48,365 bases of DNA, taken from the NCBI GenBank assembly GCA_944319915.1, contig CALUEY010000012.1:1-48365 (forward strand). Reading direction: 5' to 3'. Every line of letters begins with the position of its first letter. The stretch's first letter is position 1. This DNA comes from an uncultured Prevotella sp. GTDB lineage: Bacteria; Bacteroidota; Bacteroidia; Bacteroidales; Bacteroidaceae. Positions 1 to 48,365 of this stretch are shown piece after piece. The notes under the pieces are model-generated. The model did not search any database and was not told the DNA's origin. It was given only the letters and a program-made list of their open reading frames with translations. The translations under genes were made by a program, and so were the position numbers.

Positions 1-66
1 GACCAGGCAGATGAACTGCTTGGACTTTCCATGAACCATTATAATGTCAAGTTTGCAACGGTATAA
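1..66 (+). CDS. C-terminal fragment of an unidentified, probably transposon-encoded protein
   Basis: The window opens inside a reading frame whose last 21 residues end in NHYNVKFATV before a TAA stop at 64-66. The same 20 C-terminal residues are encoded in inverted orientation at 48301-48365, with three differences, all synonymous third-position changes. Synonymous-only divergence shows that this is real coding sequence present in at least two copies. I do not recognise the family from so few residues; a transposase is the most economical explanation because homology continues past the stop and ends abruptly at the same base in both copies. Confidence 0.55.
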   Translation, partial: DQADELLGLSMNHYNVKFATV

Positions 67-77
67 TTAACTAGAGC
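1..77 (+). mobile_element. Left copy of a terminal repeat, probable IS end
   Basis: Positions 2-77 match the reverse complement of 48290-48365 at 73 of 76 bases. Similarity covers the end of the coding frame and 11 bases beyond the stop, then stops at GAGC in both copies. An abrupt common boundary just after a stop codon is what the end of an insertion sequence looks like. The rest of the element lies outside the window, so family and inverted repeats cannot be judged. Contig ends at repeated elements are also typical of short-read assemblies. Confidence 0.55.
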
Positions 78-150
78 AAACATATTATAAGAAACATAAC
101 GCCTCTTATTTTCAATATGTATTGGAAAGAGTTGCCTCAATCCGATTACA

Positions 151-190
151 AAGATAGGGGATTTTTTCGTTAATCCCCTATCTTTTAATG
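151..190. terminator. Intrinsic terminator, probably bidirectional
   Basis: A 13-bp perfect stem (AAGATAGGGGATT at 151-163 with its complement at 172-184) closes an 8-base T-rich loop and is followed by TTTTAATGTTTTT. It lies between the left partial gene (plus strand) and the end of the Nim-type gene (minus strand) and could serve both. A sequence matching a minus-strand -7 box (TATCTTTG, 156-149) overlaps the left stem and is probably fortuitous. Confidence 0.75.
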
Positions 191-246
191 TTTTTATTTA
201 CCTTGGTGATAGATTTTAGTGAACATCCTATATTTTCAGCCATTTA

Positions 247-759
247 TCAATGCCAAGAGCAGTCGTTTCTTTCTCTGACCAATTCTATAGACTCCTTGCC
301 AGTAATATGCTCAACCGTGATTTCCACCATCAGCAAATGATTGAAGCCTTTGGCTATTTCAGCCTCCAAGCCAACCTCACCATGCGAATATTTGTCAGCC
401 AGTAACCGCAAGGCAAGCTGCTTTTCTCCCTCATCCATCAGAATGCGTGCATTGCCGAAGACTATCACACTGCGGAAGTAAGTGGTGAACTCGGCCGGCT
501 TAACGTCATCCTTCTCCACCACGCAGAACGAAACCTTGGCGTTCCGCTGTATGGCATCCACTTTATGCCCTTTCACGGCAGTGTGGAAGTATATCTTGCC
601 CTCGGCATACACATAACTGACAGGAACGGCATACGGATAGCCATCGTCGCCATGGAGAGCCAACGTTCCGTTAGTCATCCTTTCGAGGATGCCCACACTT
701 TCTTCAATCGGCAACAATTGCCGCTTACGTCGCATTTCTCTAAACATATCACTCTGCAT
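247..759 (-). CDS. Nim-type / pyridoxamine 5'-phosphate oxidase-fold flavoprotein
   Basis: This 170-residue protein belongs to the split-barrel FMN-binding superfamily, NimABCDEF-like branch (5-nitroimidazole reductase family). The family look is clear in GYPYAVPVSYVY, in IYFHTAVKGHKVDAI, whose conserved His is the key residue in NimA, in KVSFCVVEKDDVKPAEF and in SVIVFGNARIL. Members reduce nitro-drugs or other small oxidants with FMN; the native substrate is usually unknown. I chose the ATG at 759 because it overlaps the stop of the upstream SMR gene (TGATG), indicating translational coupling, and because the frame upstream of it is only the antisense shadow of the SMR gene. Resistance to metronidazole cannot be inferred from sequence alone. 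Confidence 0.85.
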   Translation of the reverse strand: MQSDMFREMRRKRQLLPIEESVGILERMTNGTLALHGDDGYPYAVPVSYVYAEGKIYFHTAVKGHKVDAIQRNAKVSFCVVEKDDVKPAEFTTYFRSVIVFGNARILMDEGEKQLALRLLADKYSHGEVGLEAEIAKGFNHLLMVEITVEHITGKESIELVRERNDCSWH

Positions 760-1088
760 CAAACCATTTTCAAACCAACAATAGAAGCAATCAGTGTGAC
801 CATGAAAAAGATACGGGCAAACGAAGCTCGCTCGTGGAAGCATACGATGCCGAGCATGACCGTTCCCACAGCACCGATGCCTGTCCATACGGGATAGGCT
901 GTGCCGATGGGCAGCGTCTGCACGGCAACGGCAAGCAGCCACATGCTGGCAGCGAGGCAACCCACAAAACCGGCTGTCCACAAGTGGTATGCCCTACCTC
1001 TCTTACCTCTCATCTTGCCAAGGCAAAAGGCGAACGCCGTTTCAAACAATCCGGCGATAATCAAGATTATCCAATCCATGCGTGGCAA
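759..1088 (-). CDS. SMR-family exporter, SugE/Gdx-like (second of a pair)
   Basis: A four-helix small multidrug resistance protein of 109 residues (106 if translation starts at the second Met, which aligns better with the paralogue). It has the membrane-embedded Glu of helix 1 (AGLFETAFAF) and the GTAYPVWTGIGAVGT signature typical of SugE/Gdx guanidinium exporters. It is about 60% identical by eye to the neighbour at 1092-1418, and only three bases separate the two genes. The loop between helices 1 and 2 differs most and is rich in Arg/Lys (KMRGKRGRAYHL). A heterodimeric SMR pump is possible, as paired SMR genes often encode such pairs; independent homodimers are the alternative. Confidence 0.9.
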   Translation of the reverse strand: MPRMDWIILIIAGLFETAFAFCLGKMRGKRGRAYHLWTAGFVGCLAASMWLLAVAVQTLPIGTAYPVWTGIGAVGTVMLGIVCFHERASFARIFFMVTLIASIVGLKMV

Positions 1089-1091
1089 GGT

Positions 1092-1418
1092 TTAATGTGA
1101 TACCATTTTCAATCCTACAACAGAAGCAATCAGCGTGGTGATGAAGAACAAGCGGAGGAATGATGCAGGTTCATGGAAAAACACGATGCCGAGCACCACC
1201 GTACCTACTGCACCGATACCCGTCCACACGGGATAGGCCGTGCCGATGGGCAACGTCTGCACCGCCTTGGCAAGCAGCGTCATGCTGAGCGCAAGGCTGG
1301 CGAGAAACCCAGCACCCCAAAGATACCATTCGGTGCCTGACACTTCTTTCATCTTCCCTAAACAAAAAGCAAAGCCGGATTCAAAGAATCCGGCAACAAT
1401 CAGAATAATCCAGTTCAT
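1092..1418 (-). CDS. SMR-family exporter, SugE/Gdx-like (first of a pair)
   Basis: A 108-residue four-helix SMR protein with the essential Glu13 (AGFFESGFAF) and the signature LPIGTAYPVWTGIGAVGT. SugE/Gdx members export guanidinium or small quaternary cations in exchange for protons across the inner membrane. It is the promoter-proximal gene of a three-gene unit with the second SMR gene and the Nim-type flavoprotein. I saw no convincing guanidine riboswitch in the short leader (about 40 bases from the -7 box to the ATG), so control by guanidine through RNA is unlikely here. Confidence 0.9.
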   Translation of the reverse strand: MNWIILIVAGFFESGFAFCLGKMKEVSGTEWYLWGAGFLASLALSMTLLAKAVQTLPIGTAYPVWTGIGAVGTVVLGIVFFHEPASFLRLFFITTLIASVVGLKMVSH

Positions 1419-1459
1419 ACGGCTTTCTTATTTCTAAGATAATATGTAAAATGTGTTTG

Positions 1460-1467
1460 CAAAGGTA
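1460..1467 (-). promoter_or_regulatory. Bacteroidetes -7 box for the SMR/Nim unit
   Basis: TACCTTTG reads on the minus strand from 1467 to 1460, about 41 bases before the first SMR start codon. No good TTTG -33 box at 17-21 bases spacing; assignment rests on the -7 box and position. Confidence 0.6.
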
Positions 1468-1610
1468 GTACTTTTTCTTATTCCCCCATCTTAAATTTGA
1501 TAAAGAATGCCATATTCCTCGTCTCTGACAGCCAGTAGTTATGTGGCAACGATGAGCTGGCGAGGGTCTCGCAGCCCGAGTCACTGGTGGAAGCAGCCTC
1601 GCGCCCAGCA

Positions 1611-1649
1611 CCCCACCTTACGTACCGTAAAGGTTAGCGTAAGGTGGGG
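1611..1649 (-). terminator. Hairpin downstream of the HD-domain gene
   Basis: A perfect 12-bp stem (CCCCACCTTACG at 1611-1622, complement at 1638-1649) with a 15-base loop, just beyond the stop of the HD-domain gene on the minus strand. There is no clear U tract, so it may act as a 3' stabiliser or a weak terminator. The surrounding 1419-1670 holds no other gene that I can support. Confidence 0.5.
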
Positions 1650-1670
1650 GCGCGGGGCAGCAGCTACCCC

Positions 1671-2216
1671 TCACTCGAACATCTCGGCCCAGCGCATGAA
1701 GCGGGCCACGCCCTCGGGTCCGAACTTGGCAAGGCTCTTGGCTGCCTGCCCTACGGTGCGCTCGCGGTCGGGGTGCGACTTTGAGTAGAACTTGTCGGCA
1801 TAGCAAACCACCTGCTCGGCCATGGTCAGAGGCACATAGTCGGCCGGTGGCAGGGGCAGGCGCTGCTCTTCCACCTGCCGCCGGGTGATGCCGGCGCCGG
1901 TGTGGCGCTCGCACACGCCGGCATGGAGGGGGTAGCCAGCCTGCCTCACGAGCATGGCCCCGATGATGCCGTGGCGGATATAGGGGTCTGAGCCGTGACA
2001 GAAGATGCCGGGCGCATCGGTCATGAAGATGCCGATGTCGTGGAGCATGGCACTGTCTTCCACAAACTGGAGGTCGAGCCGCAACTCGGGGTGGCGGCTG
2101 GCTATGGCCAGGGCTCGGTCGGCCACGTCGCGGCTGTGCCTTAGCAGCAGGCGGCGCAGGTCGTCGTCGGCGGGATAATACTTATTTATAAGGTCTGTTA
2201 CAAATTGCGATTGCAT
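1671..2216 (-). CDS. HD-domain (HDIG-type) phosphohydrolase-like protein
   Basis: A 181-residue cytoplasmic protein with an HD-superfamily metal site: a first His in LRHSRDVADRAL, the HD pair in DSAMLHDIGIF, then the motif around HGIIGAMLVRQAG, CERHTGAGI and a final Asp in ADKFYSKS. The layout matches the HDIG family of small uncharacterised phosphohydrolases that Bacteroidetes annotate as HD-domain proteins. The substrate is unknown; nucleotides or nucleic-acid ends are typical for HD enzymes. It lies 40 bases downstream of the oadA-like gene on the same strand and may be cotranscribed with it. Confidence 0.8.
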   Translation of the reverse strand: MQSQFVTDLINKYYPADDDLRRLLLRHSRDVADRALAIASRHPELRLDLQFVEDSAMLHDIGIFMTDAPGIFCHGSDPYIRHGIIGAMLVRQAGYPLHAGVCERHTGAGITRRQVEEQRLPLPPADYVPLTMAEQVVCYADKFYSKSHPDRERTVGQAAKSLAKFGPEGVARFMRWAEMFE

Positions 2217-2256
2217 CGTTTGAATCAGTTTTGTATAGCAGTTCCAAAAACCAAAG

Positions 2257-4029
2257 TCAGCGGTCGCGCTCTATCCAGCCGAGGATGTCGCCGCGGCGCA
2301 CGTTTGCGCCCTGGCGCGCAACTATCTCCACGAGCCTGCCTCCGAGGCACGGCGGCACAGGCACAATCTCGCCCCACTTGGCCTGTATGTAGCAGAAAGT
2401 GTCGCCCTCGCTGTAGTGCTGGCCTATGAACGGCTCAAGGCAAGGGGCGCACTCGCCCGCACCGCCAAACTCGTAATAGAGGTGGCCGCCCAGCGGTGCC
2501 ACTATGGCGTCGGCCTTGGCGTGCTTGAGCGCCGTTAGCTGCTCGGGCGTTAGCTGCAAGCCGAGGCGCGCGTCCTTGGCCTTCTGCAGGTCGGCGAGGA
2601 AGTTTTTCTTGGCCTGCCCGCCCTTGTAGTTGCGGTACTGCTCGGGGTGCATGGCCAGCTCAAAGAGCTCTTCATCGTCGGCCCCAGTTTCCCAGCCGTT
2701 ATCCTGCATCTCGGCGCGGAAGCCGTCGAGGGCATCGGCAAGCAGCGTGTGGGGGTCGGCATCGGTGAACTCGCGCCCTTGCCTCTCGGCCAGGGCCACA
2801 AGCTCTGGCGCAATCTCGCCCGGCACCCTGCCGCTCTTGCCGAGGATCATGCCCCACATGGAGTCGTCCATCATGACAAAGCGGCCCTTGCCCTGGGCCA
2901 TGGTGAGGAGGTTCATCAGGGCTATGTTCTTGACATACTGCGAGAATGGGGTGACCAGCGGCGGGTAGCCCACTCGCGGCCACACGTAGGCCACCTCGTC
3001 GAACAGGCGCACCAGCATGTCGTCCATGCTCAGCTCGGCCTCGCCCTTGCTGCGGCGTATGCCGTTGATTACGTTGCGTATGCCGCCCATGTCGGCCATC
3101 ATGGACCCCATCATGCCCCCGGGCAGCCCGCAGCCGAGTAGCAAGGACGACATGTGCTTGTTGGCGGGGTTGATGAAATAGCCCAGCCAGTCGTCAATGA
3201 ACTTCTGGGTGAGCGAGCGGGCCTGCATATATGCGTCCATGTTTATGTCGGGCACGTCGAAGCCCTCGTTCCTAAGCATGCTCTGCACGGATATGACATC
3301 GGGGTGAACCTTGCCCCAGCTGAGCGGCTCGATGGCCGTGTCGATGATGTCGGCTCCGTTGTTGCAAACCTCGAGGATAGAGGCCATGGAAAGGCCGGGA
3401 CCCGAGTGGCCGTGGTATTGTATTGTTATGTCTGGGTGCTTGTCCTTTATGGCCTTGGTAAGCGCGCCGAGCATGGCCGGCTGGCCTATGCCCGCCATGT
3501 CCTTGAGACATATCTCGGGCGCGCCGGCCTCAATGAGGCGGTCGGCTATCTCGCTGTAATACTCTACGGTGTGTATGGGCGACGTGGTGATGCATAGCGT
3601 GCCTTGGGGCGTCATGCCTGCCTCGGCGGCCCACTTGATGCTTGGGATGATGTTGCGCACATCGTTGAGCCCGCAGAATATGCGGGTTATGTCCACGCCC
3701 TGTGCGTGCTTCACCCTGTACATGAGCCGGCGCACGTCATCGGGTACGGGATACATTCGCAGGGCGTTGAGGCCGCGGTCGAGCATGTGGGTCTTTATGC
3801 CTGCGGCGTTGAACGGCTTGCAGAACGCGCGCACGGCGGAGTTGGGATTCTCGCCCGCAAGCAGGTTCACCTGCTCGAAGGCGCCGCCGTTTGTCTCCAC
3901 CCGGGCAAAGCACCCCATGCCGATTATCACCGGGGCGATGCGCTCCAACTGGTCCTTGCGTGGCTGGAACTTGCCTGACGACTGCCACATGTCACGATAA
4001 ACGAGACTGAACTGGATTCTTTTCTTCAT
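2257..4029 (-). CDS. oadA: Oxaloacetate decarboxylase alpha-subunit-like / pyruvate carboxylase subunit B-like protein, divergent
   Basis: A 590-residue protein with an HMGL-like TIM-barrel carboxyltransferase domain (about 1-290), a conserved carboxylase domain (about 300-490) and a C-terminal biotinyl/lipoyl-like domain. Visible carboxyltransferase residues are YRD near the N-terminus, the metal-bound Lys in CLKDMAG and the paired His in QYHGHSGPG. Two features are odd: the usual D-x-HQS motif reads DMWQSS, and the biotin site, normally AMKM, reads QAKWGE, so biotinylation is doubtful. No beta or gamma sodium-pump subunit is adjacent. I start at the ATG at 4029, which has AGGAGG six bases upstream; an ATG at 4035 would sit directly against that ribosome site. 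Confidence 0.75.
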   Translation of the reverse strand: MKKRIQFSLVYRDMWQSSGKFQPRKDQLERIAPVIIGMGCFARVETNGGAFEQVNLLAGENPNSAVRAFCKPFNAAGIKTHMLDRGLNALRMYPVPDDVRRLMYRVKHAQGVDITRIFCGLNDVRNIIPSIKWAAEAGMTPQGTLCITTSPIHTVEYYSEIADRLIEAGAPEICLKDMAGIGQPAMLGALTKAIKDKHPDITIQYHGHSGPGLSMASILEVCNNGADIIDTAIEPLSWGKVHPDVISVQSMLRNEGFDVPDINMDAYMQARSLTQKFIDDWLGYFINPANKHMSSLLLGCGLPGGMMGSMMADMGGIRNVINGIRRSKGEAELSMDDMLVRLFDEVAYVWPRVGYPPLVTPFSQYVKNIALMNLLTMAQGKGRFVMMDDSMWGMILGKSGRVPGEIAPELVALAERQGREFTDADPHTLLADALDGFRAEMQDNGWETGADDEELFELAMHPEQYRNYKGGQAKKNFLADLQKAKDARLGLQLTPEQLTALKHAKADAIVAPLGGHLYYEFGGAGECAPCLEPFIGQHYSEGDTFCYIQAKWGEIVPVPPCLGGRLVEIVARQGANVRRGDILGWIERDR

Positions 4030-4035
4030 AACCAT

Positions 4036-4041
4036 CCTCCT
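4036..4041 (-). promoter_or_regulatory. Strong Shine-Dalgarno site deciding the oadA start
   Basis: AGGAGG on the minus strand, six bases before the ATG at 4029. Such a strong site is unusual in this window and selects 4029 over the in-frame ATG at 4035. Confidence 0.7.
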
Positions 4042-4184
4042 GACTTTAAACAATGAGACTGGCTCACTATGGCACACATAATTATTTAAATTAACTCCGC
4101 TTGCTGCGTGCCGCCCGCAGGGCAATACGCCGCAAGCCCACCCGCCTAAAGCCCCAAAGCATCGGCGCGGCGGCTTTACTGCCA

Positions 4185-4212
4185 CAAATATAGCGAATAT
4201 TATCGGAACAAA
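4185..4212 (-). promoter_or_regulatory. Bacteroidetes promoter for the oadA-like gene
   Basis: Minus strand: TTTG at 4212-4209 and TATATTTG at 4192-4185, separated by 16 bases. It predicts a GC-rich leader of roughly 150 bases before the start codon. The 4030-4350 interval otherwise holds no gene. Confidence 0.55.
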
Positions 4213-4350
4213 CCAAGCAACAGGGGAGTTATTTTCATTGCCCCCGCACATTGCCAAGCCAAAAACAGGCTTGCTTAAGGCTGAAGCCCGCTTTCTGCAA
4301 ACCCCACATGGCATTATGCACCACGGCCAAGCAATGCACGCCGAGGCGGC

Positions 4351-6624
4351 TCAGAACTCAAAGCCAAGGTTGAGGTAGAAGAACACACGCTTGCTCTTGC
4401 TCGAATAGCCGAGGTTGGCGTTGACGGGGCCAAACATGGAGTTGTAGGCCCACGACAGCTGGTAGCCGTGCAGGAGCGGGCTTTGCCAGAGGCTGCGCAT
4501 CTTGTCGGCATCGAGCGCGAACGACGCCCGCGCAATGACGTAGTTGTTGTCCATGATGCGCTGCTGCGCCTTAAGCCCCACGGCCACGAGCGCATTGCGC
4601 GCCATCTCGATGTTGCCAATGCCGGCGAAAGGCATCTGCTGCTCCACGTAGTGGCCGGCAAAGTCGCCCCCTATGAAGTTGCTCAGGCACCAAGGTTTCT
4701 CCCCGCCGAGCAGCACGCGCCCATACACCGAGGGTTGGAGGGCGAAGCGGTCAGTAAGCCTGAGGGCGAAGCGCCAGCGCCCGCCCACCACGTGTACGGG
4801 GTCGGCCGAGCGGTAATGCACAAAGTCGTCGGTGTAGAGCGAATAGCCGGCCTCGAGCGATGCGCCACGCGTGGTGAAGTAGCGGTCGTTCTCAGAGTTG
4901 TAGTGCAGCCACAGGTTGTAGCTGTACAGGTGTTCGTCGCCGAACACCATGCCGCTGCGGTCATCGGCGGTGAGCATGGTGCCGTAGTTGAAGTTCTCCC
5001 ACCGGGCGGCCAGGTCGAGCGTGAAGTTGCGCAGGTTGAAGCTTATGAGGCCCAGCCTCACGGAATGATAGTCGTACGTAACGTTGAAGTCGCGCCTGCC
5101 CTCGTTGTAGATGTTGATGTCGTTGTAGCGGAAAGTGTAGTCCACCGTCCAGTTGCGCCTGTTGGCAGGCATCACCGTGGCAGCAACGTTGGCCATGTAG
5201 CGGCGGCCCAGGCGGCCCGTCACCGACACCTCCACCGGCAGGCGCGTAGGCAGGCGGAAGTCGCTGTTGGCCTGCAGGGCCACGGTTTCCTCTGTGTCGA
5301 ACCTCACCCCGAGGTTGAGCTGCGTCACCTTGCGCCGCCCGGCCACAATGCGCAGCCAGTAGCCGCCGGCCATCTGGCGCAGGCTGTAGTCGGCCGAGGA
5401 GTACATGAGGTCGGAGCGCAGCGCCGTCATGACGGCCTCCAGCGTAGCGGCGCTCACGCTGTCGCCCTCGGCAATGCCGAACTTGCGCCGCAGGTAGCGG
5501 CTGTCGCCGCCGCTCACGCCCTCAAAGTCAACCACGGCGAGCCTAACGCTGTGCGGCTTGGCTGCGCCTGCTGCCCTGTGCCGTGGCGGCGGGGTGTAGG
5601 CCGAGTCGAGCCCCAGGGCGCGCTTCAGGGCCATGAGCGAGGGCCACTGCGCCATGGCAGCCTCCTCGCCGATGGTTATGAGCGAGTCGATGGCCATGGT
5701 CGAGAAGCTCATCGAGGTGAACTTCTCTGCGTCCACGGCCACCTGCACGTCGGTGTGGCTCACGTTGTCGTCAAACTTGTTCTTCACGCTGAAGTCCACC
5801 AGCTGCATCAGAATGTCCATGGCATTGTTAAGCTCCGACGCCGTGCGGGCCGGCTTCTGCAGCGTCACGCCGATGATGAGGTCGGCGCCCATGCCCCGCG
5901 CCACGTCCACGGGGTAGTTGTTCTTCAGCCCGCCGTCAACGAGCACCATCGAGTCGATGCGCACCGGGGTGAACACTCCGGGTATGGCCATGCTGGCCCG
6001 CATGGCCTGCGAGAGCCATCCGCTGCGGAACACCACCTCGGAGTAGTCCACCATGTCGGTGGCTACGCAGGCAAAGGGTATGGGCAGGTTGTCGAAGCTG
6101 ATGGAGTCGTGGTAGCCCACGGTGAGCCATGCGAAGAGGTTGGCCAGGTTGTGTCCCGACAAGAGGCCGCCCTCGGCAGCCAGCCCGGTGGTTCGGATTA
6201 CCGGGCGCGACAGGAGGTAGGTGCTCTGGTTATACCTTTCGCGCATACTCTGGTTTTGCGGCTCCACCATGTCGGAAAGCAGGTAGCGCCAGTCCTGGCA
6301 GCGCACGAGCGAGTCGAGCGCATTGGCGTCGTAGCCGATGGAGTAAAGACCGCCTACGATGGCCCCCATGCTGGTGCCCACCACGTAGTCAACGGGTATC
6401 CCGGCGCGCTCTATCACCTTGAGCACGCCTATGTGGGCCATGCCCTTGGCACCGCCGCCGCTGAGCACCACGCCCACCTTCTTGCGCTCCCCGGCCGTAG
6501 AACCGAGGGCCACGAGCAGCCACAGCACGAGCACGGCGAGGCTCCTCAAGGCCCCCGCCAGCCCCCTGCCCTCGCGGTGAAAGGGCATCGCTGCCGACCT
6601 ATGCTTGCGCAAACGGTGTGCCAT
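4351..6624 (-). CDS. Patatin-like phospholipase fused to an outer-membrane beta-barrel (type Vd-like)
   Basis: A 757-residue exported protein. Residues about 25-45 form a signal sequence. A patatin domain follows (about 48-330) with the oxyanion motif SGGGAKGMAHIG, nucleophile Ser85 in GTSMG and catalytic Asp230 in VDGG. Residues about 345-430 look like a POTRA-type domain, and the rest alternates like a 16-strand BamA/Omp85 barrel, ending in the outer-membrane C-terminal Phe (LNLGFEF). This is the architecture of the PlpD family, in which a lipase is displayed or secreted through its own barrel. The exact Met is uncertain; the Met at residue 13 would give a more conventional signal peptide. 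Confidence 0.88.
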   Translation of the reverse strand: MAHRLRKHRSAAMPFHREGRGLAGALRSLAVLVLWLLVALGSTAGERKKVGVVLSGGGAKGMAHIGVLKVIERAGIPVDYVVGTSMGAIVGGLYSIGYDANALDSLVRCQDWRYLLSDMVEPQNQSMRERYNQSTYLLSRPVIRTTGLAAEGGLLSGHNLANLFAWLTVGYHDSISFDNLPIPFACVATDMVDYSEVVFRSGWLSQAMRASMAIPGVFTPVRIDSMVLVDGGLKNNYPVDVARGMGADLIIGVTLQKPARTASELNNAMDILMQLVDFSVKNKFDDNVSHTDVQVAVDAEKFTSMSFSTMAIDSLITIGEEAAMAQWPSLMALKRALGLDSAYTPPPRHRAAGAAKPHSVRLAVVDFEGVSGGDSRYLRRKFGIAEGDSVSAATLEAVMTALRSDLMYSSADYSLRQMAGGYWLRIVAGRRKVTQLNLGVRFDTEETVALQANSDFRLPTRLPVEVSVTGRLGRRYMANVAATVMPANRRNWTVDYTFRYNDINIYNEGRRDFNVTYDYHSVRLGLISFNLRNFTLDLAARWENFNYGTMLTADDRSGMVFGDEHLYSYNLWLHYNSENDRYFTTRGASLEAGYSLYTDDFVHYRSADPVHVVGGRWRFALRLTDRFALQPSVYGRVLLGGEKPWCLSNFIGGDFAGHYVEQQMPFAGIGNIEMARNALVAVGLKAQQRIMDNNYVIARASFALDADKMRSLWQSPLLHGYQLSWAYNSMFGPVNANLGYSSKSKRVFFYLNLGFEF

Positions 6625-6707
6625 CTATGCCATGATCATGCTTGAACATCCGCAAAGCTCCCTGCATGGCAGACTGCGGACACTCTTTTTCAATATAATA
6701 TACCACC

Positions 6708-6741
6708 TCCCCGCCGCCTGGCGTGGCGGACATTGGGGAGC
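6708..6741 (-). terminator. Hairpin between queF and the patatin gene
   Basis: A two-part stem: CTCCCC (6708-6713) with GGGGAG (6736-6741), and inside it CCGCC with GGCGG. It lies just past the queF stop. No good U tract on the minus strand, so termination is uncertain. Confidence 0.4.
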
Positions 6742-6742
6742 C

Positions 6743-7213
6743 TCAGCCCGCATAGCTCTCCAGCCGCCTCAAGGCCATCTGCTCATACTTCGTGCCGGGG
6801 CGGCCATAGTTAGCATAAGGATGGATGCTGATGCCGCCGCGCGGGGTGAACAGTCCCACCACCTCGATGTACTTGGGCTGCATCAGCCTCACGAGGTCTT
6901 TCATGATGATGTTCACGCAGTCCTCGTGGAAATCGCCGTGGTTGCGGAAGCTGAAGAGGTAGAGCTTAAGGCTCTTGCTCTCCACCATGCGCTCCCCGGG
7001 GATGTACATTATGCGTATCTCGGCAAAGTCGGGCTGCCCGGTTATGGGGCATAGCGAGGTGAACTCGGGGCAGATGAACTGCACCCAATAGTCGTTCTCG
7101 GGGTGCTTGTTGGCAAAGGTCTCCAGCACCCCGGGGGCATAGTCCATTGAATATTTCGTCTTTGACCCGAGGGCGTGCAGCCCCTCGTCCTTGCGGTTGT
7201 CTGTGTTCGTCAT
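6743..7213 (-). CDS. queF: NADPH-dependent 7-cyano-7-deazaguanine reductase QueF
   Basis: This 156-residue enzyme reduces preQ0 to preQ1 in queuosine tRNA modification. It is the unimodular (short) QueF type. The active site is complete: Cys55 in [12 protein letters not shown], which forms the thioimide with the nitrile, Asp62 as general acid, and His96/Glu97 in GDFHEDCV. The QueF signature [14 protein letters not shown] binds NADPH. It lies 40 bases downstream of the YhhQ-type transporter gene, with which it forms a queuosine operon. Other queuosine genes (queC, queD, queE, tgt) are not in the window. Confidence 0.96.
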
Positions 7214-7253
7214 TTGCTTGCTGTATTTATGGCGGTTATGCCGTGGCGCGGGC

Positions 7254-7943
7254 TTATATGCCCCGCACGTTGAAAATGTTGTAGCTTATGCCTTTGTCGT
7301 AAACGTCCTCGCCCTCATGACGCTTGGTGAAGCGCACCACGCGCACCGTGAGCGGCAGGGCCACCACCTCGTAGAGCGTCTTGAGCACCACCTGCGAGAT
7401 GATGAGCGAGGGCATCTGGCTCACCGGCACTACGCCCGAGAGGGCCAGGGGGAAGAACACCACCGAGTCGGCAGTTTCGCCGAGCACTGTGCTCGCCACG
7501 GCCCTCACGGAGAAGTGGCGGCCACCCTGCGACAGCTTCATGCGGCTCATCACGTAGGCATTGATGAACGAACCTGCGAGAAAGGCCACGAACGACGCCC
7601 CTGCCACGCGCGGGGCAAGCCCGAACACGGCGTGGAAACCGCTCTCGCCCGTCCAATAGGGTGCACCTGGGATGGCGTCGGCCAGCGCGCCGAACATCAC
7701 GAAGAGGAAGTTCATGGCAAAGCCCACCCAGATGAGGAGCCGCGCGCGGCGGAACCCCCACACCTCGCACACGCAGTCGTTGATGATGTAAGACACGGGG
7801 AACACCAGCAGCCCGCCGGTGATTGTCACAGGCCCGAAGGCCATCTGCTTGGTCTCAAGCACGTTTGCCGTTATCAGGCAAACGCAGAAAAGTATGCCGA
7901 ACAGCATGAACAGCACACTCACTTGTACTCTTGTTTTGTTCAT
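7254..7943 (-). CDS. yhhQ: YhhQ/VUT-family queuosine precursor transporter
   Basis: A 229-residue inner-membrane protein with about six hydrophobic segments. It matches the YhhQ (VUT, formerly DUF165) family: the segment [11 protein letters not shown], the [16 protein letters not shown] region and [13 protein letters not shown] are characteristic. Members import preQ0/preQ1 or queuine. The adjacency to queF supports a role in bringing in preQ0. It is preceded by a long structured leader (7944-8084). Confidence 0.93.
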
Positions 7944-7980
7944 TTCCTTGTTTTTTAATGGAGGTTAGACAAGCACTCCA

Positions 7981-8077
7981 CCCGCCAACCGTGGCGGGAT
8001 GGCCGCGCGCCCATGCGCGCCCATGCACACAGCCGGCGAGGCGAAAGTTCTTTCTCGTTCGCCGGGATGATGCTTAC
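7981..8077 (-). promoter_or_regulatory. Structured 5' leader of the queuosine operon
   Basis: On the minus strand, between the -7 box at 8092 and the start at 7943, there are two structured parts. CCGGCGA (8066-8060 region) can pair with TCGCCGG, or the overlapping GGCGA can pair with TCGCC instead; these pairings exclude each other. Closer to the gene, CCCGCC and GGCGGG form a 6-bp stem (7981-7998). I could not fit it to a preQ1-I, -II or -III aptamer by eye. Function is inferred only from position and foldability. Confidence 0.35.
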
Positions 8078-8084
8078 CAGCCTG

Positions 8085-8092
8085 CAAAGGTA
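8085..8092 (-). promoter_or_regulatory. Bacteroidetes -7 box for yhhQ-queF
   Basis: TACCTTTG on the minus strand, giving a leader of about 140 bases. A T-run (TTTTTAT) lies directly upstream, but no canonical TTTG -33 box is seen. Confidence 0.55.
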
Positions 8093-8334
8093 ATAAAAAT
8101 CCCGCACTTATGGAGCCCGAGCGGGCGCTTTTCTGCCAAAACACCGAAGACAAGGCTTGCAGGCCACGCCCACTGCACTGTGACGAGGCGCCACGGCTGC
8201 GAAAATCCCAATCTGGAATCCGCATCGGAAATGTAAAGAAAATGTGCCGAAAAAAGCATCGCCACAAACTGGCAAAATAGAAACGAGGCTGCGCCCCGCG
8301 GCCCGTTTTGGCTCAACAAAGCAGCCACCTTGAT

Positions 8335-8422
8335 GCAAAACACGTCGTTCGGCATTGCAAAAGAGGCCGTATTGGAAGGCCAAACGGCACATATCATAAC
8401 GCCAAACGGCACATTCCGCAAG
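8335..8422. repeat. 22-bp-period repeat array A (four units)
   Basis: Units start at 8335, 8357, 8379 and 8401, exactly 22 bases apart. Each begins GCAAAA or GCCAAAC; the first two keep a CGT half-site core followed by TCGGC or ATTGG. A degenerate fifth unit may run to 8444. It is the most degraded of five related arrays (others at 18455, 24041, 33287, 47975). It sits in an 800-base gene-free interval (7944-8745) in which I find no supportable gene. Confidence 0.7.
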
Positions 8423-8673
8423 CCACAAAAGCACCCCAAAAGGCAGATTTCAAGTATTTTTGCCATCGTTTTGCCCCTTTCGGCAACTGAAAAATCGGCA
8501 CACCAACACCGCAACCCACTTAGTGTCAGCAACTTACGCAAACCGTTGCGAGGTTCCGCCATTTGCATGCGGATGGGAAACCAGACAGGAACAAGCCATT
8601 CCCCGAAGCTGCTTAATAAACATTTTTCAATGCGAGCCAAAGGGCTGCGCCACCATAGAGGCACAACAACAAA

Positions 8674-8712
8674 ACTGCCCCGGAAGCCATGCAAATGCGC
8701 TTCCGGGGCAGT
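8674..8712 (-). terminator. Terminator of the rplY-purN operon
   Basis: A perfect 14-bp stem (ACTGCCCCGGAAGC at 8674-8687 with 8699-8712) with an 11-base loop, followed on the minus strand by TTTTGTTGTTG. It lies 34 bases past the purN stop. Confidence 0.85.
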
Positions 8713-8745
8713 ATTCACCATGGATGAGCTTGCATCCAAAACTTG

Positions 8746-9318
8746 TCAGGCCAGCCCCTTGATCACCCGCTCTATCACTTCAGGATAGTAACGCTGCTCA
8801 AGGCGGTGCACCGAGGCCGCTATGTCGTCGGGGGTGTCGGTAGGCAACACGGGGGTCTTGGCCTGGAAGATTATCTCGCCGCCGTCGCACACGTTGCTCA
8901 CGTAGTGAATGGTGATGCCCGTCTCCTTGTCGCCCGAGGCCCGCACGGCCTCATGCACGTGGTGGCCATACATCCCCTTGCCGCCATACTTGGGCAGCAA
9001 TGCGGGGTGGATGTTGACTATGCGGCGCTGATAGCGCTCCGTAAGGAAGGGCGGCACCATGAGCAAGAAGCCGGCCAGCACTATGAAGTCGATGCCATGG
9101 CGCGACATCATCCCCATGAGCTTGGCCTCGTTGGCAAAGTCGGCCTTGCCCATGACCTCCGTAGGCACGCCCAGGCGGGCGGCGCGCACAAGGGCGAAAG
9201 CGTCGGCGCGGTTGCTCAGCACGAGGGCCACGCGCACAGACTGGCTTGCGGAAAAGTGGCGTATGATGTTCTCGCAGTTGGTGCCGCTGCCCGAAACGAA
9301 TATTGCCAGGTTTACCAT
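8746..9318 (-). CDS. purN: Phosphoribosylglycinamide formyltransferase PurN
   Basis: This 190-residue enzyme transfers a formyl group from 10-formyl-tetrahydrofolate to GAR in purine synthesis. The phosphate-binding SGSGTNCENII motif, the catalytic Asn/His in VNIHPALLPKYGG and the catalytic Asp in VCDGGEII are all visible, and the length is typical. The ATG at 9318 overlaps the stop of the upstream lipoprotein gene (TGATG). It is the last gene of a five-gene unit and is followed by a strong terminator. Confidence 0.95.
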   Translation of the reverse strand: MVNLAIFVSGSGTNCENIIRHFSASQSVRVALVLSNRADAFALVRAARLGVPTEVMGKADFANEAKLMGMMSRHGIDFIVLAGFLLMVPPFLTERYQRRIVNIHPALLPKYGGKGMYGHHVHEAVRASGDKETGITIHYVSNVCDGGEIIFQAKTPVLPTDTPDDIAASVHRLEQRYYPEVIERVIKGLA

Positions 9319-10427
9319 CAGGGCAGCGCGGTGTAGTAGTCGAACGTGTATGTCACCCTTGCGCCGTCCTTGTCGGTGACGGTCATCGTGTTTACGCTCT
9401 TGTCGGCGTTGAGCGTAGTTGCCACGGTGTACTTGCCGTCGGTAGCCGCCGCCTCGGAGATGATCTTGCTGCCGCGCGCGTCGCGGAACAAGGCTATGAG
9501 CTGGTAGGGGTTGCACTCCTCAACGCCGAGCAGCAGCTGGTTTACGTCCACTGTCTGGCAGCGGTTGCTGTTCTCGCTGTAGCTTAGCTTGAGTCGCTCC
9601 AGGCGCTGGGTGCCGTCGGCCCTGCGGTGTAGCCAGCTGAGGCTGTCGGCAGTGTACTCCCCGTCGGCCTCACCCGTGCGGAAGCTGCCATTGGTGTAGA
9701 GCAGGGCTTGGGCCATGACCTCGCCGCCGGCGGCATGGCGCTCAACGTTGAACGCCTCATAGCTCCCTGGCAGCATGAGCTGCTGGTAATAGCCCACGGT
9801 GTCGGTCTGCGAGGCAATCCGCTCGGGCTGGTAGCCCTGGTCGCACGTGCCGCGCAGGGTTGTCCTGCCGTCGGTAACGGCTATGGAAGAGTCTTTCACA
9901 CCGTATGTTATTTCGAGGCGGCTGATGGTGGCGCCGGCCTTCTCAATGAGGAGCATGGTGGGGCGGCTGAGCGTGTCGTAGCGCAGCGAAATGCTGCTGC
10001 CGTCGTCGCCGGTGATGGCGCTAACGAGTGGCGAGCTGCCAAGGCTGCCGTCGCCACGGGTGGCATGCTGCCACAGGCGGAACGACCAATACACATCGCC
10101 GCCGTCTTCGTCGTCCCTCACGGTGAAGAGCGAGGAGCGCGCCGAGCCGGTGGTGTTGGCCGAAAGGCGCACGGGGATGGTGTAGAACATGCCGCCCCGG
10201 CCGCTCGTGGCGGCAAAGCTGCACCACTCGGAGCCTGCACCGGCCTCTATGTGCCACGAGCCGTAGGAGCCAAAGCCCACGTAGGCATAGGCAGTGTTGG
10301 CATAGGCCGCGGTGTTGTTGTTGGCGTTGCCGCCCAAGATGCCGGCGTAAGTGTCGCCTGCGGGGTCGCACGCCACGAGCAAGGGCAGGGCCGCGGCGGC
10401 CACCAACAGTTTTCTCAATGGTTTCAT
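9318..10427 (-). CDS. Lipoprotein with a BACON-like N-terminal domain
   Basis: A 369-residue exported lipoprotein. The N-terminus ends in LPLLVAC, a lipobox with Cys20. Residues about 40-125 contain a BACON-like beta-sandwich (SEWCSFAATSGRGG...IPVRLSANTTGSARSS, FRLWQHA), a fold that binds mucin or carbohydrate in some Bacteroidetes proteins. The rest is a series of beta-strands resembling DUF4595-like/YD-type repeats (YDTLSRP, KLSYSENS, TYTFDYY). Function unknown; probably surface- or periplasm-facing. It sits between housekeeping genes hslR and purN and overlaps purN, so it is likely cotranscribed with them. Confidence 0.75.
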   Translation of the reverse strand: MKPLRKLLVAAAALPLLVACDPAGDTYAGILGGNANNNTAAYANTAYAYVGFGSYGSWHIEAGAGSEWCSFAATSGRGGMFYTIPVRLSANTTGSARSSLFTVRDDEDGGDVYWSFRLWQHATRGDGSLGSSPLVSAITGDDGSSISLRYDTLSRPTMLLIEKAGATISRLEITYGVKDSSIAVTDGRTTLRGTCDQGYQPERIASQTDTVGYYQQLMLPGSYEAFNVERHAAGGEVMAQALLYTNGSFRTGEADGEYTADSLSWLHRRADGTQRLERLKLSYSENSNRCQTVDVNQLLLGVEECNPYQLIALFRDARGSKIISEAAATDGKYTVATTLNADKSVNTMTVTDKDGARVTYTFDYYTALP

Positions 10428-10464
10428 AATCTGATGAAGTTTTTAGTTAAAAGATAATCCTGAA

Positions 10465-10884
10465 TCAATCTTCGTCGTCGGCATCCCAGTCGTCAAAGCC
10501 CTCGAGCGATGGGCCGATGAAAGCGTCGAGCGAGCGGCGCTCTTTCTTCGTGGGGCGGCCGGTGCCGCGGGCGCGGTTGACGAAGCCGCTGATGCGCGTC
10601 ATCTCCAGCAATTCGTACTGTTCGGGGGCGGTGACGTTCTCGTAAATCTGCGGCAGAAGCTTGGCCCCCACCCTCTGCTCTATCGGCTGGAGCACCTTGA
10701 ACGAGTATGTGATGGGAGGCTTGCGCACGCTTACCGTCTCGCCCGCCTTTATCATGTGCGATGGCTTCACATTGGCGCCACCAATGGTGACGCGACCGTT
10801 CTTGCAGGCGTCGGCGGCGATGGAGCGCGTCTTGAAGATGCGCGCCGCCCAGAGCCATTTGTCTATCCTTGCCTCGCTCGCCAT
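10465..10884 (-). CDS. hslR: S4-domain RNA-binding protein, Hsp15-type
   Basis: A 139-residue protein with an N-terminal S4 domain (about 6-65): RIDKWLWAARIFKTRSIA, then GRVTIGG and KAGETVSVRK. It matches Hsp15, which binds stalled 50S subunits still carrying nascent peptidyl-tRNA. The C-terminus is basic then acidic (GRPTKKERRSLDAF, ending DADDED). It directly abuts pth with no gap; the pairing is sensible because peptidyl-tRNA hydrolase acts on the released peptidyl-tRNA. Confidence 0.9.
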   Translation of the reverse strand: MASEARIDKWLWAARIFKTRSIAADACKNGRVTIGGANVKPSHMIKAGETVSVRKPPITYSFKVLQPIEQRVGAKLLPQIYENVTAPEQYELLEMTRISGFVNRARGTGRPTKKERRSLDAFIGPSLEGFDDWDADDED

Positions 10885-11454
10885 TTACTTTTTATTGTTA
10901 TACTGGTTCATCGTGAAGTCTACTCCCGAGAGCACAAAGCTCTTTATCACCTCGCATGCCGTGTCGATGGCAGGCGTGAGCGCCTTAAGCTCGTCGTCGC
11001 TGTAGCGGCCGAGCACCCATTCCACCTGCATGCCGCGCGGGAAGTCGTTGCCAATGCCCACCCGCAGGCGGCAATAACGCTCGGTGCCAAGCACCGACTG
11101 TATGTTGCCCAGGCCGTTGTGGCCGGCATTGCTGCCCGAGGCTTTCAGGCGGAGGGTACCTAAAGGCAGTGCCAGGTCGTCAACAACGACGAGCATCCGC
11201 TCCACGTCTATCTTCTCCTTGGCCAGCCAATAGCGCACGGCGTTGCCGCTGAGGTTCATGAACGTTGACGGCTTGAGCAGGATGAGCTTGCGCCCCCGCA
11301 GGCTGGCCTCGGCCACGAAGCCGTAACGGCGGTCGTCAAAAACAATATTGGACGCTTTTGCAAAAGCGTCCAATACCATGAATCCTGTGTTGTGGCGGGT
11401 CATGTCGTACTCCTGCCCGACATTCCCCAGCCCAACAATCAAGTATTTGTCCAT
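10885..11454 (-). CDS. pth: Peptidyl-tRNA hydrolase
   Basis: A 189-residue cytoplasmic enzyme that cleaves peptidyl-tRNA released prematurely from ribosomes. The family motifs are present: [22 protein letters not shown] with the catalytic His, [21 protein letters not shown] and the GSNAGHNGL loop. The start overlaps the rplY stop as TGATG. Length is normal. Confidence 0.97.
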
Positions 11455-12056
11455 CAGTTACCGGCTGCTTCTGCTGCTGCGGCCGAACGCGACGCACGGG
11501 TGGCCTTGACTGAACATACGATGACATCGGCCGGAGTGGCAAGCTCAAGGCCCTCGAAGTGGAGGTCGCCCACCTTGATGCTCTTGCCGAGCTGCAGCGA
11601 GGTGACATCAATGTCGAGGTGCTCGGGGATAACCTGGTAAGGAGCAGTGACGTTGATCTTGCGGATGGAGAGGTTGATGCGGCCACCATCACGCACACCT
11701 TGGGCAAGTCCGTTGAGCTTGACGGGGATTCCGATGGTGATTGGCTTCTGGTCGTTGACCTCATAGAAGTCTACGTGGAGTACAGCGTCGGTAACGGGGT
11801 GGAACTGCAACTCCTTGAGCACGGCTGTGTGGCTCTCGCCATCGATGACGAGGTTTATCACATAGATGTGGGGAGTGTAGACAATCTTGCGAAGCTCCCG
11901 CTCCGACACTGCGAAGGAAAGGGCAACGGGCAGGCCGTCCTCACCCCTCTTCTCACCATACACGTTGCAGGGAACCATGCCTTCCTTGCGGAGCAGTTTC
12001 GTGGCTTTCTTGCCAGTCTCGGCACGCTTTGTGCCTTCGAGCGTAATCTCTTTCAT
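11454..12056 (-). CDS. rplY: 50S ribosomal protein L25/general stress protein Ctc
   Basis: A 200-residue L25 of the long (TL5/Ctc) type, which binds 5S rRNA. The N-terminal L25 domain begins with [20 protein letters not shown] and continues to about residue 95; a C-terminal beta-domain ([13 protein letters not shown] onward) follows, ending in an Ala/Glu-rich tail. It leads the operon rplY-pth-hslR-lipoprotein-purN. Confidence 0.96.
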
Positions 12057-12148
12057 TTCTTAAATGTGTTACTCTAAATTAAGTTTTAATCTCGGTTGCT
12101 TAATTCACCATCACACGAATATACATCGATGTGCTTGAAAAAGCGGTG

Positions 12149-12179
12149 CAAAGGTAGTCGTTTTTATCCAAACGGGCAA
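12149..12179 (-). promoter_or_regulatory. Bacteroidetes promoter for the rplY operon
   Basis: Minus strand: TTG at 12179-12177 and TACCTTTG at 12156-12149 with 20 bases between. The leader is about 85 bases. It faces the divergent nusB promoter 60 bases away. Confidence 0.75.
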
Positions 12180-12217
12180 GTATTATCTAAAAAAAACTCA
12201 ATATGATAACGTATTTC

Positions 12218-12248
12218 TTGCATCATAAAGGATTTTTATCTAAATTTG
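12218..12248 (+). promoter_or_regulatory. Bacteroidetes promoter for the nusB operon
   Basis: TTG at 12218-12220 and TAAATTTG at 12241-12248 with 20 bases between; nusB starts 65 bases further on. Confidence 0.75.
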
Positions 12249-12313
12249 CACTCGATGGCCAGCGAAAGCCGGGCCAGGCATAAGCAAGGATTAGAGAATC
12301 TACATCTGAAGAT

Positions 12314-13354
12314 ATGATCAACCGAGAAATAATAAGGATAAAGATAGTCCAGTTAACCTACGCGTACTATCAAAACGGCAACAAGAACATCGACACCGCC
12401 GAGAAAGAGCTGTTCTTCAGTCTCTCGAAGGCCTATGACCTCTACAACTACCTGCTCGCACTCATCGTGAGCATAACGAAGGAGGCCCGGAAGCACCTCG
12501 AACTGGCACAGGCCAGGGCCAAGCGCGAAGGCACGCAACTGCCATCGCAGAAGTTCGCATACAACAGGTTTGCGCTCCAACTCGAAGAGAACAAGATGCT
12601 CAACGACTTCATGGAGACGCAGAAAAAGACATGGGACAACGACGTTGAGTTCATAAAGAAACTTTACAAGCAAATAACCGACAGCCAGATTTACAACGAC
12701 TACATGGCCAGCACGGAGGACTCATACGCCGCCGACCGCGAGCTGTGGCGCAAGATATACCGCACCCTCATACAGGAAAACGAGGAGCTGGACGCCCTGC
12801 TTGAGGAACAAAGCCTCTATTGGAACGACGACAAGGAGATAGTGGACACTTTCGTGCTCAAGACAATAAAACGATTCGACGAGAAAAACGGAGCCAAGCA
12901 GGAACTGCTGCCCGAATATGACAACGAGGAAGACCGCGACTACGCACGCAAACTCTTCCGCGCCACCATAATGAACGCCGACGAATACCAAAGATACATG
13001 AGCGAGGCGTCGCACAACTGGGACTTCAACCGACTGGCCTACATGGACATCGTGATAATGCAGATAGCACTGGCGGAAATCATGACGTTCCCGACGATTC
13101 CCATAAGCGTCACCATCAACGAGTTCGTAGACATCGCCAAGCTCTACAGCACACCGCGCAGCGGAGGCTACATCAACGGAATGCTCGATGCCATCGCACG
13201 GCACCTGATAAACACCGGGCGCCTAATGAAGCACATGAACGAGCCAAAGAACCTTAAGGAGAAGACTCCCGAGGCCAACGCCGACGCAAAGGCAGGGGAA
13301 CCGGCAACGCCAGGAGGCAATGAGCCTGAGGCCGAGCCTGAAAACGAAAACTAA
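12314..13354 (+). CDS. nusB: Transcription antitermination factor NusB, extended Bacteroidetes form
   Basis: A 346-residue protein, over twice the usual length (about 140). The NusB fold is recognisable in the C-terminal part (FRATIMNADEY, WDFNRLAYMDIVIMQIALAEI, PISVTINEFVDIAKLY, GGYINGMLDAIARHL). The first ~200 residues hold an extra helical NusB-like half typical of Bacteroidetes. A low-complexity acidic tail (about 310-346) ends the protein. NusB with NusE nucleates antitermination complexes on rRNA transcripts. It leads an operon with yajC, ybbR, coaE and the DUF5606 gene. Confidence 0.93.
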   Translation: MINREIIRIKIVQLTYAYYQNGNKNIDTAEKELFFSLSKAYDLYNYLLALIVSITKEARKHLELAQARAKREGTQLPSQKFAYNRFALQLEENKMLNDFMETQKKTWDNDVEFIKKLYKQITDSQIYNDYMASTEDSYAADRELWRKIYRTLIQENEELDALLEEQSLYWNDDKEIVDTFVLKTIKRFDEKNGAKQELLPEYDNEEDRDYARKLFRATIMNADEYQRYMSEASHNWDFNRLAYMDIVIMQIALAEIMTFPTIPISVTINEFVDIAKLYSTPRSGGYINGMLDAIARHLINTGRLMKHMNEPKNLKEKTPEANADAKAGEPATPGGNEPEAEPENEN

Positions 13355-13383
13355 CAAAACAACAAATAAAGACAAGCACAAGT

Positions 13384-13704
13384 ATGACTACGACAATCCT
13401 GGCCGCACAGGCCACACAAGGAGGAAGCAGCATGAGCTTCATCATCCTGATGGTCGCCATGTTCGCCATCATGTATTTCTTCATGATTAGGCCGCAACAG
13501 AAAAAGCAGAAAGAAATCCAGAAGTTCCAGAATTCAATAGCCGAGGGAACATCGGTTGTGACGGGCGGAGGCATCTACGGCACGGTGAAGAGGATTGACC
13601 TCGCTGCCAACATCGTGGAAGTGGAGATTGCGCGCGGCGTTGTAATAAAGGCAGACAAGGGCTACATATTCAAAGACCCGACAAGCTCGCAGATTGCAAA
13701 GTAA
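13384..13704 (+). CDS. yajC: Preprotein translocase subunit YajC
   Basis: A 106-residue protein with one N-terminal membrane helix (FIILMVAMFAIMYFFMI) directly followed by the family motif RPQQKKQKE and then a small beta-domain (EGTSVVTGGGIYGTVKRI). It is an auxiliary part of the SecDF-YajC complex in the inner membrane. The nusB-yajC order is common in Bacteroidetes. The next gene begins immediately after its stop. Confidence 0.96.
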   Translation: MTTTILAAQATQGGSSMSFIILMVAMFAIMYFFMIRPQQKKQKEIQKFQNSIAEGTSVVTGGGIYGTVKRIDLAANIVEVEIARGVVIKADKGYIFKDPTSSQIAK

Positions 13705-14685
13705 ATGGGCAGCCGGCGCAACATAAAGGAAATGGCCAGGAACTTCTTGTTCAGCTCAGTGAACAAGGAGTTTCTGACTTTTTTGTTTTTCCTTGCGCTG
13801 GCAGGCATCTTCTGGCTGATGATGACGCTCAACGAAACCTACGAGCAGGAAGTGGAGGTGCCGGTGAGAATCGTCAACGTGCCAAAGAATGTGGTGCTGA
13901 CATCCGACGACACCGACACAATAAAGGTTACACTGCGCGACAAGGGCCTGATGCTCATCAGCTACCTATACGGCGAAGGCACACGCCCAATCACCATAAA
14001 CTTCAAGACATACGCCAAAGGCAACGGCTACAGTGCCATCACCGCAGCCGAACTGCAGCGGCTGACATACCAACAGCTCTCCGCATCAACCAAGATCGTT
14101 GGTTCCAAGCCCGACAAGCTTGAGTTGTTTTACAACTACGGGCTTAGCAAGCGGGTGCCTGTAAAGTGGACGGGGCGAGTGATACCCGAGCATCTTTACT
14201 TCATCTCCCACGTGGAATACTTCCCAGACAGCGTGAGCATCTATGCCTCCAAGGAGAAACTGGACAGCATAAGTGCCATCTACACCGAACCATTGAACTA
14301 CGCCAACTTCCGCGACACGCTCTCAGTAACCTGCAAGCTGCAAAAGATACGCGGCGTGAAGGCCGTGCCAGAAAAGGTGAAAGTGGATTTCCACACCGAC
14401 GTGCTCACCGAAGAGCAAATCGCCGACATACCCATCAATGGCATAAACATGCCCGATGGGAAGGTGCTGCGCACGTTCCCATCAAAAGTCACGGTAAGGT
14501 TCGTTACGGGCGTAAGCCAGTTCAAGGCCATGTCACCGAAAGATTTCGTTGTCGTGGCCGACTACAACGAAATACGCAAGAACCCGTCGGACAAATGCAA
14601 CATCTACCTAAGGGCCATGCCCAACGGCATATCGCGCCCGTCGCTCAACGTCACCCAGGTTGACTATCTAATCGAAGAAGAATGA
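13705..14685 (+). CDS. YbbR-like domain protein
   Basis: A 326-residue protein with one N-terminal membrane anchor (FLTFLFFLALAGIFWLMM) and extracytoplasmic YbbR-type beta-domains; the YbbR signature is seen in YEQEVEVPVRIVNVPKNVVLT and again in later repeats (PDSVSIYASKEKLDSISAIYTEPLN). In other bacteria YbbR/CdaR regulates the CdaA di-adenylate cyclase; here no cdaA is adjacent, so that link is only family knowledge. It begins one base after yajC ends and overlaps coaE by four bases (ATGA). Confidence 0.85.
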   Translation: MGSRRNIKEMARNFLFSSVNKEFLTFLFFLALAGIFWLMMTLNETYEQEVEVPVRIVNVPKNVVLTSDDTDTIKVTLRDKGLMLISYLYGEGTRPITINFKTYAKGNGYSAITAAELQRLTYQQLSASTKIVGSKPDKLELFYNYGLSKRVPVKWTGRVIPEHLYFISHVEYFPDSVSIYASKEKLDSISAIYTEPLNYANFRDTLSVTCKLQKIRGVKAVPEKVKVDFHTDVLTEEQIADIPINGINMPDGKVLRTFPSKVTVRFVTGVSQFKAMSPKDFVVVADYNEIRKNPSDKCNIYLRAMPNGISRPSLNVTQVDYLIEEE

Positions 14686-15236
14686 AAATAGGCATCACCG
14701 GGGGCATAGGGAGCGGGAAAAGCTATGTATGCCACAAGCTGGCAGAGCGGGGCATCACCGTGTACGACTGCGACAGCGCGGCCAAGCGGCTCATGCGCAC
14801 TTCGCCCGTCATCATGGAGTCGCTCACCAAGCTCATAGGCGAAGGCACATACACCGAAGGCCGCCTGGACAAGGCAAAGGTGGCCGCATTCCTCCTCGCC
14901 TCGGAAAGCAACGCCAAGGCCATTGACGCCATAGTGCATCCTGCCGTGGCCGAAGACTTCAAGCTGAGCGGCGCAAGGTGGATGGAATGCGCCATCATCT
15001 ACGAGTCGGGCTTCGACCAACTTGTCGACATGGTAGTGGCAGTGACCGCCCCCGAGAGCCTCCGCCTGCAAAGGGTGATGGCCAGAGACGGAATCACCGA
15101 GGCCAAAGCGCGCGAATGGATGGCGCGGCAGCTGCCGCAGGCCGAGGTGGAGCGCCGCTGCGACTACACCATCATCAACGACGGGCTCCACGACATCGAC
15201 ATCCAAATAGAACAACTTATCAACAAACTGAAATAA
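14682..15236 (+). CDS. coaE: Dephospho-CoA kinase
   Basis: A 184-residue P-loop kinase that performs the last step of CoA synthesis. The Walker A GGIGSGKSYVC, the CoaE-specific YDCDSAAKRLM, the HPAV motif and the lid Arg region LQRVMARDGITEAKAREWM are all present. It overlaps the ybbR gene by four bases, indicating translational coupling. Confidence 0.96.
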   Translation: MKIGITGGIGSGKSYVCHKLAERGITVYDCDSAAKRLMRTSPVIMESLTKLIGEGTYTEGRLDKAKVAAFLLASESNAKAIDAIVHPAVAEDFKLSGARWMECAIIYESGFDQLVDMVVAVTAPESLRLQRVMARDGITEAKAREWMARQLPQAEVERRCDYTIINDGLHDIDIQIEQLINKLK

Positions 15237-15245
15237 ACGACAAGC

Positions 15246-15710
15246 ATGTTACAGACCATCTTATCCATCTCGGGCAAGCCGGGGCTTTACAAACTTGTGT
15301 CAAGGGCAAAGAACAGCCTGATAATCGAAGCACTTGACGAAACCCACCGCAGGCTGCCGGCATTTGCCGCCGACCGCATAACGTCATTGGCCGACATAGC
15401 CATGTTCACCGAAACCGAGGACGTGCCACTGCACAAGGTGCTCACCAGCATAAAGAACCTTGAGCAGGGCAAGCCCGCATCGATAGACTACAGGAAGGCG
15501 TCTGGCGACGAACTGCGTGAATACTTCGCAAAGGTGCTGCCCGACTTCGACCGCGACCGCGTTCACAACAGCGACATCAAGAAGCTGCTGCAGTGGTACA
15601 ACATCCTCGTGGCCAACGGCATCACCGACTTCGACGAGGAGCTTAAGCCCACCGAAGGCGACAACATAGACAACCGTCTGAAAGAGGCCGAGGCACAAGA
15701 GGAAGCCTGA
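15246..15710 (+). CDS. DUF5606 protein
   Basis: A 154-residue cytoplasmic protein matching the Bacteroidetes family DUF5606, with the typical opening LSISGKPGLYKLVSRAKNSL and the later LPDFDRDRVHNSDIKKLLQWYNIL. The C-terminus is acidic. Function is unknown. It is the last gene of the nusB operon and is followed by a strong terminator. Confidence 0.85.
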   Translation: MLQTILSISGKPGLYKLVSRAKNSLIIEALDETHRRLPAFAADRITSLADIAMFTETEDVPLHKVLTSIKNLEQGKPASIDYRKASGDELREYFAKVLPDFDRDRVHNSDIKKLLQWYNILVANGITDFDEELKPTEGDNIDNRLKEAEAQEEA

Positions 15711-15775
15711 CGCCGCCGCCCAAAGCATGGCAACCAGCACGCATTGTGCCGCGCGGGCAGCCATACCACAAGCAC

Positions 15776-15841
15776 CATCCGCCATCGGGAAAGCCCGGCC
15801 ATTGGCCGCCAGCCATTCCCGGTGGCGGATGTCTTTTTTTT
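15776..15841 (+). terminator. Terminator of the nusB operon
   Basis: A 16-bp stem (15776-15791 with 15816-15831, one G-U pair) whose loop contains a small inner hairpin (GGCC-ATT-GGCC), followed by a run of eight T. Textbook intrinsic terminator. Confidence 0.93.
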
Positions 15842-15887
15842 ACGGCGCAAGCCTTTACAACTCTCCCACAACCGCAACCCCACTACA

Positions 15888-16904
15888 ATGACCACAAGAA
15901 GTGCCGCATCGCTCAAGGACATAGCCGCCAGGCTCGGCGTCAGCATAGCCACGGTGAGCCGCGCGCTGCAAGGCAACCCTGCCATAAGCAAGGCCACGCG
16001 CGAGAAAGTAGTGCAGGCCGCCCGCGACATGAACTACTCCAAGAACTTCATTGCCGACAGCCTGCGCAGCGGGCAGCTGCCGCTCATCGGCGTGATAGTG
16101 CCCCACGCCGTAACGCTGTTCTATTCGTCAATCCTCGACGGCATCGAGCAAGTGGCGGCGCAGGAGGGGTATGCCGTGATCAGCATGAACTCGCACGAGA
16201 GCTACGAGGAAGAGCGATGCAACGTGCAGAGCCTGCGCAACCTCCACGTGGCGGGCATAATAGCAAGCGTGACGCAAGAGACCGAAGACTTCGGCCACTT
16301 TCACTGCCTCGCAGACGAGAGCCTGCCAGTGGTGTTCGTAGCCCGCGACATACCCACGCCCGACTTCTCTTCAGTGACGGCCGACAGCGTTGAGGCGGCC
16401 TACAAGGCCACGTGCCACCTTGCCGCCCAGGGCTGCCGCAGGATAGCCATACTCTGCGGGCCCAGCCGCATGAAGATGGTGAAAGAACGCAAGCACGGAT
16501 ACATAGAAGCCCTGCACCACTGCCGCCTGCCCGTGAGCCCCGGCCTCGTGGCCTACACCGACATAAACACCGAGGCTGCCACCCGCGCAGCCATGCGCCT
16601 GCTCAGCCAGGAGGAGCGCCCCGACGCCATCCTCGCCCTCAACGACACTCTGCTTTTTGCCGCCATGAAGGCTGTAAAGGCCTGCCGCCTCGCCATGCCC
16701 GCCGACGTGGCTCTCATAGGATTCAGCGATGTGGAATACGCCGAATGCACCTCGCCCGCCCTTTCCACCATCGAAGACCAAAGCCTGCTCATGGGCGAGA
16801 CGGCCTGCCGCATACTGCTCAAGCACATCAACGGCCAGGCCAAGCCCATCCACAAGGTGATACCCACGATACAAAAGATACGCGAAAGCAGCAAGAAAGC
16901 CTAA
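15888..16904 (+). CDS. LacI-family transcriptional regulator
   Basis: A 338-residue repressor-type protein. The N-terminal helix-turn-helix and hinge (about 8-60) read SLKDIAARLGVSIATVSRAL then ISKATREKVVQAARDMNY, and the periplasmic-binding-like effector domain follows (LIGVIVPHAVTLFYSSILDGIEQVA, ILALNDTLLFAAMKAVK, ALIGFSDVEYAECTSPALSTI). I start at ATG 15888 because upstream codons lie in the preceding terminator. It lies next to the GH105, GH31 and GH3 genes and most likely controls them in response to a released sugar. No -7 box is visible between the terminator and the ATG. Confidence 0.92.
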   Translation: MTTRSAASLKDIAARLGVSIATVSRALQGNPAISKATREKVVQAARDMNYSKNFIADSLRSGQLPLIGVIVPHAVTLFYSSILDGIEQVAAQEGYAVISMNSHESYEEERCNVQSLRNLHVAGIIASVTQETEDFGHFHCLADESLPVVFVARDIPTPDFSSVTADSVEAAYKATCHLAAQGCRRIAILCGPSRMKMVKERKHGYIEALHHCRLPVSPGLVAYTDINTEAATRAAMRLLSQEERPDAILALNDTLLFAAMKAVKACRLAMPADVALIGFSDVEYAECTSPALSTIEDQSLLMGETACRILLKHINGQAKPIHKVIPTIQKIRESSKKA

Positions 16905-16936
16905 GAAGCTGTTCTAATAAAATCAAAACAGCTTCT
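16904..16936 (+). terminator. Hairpin at the LacI-gene stop
   Basis: A 10-bp stem (AGAAGCTGTT at 16904-16913 with 16927-16936) starts on the last base of the stop codon, just before the much longer bidirectional terminator. Confidence 0.5.
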
Positions 16937-16937
16937 G

Positions 16938-16984
16938 AAAAGCAAAAGGGTGAAAAGGCCAGGCCTTTTCACCCTTTTGCTTTT
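16938..16984. terminator. Bidirectional terminator between lacI-type gene and GH105
   Basis: A 23-bp perfect inverted repeat with a single central base (16938-16960 and 16962-16984). A-rich on one end and T-rich on the other, so it ends both converging transcripts. Confidence 0.95.
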
Positions 16985-16997
16985 TATACTGTTGCCT

Positions 16998-18164
16998 TTA
17001 CTTCATCCTCGTTATCTCGGCACCAGCCATAAGGAAAGCCCCGAGACCGTAGTCGTCGAAGTCCGGCTCGCGGTCGTAGGTAACGGGCTGCGCCTCCTTA
17101 GGCTCCTTGCCGGTGCCCTGCACATATCCCAGGAAGCCGTTGGGGTGGAGGCAGTCCTTCACCATTGCGTTCCACGCCTTGTAAATCACTGGCGCAAACT
17201 CCTTGGCGTCGAGCAGCCCATGGTTCACGCCGTATGCCATGCCGTAAGCAAACATTGCGGTTCCCGTAAGCTCCTTGCCGCCATAGTTCGACGGGTCATG
17301 CAGGCTCACGTTCCAAAATCCGTCCTCGCGCTGCAGCGGTTTCAGGGCCTTGCACATCGACACAAGCATGGTCTCATACTCCTTGCGGTGCTTCTCGTCG
17401 GGCGGCAGCAGTTCCAGCACCCGCGCCATGGCCATCACTATCCAGCCGTTTCCGCGCGACCAGTAGCAGTCCTCGCCGTTAGGCTCCTTGTATGGCGGGT
17501 CAAAGTCGGCGTCGCGCCACCACAGCGAGTCCTTGGGGTTATAAAGTCCGTTGTCGCCGTGCTTCGTCTTCGTGTACATATACATATCGTAGGCGCGGTC
17601 ATAGTAAGCCGTGTTTCCCGTAAGGTTGCCCATCTGTATGAATATCGGCATGGCCATCTGCACAGCGTCAATCCACGACCAGTCGTCAATCTTGCTTGAA
17701 GCCATCATCGTGTCGATGGCCGAGCGTATGGCCTTTATGTAGCGCTCGGGCTTCTTCGGGTCGAGCTGGTAGAGGTAGATGTAAGTCTGGCCGGCGCACA
17801 GGTTGTCGGCATTGCGCGGCAGCACGCCGTTCTTTGTGCCGCGCAGCCCCCAGTGGTGCTTCTCTCCCCACTCTATTGCATAGTCTATGTAGCGCTGCTG
17901 CGGGTCCACCTCATAAAGGTCCATCAGCCCCTCAAAGTAGCATCCGCGCGTCCATAGGTTGGCCTCGTAGTTCTTCTTGCGCGAGGGGTAAGGTATCACC
18001 TGGCCCGGGTCGCTCCACTTGTTCATGAAATAGTCGTTGGCCACGCGCATGGCCGTGATGACGCTCTTCTTCGACGGCTTGCTTTCGTTCGCCGCCCCGG
18101 CCGGCAACGCCGTCGCGAGCATCGCCACGCACAGGATTGGTGAGATTAGTTTCTTCAGCCTCAT
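16998..18164 (-). CDS. GH105/GH88-type unsaturated glycuronyl hydrolase
   Basis: A 388-residue exported protein with a signal peptide cleaved near ALPAGAA. It matches the YteR/GH105 (alpha/alpha)6-barrel family, which removes unsaturated galacturonic acid from lyase-generated rhamnogalacturonan fragments. Hallmarks are RNADNLCAGQTYIYLY, DWSWIDAVQMAMPIF and the strongly conserved YWSRGNGWIVMAMARVLE. Some family members act on other unsaturated uronides, so substrate is uncertain. It is divergent from the GH31 gene and converges on the LacI-type regulator. Confidence 0.88.
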   Translation of the reverse strand: MRLKKLISPILCVAMLATALPAGAANESKPSKKSVITAMRVANDYFMNKWSDPGQVIPYPSRKKNYEANLWTRGCYFEGLMDLYEVDPQQRYIDYAIEWGEKHHWGLRGTKNGVLPRNADNLCAGQTYIYLYQLDPKKPERYIKAIRSAIDTMMASSKIDDWSWIDAVQMAMPIFIQMGNLTGNTAYYDRAYDMYMYTKTKHGDNGLYNPKDSLWWRDADFDPPYKEPNGEDCYWSRGNGWIVMAMARVLELLPPDEKHRKEYETMLVSMCKALKPLQREDGFWNVSLHDPSNYGGKELTGTAMFAYGMAYGVNHGLLDAKEFAPVIYKAWNAMVKDCLHPNGFLGYVQGTGKEPKEAQPVTYDREPDFDDYGLGAFLMAGAEITRMK

Positions 18165-18304
18165 AACTGTTCGTTTAGTTCGTTAGATATAGTTAATGTT
18201 ATGTTTTCTCAATGCCGCCAGCCCGCCTTGGCGCCCCTTGCCGGCACAGCCCACAACGCTTGCATGGCCACGGGCGGAACCGCTATTGCGAGCCGCATTT
18301 TCTG

Positions 18305-18312
18305 CAAAAATA
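18305..18312 (-). promoter_or_regulatory. Candidate -7 box for the GH105 gene
   Basis: TATTTTTG on the minus strand, about 140 bases before the start codon; no clear -33 box. The 18165-18803 interval holds this, repeat array B and the GH31 promoter, and no gene I can support. Confidence 0.4.
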
Positions 18313-18454
18313 CTACTTTAATCCTGCATACGCGGGATATTGCGCTCGCTTTTAATTTTGTTTAACGATATTGCGGTGCATACGGCACCTTAATCATGTA
18401 AAAATATTTCATAGCCCCGCCAACATTAGATAACTCCTTGATATCCAAGGCGTT

Positions 18455-18543
18455 GCAAAACGATCCGTTTTAGATGCCAAAACAAGCCGTTTCTGCCTTC
18501 CAAAAGGGCCGTTTTGCGGGCTGGAAAGGGCCGTTTTGCACCG
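18455..18543. repeat. 22-bp-period repeat array B (four units)
   Basis: Four units, with the A-rich half-sites beginning near 18457, 18479, 18502 and 18524 (22-23 bases apart), each followed by CCGTTT or CCGTTTTGC. Typical unit: CAAAAGGGCCGTTTTGC. It lies between the divergent GH105 and GH31 promoters. Related to the arrays at 8335, 24041, 33287 and 47975. Confidence 0.75.
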
Positions 18544-18638
18544 CCGTTTGCACCGGCCAGGAGTTTTGTAAACAAAAATCATCTATCCATCGAGCAGTAA
18601 AAGCTCCGCCGCCGAGCTAAAAAACACTCCTGCACGCC

Positions 18639-18667
18639 TTTGGTTTGGGAAAAAATCAGTACCTTTG
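18639..18667 (+). promoter_or_regulatory. Bacteroidetes promoter for GH31-GH3
   Basis: TTTG at 18639-18642 and TACCTTTG at 18660-18667, 17 bases apart. Start codon 137 bases downstream of the -7 box, giving a leader of about 130 bases. Confidence 0.75.
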
Positions 18668-18803
18668 TAGTGGCTTAAAAGCATCAGGCCGCCCGCCCCC
18701 GGGCCTGCCCCAAGCCAACATGCAGCCACAAGGCTAACCCTACTACCGCAACCATCGCGCCGCCCTTACCCTAACGGCGCCACACATAGCAAACTGAAAC
18801 TAT

Positions 18804-21770
18804 ATGGAAAAAAGAAAAACATTGCTGGCCGGCCTGGCCCTGATGGGCGCGATATGCGCCGGGGCAGCCGCGCCAACGCGCCCGCCCCAGGGCATCACAA
18901 TCCCCATCGCAAGCACCTCGCCTACATCGGCAGGCACAGTAAGGCTGACCGTCATCACCGATGGCATCATACGCGTGGAGGCGGCCCCAGGCAGTCAACT
19001 GCCGCCCGGACGCAAGAGCCTCGCCATAGTTCCGCAGGAATGCACCGGGCAGTGCATCACCACCGAGCGCGGCGACACCGTAGACCTCACCACGCGCAAG
19101 CTGCGCATAAGCGTAAGCCGCAGCACCGGGGCCATAGTGTTCCGCGACAAACAGTCGGGCCGCGTGCTCCTGCGCGAGGCTGCAAGCGGCGGCAAGACGT
19201 TCACGAAATACGTGTCGCCGCAGACCACACTGCCCGATGGCTACCGCCCATCGGCCCCCGGCGAGGTGAACTGGGGCAAGGCGTCTGGATACAACAAGCT
19301 CTCCGAAGAGCAACGCACGGGCTACACTTGGCGCGCCCTCTTCGACAGCCCGGCCGACGAGGCTTTCTACGGCCTTGGCCAACACCAGGCCGAAGAGATG
19401 AACTACAAAGGGCGCAACGAGGAGCTTTACCAGTATAACACCAAGGTGTCGGTGCCGTTCGTGATGAGCACCAAGGGCTACGGCCTACTCTGGGACAGCT
19501 ACTCTTACTGCCGATGGGGCAACCCCAACGACTACAGGCAGCTGTGCCACGCCTTCGCGCTGCGCGACAAGCAGGGACAGCCCGGCGCACTAACAGGCAC
19601 CTACACCGACAAGAACGGGAAAACGCTCGTGCGCCGCGAGGACTCCATATACTTTGAGCACTCGGGCGTAATAGGCAACCTGCCCAAGGGTTTCAAGCTC
19701 GACGGCTCTTCCGTTACCTACGAAGGCACGATAGCCGCGCCGCAGTCGGCCACCTACCACTTCATCCTCTACTACGCCGGCTACGTAAAGGTGTTCCTCG
19801 GCGACAGCCTCGTGGTGCCTGAGCGGTGGCGCACGGCGTGGAACCCCAACTCGTTCAAGTTCACCATGCGCATGGAGAAGGGCCGCCCCATGCCCCTGCG
19901 CATAGAGTGGCAGCCCGACGGAGGCACATCGTACTGCGGACTCAGGGCAGCCACCCCGCAAACCGACGAGGAGCAAGGCCGCATCTCCATCTGGAGCGAG
20001 ATGGCCCCCGAGATGGATTACTACTTCATTGCCGGCAGCTCGATGGACAGCATCATCAGCGGCTACCGCCGCCTTACGGGCCGCGCACAGGTGATGCCCA
20101 AGTGGGCCATGGGCTTCTGGCAGAGCCGCGAACGCTACAAGACGCAGGCCGAGGTGCTCTCCACGCTGGCCGAATTCCGCCGCAGGCGCATACCCGTGGA
20201 CAACATAGTGCAAGACTGGAACTACTGGGAGGACGACCAGTGGGGCAGCCACCGCTTCGACCCCAAGCGCTACCCCGACCCGCAACTGATGCTCGACAGC
20301 ATCCACGCCATGCACGGGCGGTTCATGATTTCGGTGTGGCCAAAGTTCTACTGCAACACCGACAACTACAAGGCGCTCGACTCCCACGGCTGGATGTACC
20401 GCCGGGCGGTGGCCGACTCCATACGCGACTGGGTAGGCCCGGGCTACGTAGGCTCCTTCTACGATGCCTACTCGGCCGGCGCACGCAAGCTCTTCTGGCA
20501 GCAGATGGACGACAACCTCTACTCCAAATACGGCAAGGGCATCGATGCCTGGTGGATGGACGCCTCCGAGCCTAACGTGCGCGACTGCACGCCTATGCCT
20601 TACCGCAAGGCTCTCTGCGGCCCCACCGCGCTGGGAACGAGCGACGAGTACTTCAACGCTTACTCCATTGTGAACGCCGACGCCATCTACAACGGGCAAC
20701 GCTCCGTGGACCCCAACCGACGCGTGTTCCTGCTTACGCGCAGCGGCTTCGCCGGGCTGCAACGCTACAGCACGGCCACGTGGAGCGGCGACATAGGCAC
20801 ACGGTGGGAGGATATGCGCGCGCAGATGACGGCGGGCATCAACTTCTCCATGTCGGGCATACCATTCTGGGGCATGGACCAGGGAGGCTTCTGCGTGGAA
20901 AAAAGGTATGTGGCCGCGCAAAAACTGTTTGACAAGACAGGCCGCGAGAACGCCGACCTCGCCGAATGGCGCGAACTGCAGGCGCGATGGAACCAGTTTG
21001 GCTGCTTCATCCCGCTCTACCGCACCCACGGCCAGTGGCCTCTGCGCGAGGTGTGGAACATTGCTCCCGAGGGGCATCCGGCCTACGAGAGCATCACTTT
21101 CTACCACCGCCTGCGCTACCGGCTCATGCCTTACCTTTACTCCATGGCCGGATGGGTGTGGCTCAAGGACTATACCATGCTGCGCGGACTGGCCATGGAC
21201 TTCGCCGACGATGCCCGGGTGCTCGGCATCGGCGACCAGTGGATGTTCGGCCCGGCCCTCATGGCCTGCCCCGTGGGCAAGTACAAGGCGCGCTCGCGCG
21301 AGGTTTATTTTCCCCGCCAGTGCGGGTGGTACAACCTGTACAGCGGCCGCCACAACGCCGGAGGCCAACGCCTCACTGTCGACGCGCCATACGGGCGCAT
21401 ACCGGTGTTCGTCCGCGAGGGCGCAATACTGCCCTTCGGGCCGGCCATACAGTGGAGCGACGAGCGTCAGGCCGACTCCATCTGCCTGTACGTCTACGCC
21501 GGGGCCGACGGCAACTTTATGCTCTACGAGGACGAAGGCACCAACTACAATTACGAGAAAGGACACTACTCCACCATCGACATAAGCTATGACGACAGCG
21601 AGCGCAGCCTCACCATAGGCGCAAGGCGCGGCTCGTTCAGCGGCATGCCTGCCCGCCGCAGCTTCCGCGTAGTGCTCGTTACGCCCGGCAAACCGGTGGC
21701 GCTCAACCCCGACACCACCGAGGGCAAGTTCGTGGAATACAGCGGCAAGGAGGTTACAGTAAATTTATGA
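18804..21770 (+). CDS. GH31 alpha-glycosidase with PA14 insert (alpha-xylosidase-like)
   Basis: A 988-residue exported enzyme with a signal peptide (about 1-22). An N-terminal beta-sandwich is interrupted at about 280-390 by a PA14-like domain (TYHFILYYAGYVKVFLGDSL). The GH31 barrel follows, with nucleophile Asp586 in DAWWMDASEPN and acid/base Asp663 in WSGDIGTRWEDM. The PA14-in-GH31 plan is that of the Bacteroides ovatus xyloglucan alpha-xylosidase, so removal of alpha-1,6-xylose from xyloglucan oligosaccharides is the best guess. Starch-type alpha-glucosidase is less likely but not excluded. The GH3 gene follows 19 bases later. Confidence 0.9.
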   Translation: MEKRKTLLAGLALMGAICAGAAAPTRPPQGITIPIASTSPTSAGTVRLTVITDGIIRVEAAPGSQLPPGRKSLAIVPQECTGQCITTERGDTVDLTTRKLRISVSRSTGAIVFRDKQSGRVLLREAASGGKTFTKYVSPQTTLPDGYRPSAPGEVNWGKASGYNKLSEEQRTGYTWRALFDSPADEAFYGLGQHQAEEMNYKGRNEELYQYNTKVSVPFVMSTKGYGLLWDSYSYCRWGNPNDYRQLCHAFALRDKQGQPGALTGTYTDKNGKTLVRREDSIYFEHSGVIGNLPKGFKLDGSSVTYEGTIAAPQSATYHFILYYAGYVKVFLGDSLVVPERWRTAWNPNSFKFTMRMEKGRPMPLRIEWQPDGGTSYCGLRAATPQTDEEQGRISIWSEMAPEMDYYFIAGSSMDSIISGYRRLTGRAQVMPKWAMGFWQSRERYKTQAEVLSTLAEFRRRRIPVDNIVQDWNYWEDDQWGSHRFDPKRYPDPQLMLDSIHAMHGRFMISVWPKFYCNTDNYKALDSHGWMYRRAVADSIRDWVGPGYVGSFYDAYSAGARKLFWQQMDDNLYSKYGKGIDAWWMDASEPNVRDCTPMPYRKALCGPTALGTSDEYFNAYSIVNADAIYNGQRSVDPNRRVFLLTRSGFAGLQRYSTATWSGDIGTRWEDMRAQMTAGINFSMSGIPFWGMDQGGFCVEKRYVAAQKLFDKTGRENADLAEWRELQARWNQFGCFIPLYRTHGQWPLREVWNIAPEGHPAYESITFYHRLRYRLMPYLYSMAGWVWLKDYTMLRGLAMDFADDARVLGIGDQWMFGPALMACPVGKYKARSREVYFPRQCGWYNLYSGRHNAGGQRLTVDAPYGRIPVFVREGAILPFGPAIQWSDERQADSICLYVYAGADGNFMLYEDEGTNYNYEKGHYSTIDISYDDSERSLTIGARRGSFSGMPARRSFRVVLVTPGKPVALNPDTTEGKFVEYSGKEVTVNL

Positions 21771-21789
21771 ACAATCAAAACTACAAATA

Positions 21790-23988
21790 ATGAAACGCTT
21801 ATTCATACAGATCATCGCCGCTGCGGCCACGCTGCAGGCCGCGGCGCAAAGCGAAACACCCGTATACCTCGACCCTAACGCCCCGGTGGAGGAACGCGTG
21901 CAGGACGCGCTAAGCCGCATGACGCTCCACGAGAAAGTTCAAATACTCCACGCGCAGAGCAAGTTCTCATCGGCGGGAGTGCCGCGGTTAGGCATCCGCC
22001 AGCTCAACTATTCCGACGGGCCTCACGGAGTGCGCGAGGAAATTGAGTGGAACTCGTGGAGCCCCGCGCGCTGGACCAACGACTCGTGCGTGGCATTCCC
22101 GTCGCTGACGTGCCTCGCCGCCACCTGGAACCGCGACCTCTCCACCCTCTACGGCGATGCCGTGAGCGAGGAGTTTGCCTACCGGGGAAAGGACGTGATG
22201 CTCGGCCCTGGCACCACAATAGCCCGTATGCCGCTCAACGGACGGGCCTTTGAGTACATGGGCGAGGACCCTTACCTGGCCGGGGAGATGGCCGTACCCT
22301 ACATAAAGGCGGCGCAGGCCAACGGCGTGGCGTGCTGCCTGAAGCACTTTGCGCTGAACAACCAGGAGGTGGGGCGCATGACCGTGAACGTCAACGTTAG
22401 CGAGCGCGCCCTCAGGGAGATATACCTGCCGGCCTTCGAAAAGTGCGTAAAGGAGGGCGGCCTGTGGACCATCATGGGGTCGTACAACCGCTGGCTCGGC
22501 AAGCACTGCTGCCACAACGACTCCCTGCTCAACGGGATACTGAAGCGCGAGTGGGGCTTTGACGGAGCCGTGGTGAGCGACTGGGGCGGCACGCACGACA
22601 CGTGGGAGTCGGCCACGGGCGGGCTCGACATCGAGATGGGCACCGGCACCGATGGCAAGACCACCGACAAGGGCCTGGGCTACAACACGTACTACCTGGC
22701 CGACCCCTTCGAGCAGATGGTGCGCGAGGGCAAGGTGCCCATGGCGGTGCTCAACGACAAGGCTGCGCGCGTGCTCCGCACGATATTCCGCACAGCCATG
22801 AACCCTCGCAAGGTGATAGGCTCGCAGTGCTCCGAGGCCCACTACGAGGCTTGCCAAAGGATAGGCGAAGAGGGCATGGTGCTGCTGCGCAACGAGGGGG
22901 CAACGCTGCCGATAGACGCCGCCAAGTATGGCCACATACTCGTGGTGGGCGACAACGCCGTGCGCAACATGAGCGCCGGGGGAGGCTCTTCGGAGCTGAA
23001 GACCAAGCGCGACATATCGCCCCTTGAGGGCCTGCGCGCCGCCTTTGGCGACAAGGTAGACTTTGCCCGCGGCTACTACGCCGGGCGCGCGCTCTACGCC
23101 AAGGCCGACAAGCTCGACCCCGACTCGCTGCGCCGCCTGCGCGACGAGGCTCTTGAGAAAGCCAAGCAGGCCGACCTGATAATATTCATTGGCGGACTGA
23201 ACAAGAACGGGCATGAGGACTGCGAGAACTCCGACCGCAAGTCGTTCAGCCTCTCCTACGGGCAGAACGAGCTGATAGAGGCACTGGCCAAGGTGCAGAA
23301 GAACATCGTGGTGGTTACCTTCGGCGGAAACGCTTACGCCACGCCATGGATCAATGACGTGAAGGCCCTGATGCACTGCTGGTATCTCGGCTCAATGTCG
23401 GGCAAGACGCTGGCCGCCGCCCTCACCGGCGAGGTGAACCCGAGCGGCAAGCTGCCCGTTACCTTCGGAAAGCGGCAGCAGGACTATCCCTGCTTCCAAT
23501 ATGGCGAGGAGGGCTACCCCGGCGTTGGCGGGCAGGTATATTACAAGGAAGGCATATACGTGGGCTACCGGTGGTTCGGCACAAAGGGCGTGGAGCCGCA
23601 GTTCCCATTCGGCTTCGGCCTGAGCTACACCACCTTCAAGTATGGCAAGCCAAGGCTCTCGACCTCATCGCTCACGGCCGATGGCAAGCTTACGCTCACC
23701 GTAAGCGTAACCAACACCGGCAAGCGCGCAGGCAAGGAGACAGTGCAGCTATACATCGGCGACGAGAAAGCGAGCGTAGACAGGCCCCGCAAGGAGCTGA
23801 AAGGATTTGAGAAAGTGGAGCTGCAACCTGGCGAGACTAAGGATGTGAGCTTCGAAATAACGCCCGGAGCCCTGCAGTTCTGGTCGGACAAGACGCACTC
23901 GTGGACTGCCGAGCCGGGCCGCTTCAAGGCTTACGTATGCGCCAGCGAGACCGACGTGAGAGGCACGGCCACGTTCAGCCTCGACTAA
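21790..23988 (+). CDS. GH3 beta-glucosidase-type glycosidase
   Basis: A 732-residue exported enzyme (signal peptide ending near LQAAAQ). Domain order is GH3 barrel (about 30-330), GH3 C-terminal alpha/beta domain (about 375-590) and a fibronectin-III-like tail (about 640-730). The nucleophile is Asp264 in VVSDWGGTHD; substrate-pocket motifs CCLKHFALNNQE and SDGPHGVREE are intact. Together with the GH31 enzyme it fits stepwise xyloglucan oligosaccharide breakdown (glucose removal after xylose). Exact linkage is not determinable from sequence. Confidence 0.92.
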   Translation: MKRLFIQIIAAAATLQAAAQSETPVYLDPNAPVEERVQDALSRMTLHEKVQILHAQSKFSSAGVPRLGIRQLNYSDGPHGVREEIEWNSWSPARWTNDSCVAFPSLTCLAATWNRDLSTLYGDAVSEEFAYRGKDVMLGPGTTIARMPLNGRAFEYMGEDPYLAGEMAVPYIKAAQANGVACCLKHFALNNQEVGRMTVNVNVSERALREIYLPAFEKCVKEGGLWTIMGSYNRWLGKHCCHNDSLLNGILKREWGFDGAVVSDWGGTHDTWESATGGLDIEMGTGTDGKTTDKGLGYNTYYLADPFEQMVREGKVPMAVLNDKAARVLRTIFRTAMNPRKVIGSQCSEAHYEACQRIGEEGMVLLRNEGATLPIDAAKYGHILVVGDNAVRNMSAGGGSSELKTKRDISPLEGLRAAFGDKVDFARGYYAGRALYAKADKLDPDSLRRLRDEALEKAKQADLIIFIGGLNKNGHEDCENSDRKSFSLSYGQNELIEALAKVQKNIVVVTFGGNAYATPWINDVKALMHCWYLGSMSGKTLAAALTGEVNPSGKLPVTFGKRQQDYPCFQYGEEGYPGVGGQVYYKEGIYVGYRWFGTKGVEPQFPFGFGLSYTTFKYGKPRLSTSSLTADGKLTLTVSVTNTGKRAGKETVQLYIGDEKASVDRPRKELKGFEKVELQPGETKDVSFEITPGALQFWSDKTHSWTAEPGRFKAYVCASETDVRGTATFSLD

Positions 23989-24040
23989 GAAAAAGCCTTA
24001 CAAAAGCCCTGCGAAAAGCAGGTTTGTGCCGAACAGGGCT

Positions 24041-24128
24041 GCAAAACGGGCCGTTCGGCACCGCGAAACGGACTGTTCGACACCGCAAAACGGGCTGTTC
24101 TGCAATGCAGGACGGCCCGTTTTGCAAT
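24041..24128. repeat. 22-bp-period repeat array C (four units)
   Basis: Units start at 24041, 24063, 24085 and 24107, exactly 22 bases apart. Typical unit: GCAAAACGGGCCGTTCGGC. It lies between the GH3 stop and the tsaA promoter, and a degenerate unit may precede it from about 24018. Confidence 0.85.
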
Positions 24129-24226
24129 GTATTGAGATTCAGTATGTTACGCGGAATCATGCGTTTTATGAATTTGTTTTACAGAAATTGGGCGCCCACC
24201 CGCTACCGGCATCACCGGAAAATGAG

Positions 24227-24234
24227 TAACTTTG
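24227..24234 (+). promoter_or_regulatory. -7 box next to the tsaA start codon
   Basis: TAACTTTG ends only four bases before the ATG at 24239. If used, transcription would begin at or within a few bases of the start codon, making a leaderless mRNA. No -33 box is visible at the expected distance. Confidence 0.5.
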
Positions 24235-24238
24235 CATC

Positions 24239-24922
24239 ATGGAAATAAAACCGATAGCCCGCTTCCGCTCGCCGTTCACGTCGAAGTTTGGCATCCCGCG
24301 GCAGAGCGGCGTGGTGGAGGAGCTGCGCGGGCAGATTGTAATGGAGCCACCCTACAACAGCCCCGATGCCCTGCGCGGGCTTGACGGCTTCGACTATCTG
24401 TGGCTCATCTGGGGCTTCTCGGCCAACGTAGACGCCCCAAAGCACACCACCGTGCGCCCTCCGCGCCTCGGGGGAAACGAGCGTATGGGGGTGTTTGCCA
24501 CGCGCTCGCCGTTCCGACCAAACAACCTCGGACTGTCGTCGGCAAGGATAATCGGCATGGACACCTACGCAAAAGGTGGCCCTGTGATAACCGTGGCTGG
24601 CGCCGACCTCATGGACGGAACGCCCATCTACGACATAAAGCCCTACGTGGCGTTCACCGACAGCCACGCTGGGGCGCGCAGCGGCTTCGTCGACACGGAG
24701 CGCTGGAGCACACTTAAAGTGGTGGACGAAAGGAGTTTGCTCGCCGCCATGCCCGCCGGCGAGGCTGAGGCACTGACGAACACGCTGGCGCAAGACCCTC
24801 GGCCCCACTTCCACGACGACCCGGAGCGCACATACGGGATGCCCTTCGGCCAGTGGGAAGTGCGCTTCCGCGTAAGCGACGGCGCGCTGCTCATCGTTGG
24901 CTTGGAGGCCATGCGCCGGTGA
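24239..24922 (+). CDS. tsaA: tRNA N6-threonylcarbamoyladenosine methyltransferase TsaA/TrmO
   Basis: A 227-residue SAM-dependent enzyme of the TsaA (YaeB/TrmO) family, which methylates t6A37 in threonine tRNA. Visible family motifs include IARFRSPFTSKFGIPRQSG, LDGFDYLWLIW, GVFATRSPFRPNNLGLSSAR, the GADLMDGTPIYDIKPYV block and a C-terminal domain around RTYGMPFGQWEVRF. Length is normal. It converges on the DUF4230 gene with only five bases between the stops. Confidence 0.93.
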   Translation: MEIKPIARFRSPFTSKFGIPRQSGVVEELRGQIVMEPPYNSPDALRGLDGFDYLWLIWGFSANVDAPKHTTVRPPRLGGNERMGVFATRSPFRPNNLGLSSARIIGMDTYAKGGPVITVAGADLMDGTPIYDIKPYVAFTDSHAGARSGFVDTERWSTLKVVDERSLLAAMPAGEAEALTNTLAQDPRPHFHDDPERTYGMPFGQWEVRFRVSDGALLIVGLEAMRR

Positions 24923-24927
24923 ACGGC

Positions 24928-25533
24928 CTACCGCTTCTCAAACCTTATCACAATGTTCTCGAAGCCCATTGCCCGCAACATATTGCGGAACTGCGCGTCG
25001 GCATTGCTCTCGGCGCTGCGTATGTTGGCATCGGTAAGCCCGGCCTGCAACATCTGTCGGTAGGCGCGGCGATACAACGCCTCGCGGTCGGCCGCCGACC
25101 ATCGCCCGCTCTCAAAGAACGACTTGGTGCGGGCTTCGTCGATGAAGTCGTGGTCCAGCAGGCCAACCGGCGGCAGCGTCACCACCACCGAGTCGCCCTT
25201 GGCCACTATCCAGCCCGGCTTGGCCTGGTGGAGGTCAACGCCAAGGCGCATGGTGCCGTAGTAGATGCGCACAAGGCGGTCGTCGGTGAAGAGGCCCCGG
25301 CGCACGGTGTCCACCAGTTCCTCGTTGGTGACAGACAGGAACTCCCACTGCCCGATGGCCCTGATGGAGCGAATCTGCTCGGGCGTGATGTCAATCTTCT
25401 TGTCTGAGCCGAGGCTCACGCTGCTGCGGCTCACCGTGCGCGACACCCAGAAGGCGGCTACGGCCACCGCCGCCACAACGACCACGATGGCCGCCAGGCG
25501 CAGCTTTGATATGCTTTGCAGTGCCTTTCTCAT
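24928..25533 (-). CDS. DUF4230 protein, membrane-anchored
   Basis: A 201-residue protein with an N-terminal membrane helix (LAAIVVVVAAVAVAAFWV) and an extracytoplasmic DUF4230 domain (ITPEQIRSIRAIGQWEFLSV, GDSVVVTLPPVGLLDHDFID, MLRAMGFENIVIRF). Function unknown. Its start overlaps the upstream DUF4230 lipoprotein gene by four bases (ATGA), and the two proteins are divergent homologues, which suggests that they work together. Confidence 0.8.
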   Translation of the reverse strand: MRKALQSISKLRLAAIVVVVAAVAVAAFWVSRTVSRSSVSLGSDKKIDITPEQIRSIRAIGQWEFLSVTNEELVDTVRRGLFTDDRLVRIYYGTMRLGVDLHQAKPGWIVAKGDSVVVTLPPVGLLDHDFIDEARTKSFFESGRWSAADREALYRRAYRQMLQAGLTDANIRSAESNADAQFRNMLRAMGFENIVIRFEKR

Positions 25534-26204
25534 TGTTCAATGGCTGTATTGTCGAGCAGGGTGCCAAGGTCCCTGCCAGTGAAGTCCTTACGGAAAGTTA
25601 TGGTTATGTCGCCTTCGGCATAGCCCATCTGCTCCACCATAGGTATGAGCACGCGGGCTGCGCTGGCGCGGGCGCTCTCGATGATGCCAAGGTTGGGTAT
25701 GCTGGCTATGATGGCGGCGCGGCCCTGCCGCTCAAGGTCGGCCATCTCGGCATCGCTGAAGCGCGAGCGGGTGAGCGATACGAACTCCTTGGTATTGGCA
25801 TGGTCTACCTTCGTGGACGTAAGCACCACCTTCGGGTCGGGCAGGATGACGGTAATCTTCTTGCCCCGCCGCTCAACGTTGCGCTCGGAGAAGCCGGAGA
25901 AGTCGATGTAAGCCTTCAGCTTGGCGTCCATGGGGATGGCTATCTTGCGGTCGCCGAGCGGCAGCCGTATGTTGAAATCGCGCTTCTGCACACTACCCTT
26001 CAGCCTCACTATGTCATCGTAAGTCACAATCTTGTGGATAGAGTACTCCGCAGTGTAGAGCCGCGAGCACTTCTGCACCTGCATTATGAGCATCGGCACA
26101 GTGTCGATGGCAGCGGCAGCAGCCTCCGCGTCTGCCTCCTTGCGCTGCGAGCAGGAGCCAAGGGCAAGCAGGGGCAACATGAGCAATAGCAATATCTGTC
26201 TCAT
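25530..26204 (-). CDS. DUF4230 lipoprotein
   Basis: A 224-residue lipoprotein: the signal ends in LLALGSC, with Cys18 as the lipidation site. The DUF4230 domain resembles that of the next gene: KITVILPDPKVVLTSTKVDH aligns with its VVVTLPPVGLLDHDF, and MVEQMGYAEGDITITF with its MGFENIVIRF. I start at ATG 26204, at the onset of the signal peptide; upstream codons carry no signal and lie beyond the promoter. Role unknown. Confidence 0.82.
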   Translation of the reverse strand: MRQILLLLMLPLLALGSCSQRKEADAEAAAAAIDTVPMLIMQVQKCSRLYTAEYSIHKIVTYDDIVRLKGSVQKRDFNIRLPLGDRKIAIPMDAKLKAYIDFSGFSERNVERRGKKITVILPDPKVVLTSTKVDHANTKEFVSLTRSRFSDAEMADLERQGRAAIIASIPNLGIIESARASAARVLIPMVEQMGYAEGDITITFRKDFTGRDLGTLLDNTAIEQ

Positions 26205-26259
26205 ACCTATTATATATATGCAGCTCGCGTACCGCCTGCGGCGAGCCGCTTGACATCTG

Positions 26260-26287
26260 CAAAGATACTGAAAATATCGGTATACAA
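26260..26287 (-). promoter_or_regulatory. Bacteroidetes promoter for the DUF4230 pair
   Basis: Minus strand: TTG at 26287-26285 and TATCTTTG at 26267-26260, 17 bases apart, about 55 bases before the start codon. Beyond it, 26290-26668 contains no gene that I can support; a GGTTGCAACC palindrome sits at 26615-26624. Confidence 0.7.
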
Positions 26288-26668
26288 GCACTGCGGGCAT
26301 GACAATATTGCATCGCTGACCCGAGAAAACAATGCAAAAAGACATTAAACCCAAATCGGTCGTTAGAACGTCAACCACACTCATAACACTGTTTGTTGGC
26401 TCTTCACCCATCTTCCGCACTGCTGCCGCCAGCTTGCTTTCCGTTTTTTCTCGATGTAGCCCGATACATCTTCGACAAAAGCGGGAAGCAATCTGTCTGG
26501 CAGCAGCACAAAATCTGTGTGAAGCCTGACTGCCGATTCGGATTAAAACCTACAACAAATGACATTATTGCCGCAGGCGATTAAACCTATAGGCGCGCCG
26601 CGCGTCATAATAACGGTTGCAACCAAGTGGCATAAATGACACTCAGACATTAACAAAAGAATAGACAC

Positions 26669-27169
26669 ATGAGGAAAACAATGTTTGGAATAGTGGCCGC
26701 ATTGATGATAGGAGCGACCGCCATGGCCCAAAGCCAGGATTCGGCAAGGACGGCCAGCATAATGAAACGCACTGAATACGTGGCCAAGAAATACGGTCTC
26801 GACGAGGCACAGAAAAAGAAACTGCTGGAGCTTAACACGAAATATGCCGACGCCACGATGCTTAGAAGGGTACCACGCACGGGCAATCTCCGCGGCGGCG
26901 CACCAAGGCTTAGGCGAGCACCTGGCCTGCACAAGCAGCGGCCAATGCGCGACTCTACCATGAACCGCCGCCCAAGGCCCACGGAAGAGCAGATGGCAAA
27001 GTTCGAGGAAATGCGCAAGAAGTTTGCCGAACGGCGCGAGGCATACGACAAAGAGCTGCAAGCCATCATGACGGCCGACCAGTACAAGAGCTACAAAGCC
27101 GACACGGAGCGCCGCAATGCGGCCAGGCCGGAAGGGCGCAAAGAGCTGCCCAATGGCGATGAATCATAG
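26669..27169 (+). CDS. DUF4890 small exported protein
   Basis: A 166-residue exported protein: signal peptide MRKTMFGIVAALMIGATAMAQ, then charged helices. It matches the Bacteroidetes DUF4890 family (YVAKKYGLDEAQKKKLLELN; EEMRKKFAERREAYDKELQAIM; MTADQYKSYKAD), which resembles periplasmic Spy/CpxP-type stress chaperones in length and composition. A Pro/Arg-rich stretch lies in the middle (about 65-105). Function is unknown; a role in envelope stress is only an analogy. Confidence 0.8.
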   Translation: MRKTMFGIVAALMIGATAMAQSQDSARTASIMKRTEYVAKKYGLDEAQKKKLLELNTKYADATMLRRVPRTGNLRGGAPRLRRAPGLHKQRPMRDSTMNRRPRPTEEQMAKFEEMRKKFAERREAYDKELQAIMTADQYKSYKADTERRNAARPEGRKELPNGDES

Positions 27170-27189
27170 TGATTTAGGTTAATATAGTG

Positions 27190-27219
27190 TTACCGGACAA
27201 GCGTGTCCGAAATTGGTAA
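27190..27219 (+). terminator. Hairpin after the DUF4890 gene
   Basis: A composite hairpin: outer TTACC (27190-27194) with GGTAA (27215-27219) and inner GGACA-AGCG-TGTCC. It begins 20 bases past the stop; no strong T run. Confidence 0.45.
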
Positions 27220-27272
27220 TCATCTTCAATAGGCAAAGGCAACAAGGCAAACGCGATGTTTTTAGGATAGCC

Positions 27273-27302
27273 GGGGGCGCTCCACGCAAGTGGAAGCGCC
27301 CT
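27273..27302 (+). terminator. Second hairpin between DUF4890 and DUF4738 genes
   Basis: GGGCGCTCCAC pairs with GTGGAAGCGCCC (one bulged base) around a GCAA tetraloop, followed by CTCTTGC. Possibly the true end of the DUF4890 transcript. Confidence 0.5.
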
Positions 27303-27418
27303 CTTGCACATACACGAGGCAGCACTGGCAGCCCTGCCCAATGCCAGCCAACCCACCGCAAGGGGGCGGCAAAAGCTAAAAAAGGAGGCATCGGCAGGGC
27401 TGTATCGCCATTTTTTTG

Positions 27419-27426
27419 TAACTTTG
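27419..27426 (+). promoter_or_regulatory. -7 box for the DUF4738 gene
   Basis: TAACTTTG ends 26 bases before the ATG and follows a run of seven T. No clear -33 box. Confidence 0.55.
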
Positions 27427-27452
27427 CAGCATAAAACGTATATCCACACACA

Positions 27453-27998
27453 ATGAGAAACATTATCCCAACGCTGGCCATTGGCTTGATGGCGGCGGCA
27501 GTATGCGGGTGCGGCGGCAAGAAAGAAACCGACACCATAATAACGACAAAGGTGGAAAAGGCCAAGCCCACTGCCCCGATAAGGATGCAAGACTACACGC
27601 AGGAGCGCAAGTTTGAATGGAACGGCAGCGAGATGACCAGCGAAATACGCCGCACTGCCGACGACAGCCTGGCAATGGTGGCCGACGAGACGGGCCAGAA
27701 GTTTGTGGACAACCGCATAGAGCTGGTGGTGAGACGCGCTGACGGAAGCACTTTCTTCAAGAAAACATTCACCAAAAACACCTTCGACAAGCACCTCGAC
27801 GACGACTACCGGCAAACCGGGATACTTGAGGGCTTGGTGTTCGACCGCGTGGAGGGCAGCACGCTAAGGTTTGCCGCAAGCGTCAGCCACCCGCAAACCG
27901 ATGAATACATACCCCTCGTAGTGTCGGTGACAAGGGCCGGGCAGATGAGCATAGAGCGCGACACGCAGCTCGACACCAGCGCAATAGAGGAAGAATGA
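27453..27998 (+). CDS. DUF4738 lipoprotein
   Basis: A 181-residue lipoprotein (signal ending MAAAVCGCGG, lipidated at Cys18 or Cys20). The mature part matches the DUF4738 family of small Bacteroidetes lipoproteins (YTQERKFEWNGSEMTSEIRR, VDNRIELVVRRADGSTFFKKTFTK, FDRVEGSTLRFAASVSHPQTDEY). Function unknown. It converges with the HAD hydrolase gene across a bidirectional terminator. Confidence 0.8.
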   Translation: MRNIIPTLAIGLMAAAVCGCGGKKETDTIITTKVEKAKPTAPIRMQDYTQERKFEWNGSEMTSEIRRTADDSLAMVADETGQKFVDNRIELVVRRADGSTFFKKTFTKNTFDKHLDDDYRQTGILEGLVFDRVEGSTLRFAASVSHPQTDEYIPLVVSVTRAGQMSIERDTQLDTSAIEEE

Positions 27999-28042
27999 TT
28001 GCACTTGCAAGATAACAAAAGGCAATAAGCCAAGATACAAGG

Positions 28043-28094
28043 AATGGCTGCCCGGAAGTTCGCAACGCGAAAAGCGAATCCCCGGACAGCCATT
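28043..28094. terminator. Bidirectional terminator between DUF4738 and HAD genes
   Basis: A 13-bp outer stem (28043-28055 with 28082-28094, one mismatch) and an inner TTCGC/GCGAA stem, lying between converging genes. Confidence 0.8.
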
Positions 28095-28142
28095 TACAGT
28101 TTGCGCAAGCCTTCTTGGCAGCCTGCGGCTCCAACCCGCTGG

Positions 28143-28865
28143 CTACCCTTTATACAGTTCGCGCCAGTGGTCGCGGAAGTCTGCCATACTGCCAAACACG
28201 AGGTCGGCGCCCTCAGCGGAAAGCATCTCGGAAGGCAGCGGGCCAGTGTTTACCGCCACGGTGAATATCCTTGCGGCCACGGCGGCGCGCACACCGAGCG
28301 GCGCATTCTCCACCACAACGGCCTCCCAAGGCTCCACCCCAGCCTTGGCAAGCCCCTTCAGGTATGGCTCCGGGTGGGGTTTGCCGCGGCTTACGTCAAA
28401 GCTCGACACTATAAGGTCGGGGCTCACAAGCCCCTGGAAATCGTCTACCAACTTCTCAAGCAGCGAATGCTGGCCGCTGCCCGTCACCACCACAATCTTC
28501 AGTCCGTCGGCCTTTATCATGCGCTGAAGCTCAACCACGCCATCCATGATCTTGGCCTGGGGGCACAAGGAGAACAGCCTCGACTTCTCGGCATACATCC
28601 GCTGCGCCTCGCCGTCGCTTATCTCGCGGTGCAACTGCTCGCGCACCTTCAGCTTGATGGTCTCCACCCCGCGCATGCCCTCGTACTTATAAGCCTCGGC
28701 CTCGGGCATGTCGATGCCGAACTCGGCCATCGACTCGCGCCAGCTGCGCGCATGATTTGGCATGGAATCGTATAGCACGCCATCCATGTCGAAAAGAACG
28801 GCCTTAGGGCAGAAAGCCCCGAAGCCGTTCTTACTCAAGTAATTGTCTATCTTATCCTGATACAT
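28143..28865 (-). CDS. HAD-superfamily hydrolase, beta-phosphoglucomutase-like
   Basis: A 240-residue cytoplasmic HAD hydrolase of subfamily I. Motif 1 is AVLFDMDGVLYDS (nucleophile Asp), motif 2 is VVVTGSG, motif 3 is the Lys in SRGKPHPEPY and motif 4 is VVVENAPLGVRAA. An alpha-helical cap follows motif 1. Substrates may be sugar phosphates or related compounds; its place as the last gene after pgi hints at sugar-phosphate metabolism but does not prove it. Confidence 0.88.
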   Translation of the reverse strand: MYQDKIDNYLSKNGFGAFCPKAVLFDMDGVLYDSMPNHARSWRESMAEFGIDMPEAEAYKYEGMRGVETIKLKVREQLHREISDGEAQRMYAEKSRLFSLCPQAKIMDGVVELQRMIKADGLKIVVVTGSGQHSLLEKLVDDFQGLVSPDLIVSSFDVSRGKPHPEPYLKGLAKAGVEPWEAVVVENAPLGVRAAVAARIFTVAVNTGPLPSEMLSAEGADLVFGSMADFRDHWRELYKG

Positions 28866-28884
28866 CGCTATTCACCCTTGTGCG

Positions 28885-30243
28885 TCAAGCCTCCTTGGCA
28901 AGCCTCTCCTTGATGGCCTTGCTGTCGGCCTCATAGCCTGGCTTGTCGAGAAGCGCGAACATATTCTTCTTATATGCCTCCACTCCAGGCTGGTTGAATG
29001 GGTTCACCCCGAGCAAGTTGCCACTGATGCCGCAGGCAATCTCGAAGAAGTAAATGAGCTGGCCGATGTAGTATTCATCGAGCGTAGGAACGCTGATGCG
29101 TATGTTAGGCACTCCGCCGTCAACGTGGGCGAGGCGCGTTCCAAGCTCAGCCATCTTGTTTACCTCGTCAACCCGCTTGCCGGCAAGGAAGTTAAGGCCG
29201 TCCAGGTTCTCCTCATCCGAGGGGAAGAGCAGCTTGTGGTTGGGCTGCTCCACGCTGATGACGGTTTCGTAGATGGTGCGCTCGCCCTGCTGGATCCACT
29301 GCCCCATGGAGTGCAGGTCGGTGGTGAAGTCGCACGATGCGGGGAAGATGCCCTTGCCGTCCTTGCCCTCGCTCTCGCCGTAAAGCTGCTTCCACCACTC
29401 GCTGAAGTAGTGGAGCTTGGGCTGGTAGTTCACCATTATCTCTATCTTCTTGCCTGCCTCGGCATAGAGCGCGTTGCGCACTGCGGCATAAATTGCGGCA
29501 GGGTTCTGCTCGAAAGGCACGCTGATGGCGCACGCCTTCTCCATGTCGGCAGCTCCACCTACGAGCTTCGTTATGTCGAAACTGGCGCAAGCTATGGGCA
29601 GCAAGCCGACAGGCGTGAGCACGGAGAAGCGTCCGCCCACGTTGTCGGGAATCACGAAGGTCTTGTAGCCCTCCTTCGTGGCAGCCGCGCGGGCCGCCCC
29701 CTTGGTGGCATCGGTAACAGCCACGATTACCTTGCGGGCCTCGTCCTTGCCCCGCTGGTCCTCGCACTGCTTCTTCAGCAAGCGGAACGTGAGGGCCGTT
29801 TCGGTAGTGGTGCCCGACTTCGAGATGTTTATCACGCCAAACTTCTTGCCCTTGAGGTATGCGGTAAGCTCAGAGAGATAGTCCTCGCCGATGTTGTTGC
29901 CTGCGAAAAGGATGACCGGGTTCTTGCCATCGGCCACGAGCCAGCCGAACGAATTGCCCAAAGCCTCGATCACGGCGCGCGCCCCGAGGTAGCTGCCGCC
30001 GATGCCTGCCACGACGATAGCCTCGCAGTTGGCGCGCAGCGTGTTGGCGCAGTCCTGTATTTCCTTCAAGAAACCGGGTGTGATTGACGACGGGAGGTGG
30101 AGCCATCCGAGGAAGTCGTTGCCCGGGCAAGTGCCTTCTTCAAGAGCCTTGCGGGCCTCGTTCACCTTTGGTTCATAAGCCTTCACTGCACCGTCGGCCA
30201 GGAATTGTGCGGCCTTGGTGATGTCTAAGCTGATTGTTTTCAT
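28885..30243 (-). CDS. pgi: Glucose-6-phosphate isomerase
   Basis: A 452-residue cytoplasmic enzyme that interconverts glucose-6-P and fructose-6-P. It is of the short bacterial type. Family features are [14 protein letters not shown], the [17 protein letters not shown] sugar-phosphate loop, [14 protein letters not shown], and the catalytic Glu region [12 protein letters not shown]-like ([20 protein letters not shown]). It lies 79 bases downstream of gpsA in the lysS-gpsA-pgi-HAD gene set. Confidence 0.97.
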
Positions 30244-30322
30244 TGACTTGGTGTTTTATAGGGTTAGTGTTTGTTTCCTTAGGATGGGCCAAGCTGCAAG
30301 CCGCAGGGGGCGACCCCCGCCT

Positions 30323-31318
30323 CTACCTGAACGAGTCGGTGAGCAGCTTGATCTCTATCTGCGGGCTTATGCGCTCGTAGAGTATGTTATAAACGGCGTC
30401 GAGTATAGGCATGTTCACGTGCAGGTGGCGGTTGATTTCCTTCATGCACTTGGTGCCGAAGTACCCCTCGGCTATCATCTCCATTTCTATCTGCGCGCTC
30501 TTCACGCTGTATCCCTTGCCTATCATGGTGCCGAAGGTGCGGTTGCGCGAGAAGTTGCTGTAGCCCGTCACGAGCAGGTCGCCAAGGTATACGGAGTCGT
30601 ACACGTTGCGCTCCAGCGGGTTCACGGCATAGAGCAGGCGCGCCATCTCCTGCACGGCGTTGGCCATGAGCACGGCCTGGAAGTTGTCGCCGAACTTCAG
30701 GCCGCTGCAGATGCCGGCCGCAATGGCATAGACATTCTTCAGCACCGAAGAGTATTCTATGCCCACAACGTCGTCGCTGGTCTTCGTCTTGATGTATTCG
30801 CTCGACAGGACGTCGGCGAAAGCCTGAGCCTTGTCGCGGTCGGAGCAGCCCACGGTGAGGTACGACAGCCTCTCCAGGGCCACCTCCTCGGCGTGGGAGG
30901 GGCCTCCGAGGCAAGCCAGGTTCTCGTAAGGCACGTCATAAACTTGGTGGAAATATTCCGAGCAGACGAGGTTCTCGTCAGGCACTATGCCCTTGATGGC
31001 CGTCACCACAAACTTGTCCTTAAGCCTTACTCGGAGCTTCTTGAGGTGGTTCTTGAGGTAAGGCGACGGCGTGACGAACACAAGCGTGTCATAGTTGTCG
31101 GCAATCTTGTTGAGGTCGCTCGAAAAGAATATCTCATCGATGTCAAAGCGCACACCCATGAGATAGGCCGGGTTGTGGCCCAGTCGGCGGAAATCCTCGA
31201 TGCGGTCGTCGCGCCGCATATACCAGCCGATGTGGTGGGTATGCCCCACCACAATCTTGGCTATGGCCGTAGCCCAACTGCCTCCGCCGATGATTGCAAT
31301 TTTACCGCAGTCGAACAT
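30323..31318 (-). CDS. gpsA: NAD(P)H-dependent glycerol-3-phosphate dehydrogenase
   Basis: A 331-residue enzyme making glycerol-3-phosphate for phospholipids. The nucleotide-binding motif reads IAIIGGGSWATAIAK, and the catalytic region carries LKNVYAIAAGICSGLKFGDN with the active-site Lys, plus the substrate-binding end SRNRTFGTMIGKG. The usual GPSHAEE motif is present. It lies between lysS and pgi, a frequent order in Bacteroidales. Confidence 0.96.
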   Translation of the reverse strand: MFDCGKIAIIGGGSWATAIAKIVVGHTHHIGWYMRRDDRIEDFRRLGHNPAYLMGVRFDIDEIFFSSDLNKIADNYDTLVFVTPSPYLKNHLKKLRVRLKDKFVVTAIKGIVPDENLVCSEYFHQVYDVPYENLACLGGPSHAEEVALERLSYLTVGCSDRDKAQAFADVLSSEYIKTKTSDDVVGIEYSSVLKNVYAIAAGICSGLKFGDNFQAVLMANAVQEMARLLYAVNPLERNVYDSVYLGDLLVTGYSNFSRNRTFGTMIGKGYSVKSAQIEMEMIAEGYFGTKCMKEINRHLHVNMPILDAVYNILYERISPQIEIKLLTDSFR

Positions 31319-31343
31319 TGTTTCTGTTGGTTGTTGTCAAGGC

Positions 31344-31381
31344 TGCGGGCAGCGCCCCTCGCACAAGGGCCGCTGCCCGCA
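31344..31381 (-). terminator. Hairpin between lysS and gpsA
   Basis: An 11-bp stem (TGCGGGCAGCG at 31344-31354 with 31371-31381) extended by CCC/GGG. No U tract follows on the minus strand, so partial termination or processing is more likely than a full stop. Confidence 0.5.
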
Positions 31382-31394
31382 ATGCCCCGTTGTT

Positions 31395-33125
31395 TCATTT
31401 CGCGGCAGCCTCAATCCACGCCGCGAACGTCTCCACCTTGGGGTTTTCGTAGCCCAGCTTATACTTCTTGTTAACGCCGCAGGCATCCATCTGGAGCTTC
31501 TGCGGGTTAACGTCCTTGATGTCGGAAACGAGGTAGTAGCCGCACTTGTTGAGCACAGGCACCCACTCGGCCGGCACCCCAACGGCAGCCCACTCCTCGG
31601 CAGAGCTGCGCGGGGCCTTCTTCTCGGGCCTCATCTGCGGGAAGAAGAGCACCTCCTGGATGAACGTCTTGCCCGTCATGAGCATCACCAGGCGGTCGAT
31701 GCCGATGCCGATGCCGCTCGTGGGCGGCATGCCGTACTGCAGGGCGCGCAGGAAGTCCTGGTCTATCACCATGGCCTCGTCGTCGCCCTTGTCGGCCAGG
31801 CGCATCTGCTCCCTGAAGCGTTCCTCCTGGTCTATGGGGTCGTTAAGCTCGGAGTAAGCGTTGGCCAGCTCCTTGCCGTTCACCATCAGCTCGAAACGCT
31901 CGGTCAGCCCGGGCTTCGAGCGGTGCATCTTGGTGAGCGGCGACATCTCCACGGGGTAGTCGGTGATGAACGTGGGCTGTATGAACGTGCCTTCGCAGAA
32001 CTCGCCGAATATCTCGTCGATGAGCTTTCCCTTGCCCATTGTGTCGTCGATCTCCATGCCGAGCTTGCCGCACACCTCGCGTATCTGGGCCTCGTCCATG
32101 CCAGAGAGGTCATAACCCGTCTTCTCCTTTATGGCGTCGAGTATTGGCAGGCGGCGGTAAGGGGCCTTGAAGCTCACTATGTTGCCGTCAATCTCGCGCT
32201 CGGGCTTGCCGTTGACGGCTATGCACACCGTCTCCAGCAGTTTCTCGGTGAAGGCCATCATCCAGTTGTAGTCCTTGTACTGCACGTAGAGCTCCATGCA
32301 GGTGAACTCCGGGTTGTGGTTGCGGTCCATGCCCTCGTTGCGGAAGTTCTTGCCTATCTCGTACACGCCCTCGAAGCCGCCCACTATCAGCCTCTTGAGG
32401 TAAAGCTCCGTGGCAATGCGCATGTACATGTCGGTGTCGAGCGCGTTGAAGTGGGTCACGAACGGCCTTGCGCTGGCGCCGCCTGCGATGCCCTGCAGCG
32501 TGGGCGTCTCCACCTCGGTGTAGCCGGCCTCGTCGAGCACGCGGCGGATGGTGCGTATCACCGTGGCGCGCTGCAGGAAGGTGTCCTTCACGCCTTCGTT
32601 CACCACCAAGTCAACGTAGCGCTGGCGGTAGCGCAGCTCTGGGTCGTCAAACTTGTCGTAGGCCACGCCGTCCTTGTACTTCACGATGGGCAGCGGCTTC
32701 AGGCTCTTGGAGAGCAGCGTAAGCTCACGGGCGTGCACCGACACCTCGCCCGTCTGCGTGCGGAACACGAATCCCTTCACGCCGATGAAGTCGCCGATGT
32801 CGAGCAAGCGCTTGAACACCTTATTATATAGGTCCTTGTCATCGCCCGGACAGATGTCGTCGCGGGTGACGTACACCTGTATCCTACCCTTCGAGTCCTG
32901 TAGTTCGGCAAAGCTGGCCTTGCCCATCACGCGGTGGCTCATCATGCGCCCGGCTATGCACACCTCGCGCGGCTCGTCCCCGTCGCGGAAGTTTGCCTTT
33001 ATGTCGGTGGAGAAAGCGTTGGTGGGGTACTCCGCTGCGGGGTATGGGTCGATGCCCATGTCGCGCAGCTCCTGCAAGCTTTGGCGCCTGCCTATTTCCT
33101 GTTCACTCAGTTCCAAAACGTTCAT
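31395..33125 (-). CDS. lysS: Lysyl-tRNA synthetase, class II, with C-terminal extension
   Basis: A 576-residue class II synthetase. The OB-fold anticodon domain lies at about 55-165 (VCIAGRMMSHRVMGKASFAELQD), motif 2 is FRNEGMDRNHNPEFT and motif 3 is GIGIGIDRLVMLMTG. About 75 residues follow motif 3 beyond the E. coli end point (KAPRSSAEEWAAVGVPAEWV...), forming a small helical domain that I believe is common in Bacteroidetes. It is probably the first gene of the lysS-gpsA-pgi-HAD unit. Confidence 0.97.
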   Translation of the reverse strand: MNVLELSEQEIGRRQSLQELRDMGIDPYPAAEYPTNAFSTDIKANFRDGDEPREVCIAGRMMSHRVMGKASFAELQDSKGRIQVYVTRDDICPGDDKDLYNKVFKRLLDIGDFIGVKGFVFRTQTGEVSVHARELTLLSKSLKPLPIVKYKDGVAYDKFDDPELRYRQRYVDLVVNEGVKDTFLQRATVIRTIRRVLDEAGYTEVETPTLQGIAGGASARPFVTHFNALDTDMYMRIATELYLKRLIVGGFEGVYEIGKNFRNEGMDRNHNPEFTCMELYVQYKDYNWMMAFTEKLLETVCIAVNGKPEREIDGNIVSFKAPYRRLPILDAIKEKTGYDLSGMDEAQIREVCGKLGMEIDDTMGKGKLIDEIFGEFCEGTFIQPTFITDYPVEMSPLTKMHRSKPGLTERFELMVNGKELANAYSELNDPIDQEERFREQMRLADKGDDEAMVIDQDFLRALQYGMPPTSGIGIGIDRLVMLMTGKTFIQEVLFFPQMRPEKKAPRSSAEEWAAVGVPAEWVPVLNKCGYYLVSDIKDVNPQKLQMDACGVNKKYKLGYENPKVETFAAWIEAAAK

Positions 33126-33156
33126 GATAATTCGGATGTCATTCTGATTGTAGCTG

Positions 33157-33164
33157 CAAATTTA
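33157..33164 (-). promoter_or_regulatory. -7 box for lysS
   Basis: TAAATTTG on the minus strand, 31 bases before the lysS ATG. No TTTG -33 box; the spacer region is AT-rich. Confidence 0.55.
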
Positions 33165-33286
33165 CGAAATTATTTTGAATGCGCGGCGGTTTTTACTTTT
33201 ATTATCACCTATGCGGCCGCGCCGTGCTTGTAAACTTTCGTTACCACCGCACCGCCTTGGCGCAACAGCCTGTGCGTCAAGGCGTT

Positions 33287-33374
33287 GCAAAACGTACCGT
33301 TTTGCAACGCGAAACGGCACGTTTTGCACCCTGAAACGTGCCGTTTTGCGCCCTGAAATGGGCCGTTTTGCATT
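33287..33374. repeat. 22-bp-period repeat array D (four units, best preserved)
   Basis: Units start at 33287, 33309, 33331 and 33353, exactly 22 bases apart. The first reads GCAAAACGTACCGTTTTGC plus AAC and is a near-perfect palindrome; the others read GCGAAACGGCACGTTTTGC, CTGAAACGTGCCGTTTTGC and CTGAAATGGGCCGTTTTGC. The right half (CGTTTTGC) is invariant in all four. It lies between the divergent lysS and 33579 genes; right after it come two CACCGGCCGG copies. Confidence 0.92.
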
Positions 33375-33509
33375 CCCGCACCGGCCGGCACCGGCCGGAA
33401 TGAGACTTTTGTAATGTAAAATTACCGATTTGAAGCCATCAGCAATGGCCGCTTCAAGCCGTGAATCATATCAAAACACAAAGTTTTATGGGCAATATTC
33501 AATGCCAAA

Positions 33510-33525
33510 CTACCAAAACTGGTAG
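33510..33525. promoter_or_regulatory. Inverted repeat near the 33579-gene promoter
   Basis: CTACCA-AAAC-TGGTAG lies 22 bases upstream of the -7 box at 33548, where an operator or activator site could be. It could also be chance. Confidence 0.3.
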
Positions 33526-33547
33526 TCATGAGTGAATATAAACCCTA

Positions 33548-33555
33548 TAATTTTG
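33548..33555 (+). promoter_or_regulatory. -7 box for the secreted-protein island
   Basis: TAATTTTG ends 23 bases before the ATG at 33579; no clear -33 box. Confidence 0.5.
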
Positions 33556-33578
33556 CAATCGTTTCAAAAATTTAATTT

Positions 33579-34432
33579 ATGTACAAAACTATTTTAATCA
33601 TGACAATTGCGGCTACGATGGCACAGGCCGCAAACGCCCAGCCAGGAATCGGCCTTACCGACGAGGAACGCGCTGCGACAGAAAAGCACAAAAAGGAGCT
33701 GGCCCGGCGCTCGCGCCTTACGGGGAGGAAGCCTTTGCCACGCTGTGCATAAAGTACTACGTGCCGAAGTCGAAGAGCAAGGAGCTTTCAGACCTCGTGA
33801 TGCTGCGCGAACGGCGCAAGGCCGCCTACGACTACATTTACGAGAAGTCGCCCGCCCGCCGAGCAAGCGCGAAGCTGGCCATCGACAGCGCGTTCCAAGA
33901 CTCCATCGACATGCGCCTCATCCCGTTCAACAAAGGCATCTCAGGCGAGAACATGAGCTTTGCCATGCGACTGATGCCCATACTTAACCTCGACGAGGCC
34001 CAGCGCTCATACATCGTGCAAAAAGCTCTCGACATTGCCGGGCAACTGCGCAAGAACCCGAGGAAAAACGTGTGGAACGACGAGATAAACGCACTCCGCC
34101 AGTCGCTCAACGCCAAGCAGCTCGACCGCTTCTTCACGCACAAGAACGCAGGCAAGGTAACATCGCTGATGCGGCAGACATGGAACAAGCTCTGCGAAGC
34201 TGGCATGACGGCAAGGCTCGACAGCGCTCGCGACTGCGCACAGGCATATATGTACTACATGGAGCAACAGAAGATAAACGACATATATAAGTATTACGGC
34301 ACGTCGAAGAAAAAGTACCTTGCCGAACTCAGCAAGCGCATGCCTGAAATGGTGCGCCTTTACGACTCCCTCGGGAAGCGCAAGCGCATGGAGGCAAGGA
34401 AAAAGGAAGTGGGAAAGGAGTACGTATGGTAA
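33579..34432 (+). pseudogene. Frameshifted gene for an exported, helical protein of unknown function
   Basis: A signal peptide begins at ATG 33579 (MYKTILIMTIAATMAQAANAQ), but that frame stops at about 33750. The rest of the protein continues in the -1 frame to 34432 (LAPYGEEAFATLCIKYYVPKSKSKEL...KEYVW). Adding one A to the five-A run at about 33691-33695 would join the two parts into a single ~284-residue protein. The product is rich in Lys/Arg and helices; I do not recognise a domain. Its end overlaps the upstream alternative start region of the next gene. It may be a true mutation, an assembly error or, less likely, a -1 frameshift at CAC-AAA-AAG. Confidence 0.75.
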
Positions 34433-34455
34433 CAACACTTAAGCACTGCATCACC

Positions 34456-35868
34456 ATGAAAGCAATCATAGCCATCAAGACAGCCATTGCCGCCTGCTTG
34501 GCAGTAGCCATCCCCGCCGCCGCGCAGACCGACGACGTTACGCAGGCCATCTGCGTACTCAAGGGCATGGAGGCTGGCGGCGACATGGCCGGAGCCATAT
34601 CAACACTTGCCAATGCTGCCACACGCGACACCAACGCCATGGCAATGAACGCGCTCGGAATAGCCTACATGAAAGGCATCGGTGTGGATGCCGACAGCAC
34701 GCAGGCCACCATGTGGCTCGAACGCGCCGGCGAGGCCGGATATCACGATGCCTACCACAACCTCGGCATGATGTATAAAGACGGGCAATGCGGCCTCAGG
34801 CAAAACTTTGCCAAGGCTGCCCGCTATTTCGATGCCGGGGCAAGGGCCGGCTCCGTAATGTGCTACTACGACATGGGCTACATGCTCTACAAGGGCCTGG
34901 GTTGCCGCCAGGATTACGCCAAGGCGGCCGGACTGTTCGCCAAGGGTGTAGACCTCGACCACAGCCCGTGCCTCTATATGCTCGGCCTGTGCTACCGCAA
35001 CGGCTACGGCGTGGAGCGCGACACGGCCCGTGCATCGTTCTTACTTGGGCGCGCCGCAGAGCTGAGCTATGGCGCAGCCATAGAGGAACAGATGCGTGAA
35101 CTGCCCGAAAACTCATGGAACAGCCTCTCCGCCCACATGGAGCAGGCCGTGCAAGCCCCAGCCTCCATGCCTGCCATCGAGCCGATGGTGGCCGACATCG
35201 CCTCAATACCTGGCGAGTACCAAGGCTCGCTCGTCACCTACGACTGGAGCGGCAAGTATATAATCAACGAGCGCCCGCTCTCGATAAGCATGACCATGGC
35301 CGACGGCGTGATAAGCGGCAAGTGGTGCGACGGCATAGACACCGTTTCATTCGCGGCGACGGTCGGCACCGACGGCAAGCTCATATTCAAAGAGGGAGCC
35401 ATGCGCCGCCATGAGCGTTACACCGAGGAGCACCCTGTGCTCTACCGCTTCAAGAGTGCCGACGACATCACCTCTATGGGCGGAAGCCTTACGGGTAGCC
35501 TGCGCCTCTACTCCGTCACACAGCGCGAGCCTGAACGCCCGATGTACATATCACTGGCAAAAGTCGGAGCGCAAGGCCGCGATGCTGCTGCAGACAGCAC
35601 GGAAACAAGACTCAAAGCCTACCCCAACCCGTTCTCGGGCGACGTAACGCTCAGCTTCGACCTGACGGAAGACGTGGCTTCCGCACGCATCTGCCTCTAC
35701 AGCCAGGCAGGCGTCAACGTGCTCAACGCCACCACAGGCGCACTTGCCGCAGGCCATCACTCGTTTACCATCACGCCAAACGTTCCTGACGGCATGTATG
35801 TGGCTCACGTTACGGCAGGCAGCAGCCGATTCCGTGCCATAATCATAAAAAGAAGAGGTGCGCTATGA
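34456..35868 (+). CDS. Secreted Sel1-repeat protein with T9SS sorting domain
   Basis: A 470-residue exported protein. Signal peptide MKAIIAIKTAIAACLAVAIPAAAQ starts at 34456, preferred over ATG 34426 because that one places 10 extra residues before the signal. Four Sel1-like repeats (about 55-210) read as ALGIAYMKGIGVDADSTQA and similar. A beta-rich middle (about 245-365) and a type IX secretion sorting domain (about 380-470; KAYPNPFSGDVTLSFDL ... DGMYVAHVTAGSSRF) follow. It would be exported across the outer membrane or attached to the surface. It overlaps the next gene by four bases (ATGA), so the two are coupled. Confidence 0.85.
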   Translation: MKAIIAIKTAIAACLAVAIPAAAQTDDVTQAICVLKGMEAGGDMAGAISTLANAATRDTNAMAMNALGIAYMKGIGVDADSTQATMWLERAGEAGYHDAYHNLGMMYKDGQCGLRQNFAKAARYFDAGARAGSVMCYYDMGYMLYKGLGCRQDYAKAAGLFAKGVDLDHSPCLYMLGLCYRNGYGVERDTARASFLLGRAAELSYGAAIEEQMRELPENSWNSLSAHMEQAVQAPASMPAIEPMVADIASIPGEYQGSLVTYDWSGKYIINERPLSISMTMADGVISGKWCDGIDTVSFAATVGTDGKLIFKEGAMRRHERYTEEHPVLYRFKSADDITSMGGSLTGSLRLYSVTQREPERPMYISLAKVGAQGRDAAADSTETRLKAYPNPFSGDVTLSFDLTEDVASARICLYSQAGVNVLNATTGALAAGHHSFTITPNVPDGMYVAHVTAGSSRFRAIIIKRRGAL

Positions 35869-36722
35869 AAAAAGTTTTGCTGTTAGCAATATTATTGCTA
35901 AATTTGCTTCCTGTAATGAAAAGCGGGAGGCTCATGCTCGACACTGCCACGCTCTCTGCCCAGAACATGGGCAACGAAAGCGGCTCTACTATCTACCACT
36001 GCACCGACGAGGACGGATTCGAGTACACCTCGCCATGGCCGTGCGAAGACGACCCGTGCATAAGCCCATGCCCCATTTGCGACGCGTCGATGCCATGCGA
36101 CGAGTTAGATGCCCACATGCACGTGCAACATAACGAGAATGACAACCGAAAAGACCCCGACGAGGGCGATGTCGGCAATCAGGGAGGCGTAATTATCGGT
36201 GGCGGCAGTAGCACCGGTGGTGGTGGCTCTGTCGTTGTAGGTCCGCCTTATGGTGGTGGAGGCAGTTCTAGCCAAACAAACATACGCACTACTACGCAAA
36301 TAAAGAACGCTGCTGCTAAAGCTGTAAGAAGTATCCCAGGAACTGATGCTAAATGCAATAAAGGAGTCCAAGCCGCATTTAAGAACTTATATGGAACTTT
36401 ACCACCTGGCATGAATTGTCTTGCAAACGAGATGGTTTCATATTGGGCGAAAAATCCTTCACTATGGAAAGAAATAACCCTTTCTGAAGCTCAAGGATAT
36501 GCAAACAATGGCTATTTTGTAGTTGCTGGATATCAAAATCCTGGAGGTCATGGGCATGTTGTTGTCATTGTTCCCGGCAAAGAGACATATAGCACCAACT
36601 GGGGCGAAAAAGTTCCATGCACTATGGACACTGGATATGAGAAACGTAACGCATCACAATCATTCAGCTACAGCTTTGGAGCAGACAAAAAAGGGAAAGT
36701 AAAATTTTATTATTACAAATAG
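35865..36722 (+). CDS. Secreted zinc-finger/Gly-rich protein with C-terminal NlpC/P60- or amidase-like domain (candidate effector)
   Basis: A 285-residue exported protein. After an N-terminal hydrophobic signal, residues 69-89 hold a zinc-finger-like C-x2-C-x11-H-x4-H pattern (Cys69, Cys72, His84, His89). A Gly/Ser-rich linker (about 106-137) leads to a C-terminal domain that looks like a Cys/His peptidoglycan amidase or endopeptidase: candidate nucleophile Cys164 in AKCNKGVQAAF, a conserved block EAQGYANNGYFVVAG and His229/His231 in GGHGHVVVIVPG. From about 36225 onward the DNA becomes clearly AT-rich, unlike the first part. The plan resembles polymorphic toxins with exchangeable C-terminal domains. 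The enzymatic reading is inference from motifs. Confidence 0.65.
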   Translation: MKKVLLLAILLLNLLPVMKSGRLMLDTATLSAQNMGNESGSTIYHCTDEDGFEYTSPWPCEDDPCISPCPICDASMPCDELDAHMHVQHNENDNRKDPDEGDVGNQGGVIIGGGSSTGGGGSVVVGPPYGGGGSSSQTNIRTTTQIKNAAAKAVRSIPGTDAKCNKGVQAAFKNLYGTLPPGMNCLANEMVSYWAKNPSLWKEITLSEAQGYANNGYFVVAGYQNPGGHGHVVVIVPGKETYSTNWGEKVPCTMDTGYEKRNASQSFSYSFGADKKGKVKFYYYK

Positions 36723-36729
36723 TTATATT

Positions 36730-37401
36730 ATGAAACAAATTGTATTTATACTACTAATGTGCATTATTAGTTTTAATTCATATGCACAAGAACAGATTTA
36801 TCCAATTGCCAGCAGCAGAAAAGTGCCTGCATATGAACAGCCTGTCATACCTTTTGAGAACGACGAGACTCGCACAGGCTTAACACCATATACGCTGAAG
36901 CACTCGGAGACCGTAACTACGGCATCGGGAGAGAACTACACCGTAAACTGCCTAAGATACAAGGGATGGGACGAAGAGTCAGGCGACTACAATGTGATTG
37001 AAATCAAAAGCGGCAACACAACTCTGCTTTCAGCAAACTATGACGACGGATTTGTGTACTTTTTCTGCGAAAACAAAAACTTAGCAAACAGTCACAAGGC
37101 GTTCTATCAGATTGACATGGGCAAGGGCTACACAGCACTTGTATTCACAGGCGTTGCCATGTCAAGCGAACCGCCTTACGTAACTGTTGTTGTTCTGAAG
37201 GACAACACCGCAACACTTGCATACAACAACAGGTATTACCTGGAAGACGTAATAAGAATGGAAAAAGAAGACGTCACTTCACTTAGGATGCGCCAAAACA
37301 CCATTGAATATGGTGCAGACGACAAACCTTCGGAAGATCCAATAATAAAATACCTGACTTTCATGGATGGCAGAATAAACTTAAGCAATTCGCCATATTA
37401 A
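36730..37401 (+). CDS. Small exported protein, candidate periplasmic partner or immunity protein
   Basis: A 223-residue protein with a clear signal peptide (MKQIVFILLMCIISFNSYAQ) and a beta-rich mature part; no lipobox and no domain that I recognise. It starts seven bases after the effector-like gene and shares its AT-rich composition, so the two were probably acquired together. Location in the periplasm would suit an inhibitor of a peptidoglycan-cleaving enzyme. That role is inference from context; nothing in the sequence shows inhibition. Confidence 0.55.
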   Translation: MKQIVFILLMCIISFNSYAQEQIYPIASSRKVPAYEQPVIPFENDETRTGLTPYTLKHSETVTTASGENYTVNCLRYKGWDEESGDYNVIEIKSGNTTLLSANYDDGFVYFFCENKNLANSHKAFYQIDMGKGYTALVFTGVAMSSEPPYVTVVVLKDNTATLAYNNRYYLEDVIRMEKEDVTSLRMRQNTIEYGADDKPSEDPIIKYLTFMDGRINLSNSPY

Positions 37402-37411
37402 AAACAAGAAG

Positions 37412-37446
37412 AATCTCTCCAGCCGCATTACTGCGCTGGAGAGATT
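37412..37446 (+). terminator. Terminator of the secreted-protein island
   Basis: A perfect 12-bp stem (AATCTCTCCAGC at 37412-37423 with 37435-37446), preceded by an A-run and located 11 bases past the last stop. The tail is A/T-mixed rather than a clean T run. Confidence 0.75.
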
Positions 37447-37503
37447 ACAAAATCACAATGCGACTGACCGGCTTCCTTGAAAAGACAAACACAACAACAT
37501 TCT

Positions 37504-37534
37504 TTTGCCGCAACAATATAAAATTGTATCTTTG
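37504..37534 (+). promoter_or_regulatory. Bacteroidetes promoter for the esterase gene
   Basis: TTTG at 37504-37507 and TATCTTTG at 37527-37534, 19 bases apart: a full match. Any start codon before about 37541 is thereby excluded. Confidence 0.82.
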
Positions 37535-37585
37535 CGGAACCAACGGACGACAATGCAATTTTACCAACATACAAGATACAAGAAC

Positions 37586-38518
37586 ATGACAAGGGCAAGG
37601 ATATTTCTGCCGGCAATGATGCTCATGACATCATGCATCTGCGCCATGGCACAGCAATCGGACTTGTTTTCGCACAAGCGCATCAACCTTTATGGCATGA
37701 AGGCCATGCCCCACTCCACTGGCAACGATCACCGCGACTCAATTGCCCGCAACCGCATCTGGCGCGCTGAGCAGCCGAGGCTCTACGAGTACCTGCCGGG
37801 CCAGGAAGAACGCCAAGGCGCAGCCGTAATCGTAATACCGGGCGGGGGATACATAAAGCAGGCTTACGAAACGGCCGGCGTGAGCATGGCCAAGTGGCTC
37901 AACACGTTTGGCGTGACGGCTTTTGTGCTGCTCCACCGCCTACCCAACCAGCCCGACGTAACCGACCCCACCATCGCCCCGCTAGCCGATGCACAGCGGG
38001 CCGTGAAATGGGTTAGGGCGCACGCCGCCGACTATGGCATAGACCCGCACAAGATTGGCGTGATGGGCTGCAGTGCAGGAGCGCACGTGGCCGCCTGCGC
38101 AAGCACAGTAAACGAAGACTACAGTGACTGCGGCGACAGCCTCGACACCGTAAGCCACCGCCCCGACTTCGCCGTACTGATAAGCCCCGTGGCATACATG
38201 AGAAACACAGGAGCGACATGGCGCACACGCGAACCGAGCGTGCAACGACTGCTCACACGCTTCCCATTGGACAGCCTGATAGACAAGCATACACCGCCGA
38301 TGCTGCTGTTGCACGCCGCCGATGACCGCACTGCCTCGCCAACGGGGAGCGTGGAGATATTAAAGGCCCTGCTGGCGGCCGGCATAAAAGAGTCGTCGCT
38401 CCACGTATTCCCCCACGGCGGCCACGGCATCGCGCTGCGCGGCCAGCCTGGCTCGACAGCACTGTGGCCGCAGATTACCGAAGAGTGGCTGAGGGAGACT
38501 GGCTTCGTGGGCAAGTGA
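37586..38518 (+). CDS. Secreted alpha/beta-hydrolase (BD-FAE-like esterase)
   Basis: A 310-residue exported hydrolase. The oxyanion loop is VIVIPGGGYIKQAYE, the nucleophile Ser is in GVMGCSAGAHVA, the acid is in LLHAADDRTAS and the His is in FPHGGHGIAL. This matches carbohydrate-ester esterases (acetyl or feruloyl type) common in polysaccharide-degrading Bacteroidetes. I prefer ATG 37586, which begins the signal peptide (MTRARIFLPAMMLMTSCICAMAQ); ATG 37553 is possible. The SC pair could be a lipobox, but AMA-Q cleavage looks better. Substrate unknown. Confidence 0.85.
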   Translation: MTRARIFLPAMMLMTSCICAMAQQSDLFSHKRINLYGMKAMPHSTGNDHRDSIARNRIWRAEQPRLYEYLPGQEERQGAAVIVIPGGGYIKQAYETAGVSMAKWLNTFGVTAFVLLHRLPNQPDVTDPTIAPLADAQRAVKWVRAHAADYGIDPHKIGVMGCSAGAHVAACASTVNEDYSDCGDSLDTVSHRPDFAVLISPVAYMRNTGATWRTREPSVQRLLTRFPLDSLIDKHTPPMLLLHAADDRTASPTGSVEILKALLAAGIKESSLHVFPHGGHGIALRGQPGSTALWPQITEEWLRETGFVGK

Positions 38519-38555
38519 CACACGGGCTGCATCTGCAATAAAATAACCGCTACAC

Positions 38556-38586
38556 TTGCATCTGGCTGAATAATTTTGTACCTTTG
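38556..38586 (+). promoter_or_regulatory. Bacteroidetes promoter for the first men unit
   Basis: TTG at 38556-38558 and TACCTTTG at 38579-38586, 20 bases apart; first start codon 109 bases further on. Confidence 0.78.
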
Positions 38587-38694
38587 CATAAACCAATGGC
38601 AGCGCACTGCACGATTGCCGATGCCAGTGCGGAAGGCTGATTGTGGTGTGACGGCACAGGCCATGCCGCCACACATAGTTTATATATATGCAAC

Positions 38695-39120
38695 ATGGAC
38701 ATTGAGAGAATGAACGAGATAATAAGGCAGAGGCCAAACCTGGCCGGAGCCATCGGGATGCGCTTCGTGTCAACTCCTGACGACAACACCTGCATGGCAA
38801 CGATGCACGTCGACGAACGCAACTGCCAGCCCATGGGACTGCTCAGCGGCGGGGCCTCGCTCGCCCTGGCCGAATACCTGGCCGGGGTAGGCTCGTCGGC
38901 ACTCTGCCCCGACAGGGCGTGCGTGGGCGTCAACGTCAGCGGAAGCCACGTAAGGAGCGCCTACGTGGGCGACACCGTAACCGCCACGGCGCGCATAGTA
39001 CACCGCGGCCGCACGCTCCACGTGTGGAACGTAACCATAACCGACTCACAAGGGGCAGTGCTCTCCACGGTGAGCGTGATGAACTTCATGATTGAAAAAC
39101 CTGCGGAGGCTGGCAAATGA
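38695..39120 (+). CDS. Hotdog-fold thioesterase, probable DHNA-CoA thioesterase
   Basis: A 141-residue PaaI/MenI-type hotdog thioesterase. The hotdog helix and catalytic Glu are visible in CQPMGLLSGGASLALAE, and the central strand region SGSHVRSAYVGDTVTATAR is typical. Next to menF and menD, the natural substrate is 1,4-dihydroxy-2-naphthoyl-CoA in menaquinone synthesis (MenI function). I start at ATG 38695. The stop overlaps the menF start by four bases (ATGA). Confidence 0.88.
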   Translation: MDIERMNEIIRQRPNLAGAIGMRFVSTPDDNTCMATMHVDERNCQPMGLLSGGASLALAEYLAGVGSSALCPDRACVGVNVSGSHVRSAYVGDTVTATARIVHRGRTLHVWNVTITDSQGAVLSTVSVMNFMIEKPAEAGK

Positions 39121-40217
39121 GCGCACTGGCAATGTTCAGGCTGCCATACGCCGACAGCTACACCATAGCGGAGCAGTTACATGGACAGCCAGAGGAGCTG
39201 CACGACCTGCGCCTGCTCGACGGCAAGAGCGGCTTCGTGTTGGCTCCGTTCCGCATCACCGGCAGAGAGCCGCTGCTGCTCTTGCACCCCGACCGCACGC
39301 ATACGCTCCCCCTCAGGCGTGAGGACTGCGTGGCCGGCAGGGCTGCGCGCCCCGTCGGCGAGCTGGCCGAGGAGCGCAGGCTCTACGCCGCCGACTTCGC
39401 TGCCTGCCACGCCCGGCTGGCCAACGGCTCGCTGGCCAAGGTGGTGCTGGCGCGCCGCTCCGCCGAAACAATGGCGCGCGAGGTGGACGCAGAGCAACTG
39501 TTCTTGCGCGCCTGCCGCCTCTACCCAAGGATGTTCGTGGCACTCGTACATACCGAACGGAGCGGCACGTGGCTCACGGCCACGCCCGAGACGCTGCTCG
39601 AAGGCTCCGGCGGCTCGTGGCGCACGGTGGCCTTGGCCGGCACGATGAAGCTCGAAGGAGCGGCGCTGGGCTTCGACGACCCGCCCATGCCCGGCGGGGG
39701 CGCCGACGGCGGCATCGCGTGGAGCGCAAAGAACACCGAGGAGCAGCGCATCGTGGCCGACTACATCGAGGCCACACTGATACCTTTTGCGGAAGAAGTG
39801 GAACGCAGCAGGGCGCACACAGCGCGCGCGGCTAACATCGTCCACCTGTGCACCGACTTCGCCTTCACGCTCCGCAGGAGTGCAGGCATAGGGCGGTTGC
39901 TCTACGCCCTCCACCCCACCCCCGCCGTATGCGGCATGCCCAAGGCCACCACGATGGAGTTCATTACCGCCTGCGAGCATTCGCCACGCAGTTATTACAG
40001 CGGTTTCATGGGACCGCTCGCCCCCGACGCCCACACCCATCTCTACGTATCGCTGCGCTGTATGCACGTATCAGGCCGCCATTGCCTCCTCTATGCCGGA
40101 GGCGGACTGCTCGCCGGCAGCACCGAGGAGCAGGAGTGGGCAGAGACCGAGGCCAAGATGGAAACAATGAGGCACGTGCTCGGCGACGGCGGGCAGCCCG
40201 CAGCAGATAATCGTTAG
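39117..40217 (+). CDS. menF: Isochorismate synthase MenF
   Basis: A 366-residue chorismate-binding enzyme. The N-terminal ~100 residues are weakly conserved; the catalytic part shows KVVLARRSAE, the substrate loop TWLTATPETLLEGS, AGTMKLEG, the AKNTEEQRIVADYI block, the HPTPAVCGMPK motif and the final SGFMGPL/YAGGGLLAGS. It converts chorismate to isochorismate, the first step of menaquinone synthesis. Slightly shorter than typical MenF. Translationally coupled to the thioesterase gene. Confidence 0.93.
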   Translation: MSALAMFRLPYADSYTIAEQLHGQPEELHDLRLLDGKSGFVLAPFRITGREPLLLLHPDRTHTLPLRREDCVAGRAARPVGELAEERRLYAADFAACHARLANGSLAKVVLARRSAETMAREVDAEQLFLRACRLYPRMFVALVHTERSGTWLTATPETLLEGSGGSWRTVALAGTMKLEGAALGFDDPPMPGGGADGGIAWSAKNTEEQRIVADYIEATLIPFAEEVERSRAHTARAANIVHLCTDFAFTLRRSAGIGRLLYALHPTPAVCGMPKATTMEFITACEHSPRSYYSGFMGPLAPDAHTHLYVSLRCMHVSGRHCLLYAGGGLLAGSTEEQEWAETEAKMETMRHVLGDGGQPAADNR

Positions 40218-40220
40218 CTT

Positions 40221-41924
40221 ATGTTCAGCTCAAAGGAAAACGTAAACATACTTACCTCCCTGCTCATCGAGCATGGCGTTGAGGCTGCCGTGGTATGCCC
40301 GGGCAGCCGCAACGCTCCCATAGTACACAACTTGAACGAGTGCGGCAGCATACGCTGCACACCAGTGACCGACGAACGTTCGGCAGGCTTCGTGGCCATG
40401 GGGATGGCCGAGGCCACTCGCAAGCCCGTGGCGGTATGCGTCACCTCCGGCTCGGCTCTGCTCAACCTCGCTCCCGCCGTGGCCGAAGCCTGCTACCAGC
40501 ACCTGCCGCTCGTGGTGATATCCGCCGACAGACCAGCGGCTTGGATCGACCAATTCGATGGCCAAACCTTGCCCCAAGCCGATGCTCTTGGCCGCTTCGT
40601 ACGCAAGGCTGTGACGCTGCCCGAACCGGCAAACGCCACCGAACGCTGGCACTGCAACCGCCTCGTGAACGAAGCCTTGTGCCTCTGCACCCACCGCCAG
40701 CCTGCCCCCGTCCACATCAACGTGCCTATCTCCGAGCCGCTGTTCGAGTTCACCGCCGAAGCATTGCCAGCAGAGCGGGCGTTCAGGCTGATGCCAGCAA
40801 GCGGCGGGCAGGTGCATTGCGCAAGCCTTGAGGCAGCCTTCGCTACCGCAGCCCGGCCGATGGTGGTGTTCGGCCAAACCGCCGAGGATGCCGCCGTGGC
40901 TGCCACGGTGGACAGGCTGTCGCACCACGCGGTGGTCATTGGCGAGCCGCTGTCGGCCTGCCGAGGCGCAATGCACTTCGATGAGGTGCTCCACGCCACC
41001 AGGGGCGACACCCAGCTATGGCCCGACCTTGTGGTCTACGTGGGCGACACCGTCGTGAGCAAGCGGCTGCGCCACTTCCTGCGGCAGGCCGAAGCCCCCA
41101 CTTACGTCATCACTGCCAACGCAAGCAAGCTGCCCGACCCAACGATGTGGCTCACCGTCACCGTGGAGTGCGGCAGCCCCGGCGGCATCGCCGCCCTGCT
41201 GTCAAGCCTCGCCGATGCTTGCGACGAGGCCGGATCCTGCGGCCACATGCCCCCCGAACGGAGCGCATTCATTGACTACTGGAGGCAGGCCCTGACCGCC
41301 GCCGACCGCAATGCCGCCGACTACGAGCCGCCATATTCGCAGATGGCAGCAGTGAAATACTTGGAAGAGCAACTCGACGACCTGCCCGGCAATGTCCACG
41401 TACACTATGCCAACAGCTCGGCTGTGCGCCTGGCAAACATATATTCCAACCATTACGTATGGTGCAACCGCGGCGTCAACGGCATAGAAGGCAGCCTCTC
41501 TACAGCCGCCGGGTTCTCCATCGCCACCAACGGGCTTGTGCTCGGCGTCGTAGGCGACCTAAGCTTCTTCTACGACCAGAACGCCCTTTGGAACTCCTCG
41601 CTGCGCGGCAACCTGCGCATAGTGCTGCTCAACAACCACTGCGGAGGCATCTTCCACCTGCTGCGCGAACTGGAACAAAGCGCGGCCCGCGACACAATAG
41701 TGGCCGCCCATCACAAGACCAACGCACAAGGCATCTGCTCGCAAAACGACGTGGGCTACCTGCGGGCCGCCAACATGCAGGAGATGCAGCTCGGAATCAT
41801 CACCCTGCTCACACGAGAATCGGCAAGGCCCATGCTCCTTGAAGTGTTCACAGATGCTGAGGATGACAAGCGCGCCATGCAGGAATACTACGCGCGGCTG
41901 AGCGCAACGATAGGGAAAGGCTGA
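40221..41924 (+). CDS. menD: SEPHCHC synthase MenD
   Basis: A 567-residue thiamine-diphosphate enzyme that joins 2-oxoglutarate to isochorismate. Visible motifs are VCPGSRNAPIVHNL, VTDERSAGFVAMGMAEAT with the cofactor Glu region, GSALLNLAPAVAEACY, RGVNGIEGSLSTAAG and GVVGDLSFFYDQNAL for diphosphate binding. It starts three bases after menF ends. The usual next gene, menB, is displaced by about 2.9 kb of accessory DNA. Confidence 0.97.
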   Translation: MFSSKENVNILTSLLIEHGVEAAVVCPGSRNAPIVHNLNECGSIRCTPVTDERSAGFVAMGMAEATRKPVAVCVTSGSALLNLAPAVAEACYQHLPLVVISADRPAAWIDQFDGQTLPQADALGRFVRKAVTLPEPANATERWHCNRLVNEALCLCTHRQPAPVHINVPISEPLFEFTAEALPAERAFRLMPASGGQVHCASLEAAFATAARPMVVFGQTAEDAAVAATVDRLSHHAVVIGEPLSACRGAMHFDEVLHATRGDTQLWPDLVVYVGDTVVSKRLRHFLRQAEAPTYVITANASKLPDPTMWLTVTVECGSPGGIAALLSSLADACDEAGSCGHMPPERSAFIDYWRQALTAADRNAADYEPPYSQMAAVKYLEEQLDDLPGNVHVHYANSSAVRLANIYSNHYVWCNRGVNGIEGSLSTAAGFSIATNGLVLGVVGDLSFFYDQNALWNSSLRGNLRIVLLNNHCGGIFHLLRELEQSAARDTIVAAHHKTNAQGICSQNDVGYLRAANMQEMQLGIITLLTRESARPMLLEVFTDAEDDKRAMQEYYARLSATIGKG

Positions 41925-41959
41925 CGTCAGTGACACTGCCACTGATGCCAACAGCCTAC

Positions 41960-42000
41960 AGACCGCCTCTCATGTAGCCTCGCTACCTGGGAGGCGGTCT
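41960..42000 (+). terminator. Hairpin after menD
   Basis: A 10-bp stem (AGACCGCCTC at 41960-41969 with 41991-42000) carrying an inner GTAGC/GCTAC hairpin; 36 bases past the menD stop. It lies between converging menD and the XRE-like gene and may stop both. Confidence 0.72.
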
Positions 42001-42021
42001 TCGCGTTTTGCGCCTCGCAGT

Positions 42022-42270
42022 TCATTGCGAGCCATTGCCGACGGTATCTGTCAGCCCGGCCCGTGCCATCTCGCACGATATGTCAAGGAAGAAATCGTGT
42101 TGCAGTATGTGAGATATGCGTACCAACAGGTCGGTGTCAATGGCCTTGCGGCTGAATATATCGTAGATGTTGTTGCGCCCGCAACTCAATTGTTCGGCAA
42201 ACCACACCACGGTATGCGCCTTGGGGTGCTTGTCAAACTCGGCTTTTATCATCTTTCCAACGTGAATCAT
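42022..42270 (-). CDS. Small XRE-like helix-turn-helix protein
   Basis: A predicted 82-residue DNA-binding protein (99 residues if it starts at ATG 42321). The HTH region reads HTVVWFAEQLSCGRNNIYDIFSRKAIDTDLLVRISHIL and ends with the LQHDFFLD motif seen in a small family of Bacteroidales HTH proteins. I chose the Met of MIHVGKMIKAEF as start because related proteins begin there; ATG 42309 and 42321 are alternatives. The gene is transcribed toward menD on the opposite strand. A long dyad-symmetric leader lies upstream. Target unknown. Confidence 0.8.
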   Translation of the reverse strand: MIHVGKMIKAEFDKHPKAHTVVWFAEQLSCGRNNIYDIFSRKAIDTDLLVRISHILQHDFFLDISCEMARAGLTDTVGNGSQ

Positions 42271-42360
42271 GTAGTTCTCGCTTGTTGGTTTACCAGCCGC
42301 ACGCCCCATGGCGGCAAACAACTCAGTTTACAGGCATGAAAAAAAGCGCAGGACGAGTTC

Positions 42361-42540
42361 AGTTTATCTTATCCGAGGCATCGCCAAACGCCCTTCCAGA
42401 AACAAACAGTCCACTCCCACGCCTTAATCGAATATCGATATTCCCTTGTCGGGAGTGGATATACGACAAGCCGAGGCGTTTTGTGACGGCTCTCTCCTTC
42501 TGGAAAATTTTGGCGAATTTCGGATAAAGGACAAAGCAAA
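42361..42540. repeat. Long imperfect inverted repeat (~180 bp) upstream of the XRE-like gene
   Basis: Several nested complementary blocks: TTATCCGA with TCGGATAA, TCGCCAAA with TTTTGGCGA, TTCCAGAA with TTCTGGAA, and TCCACTCCC (42410-42418) with GGGAGTGGA (42451-42459). At the centre is the palindrome GAATATCGATATTC (42430-42443). The arms have diverged but keep order and spacing. It could be a folded 5' leader, a miniature transposable element or a protein-binding dyad. No coding signal. Confidence 0.65.
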
Positions 42541-42594
42541 AACGCTTCTTTTTCTATATCATGTCTCGGATTCCGCCGTAGCGGGAATCCACTG

Positions 42595-42602
42595 CAAAGA
42601 TA
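42595..42602 (-). promoter_or_regulatory. Candidate -7 box for the XRE-like gene
   Basis: TATCTTTG on the minus strand. It would give a leader of over 250 bases that includes the hairpin GGATTCC...GGGAATCC (42568-42590) and the long inverted repeat. No clear -33 box. Confidence 0.4.
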
Positions 42603-42745
42603 CGCATAATATTTGTATATGCCATGGTTAGTATCGTCTTTTTGTGCAATTTGCGATACATTGCAGTGCAGAGTGCCATGAAATCCGCCACACCATGTAT
42701 CAATTCCCATTGCGCATTCTTGCGCCGCGGCTTGATGATTATCAT

Positions 42746-42753
42746 TATCTTTG
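42746..42753 (+). promoter_or_regulatory. -7 box for the BspA-like gene
   Basis: TATCTTTG, 178 bases before the start codon, with TTG 23 bases upstream (42720-42722). The long leader holds no recognisable motif. Confidence 0.45.
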
Positions 42754-42930
42754 CATCCAGCTAACCTGCGCCCGGCAATATGCGAGCAAGCAAACAATGC
42801 ATTAGCTTGCCTTGCCTTAGCCATAGGCCAAAGCAAAACGAAGAAGAATGGAAAACTTGCTGCCTTGCCTGCTGCCCAGCCACCGAGGCAGATTGACATA
42901 GGAACTTAAACAAATTAACATTAAATAGAT

Positions 42931-44023
42931 ATGAGAAACTTTACAAGACAAGTGTTTGTGCTGGCAATATCATTGCTGGCATCAATGCAAGCCTCGGCCT
43001 ACGACTTCGAGGCCGAGGGGATGTATTACAATGTTATCTCCCTTCAAGACTCAACCGTGGAAATAACATCTGGCGACAACAAGTATAGCGGTGATGTTGC
43101 CATACCAGAAACCGTTATATATAAAGGGGGAACATTAACTGTGACTAAGATTGGATTATCTGCTTTTTATAGATGCAGCTCTCTCGAGTCCGTCACAATT
43201 CCTAATAGCGTAAAAACGATTGAACCATCTGCATTTTTACCATAACTCTTTCACATTAGGATCTGGAGTAAACGAAATTCCTTATAAGCGTCCTGGCACG
43301 TATGTGGGAATATTCATAGAAGAATATGATGACCCTGTTCCACCCATCACTAAATTTTACATATCAGACAGTCCTAAAGAGCTATACATCGGAAAAGTCA
43401 ATGGCTTATATTATGAAATAAACAAATTGCCAATAAAAGAGTTATATATTGGCAGACCAATAGAAGTAACGTTTGATGAAGATAAAATACACTCCGCAAG
43501 CTTAGAAAGAATAGAACTTGGAGGCTGCTTGAAATCTGATGACTTCATAAATTACTACGAAGCTTTTGAATTACCGGATTCTTGCAAAACAATCGTTTAT
43601 GGTGACAGCATCGAAAGAATAAGCCATCCAATCGAGTCTGCATCGGAGATTTATCTGAAATGCCCCACACCGCCGCAAACCGAAGAATGGTCTATCGACA
43701 ACTATCTCAACACCATTGTTTATGTACCAAAAGGCACGCTTTCAGATTATCAGGCAGCCGATGTGTGGAAGAACTTCTGGGAAATAAAAGAATGGGATGT
43801 AGCATCGGACATAAGCACTCCCACCCAAACAACAAGCATAGCCGTCACCGCAGATGGCAGGCAAATAACAATAAAAACCGGCGGACAAAAGCTACGCGTG
43901 ATGGTGTATAATGCAGGCGGAAACCTGATATACGATGGCAACGAAAACACCGTGAATGTCAACGCCCCGGGGCTTTACATAGTCAGGGCAGGAAGTCTTG
44001 CAAAAAAATTGCTCATAAAATGA
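42931..44023 (+). pseudogene. BspA-like leucine-rich-repeat surface protein, frameshifted
   Basis: The first frame (42931-43245) encodes a signal peptide (MRNFTRQVFVLAISLLASMQASA) and the start of BspA-type repeats (FYRCSSLESVTIPNSVKTIEPSAF), then stops. The second frame (about 43220-44023) continues with SFTLGSGV, further repeats, the BspA element IVYVPKGTLSDYQAADVWKNF and a C-terminal T9SS sorting domain (LRVMVYNAGGNLIYDG ... GLYIVRAGSLAKKLLIK). Removing one T from the five-T run at 43235-43239 joins them as SAFYHNSF. The DNA is AT-rich relative to the men genes. Related surface proteins mediate adhesion. Mutation or assembly error cannot be told apart here. Confidence 0.82.
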
Positions 44024-44457
44024 TTAAAAAGAACAACGAACTGTCAGAACAAGAGAAAATAATGTTCTACAATTTCATGGATTGGGCTAATTGCGTCAAA
44101 GAAAACAGAGGAGGAAAGTTTAACATAACAAATAATGCTTGGCGCAGCTTTATAAACGGCAACAACATAACTCTCTGCTATGTACCACCCATACCAAAAG
44201 CCATGAATGAAAAGAACAAGATTTATTTTACAAAAAGAGCCAATTATTCACCAATATACGAACTGATGACGCACATCAGAAACGCCATTGCCCACTCGCA
44301 AATCACGAAGGTGGATGGTTGCTTTGTTCTGCATGACATATCCAAATCTAAAAAGAAGGAAGACACCATGCAAGCCAAGGTTGATGAGGACATGATGCAA
44401 GGACTTCTTGATGCTATCAAAAATAATTATACAATCAAGAAAAAGAACAAAAAATAA
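44020..44457 (+). CDS. HEPN-like protein
   Basis: A 145-residue AT-rich gene product, basic and Lys-rich, with no signal peptide. HIRNAIAHSQI contains the HEPN-type R-N-x3-H signature (RNAIAH), which in active HEPN domains is the metal-independent RNase site. The rest is helical. Its ATG overlaps the stop of the BspA-like gene (ATGA), so it is translated from the same mRNA. No nucleotidyltransferase (MNT) antitoxin partner is adjacent. It could be an RNase toxin or an inactive HEPN protein; family assignment rests on one motif. Confidence 0.6.
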   Translation: MIKKNNELSEQEKIMFYNFMDWANCVKENRGGKFNITNNAWRSFINGNNITLCYVPPIPKAMNEKNKIYFTKRANYSPIYELMTHIRNAIAHSQITKVDGCFVLHDISKSKKKEDTMQAKVDEDMMQGLLDAIKNNYTIKKKNKK

Positions 44458-44522
44458 CTGACTTACACAGCCACAGCCGGCTAATGCTTACGGCCTGCCC
44501 GGCCTATGCCGTGGTCTTCAGT

Positions 44523-44568
44523 TTCCGCCCTGCCTCATATCATGAACGGCAGGGCGGAACTTTTATTT
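44523..44568 (+). terminator. Terminator after the HEPN-like gene
   Basis: A perfect 12-bp stem (TTCCGCCCTGCC at 44523-44534 with 44548-44559) and the tail CTTTTATTT. The rest of 44570-44718 holds nothing that I can support. Confidence 0.85.
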
Positions 44569-44718
44569 CCACCTCATATTTTATTATAGAGCCCACAAGT
44601 AAAGCCCCCATGAGGCAAACCGCCCTGACACACTTCGCGCGCCACTGCTTTACCTGCCCTTTACTACATTTTATGCAAAAACGCCCGGTGCCCTTACGTA
44701 TGTTCGGCAAAATAGCAT

Positions 44719-44726
44719 TACCTTTG
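44719..44726 (+). promoter_or_regulatory. -7 box for menB-menC-menE
   Basis: TACCTTTG, 125 bases before menB. It gives the second half of the men genes its own start after the accessory insertion. No good -33 box. Confidence 0.55.
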
Positions 44727-44851
44727 CATCGGCCAAGGCAATGCGCAGCCATCGGCGCCAGGCACGGCACAGAGCCCTCACCGTACAATGGCCGCGCCAA
44801 GGCCAATCATGAGCCATTGCCGGCAAAAAAAACAACAAAAGATTAATCTAC

Positions 44852-45679
44852 ATGGAAAAACGAGAATGGAAAACCATAGAGGGTTTTGACTTCAAGGAGA
44901 TATTGTTCGAGGAATATGGCGGCATAGCCAAGATAACCATCAACCGGCCACGCTACCGCAACGCATTCACGCCGCGCACCACGTGGGAAATGAGCCAGGC
45001 CTTCGCCTACTGCCGCGAGGCCAGTCGCATCGGGGTGGTCATCCTCACCGGTGCCGGCGACAAGGCGTTCTGCTCCGGCGGCGACATGCACGTAAAGGGG
45101 CGGGGCGGCTATGTGGGCGAAGACGGCGTGCCGAGGCTCAACGTGCTCGACGTGCAGATGCAGATACGCCGCCTGCCCAAGCCCGTCATTGCCATGGTCA
45201 ACGGCTATGCCATCGGCGGCGGACACGTGCTCCACCTCGTCTGCGACCTCACCATCGCCAGCCAAAATGCCATCTTCGGGCAAACCGGGCCAAAGGTGGG
45301 GTCGTTCGACGCTGGCTTCGGCGCGAGCTACCTCGCGCGCATCGTGGGGCAAAAAAAGGCCCGCGAGATATGGTTCCTGTGCCGCCAGTATAGCGCCGAG
45401 GAGGCCGAGCGCATGGGGCTGGTAAACAAGGTGGTGCCGCCCGACCGCCTTGAGGACGAGTGCGTAGAGTGGGCCGAAACGATGATGGAGCGCAGCCCGC
45501 TGGCGCTGCGCATGATAAAGGCGGGCCTCAACGCCGAGCTTGACGGCCAGGCCGGCATCCAGGAACTTGCCGGCGACGCCACCATGCTTTACTATTTCCT
45601 CGACGAGGCGCAGGAAGGTGGCCGCGCCTTCCTCGAGAAGCGCAAGCCCGACTTCAGCAAATACCCCAAGTTGCCATGA
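44852..45679 (+). CDS. menB: 1,4-dihydroxy-2-naphthoyl-CoA synthase MenB
   Basis: A 275-residue crotonase-fold enzyme that closes the second ring of the naphthoquinone. The MenB-type features are [21 protein letters not shown], the oxyanion Gly motif [17 protein letters not shown], the second oxyanion segment [17 protein letters not shown] and the MenB-specific [16 protein letters not shown]; the C-terminal region [21 protein letters not shown] also fits. Length is normal. menC follows within a few bases. Confidence 0.97.
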
Positions 45680-45683
45680 CTCC

Positions 45684-46739
45684 ATGAACAGCAGTGAACT
45701 TATGAACAAGTACAAGGCCAACATCACCAAGCGCACGTTCCACTTCAAGCAGCCTGCCGGAACGTCGCGCGGAGTATATACCACGAGGACATCGTGGTTC
45801 ATTGAGCTTACCTATGCCGACGCCCCGGGGCGCAAGGGCGTGGGCGAATGCGCCCCGCTGCCCGACCTGAGCTGCGACGCCGGCCCTGATTACGAGGAAC
45901 GCTTGCGGGCGTTCTGCGCCAAGTTTGAGCGCGAAGGGGCCATCGACTACGAGGCCATGGCCGACTGCCCGTCGATGCTTTTCGGCCTCGAGACGGCCCT
46001 GCTGCACTTAGAGGCCGGCTCACCGAAGCTCTTCGACACGGCCTTCAGCCGCGGCGAGGCCGGCATCCCTACCAACGGGCTGGTGTGGATGGGCAACTAC
46101 GACGAGATGCTCAGCCGCATGGAAGAGAAGATAGAGCAAGGCTCCCGATGCATAAAGCTAAAGATAGGGGCCATCGGCTTCGATGGTGAGATGGACTTGC
46201 TAAAGCGCATCCGAGAGCGTTTCTCGCCGCGGGTGATGCAGATAAGGCTCGACGCCAACTGCGCATTCCGCTACGACGAGGCCCTCTACAAGCTCGAGCT
46301 GCTGTCGCAGTATGCCGTGCACTCCATCGAGCAGCCCATCCGCACCCGCCGCTGGGGCGACATGGCCGAGCTTTGCCGCGACTCGCCACTGCCCATAGCG
46401 CTCGACGAAGAGCTTATAGGCATCAACGACACAGAGACGAAACGCGAGATGCTCAACATCATAAAGCCGGCCTACATCGTGCTCAAGCCGTCGCTCCACG
46501 GAGGCATGCGCGGCGTGGAAGAGTGGGCGCTACTTGCCAAGGAGCGCGGCATAGGCTCATGGATAACCAGCGCGCTCGAAAGCAACGTGGGCCTGAACGC
46601 CGTGAGCCAGCTCGCCGCCAAGCTCTACGGCGACCGCATCACCATGGCGCAGGGCCTCGGCACGGGCCTGCTATACACCGACAACATACCCATGCCCATA
46701 GAGATGCGCGACAACTCTATATGGTTCAATGCCGAATGA
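45684..46739 (+). CDS. menC: o-Succinylbenzoate synthase MenC
   Basis: A 351-residue enolase-superfamily enzyme (345 if ATG 45702 is used, which fits related starts slightly better). The N-terminal capping domain includes HFKQPAGTSRGVYTTR. The catalytic set is complete: KLKIGA (Lys pair), RLDANCAF (Asp), HSIEQPI (Glu), IALDEELIG (Asp) and IVLKPSLHGG (Lys). It dehydrates SHCHC to o-succinylbenzoate. The stop overlaps the menE start. Confidence 0.95.
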   Translation: MNSSELMNKYKANITKRTFHFKQPAGTSRGVYTTRTSWFIELTYADAPGRKGVGECAPLPDLSCDAGPDYEERLRAFCAKFEREGAIDYEAMADCPSMLFGLETALLHLEAGSPKLFDTAFSRGEAGIPTNGLVWMGNYDEMLSRMEEKIEQGSRCIKLKIGAIGFDGEMDLLKRIRERFSPRVMQIRLDANCAFRYDEALYKLELLSQYAVHSIEQPIRTRRWGDMAELCRDSPLPIALDEELIGINDTETKREMLNIIKPAYIVLKPSLHGGMRGVEEWALLAKERGIGSWITSALESNVGLNAVSQLAAKLYGDRITMAQGLGTGLLYTDNIPMPIEMRDNSIWFNAE

Positions 46740-47713
46740 TGACCCTCGAAGAATTCCTGGCAGAGTGGCGCAACGGGGCCGACCGGTTGCTCGTACACAC
46801 CAGCGGCTCCACCGGCAAGCCCAAGCCGATGTGGGTCGAAAAGCGGCGCATGGCCGCATCGGCGCTCACCACGTGCCGTTTCCTCGGCCTCGAGGAGGGC
46901 GACACGGCACTGCTATGCCTGCCGCTCGACTACATCGCGGGCAAGATGATGGCCGTAAGGGCCGAGGTGTGCGGGCTGCGGCTCATCAGCGTGCCGCCCA
47001 CGGGGCATCCGCTGGCCGGGCTTAAGGCCGCGCCCGTGTTTGCCGCCATGGTTCCGGCACAGGTGTTCAACTCCCTGCAAGTGCCGGCCGAGCGCGCCAC
47101 GCTGAGGCAAACGCGCCACCTCATCATAGGCGGGGGCGCAGTCAGCGAGCCTATGGCCGCCGAGCTGAAAGACTTCCCTAATGCAGTGTGGAGCACATAC
47201 GGCATGACCGAGACACTGTCGCACATAGCCCTGCGCCGCCTCAGCGGCCCTGATGCGTCGGAATGGTACACCCCCTTCGACGGCGTTAGGGTGAGCCTGT
47301 CGCCCGAGGGGTGCCTCGTCATCGCCGCGCCCGAGGTTTGCGAAGGCACGCTTACCACCAACGACATTGCCCGCATGGCCCCCGACGGGCGCCGCTTCAG
47401 CATCATAGGCCGCAAGGACAACGTGATATGCAGCGGCGGGATAAAGATACAGGCCGAAGAGGTGGAGCGCGCGCTCGCCCCACACCTGCACACGCCGTTC
47501 GTAATAACAAAGCGCAAGGACACCAAGTTTGGCGAGGCCGTGGTGCTGCTCATTGAGGGCGGGAGCACGGCAGAGGCCGAGGCAGCCTGCCGCCAGGCCC
47601 TGCCCAAGTACTGGCAGCCGCGCGCCATACTGCCCGTAAGCCGCATACCCACCACCGAGACGGGCAAGCCCGCCCGCAAGGAAGCCGAAAGGCTGGCCGC
47701 AGCCACAGCCTGA
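46736..47713 (+). CDS. menE: o-Succinylbenzoate-CoA ligase MenE, short form
   Basis: A 325-residue AMP-forming acyl-CoA ligase that makes o-succinylbenzoyl-CoA. Motifs: VHTSGSTGKPKPMWVEKRR (nucleotide loop), WSTYGMTETLSHIALR, and the hinge/C-domain IIGRKDNVICSGGIKIQAEEVERAL, with the catalytic Lys in TTETGKPARKEAE. It is much shorter than the ~450-residue bacterial norm because part of the N-domain is missing, which I believe is usual in Bacteroidetes. ATG 46736 overlaps the menC stop (ATGA). Confidence 0.93.
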   Translation: MMTLEEFLAEWRNGADRLLVHTSGSTGKPKPMWVEKRRMAASALTTCRFLGLEEGDTALLCLPLDYIAGKMMAVRAEVCGLRLISVPPTGHPLAGLKAAPVFAAMVPAQVFNSLQVPAERATLRQTRHLIIGGGAVSEPMAAELKDFPNAVWSTYGMTETLSHIALRRLSGPDASEWYTPFDGVRVSLSPEGCLVIAAPEVCEGTLTTNDIARMAPDGRRFSIIGRKDNVICSGGIKIQAEEVERALAPHLHTPFVITKRKDTKFGEAVVLLIEGGSTAEAEAACRQALPKYWQPRAILPVSRIPTTETGKPARKEAERLAAATA

Positions 47714-47747
47714 CCTACACTGCCCGCAGCCCCTGCGCTTAGGCAAC

Positions 47748-47793
47748 AAGAGCCGCACCGAAGCCATGGCAAATTGGCTTCAGTGCGGCTCTT
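47748..47793 (+). terminator. Terminator of menB-menC-menE
   Basis: An 18-bp stem with one mismatch (47748-47765 with 47776-47793), loop of ten bases, then CTCCTTATTATT. It lies 34 bases past menE. Confidence 0.88.
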
Positions 47794-47974
47794 CTCCTTA
47801 TTATTCGCTTTTCCTGACATTGCTGAACCATCATGAACCAAAAGCGACCGAGGCGCAAAGGCAGCTCCGTGCATGCCGCAAGCACGGCGGCAGGGGCAGC
47901 ACGTGGAAACAATGCGTGTAAAGTTTTTTCGCAAGATGGGCATCACTACGCAACCATCTGAGCCTCAACAAGTT

Positions 47975-48062
47975 GCAAAACAGTCCGTTTGAGCTTGCAA
48001 AACCTGCCGTTTGACAGTGCGAAACAGGCCGTTCGGCTATCTAAAACCAGGCTGTTCGGCAA
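47975..48062. repeat. 22-bp-period repeat array E (four units)
   Basis: Units start at 47975, 47997, 48019 and 48041, exactly 22 bases apart; typical unit GCAAAACCTGCCGTTTGAC. It lies in the 47714-48300 interval after menE, which holds no gene I can support. Confidence 0.85.
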
Positions 48063-48195
48063 AGCGAGCCGGCAGATGCAGCCAGCCTGCCCATACTTTG
48101 TAATAATCGTTCGCACCTGCCATGGGCCGCGCAAGGAAGCAAGCCACCATGCAGAAAAAATTTGCCCGGAGGCCGGGTTTAAGCAAAAAAATGCG

Positions 48196-48269
48196 TATCT
48201 TTGCAGAAAATAAGCTGCGCTCGGGAAATTGTGAGCAAGCTCACTTTCCGCTCGCTTGCATTATCTTTG
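48196..48269 (+). promoter_or_regulatory. Two -7-like boxes flanking a palindrome
   Basis: TATCTTTG occurs at 48196-48203 and again at 48262-48269. Between them is the hairpin GGAAA-TT-GTGAGC-AA-GCTCAC-TTTCC (48224-48249) and a CGCTCGCTTGCATTATC tail. No gene starts on the plus strand after it within the window; transcription would run antisense into the partial gene at the right end. Confidence 0.45.
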
Positions 48270-48289
48270 TCTGGGATAATTAAAAAAGG

Positions 48290-48365
48290 GCTCTAGTTAA
48301 TTATACCGTTGCAAACTTGACATTATAATGGTTCATGGAAAGTCCAAGGAGTTCGTCAGCCTGGT
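48290..48365 (-). mobile_element. Right copy of the terminal repeat, probable IS end
   Basis: Inverted counterpart of positions 2-77, with 73 of 76 bases identical. It ends at GCTC (48290-48293), the same boundary as in the left copy. Flanking bases differ, consistent with two independent insertions of one element. Confidence 0.55.
48301..48365 (-). CDS. C-terminal fragment of the same unidentified protein as at the left end
   Basis: On the minus strand the frame encodes QADELLGLSMNHYNVKFATV and a TAA stop, the same residues as at 4-66. The protein runs out of the window. Family not identified; probably a transposase. Confidence 0.55.
   Translation of the reverse strand, partial: QADELLGLSMNHYNVKFATV

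Follow-up and report, generated by a model that had tools for sequence, protein, structure and literature searches.

The arrays of near-palindromic 22-bp units in a 48,365-nucleotide stretch of an uncultured Prevotella genome (hereafter, the window) are the core of an element of approximately 198 bp with a leader dyad and end motifs. Comparison with one sister genome suggests that copies of this element stay at their loci and retain their spacing and, thus, that the elements probably do a job. From sequence comparisons, we consider it quite probable that the arrays are a selected binding element acting at the level of DNA, the binding itself being putative.

Five arrays in the window and the anatomy of the element

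All five arrays listed in the preliminary description of the window were recovered, each with four units. Using a symmetric unit matrix, the five chains scored 92, 88, 68, 67 and 67 bits; the next-best chain within the window scored 8.0 bits, and the maximum in ten first-order Markov shuffles was 17 bits. The arrays and elements are as follows:

33287..33374, + strand: array of four near-palindromic 22-bp units (19-bp core and 3-bp linker), period 22/22/22
33287, 33309, 33331 and 33353 (starts), + strand: units of the 33287 array, chain score 92.4
33263..33286, + strand: leader dyad of the 33287 element, CAAC..CTG.....CAAGGCGTT, adjoining unit 1
33228..33425, + strand: whole element of the 33287 array, with left end TTGTAAACTTTCGTTACC, leader, array, tail and right end TTTTGTAATGTAAAATTACC
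24038..24125, - strand: array of four units, period 22/22/22, with units at 24041-24107 on the + strand
23987..24184, - strand: whole element of the 24041 array, with both end motifs, starting at the stop codon of the gene at 21790-23988
18455..18542, + strand: array of four units, period 22/22/22
18396..18593, + strand: whole element of the 18455 array, left end motif recognised
8335..8422, + strand: array of four diverged units, period 22/22/22, orientation uncertain
47975..48063, + strand: array of four units, period 22/22/23
47916..48113, + strand: whole element of the 47975 array, both end motifs recognised

The units are indeed near-palindromes, with the consensus GCVAAACRGSCYGTTTBGC followed by three free bases. 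Because they are separated by these 3-bp linkers alone and unique spacers between the repeats are absent, the arrays are not CRISPR arrays, as had been concluded before. An array with irregular spacing had also been described and does exist; however, it is the 47975 array, which has an extra base in unit 4 that is missing in the sister species, whereas the 18455 array is regular. The 24041 element has no gap columns in array, leader or tail when aligned to its sister-species ortholog, and the 8335 array is 78% identical to the colinear sister array with no gap columns. An end motif was recognised on neither side of the 8335 array, and the right motif of the 18455 element, TTTTGTAAAC, lies approximately 14 bp closer than usual, as judged by eye. 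The genes beside the window arrays (lysS, GH88, GH31, GH3, TrmO, PurN and a queuosine transporter), which have housekeeping and glycan functions, are mutually unrelated, and a search of the window for Rfam families gave no match at the gathering score.

As a separate observation, window positions 41925-44851 have a GC content of 44.7% (57.5% for the window), contain neither an array nor a called gene of own-like codon usage, and include an ORF (44020-44457) with a weak, below-cut-off HEPN match (PF18736, E 3e-4); this region is possibly acquired DNA.

Column information defined the element as conserved from about -64 to +140 of the array start, with approximately zero information outside. Its parts are arranged in the order end motif, ~35 bp, leader dyad (CAAC..YTGR.....YCAR..GTT, located 5' of unit 1), four palindromic sites at one per 22 bp, ~35 bp and second end motif. 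The majority of copies with a recognised end carry the type-1 motif TTTGTAA-n7-TTaC, and the two type-1 ends in the source genome read in one direction; some copies have type-2 ends, with TTAAC...GTTAA as the left and TTGCATATTTGCAA as the right motif. By simple motif tests, at least one end motif was recognised in 87 of 113 copies (both in 48, of which 38 are type 1 and 10 type 2, and one in 39) and none in 26. Recognised type-1 ends keep a constant distance, with TGTAA at -58 in 35 copies and the motif 35 or 36 bp past the array in 48 copies; these distances, like the column information and the pair counts and gene context below, were computed before 21 of the 113 arrays were re-oriented. 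Alignment of 39 high-scoring elements, selected from 45 listed elements by their score to an ungapped model, gave 202 columns from 200-bp inputs, and few gaps are expected in this alignment because an ungapped model made the selection.

Copies in the source genome and their descent in a sister species

The family extends beyond the window, and its unit number and spacing do not vary at random, in line with the preliminary description. Allowing at most one mismatch, the pattern AAACNNNCCGTTTTG matched 333 times in the 2.63-Mb genome and the reversed pattern 77 times; when 150 of its 720 candidates were scored, a model built from the five arrays gave at least 160 matches, the two strands taken together. 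In the fetched stretches of the genome, we identified 114 distinct chains scoring at least 20, of which 113 score at least 30; because the model search scored 150 of the 720 candidates, the true genome count is surely above 113. Four units are present in 87 of the 114 chains, three in 15, five in 10 (several with a weak terminal unit) and two in 2. The geometry is near-invariant despite a mean array identity of 62% (92 arrays; a single pair exceeds 85%): spacing is 22 bp in 332 of 333 unit steps, as counted from the listing of fetched arrays and using a detector that permits unit spacings of 20-24 bp with a small penalty if the spacing is not 22 bp. For the 200-bp elements, the mean identity is 49% and that of the best pair 73%. 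On reversed sequence, the detector returned 68 chains; as reversed palindromic arrays still score, this control is invalid and Markov shuffles were taken instead. In the sister genome G396, 377 kb contain 32 arrays, which scales up to approximately 220 per genome, and the elements in hand are roughly half of those in the source genome.

Consistent with the intergenic location noted previously, none of the 113 arrays overlaps a called gene (own codon-usage gene caller). A flanking gene was called on both sides of 106 arrays, which lie in 51 tandem, 35 divergent and 20 convergent gaps. Among 102 clear cases, 50 elements are on the + and 52 on the - strand, with no replication-strand bias, and beside tandem genes the element strand is the same in 25 cases and opposite in 26. 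In the 35 divergent gaps, the distance to the nearer gene start ranges from 97 to 562 bp and the position is not fixed, and in 44 of the 51 tandem gaps the array is closer to the upstream stop. The mixed gaps, balanced orientation and unrelated neighbours argue against a terminator, a promoter operator and a mark of replication polarity.

At both ends of contig C1 (L001, G000:C1:1-1602; L007, G000:C1:238930-240557), an array is broken within unit 3 by one common sequence, GTATTCTAAGACTTAAGCAAG..., which would fit an insertion sequence that has array units as its target. Some insertion sequences target REP elements.

G396 is an uncultured Prevotella MAG (BRZ_LE__bin5) whose flank matches are 82-99.8% identical, and all ortholog pairs derive from this one MAG. 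When 112 source arrays were blasted to the 377 kb of G396, 18 had colinear flanks; the remaining arrays gave a few non-colinear matches or had one flank or none, as the fetched share predicts. An array is present in G396 at 17 of the 18 colinear loci. At the 18th, a 3.65-kb AT-rich insertion (39% GC over the stretch) has replaced most of the array, and leader and unit remnants are left. Neither an empty site nor a clean element insertion was found at the 18 colinear loci. Moreover, the ortholog was the best match of the G396 copy among the 113 source elements in 13 of 15 tests, with identities of 0.59-0.92 over 200 bp in these 13, compared with 0.49-0.67 for the best non-ortholog across the 15 tests. 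In the other two tests, the ortholog ranked third (L050 1626) and 112th (the 8335 array, whose orientation is uncertain). Thus, the loci evolve separately, by descent in place rather than by exchange.

For the analysis of indels and substitutions, three pairs with one flank (window 33287, window 47975 and L065 7086) were added by hand, giving 20 aligned pairs, and the near-identical pairs L028, L050 8685 and window 47975 were excluded from the tests, leaving 17. With mafft, these 17 pairs have six indels in 3377 bp inside the elements vs 73 in 6674 bp of flanking intergenic DNA. Using a pairwise aligner with eight settings, indels per base were 3- to 6-fold fewer inside the elements (P 9e-8 to 2e-11). 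Because a single homologous flank inflates the outside indels, the pairs window 33287 and L065 7086 were later dropped; for the 15 pairs with two flanks and with doubtful flank blocks cut, indels were still 2- to 4-fold fewer inside under the eight settings (P 8e-5 to 2e-3). Substitution followed column information, being 0.37-0.38 in columns of <0.15 bit, ~0.31 and 0.21 in the next two classes and 0.13 in columns of at least 1 bit; in coding DNA it is 0.098. Over the whole element, substitution is 0.24-0.25 vs 0.19-0.28 in neighbouring intergenic DNA, i.e. the element is not more conserved, and its free columns change faster than adjacent intergenic DNA. An earlier comparison, in which whole elements appeared to evolve faster than their surroundings, had mixed coding and intergenic flanks; with these separated, the element is near the intergenic rate. 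In total, arrays kept at 17 of 18 loci, best-matching orthologs in 13 of 15 tests and the depletion of indels, all relative to one sister genome, contradict a freely decaying mobile repeat, which had been named as the main alternative in the preliminary description.

Element copies can nevertheless change in number. In the source genome, L065 (G000:C5:90700-108050) contains two elements ~5.5 kb apart with 88% identity over units and tail and 46% on the leader side, and a BpuSI-like restriction enzyme, a C5 methylase and an N6 methylase lie between them (L065 1488-7225). In G396, the outer flanks of both elements adjoin one single element and the cassette is absent; this fits either arrival of the cassette together with a second element or its loss from G396 when two elements recombined. 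Along the G396 chromosome, one copy recurs per ~12 kb and none of 29 intervals is shorter than 5 kb (minimum 5058), with 8.3-9.6 such intervals expected; in simulations placing copies into intergenic gaps, 0 of 4000 reached zero close intervals in each of four variants. Evenness is weak (CV 0.53 vs 0.71, P 0.06). Avoidance of close spacing is not general, as 5 of 24 intervals between listed positions in G100 are shorter than 5 kb, the smallest being 2.5 kb; in the window, 0 of 4 intervals are shorter than 5 kb, which is not significant.

Related arrays in other Prevotella and known repeat families

We searched other genomes with a frame pattern, AAAn7TTTnGCnnnGCnAAAn7TTT, that is blind to the unit core. 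It matched in 30 of 150 genomes of the same genus, with 0 or 1 match each for the reversed control, and was absent from the other 120; the richest genomes were G100 (239 matches), G017 (170), G074 (69) and G094 (50). In 246 other genomes of the order, the frame pattern occurred once in each of 6 genomes and the reversed control in 7, i.e. at chance level. Matches of a genome scan in three Hymenobacter genomes (L101, L113 and L120) were set aside: they are copies of one perfect two-arm hairpin (AAACGGCCGGTTTTGCCCCGCAAAACCGGCCGTTT, in either complement) with a T run behind it, which resembles two units but is a common type of terminator. Prevotella lacticifex has 45 matches (control 9), and five uncultured Prevotella MAGs have 16-69 (control 0-1, and 13 in one). 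Five units are present in 11 of 13 fetched P. lacticifex arrays, and three to seven in others; thus, the count of four units, noted earlier at all five loci, is a rule in the source genome (87 of 114 chains) and not across the genus. Unit cores also vary by lineage.

In a motif-free lag scan of 80-120 kb from each of seven other genomes, the number of windows at lag 22 was 0 in G009, 2 in G040, 5 in G061, 6 in G136, 8 in G016, 10 in G010 and 12 in G004. Lags 19, 20, 23, 25 and 26 gave 0-1 windows in the same seven genomes, and lags that are multiples of three are higher because of coding DNA. Of the 43 windows at lag 22, 20 are clearly palindromic, none of them in G040; the frame pattern did not match anywhere in G061, G016 or G040. 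G061 and G058 share a unit, TACGTCsCGACGTA, wholly different in sequence from the source units, in eight arrays of three to five units, none of which is in a called gene, with 22-bp spacing in 23 of 23 steps, although the searches themselves presupposed 22 bp. In G061, the corresponding pattern gave 22 and 13 matches, with a raised reversed control (5 and 7). These arrays are dispersed in G061 (e.g. L249:9915 and L252:5703), some are in G058, and G139 has one pattern match. In G016:C1, L254-L257 and L144 hold 22-bp-period arrays of other units (AAAAGGTAGACCTTTT, TGCGTCAAAAC and GTCATTTTGC), some of them non-palindromic; the L144 array has seven units. Arrays with other sequences may be homologous to the source element or may resemble it in geometry alone. 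Recurrence of the 22-bp period had been put forward as a check; 22-bp-period arrays do occur in other Prevotella, with unit sequences that differ by lineage and unit numbers that differ by species.

The closest published counterpart of the source element is PINSR, an intergenic repeat of 188 bp in P. intermedia with 177 and 184 copies in two strains (PMC4755523). In the part of that paper describing it, PINSR has no coding sequence, a function given as unknown, roughly three quarters of its regions common to both strains, and a copy downstream of tnaA in P. intermedia ATCC 25611; section 3.4 reports its absence from other Prevotella clades by PCR and, in its description, does not mention 22-bp units, a leader or constraint (PMC4755523). 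Similarly, the source element is intergenic (0 of 113 arrays in called genes), has more than 100 copies, and occupies positions largely common to related genomes (17 of 18 colinear loci); its length is ~198 bp compared with 188 bp. When 100 kb of G100 was queried with a G017 element, three of six matches spanned query positions 15-202 (188 bp) and one spanned 14-200, and G100 has an element ~230 bp downstream of tnaA; no element was found in a 3-kb tnaA locus of G017. Because length, high copy number and the tnaA copy of G100 match, we take the G100/G017 element as PINSR, a putative assignment made by these features. PINSR is described as lacking terminal inverted repeats; the type-1 ends of the source element read in one direction, and the G017 ends look by eye like short inverted TGTAAA / TTTACA. 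Moreover, the architecture extends beyond the intermedia/nigrescens clade limit of PINSR, being found in P. lacticifex and the five uncultured Prevotella, which we take to lie outside this clade. PINSR, to which the source element is likely related, appears to belong to a wider class whose internal architecture is precise and whose copies are kept in place. Among the papers found on 22-bp repeats of Prevotella, whether tandem or palindromic, on REP/RAYT and on families of dispersed repeats, none came closer.

The BrickBuilt MITE of Porphyromonas gingivalis, a related genus, has a similar leader-repeats-tail plan: as far as it is described in PMC4596501, it is intergenic, has 19 copies with 1 to 22.8 tandem 23-nt repeats (AGAYCATARTATCCTCTCRTRTG) flanked by a leader and a tail, and has IS5-type inverted ends. 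By contrast, the source element has a period of 22, an unrelated sequence, a more regular build and ends of the TTTGTAA or TTAAC/TTGCATA types instead of IS5-type terminal inverted repeats. Target duplications were inspected by eye in a few G017 copies. REP/BIME and REPIN families likewise consist of many intergenic palindromic copies with lineage-specific sequence, but lack the fixed 22-bp period and the ~198-bp architecture, and the source element lacks hairpin covariation. REP/BIME elements are bound by gyrase in E. coli. Dependence on a RAYT-type transposase was considered and rejected: a Y1_Tnp domain (PF01797) was found in 12 of 26 genomes, including the source genome, G004, G069 and G081 (G105 and G396 are probably one genome), and was not found in the array-rich genomes G100, G017, G094 and G136. 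In the source genome, a single 180-aa ORF matches the Y1 transposase (G000:C9:28271-28504; PF01797, E 2e-8), and the nearest array found is ~6 kb away; single matches are likewise present in G069, G081 and G105/G396. Finally, iteron arrays, matS, parS and SlmA sites also consist of short palindromes, phased or repeated, to which dimers bind, but the source family has ~100 or more copies with four phased sites each. We know of no family of at least 100 dispersed four-site phased arrays in Bacteroidota.

Competing explanations and a possible role

In the preliminary description, a folded RNA was one of three options, and a check for covariation between half-sites was proposed. Within units, no pair covaries positively, and in units 2-4 there is an anti-correlation between positions 8 and 12 (z -3.1, -3.6 and -4.2), a result that precedes the re-orientation of the 21 arrays and is independent of orientation. 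This anti-correlation speaks against base pairing and fits paired half-sites of which no more than one may be weak. RNAalifold on the 39 elements gave -0.07 kcal/mol and three pairs, all located in the leader. Units 1 and 2 have mild complementarity above chance (summed z 3.4), and two leader pairs covary (z 5.3 and 5.9); adjacent registers are also large (-9.6 and 4.9), and register differences contribute to the leader covariation. A first covariation scan was discarded because its top pairs arose from leader register differences and wrongly oriented arrays. Hence, arrays of RNA hairpins are rejected by the pair counts within and between units and by RNAalifold, save for the unit 1-2 complementarity and the leader dyad, and there is no conserved RNA fold. 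With no Rfam match in the window and strands balanced beside tandem genes (25 vs 26), a structured RNA or transcribed hairpin array is hardly credible in spite of the near-palindromic units.

The chief rival to a selected docking site is an old mobile family, i.e. a miniature element (MITE-, REPIN- or Tn7/Mu-end-like) moved by a transposase in trans, in which the 22-bp sites would bind the transposase and the wide spacing between copies would reflect target immunity. The unit of ~200 bp with end motifs, inverted by eye in G017 (TGTAAA...TTTACA), is what such an element would have, as are the lineage-specific sequences and many copies per genome; the arrays upstream of lysS in the source genome and G074 have opposite orientations and different flanks, close copies are avoided in G396, and an extra element lies beside the restriction-modification cassette in the source genome. 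A possible parallel is the right end of Tn7, which contains four 22-bp TnsB sites within about 90 bp. However, the 18 colinear loci offer no empty site or clean insertion, 13 of 15 copies descend in place with few indels, recent copies are few (49% mean and 73% best element identity; one array pair above 85%; in G017, the next-best copy is 88% identical to the query), and the Y1 transposase, although present in some array-bearing genomes, was not found in the four array-rich genomes named above. The lineage-specific sequence fits a selfish family better than a docking element, and so does the copy number, but the kept architecture does not; we regard this explanation as unlikely. The two readings would be joined if the element was once mobile and has since been domesticated.

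Other explanations account for less of the data. An operator array, i.e. the regulon of a transcription factor on four cooperative promoter-near sites, would suit phased palindromes that are intergenic and, in 35 of 106 cases, lie in divergent gaps; such an array is improbable given the unfixed distance to gene starts (97-562 bp), the 20 of 106 arrays in convergent gaps, the proximity of 44 of 51 tandem copies to the upstream stop and the unrelated genes beside the window arrays. Ectopic gene conversion between copies could keep motif and length uniform even if individual copies are not under selection. In its favour, free columns change faster than flanking DNA, and the two elements 5.5 kb apart are alike over units and tail (88%) but differ on the leader side (46%). 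Against this stand the best-matching orthologs (13 of 15; best non-ortholog 0.49-0.67) and the single array pair above 85% among 92 arrays, and we judge it quite improbable, noting that conversion donors may be missed because about half of the genome's elements are in hand. A neutral minisatellite (VNTR) family would explain tandem 22-bp units and the different unit numbers of species; nevertheless, it is extremely improbable, as unit number and period are nearly fixed in the source genome and the non-repeated leader and ends are conserved.

The best explanation overall, at close to an even call, is a selected nucleoprotein docking site, perhaps chromosome-architectural. Among the three options considered at the outset, the strongest support is for a dimeric protein bound in phase, given the palindromes, the two-turn period, the uncompensated half-site variation and the few indels, with the binding itself still putative. 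Four dimers of a putative sequence-specific protein would bind cooperatively along one side of the helix at intervals of two turns, and additional proteins at the leader and ends would extend this to a nucleoprotein complex of ~200 bp. More speculatively, such complexes might act on the chromosome by nucleoid anchoring, as boundaries of supercoil domains, or by loading a gyrase- or condensin-like machine. A chromosome-level role is likelier than a role for one gene because all gap types are occupied and because of the ~12-kb recurrence and mutual avoidance in G396; we hold a chromosome-architectural role to be possible, somewhat short of an even call. It is rather unlikely, but conceivable, that the geometry is fixed and the recognised sequence replaced by lineage, with a fast-evolving DNA-binding family co-evolving with at least 100 sites per genome and organising the nucleoid. 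To our knowledge, a sequence-specific chromosome-folding system of such kind has not previously been described.

As an apparent member of a wider class, PINSR is no longer a curiosity of one oral species and raises questions that can be tested in a major genus of gut, rumen and mouth: which protein reads the sites, and is the chromosome folded, insulated or supercoiled by it? Changing unit sequence under constant geometry would offer a natural system for protein-DNA co-evolution.

As to the vocabulary of units within one genome, the cores of 30 elements of G017 (L184-L213) switch, by eye, as blocks among CCTACGs, CCTATTG and GCGGCTG. Unit 1 is almost always CCTATTG and units 2 and 3 are usually other cores, i.e. 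the vocabulary is position-dependent.
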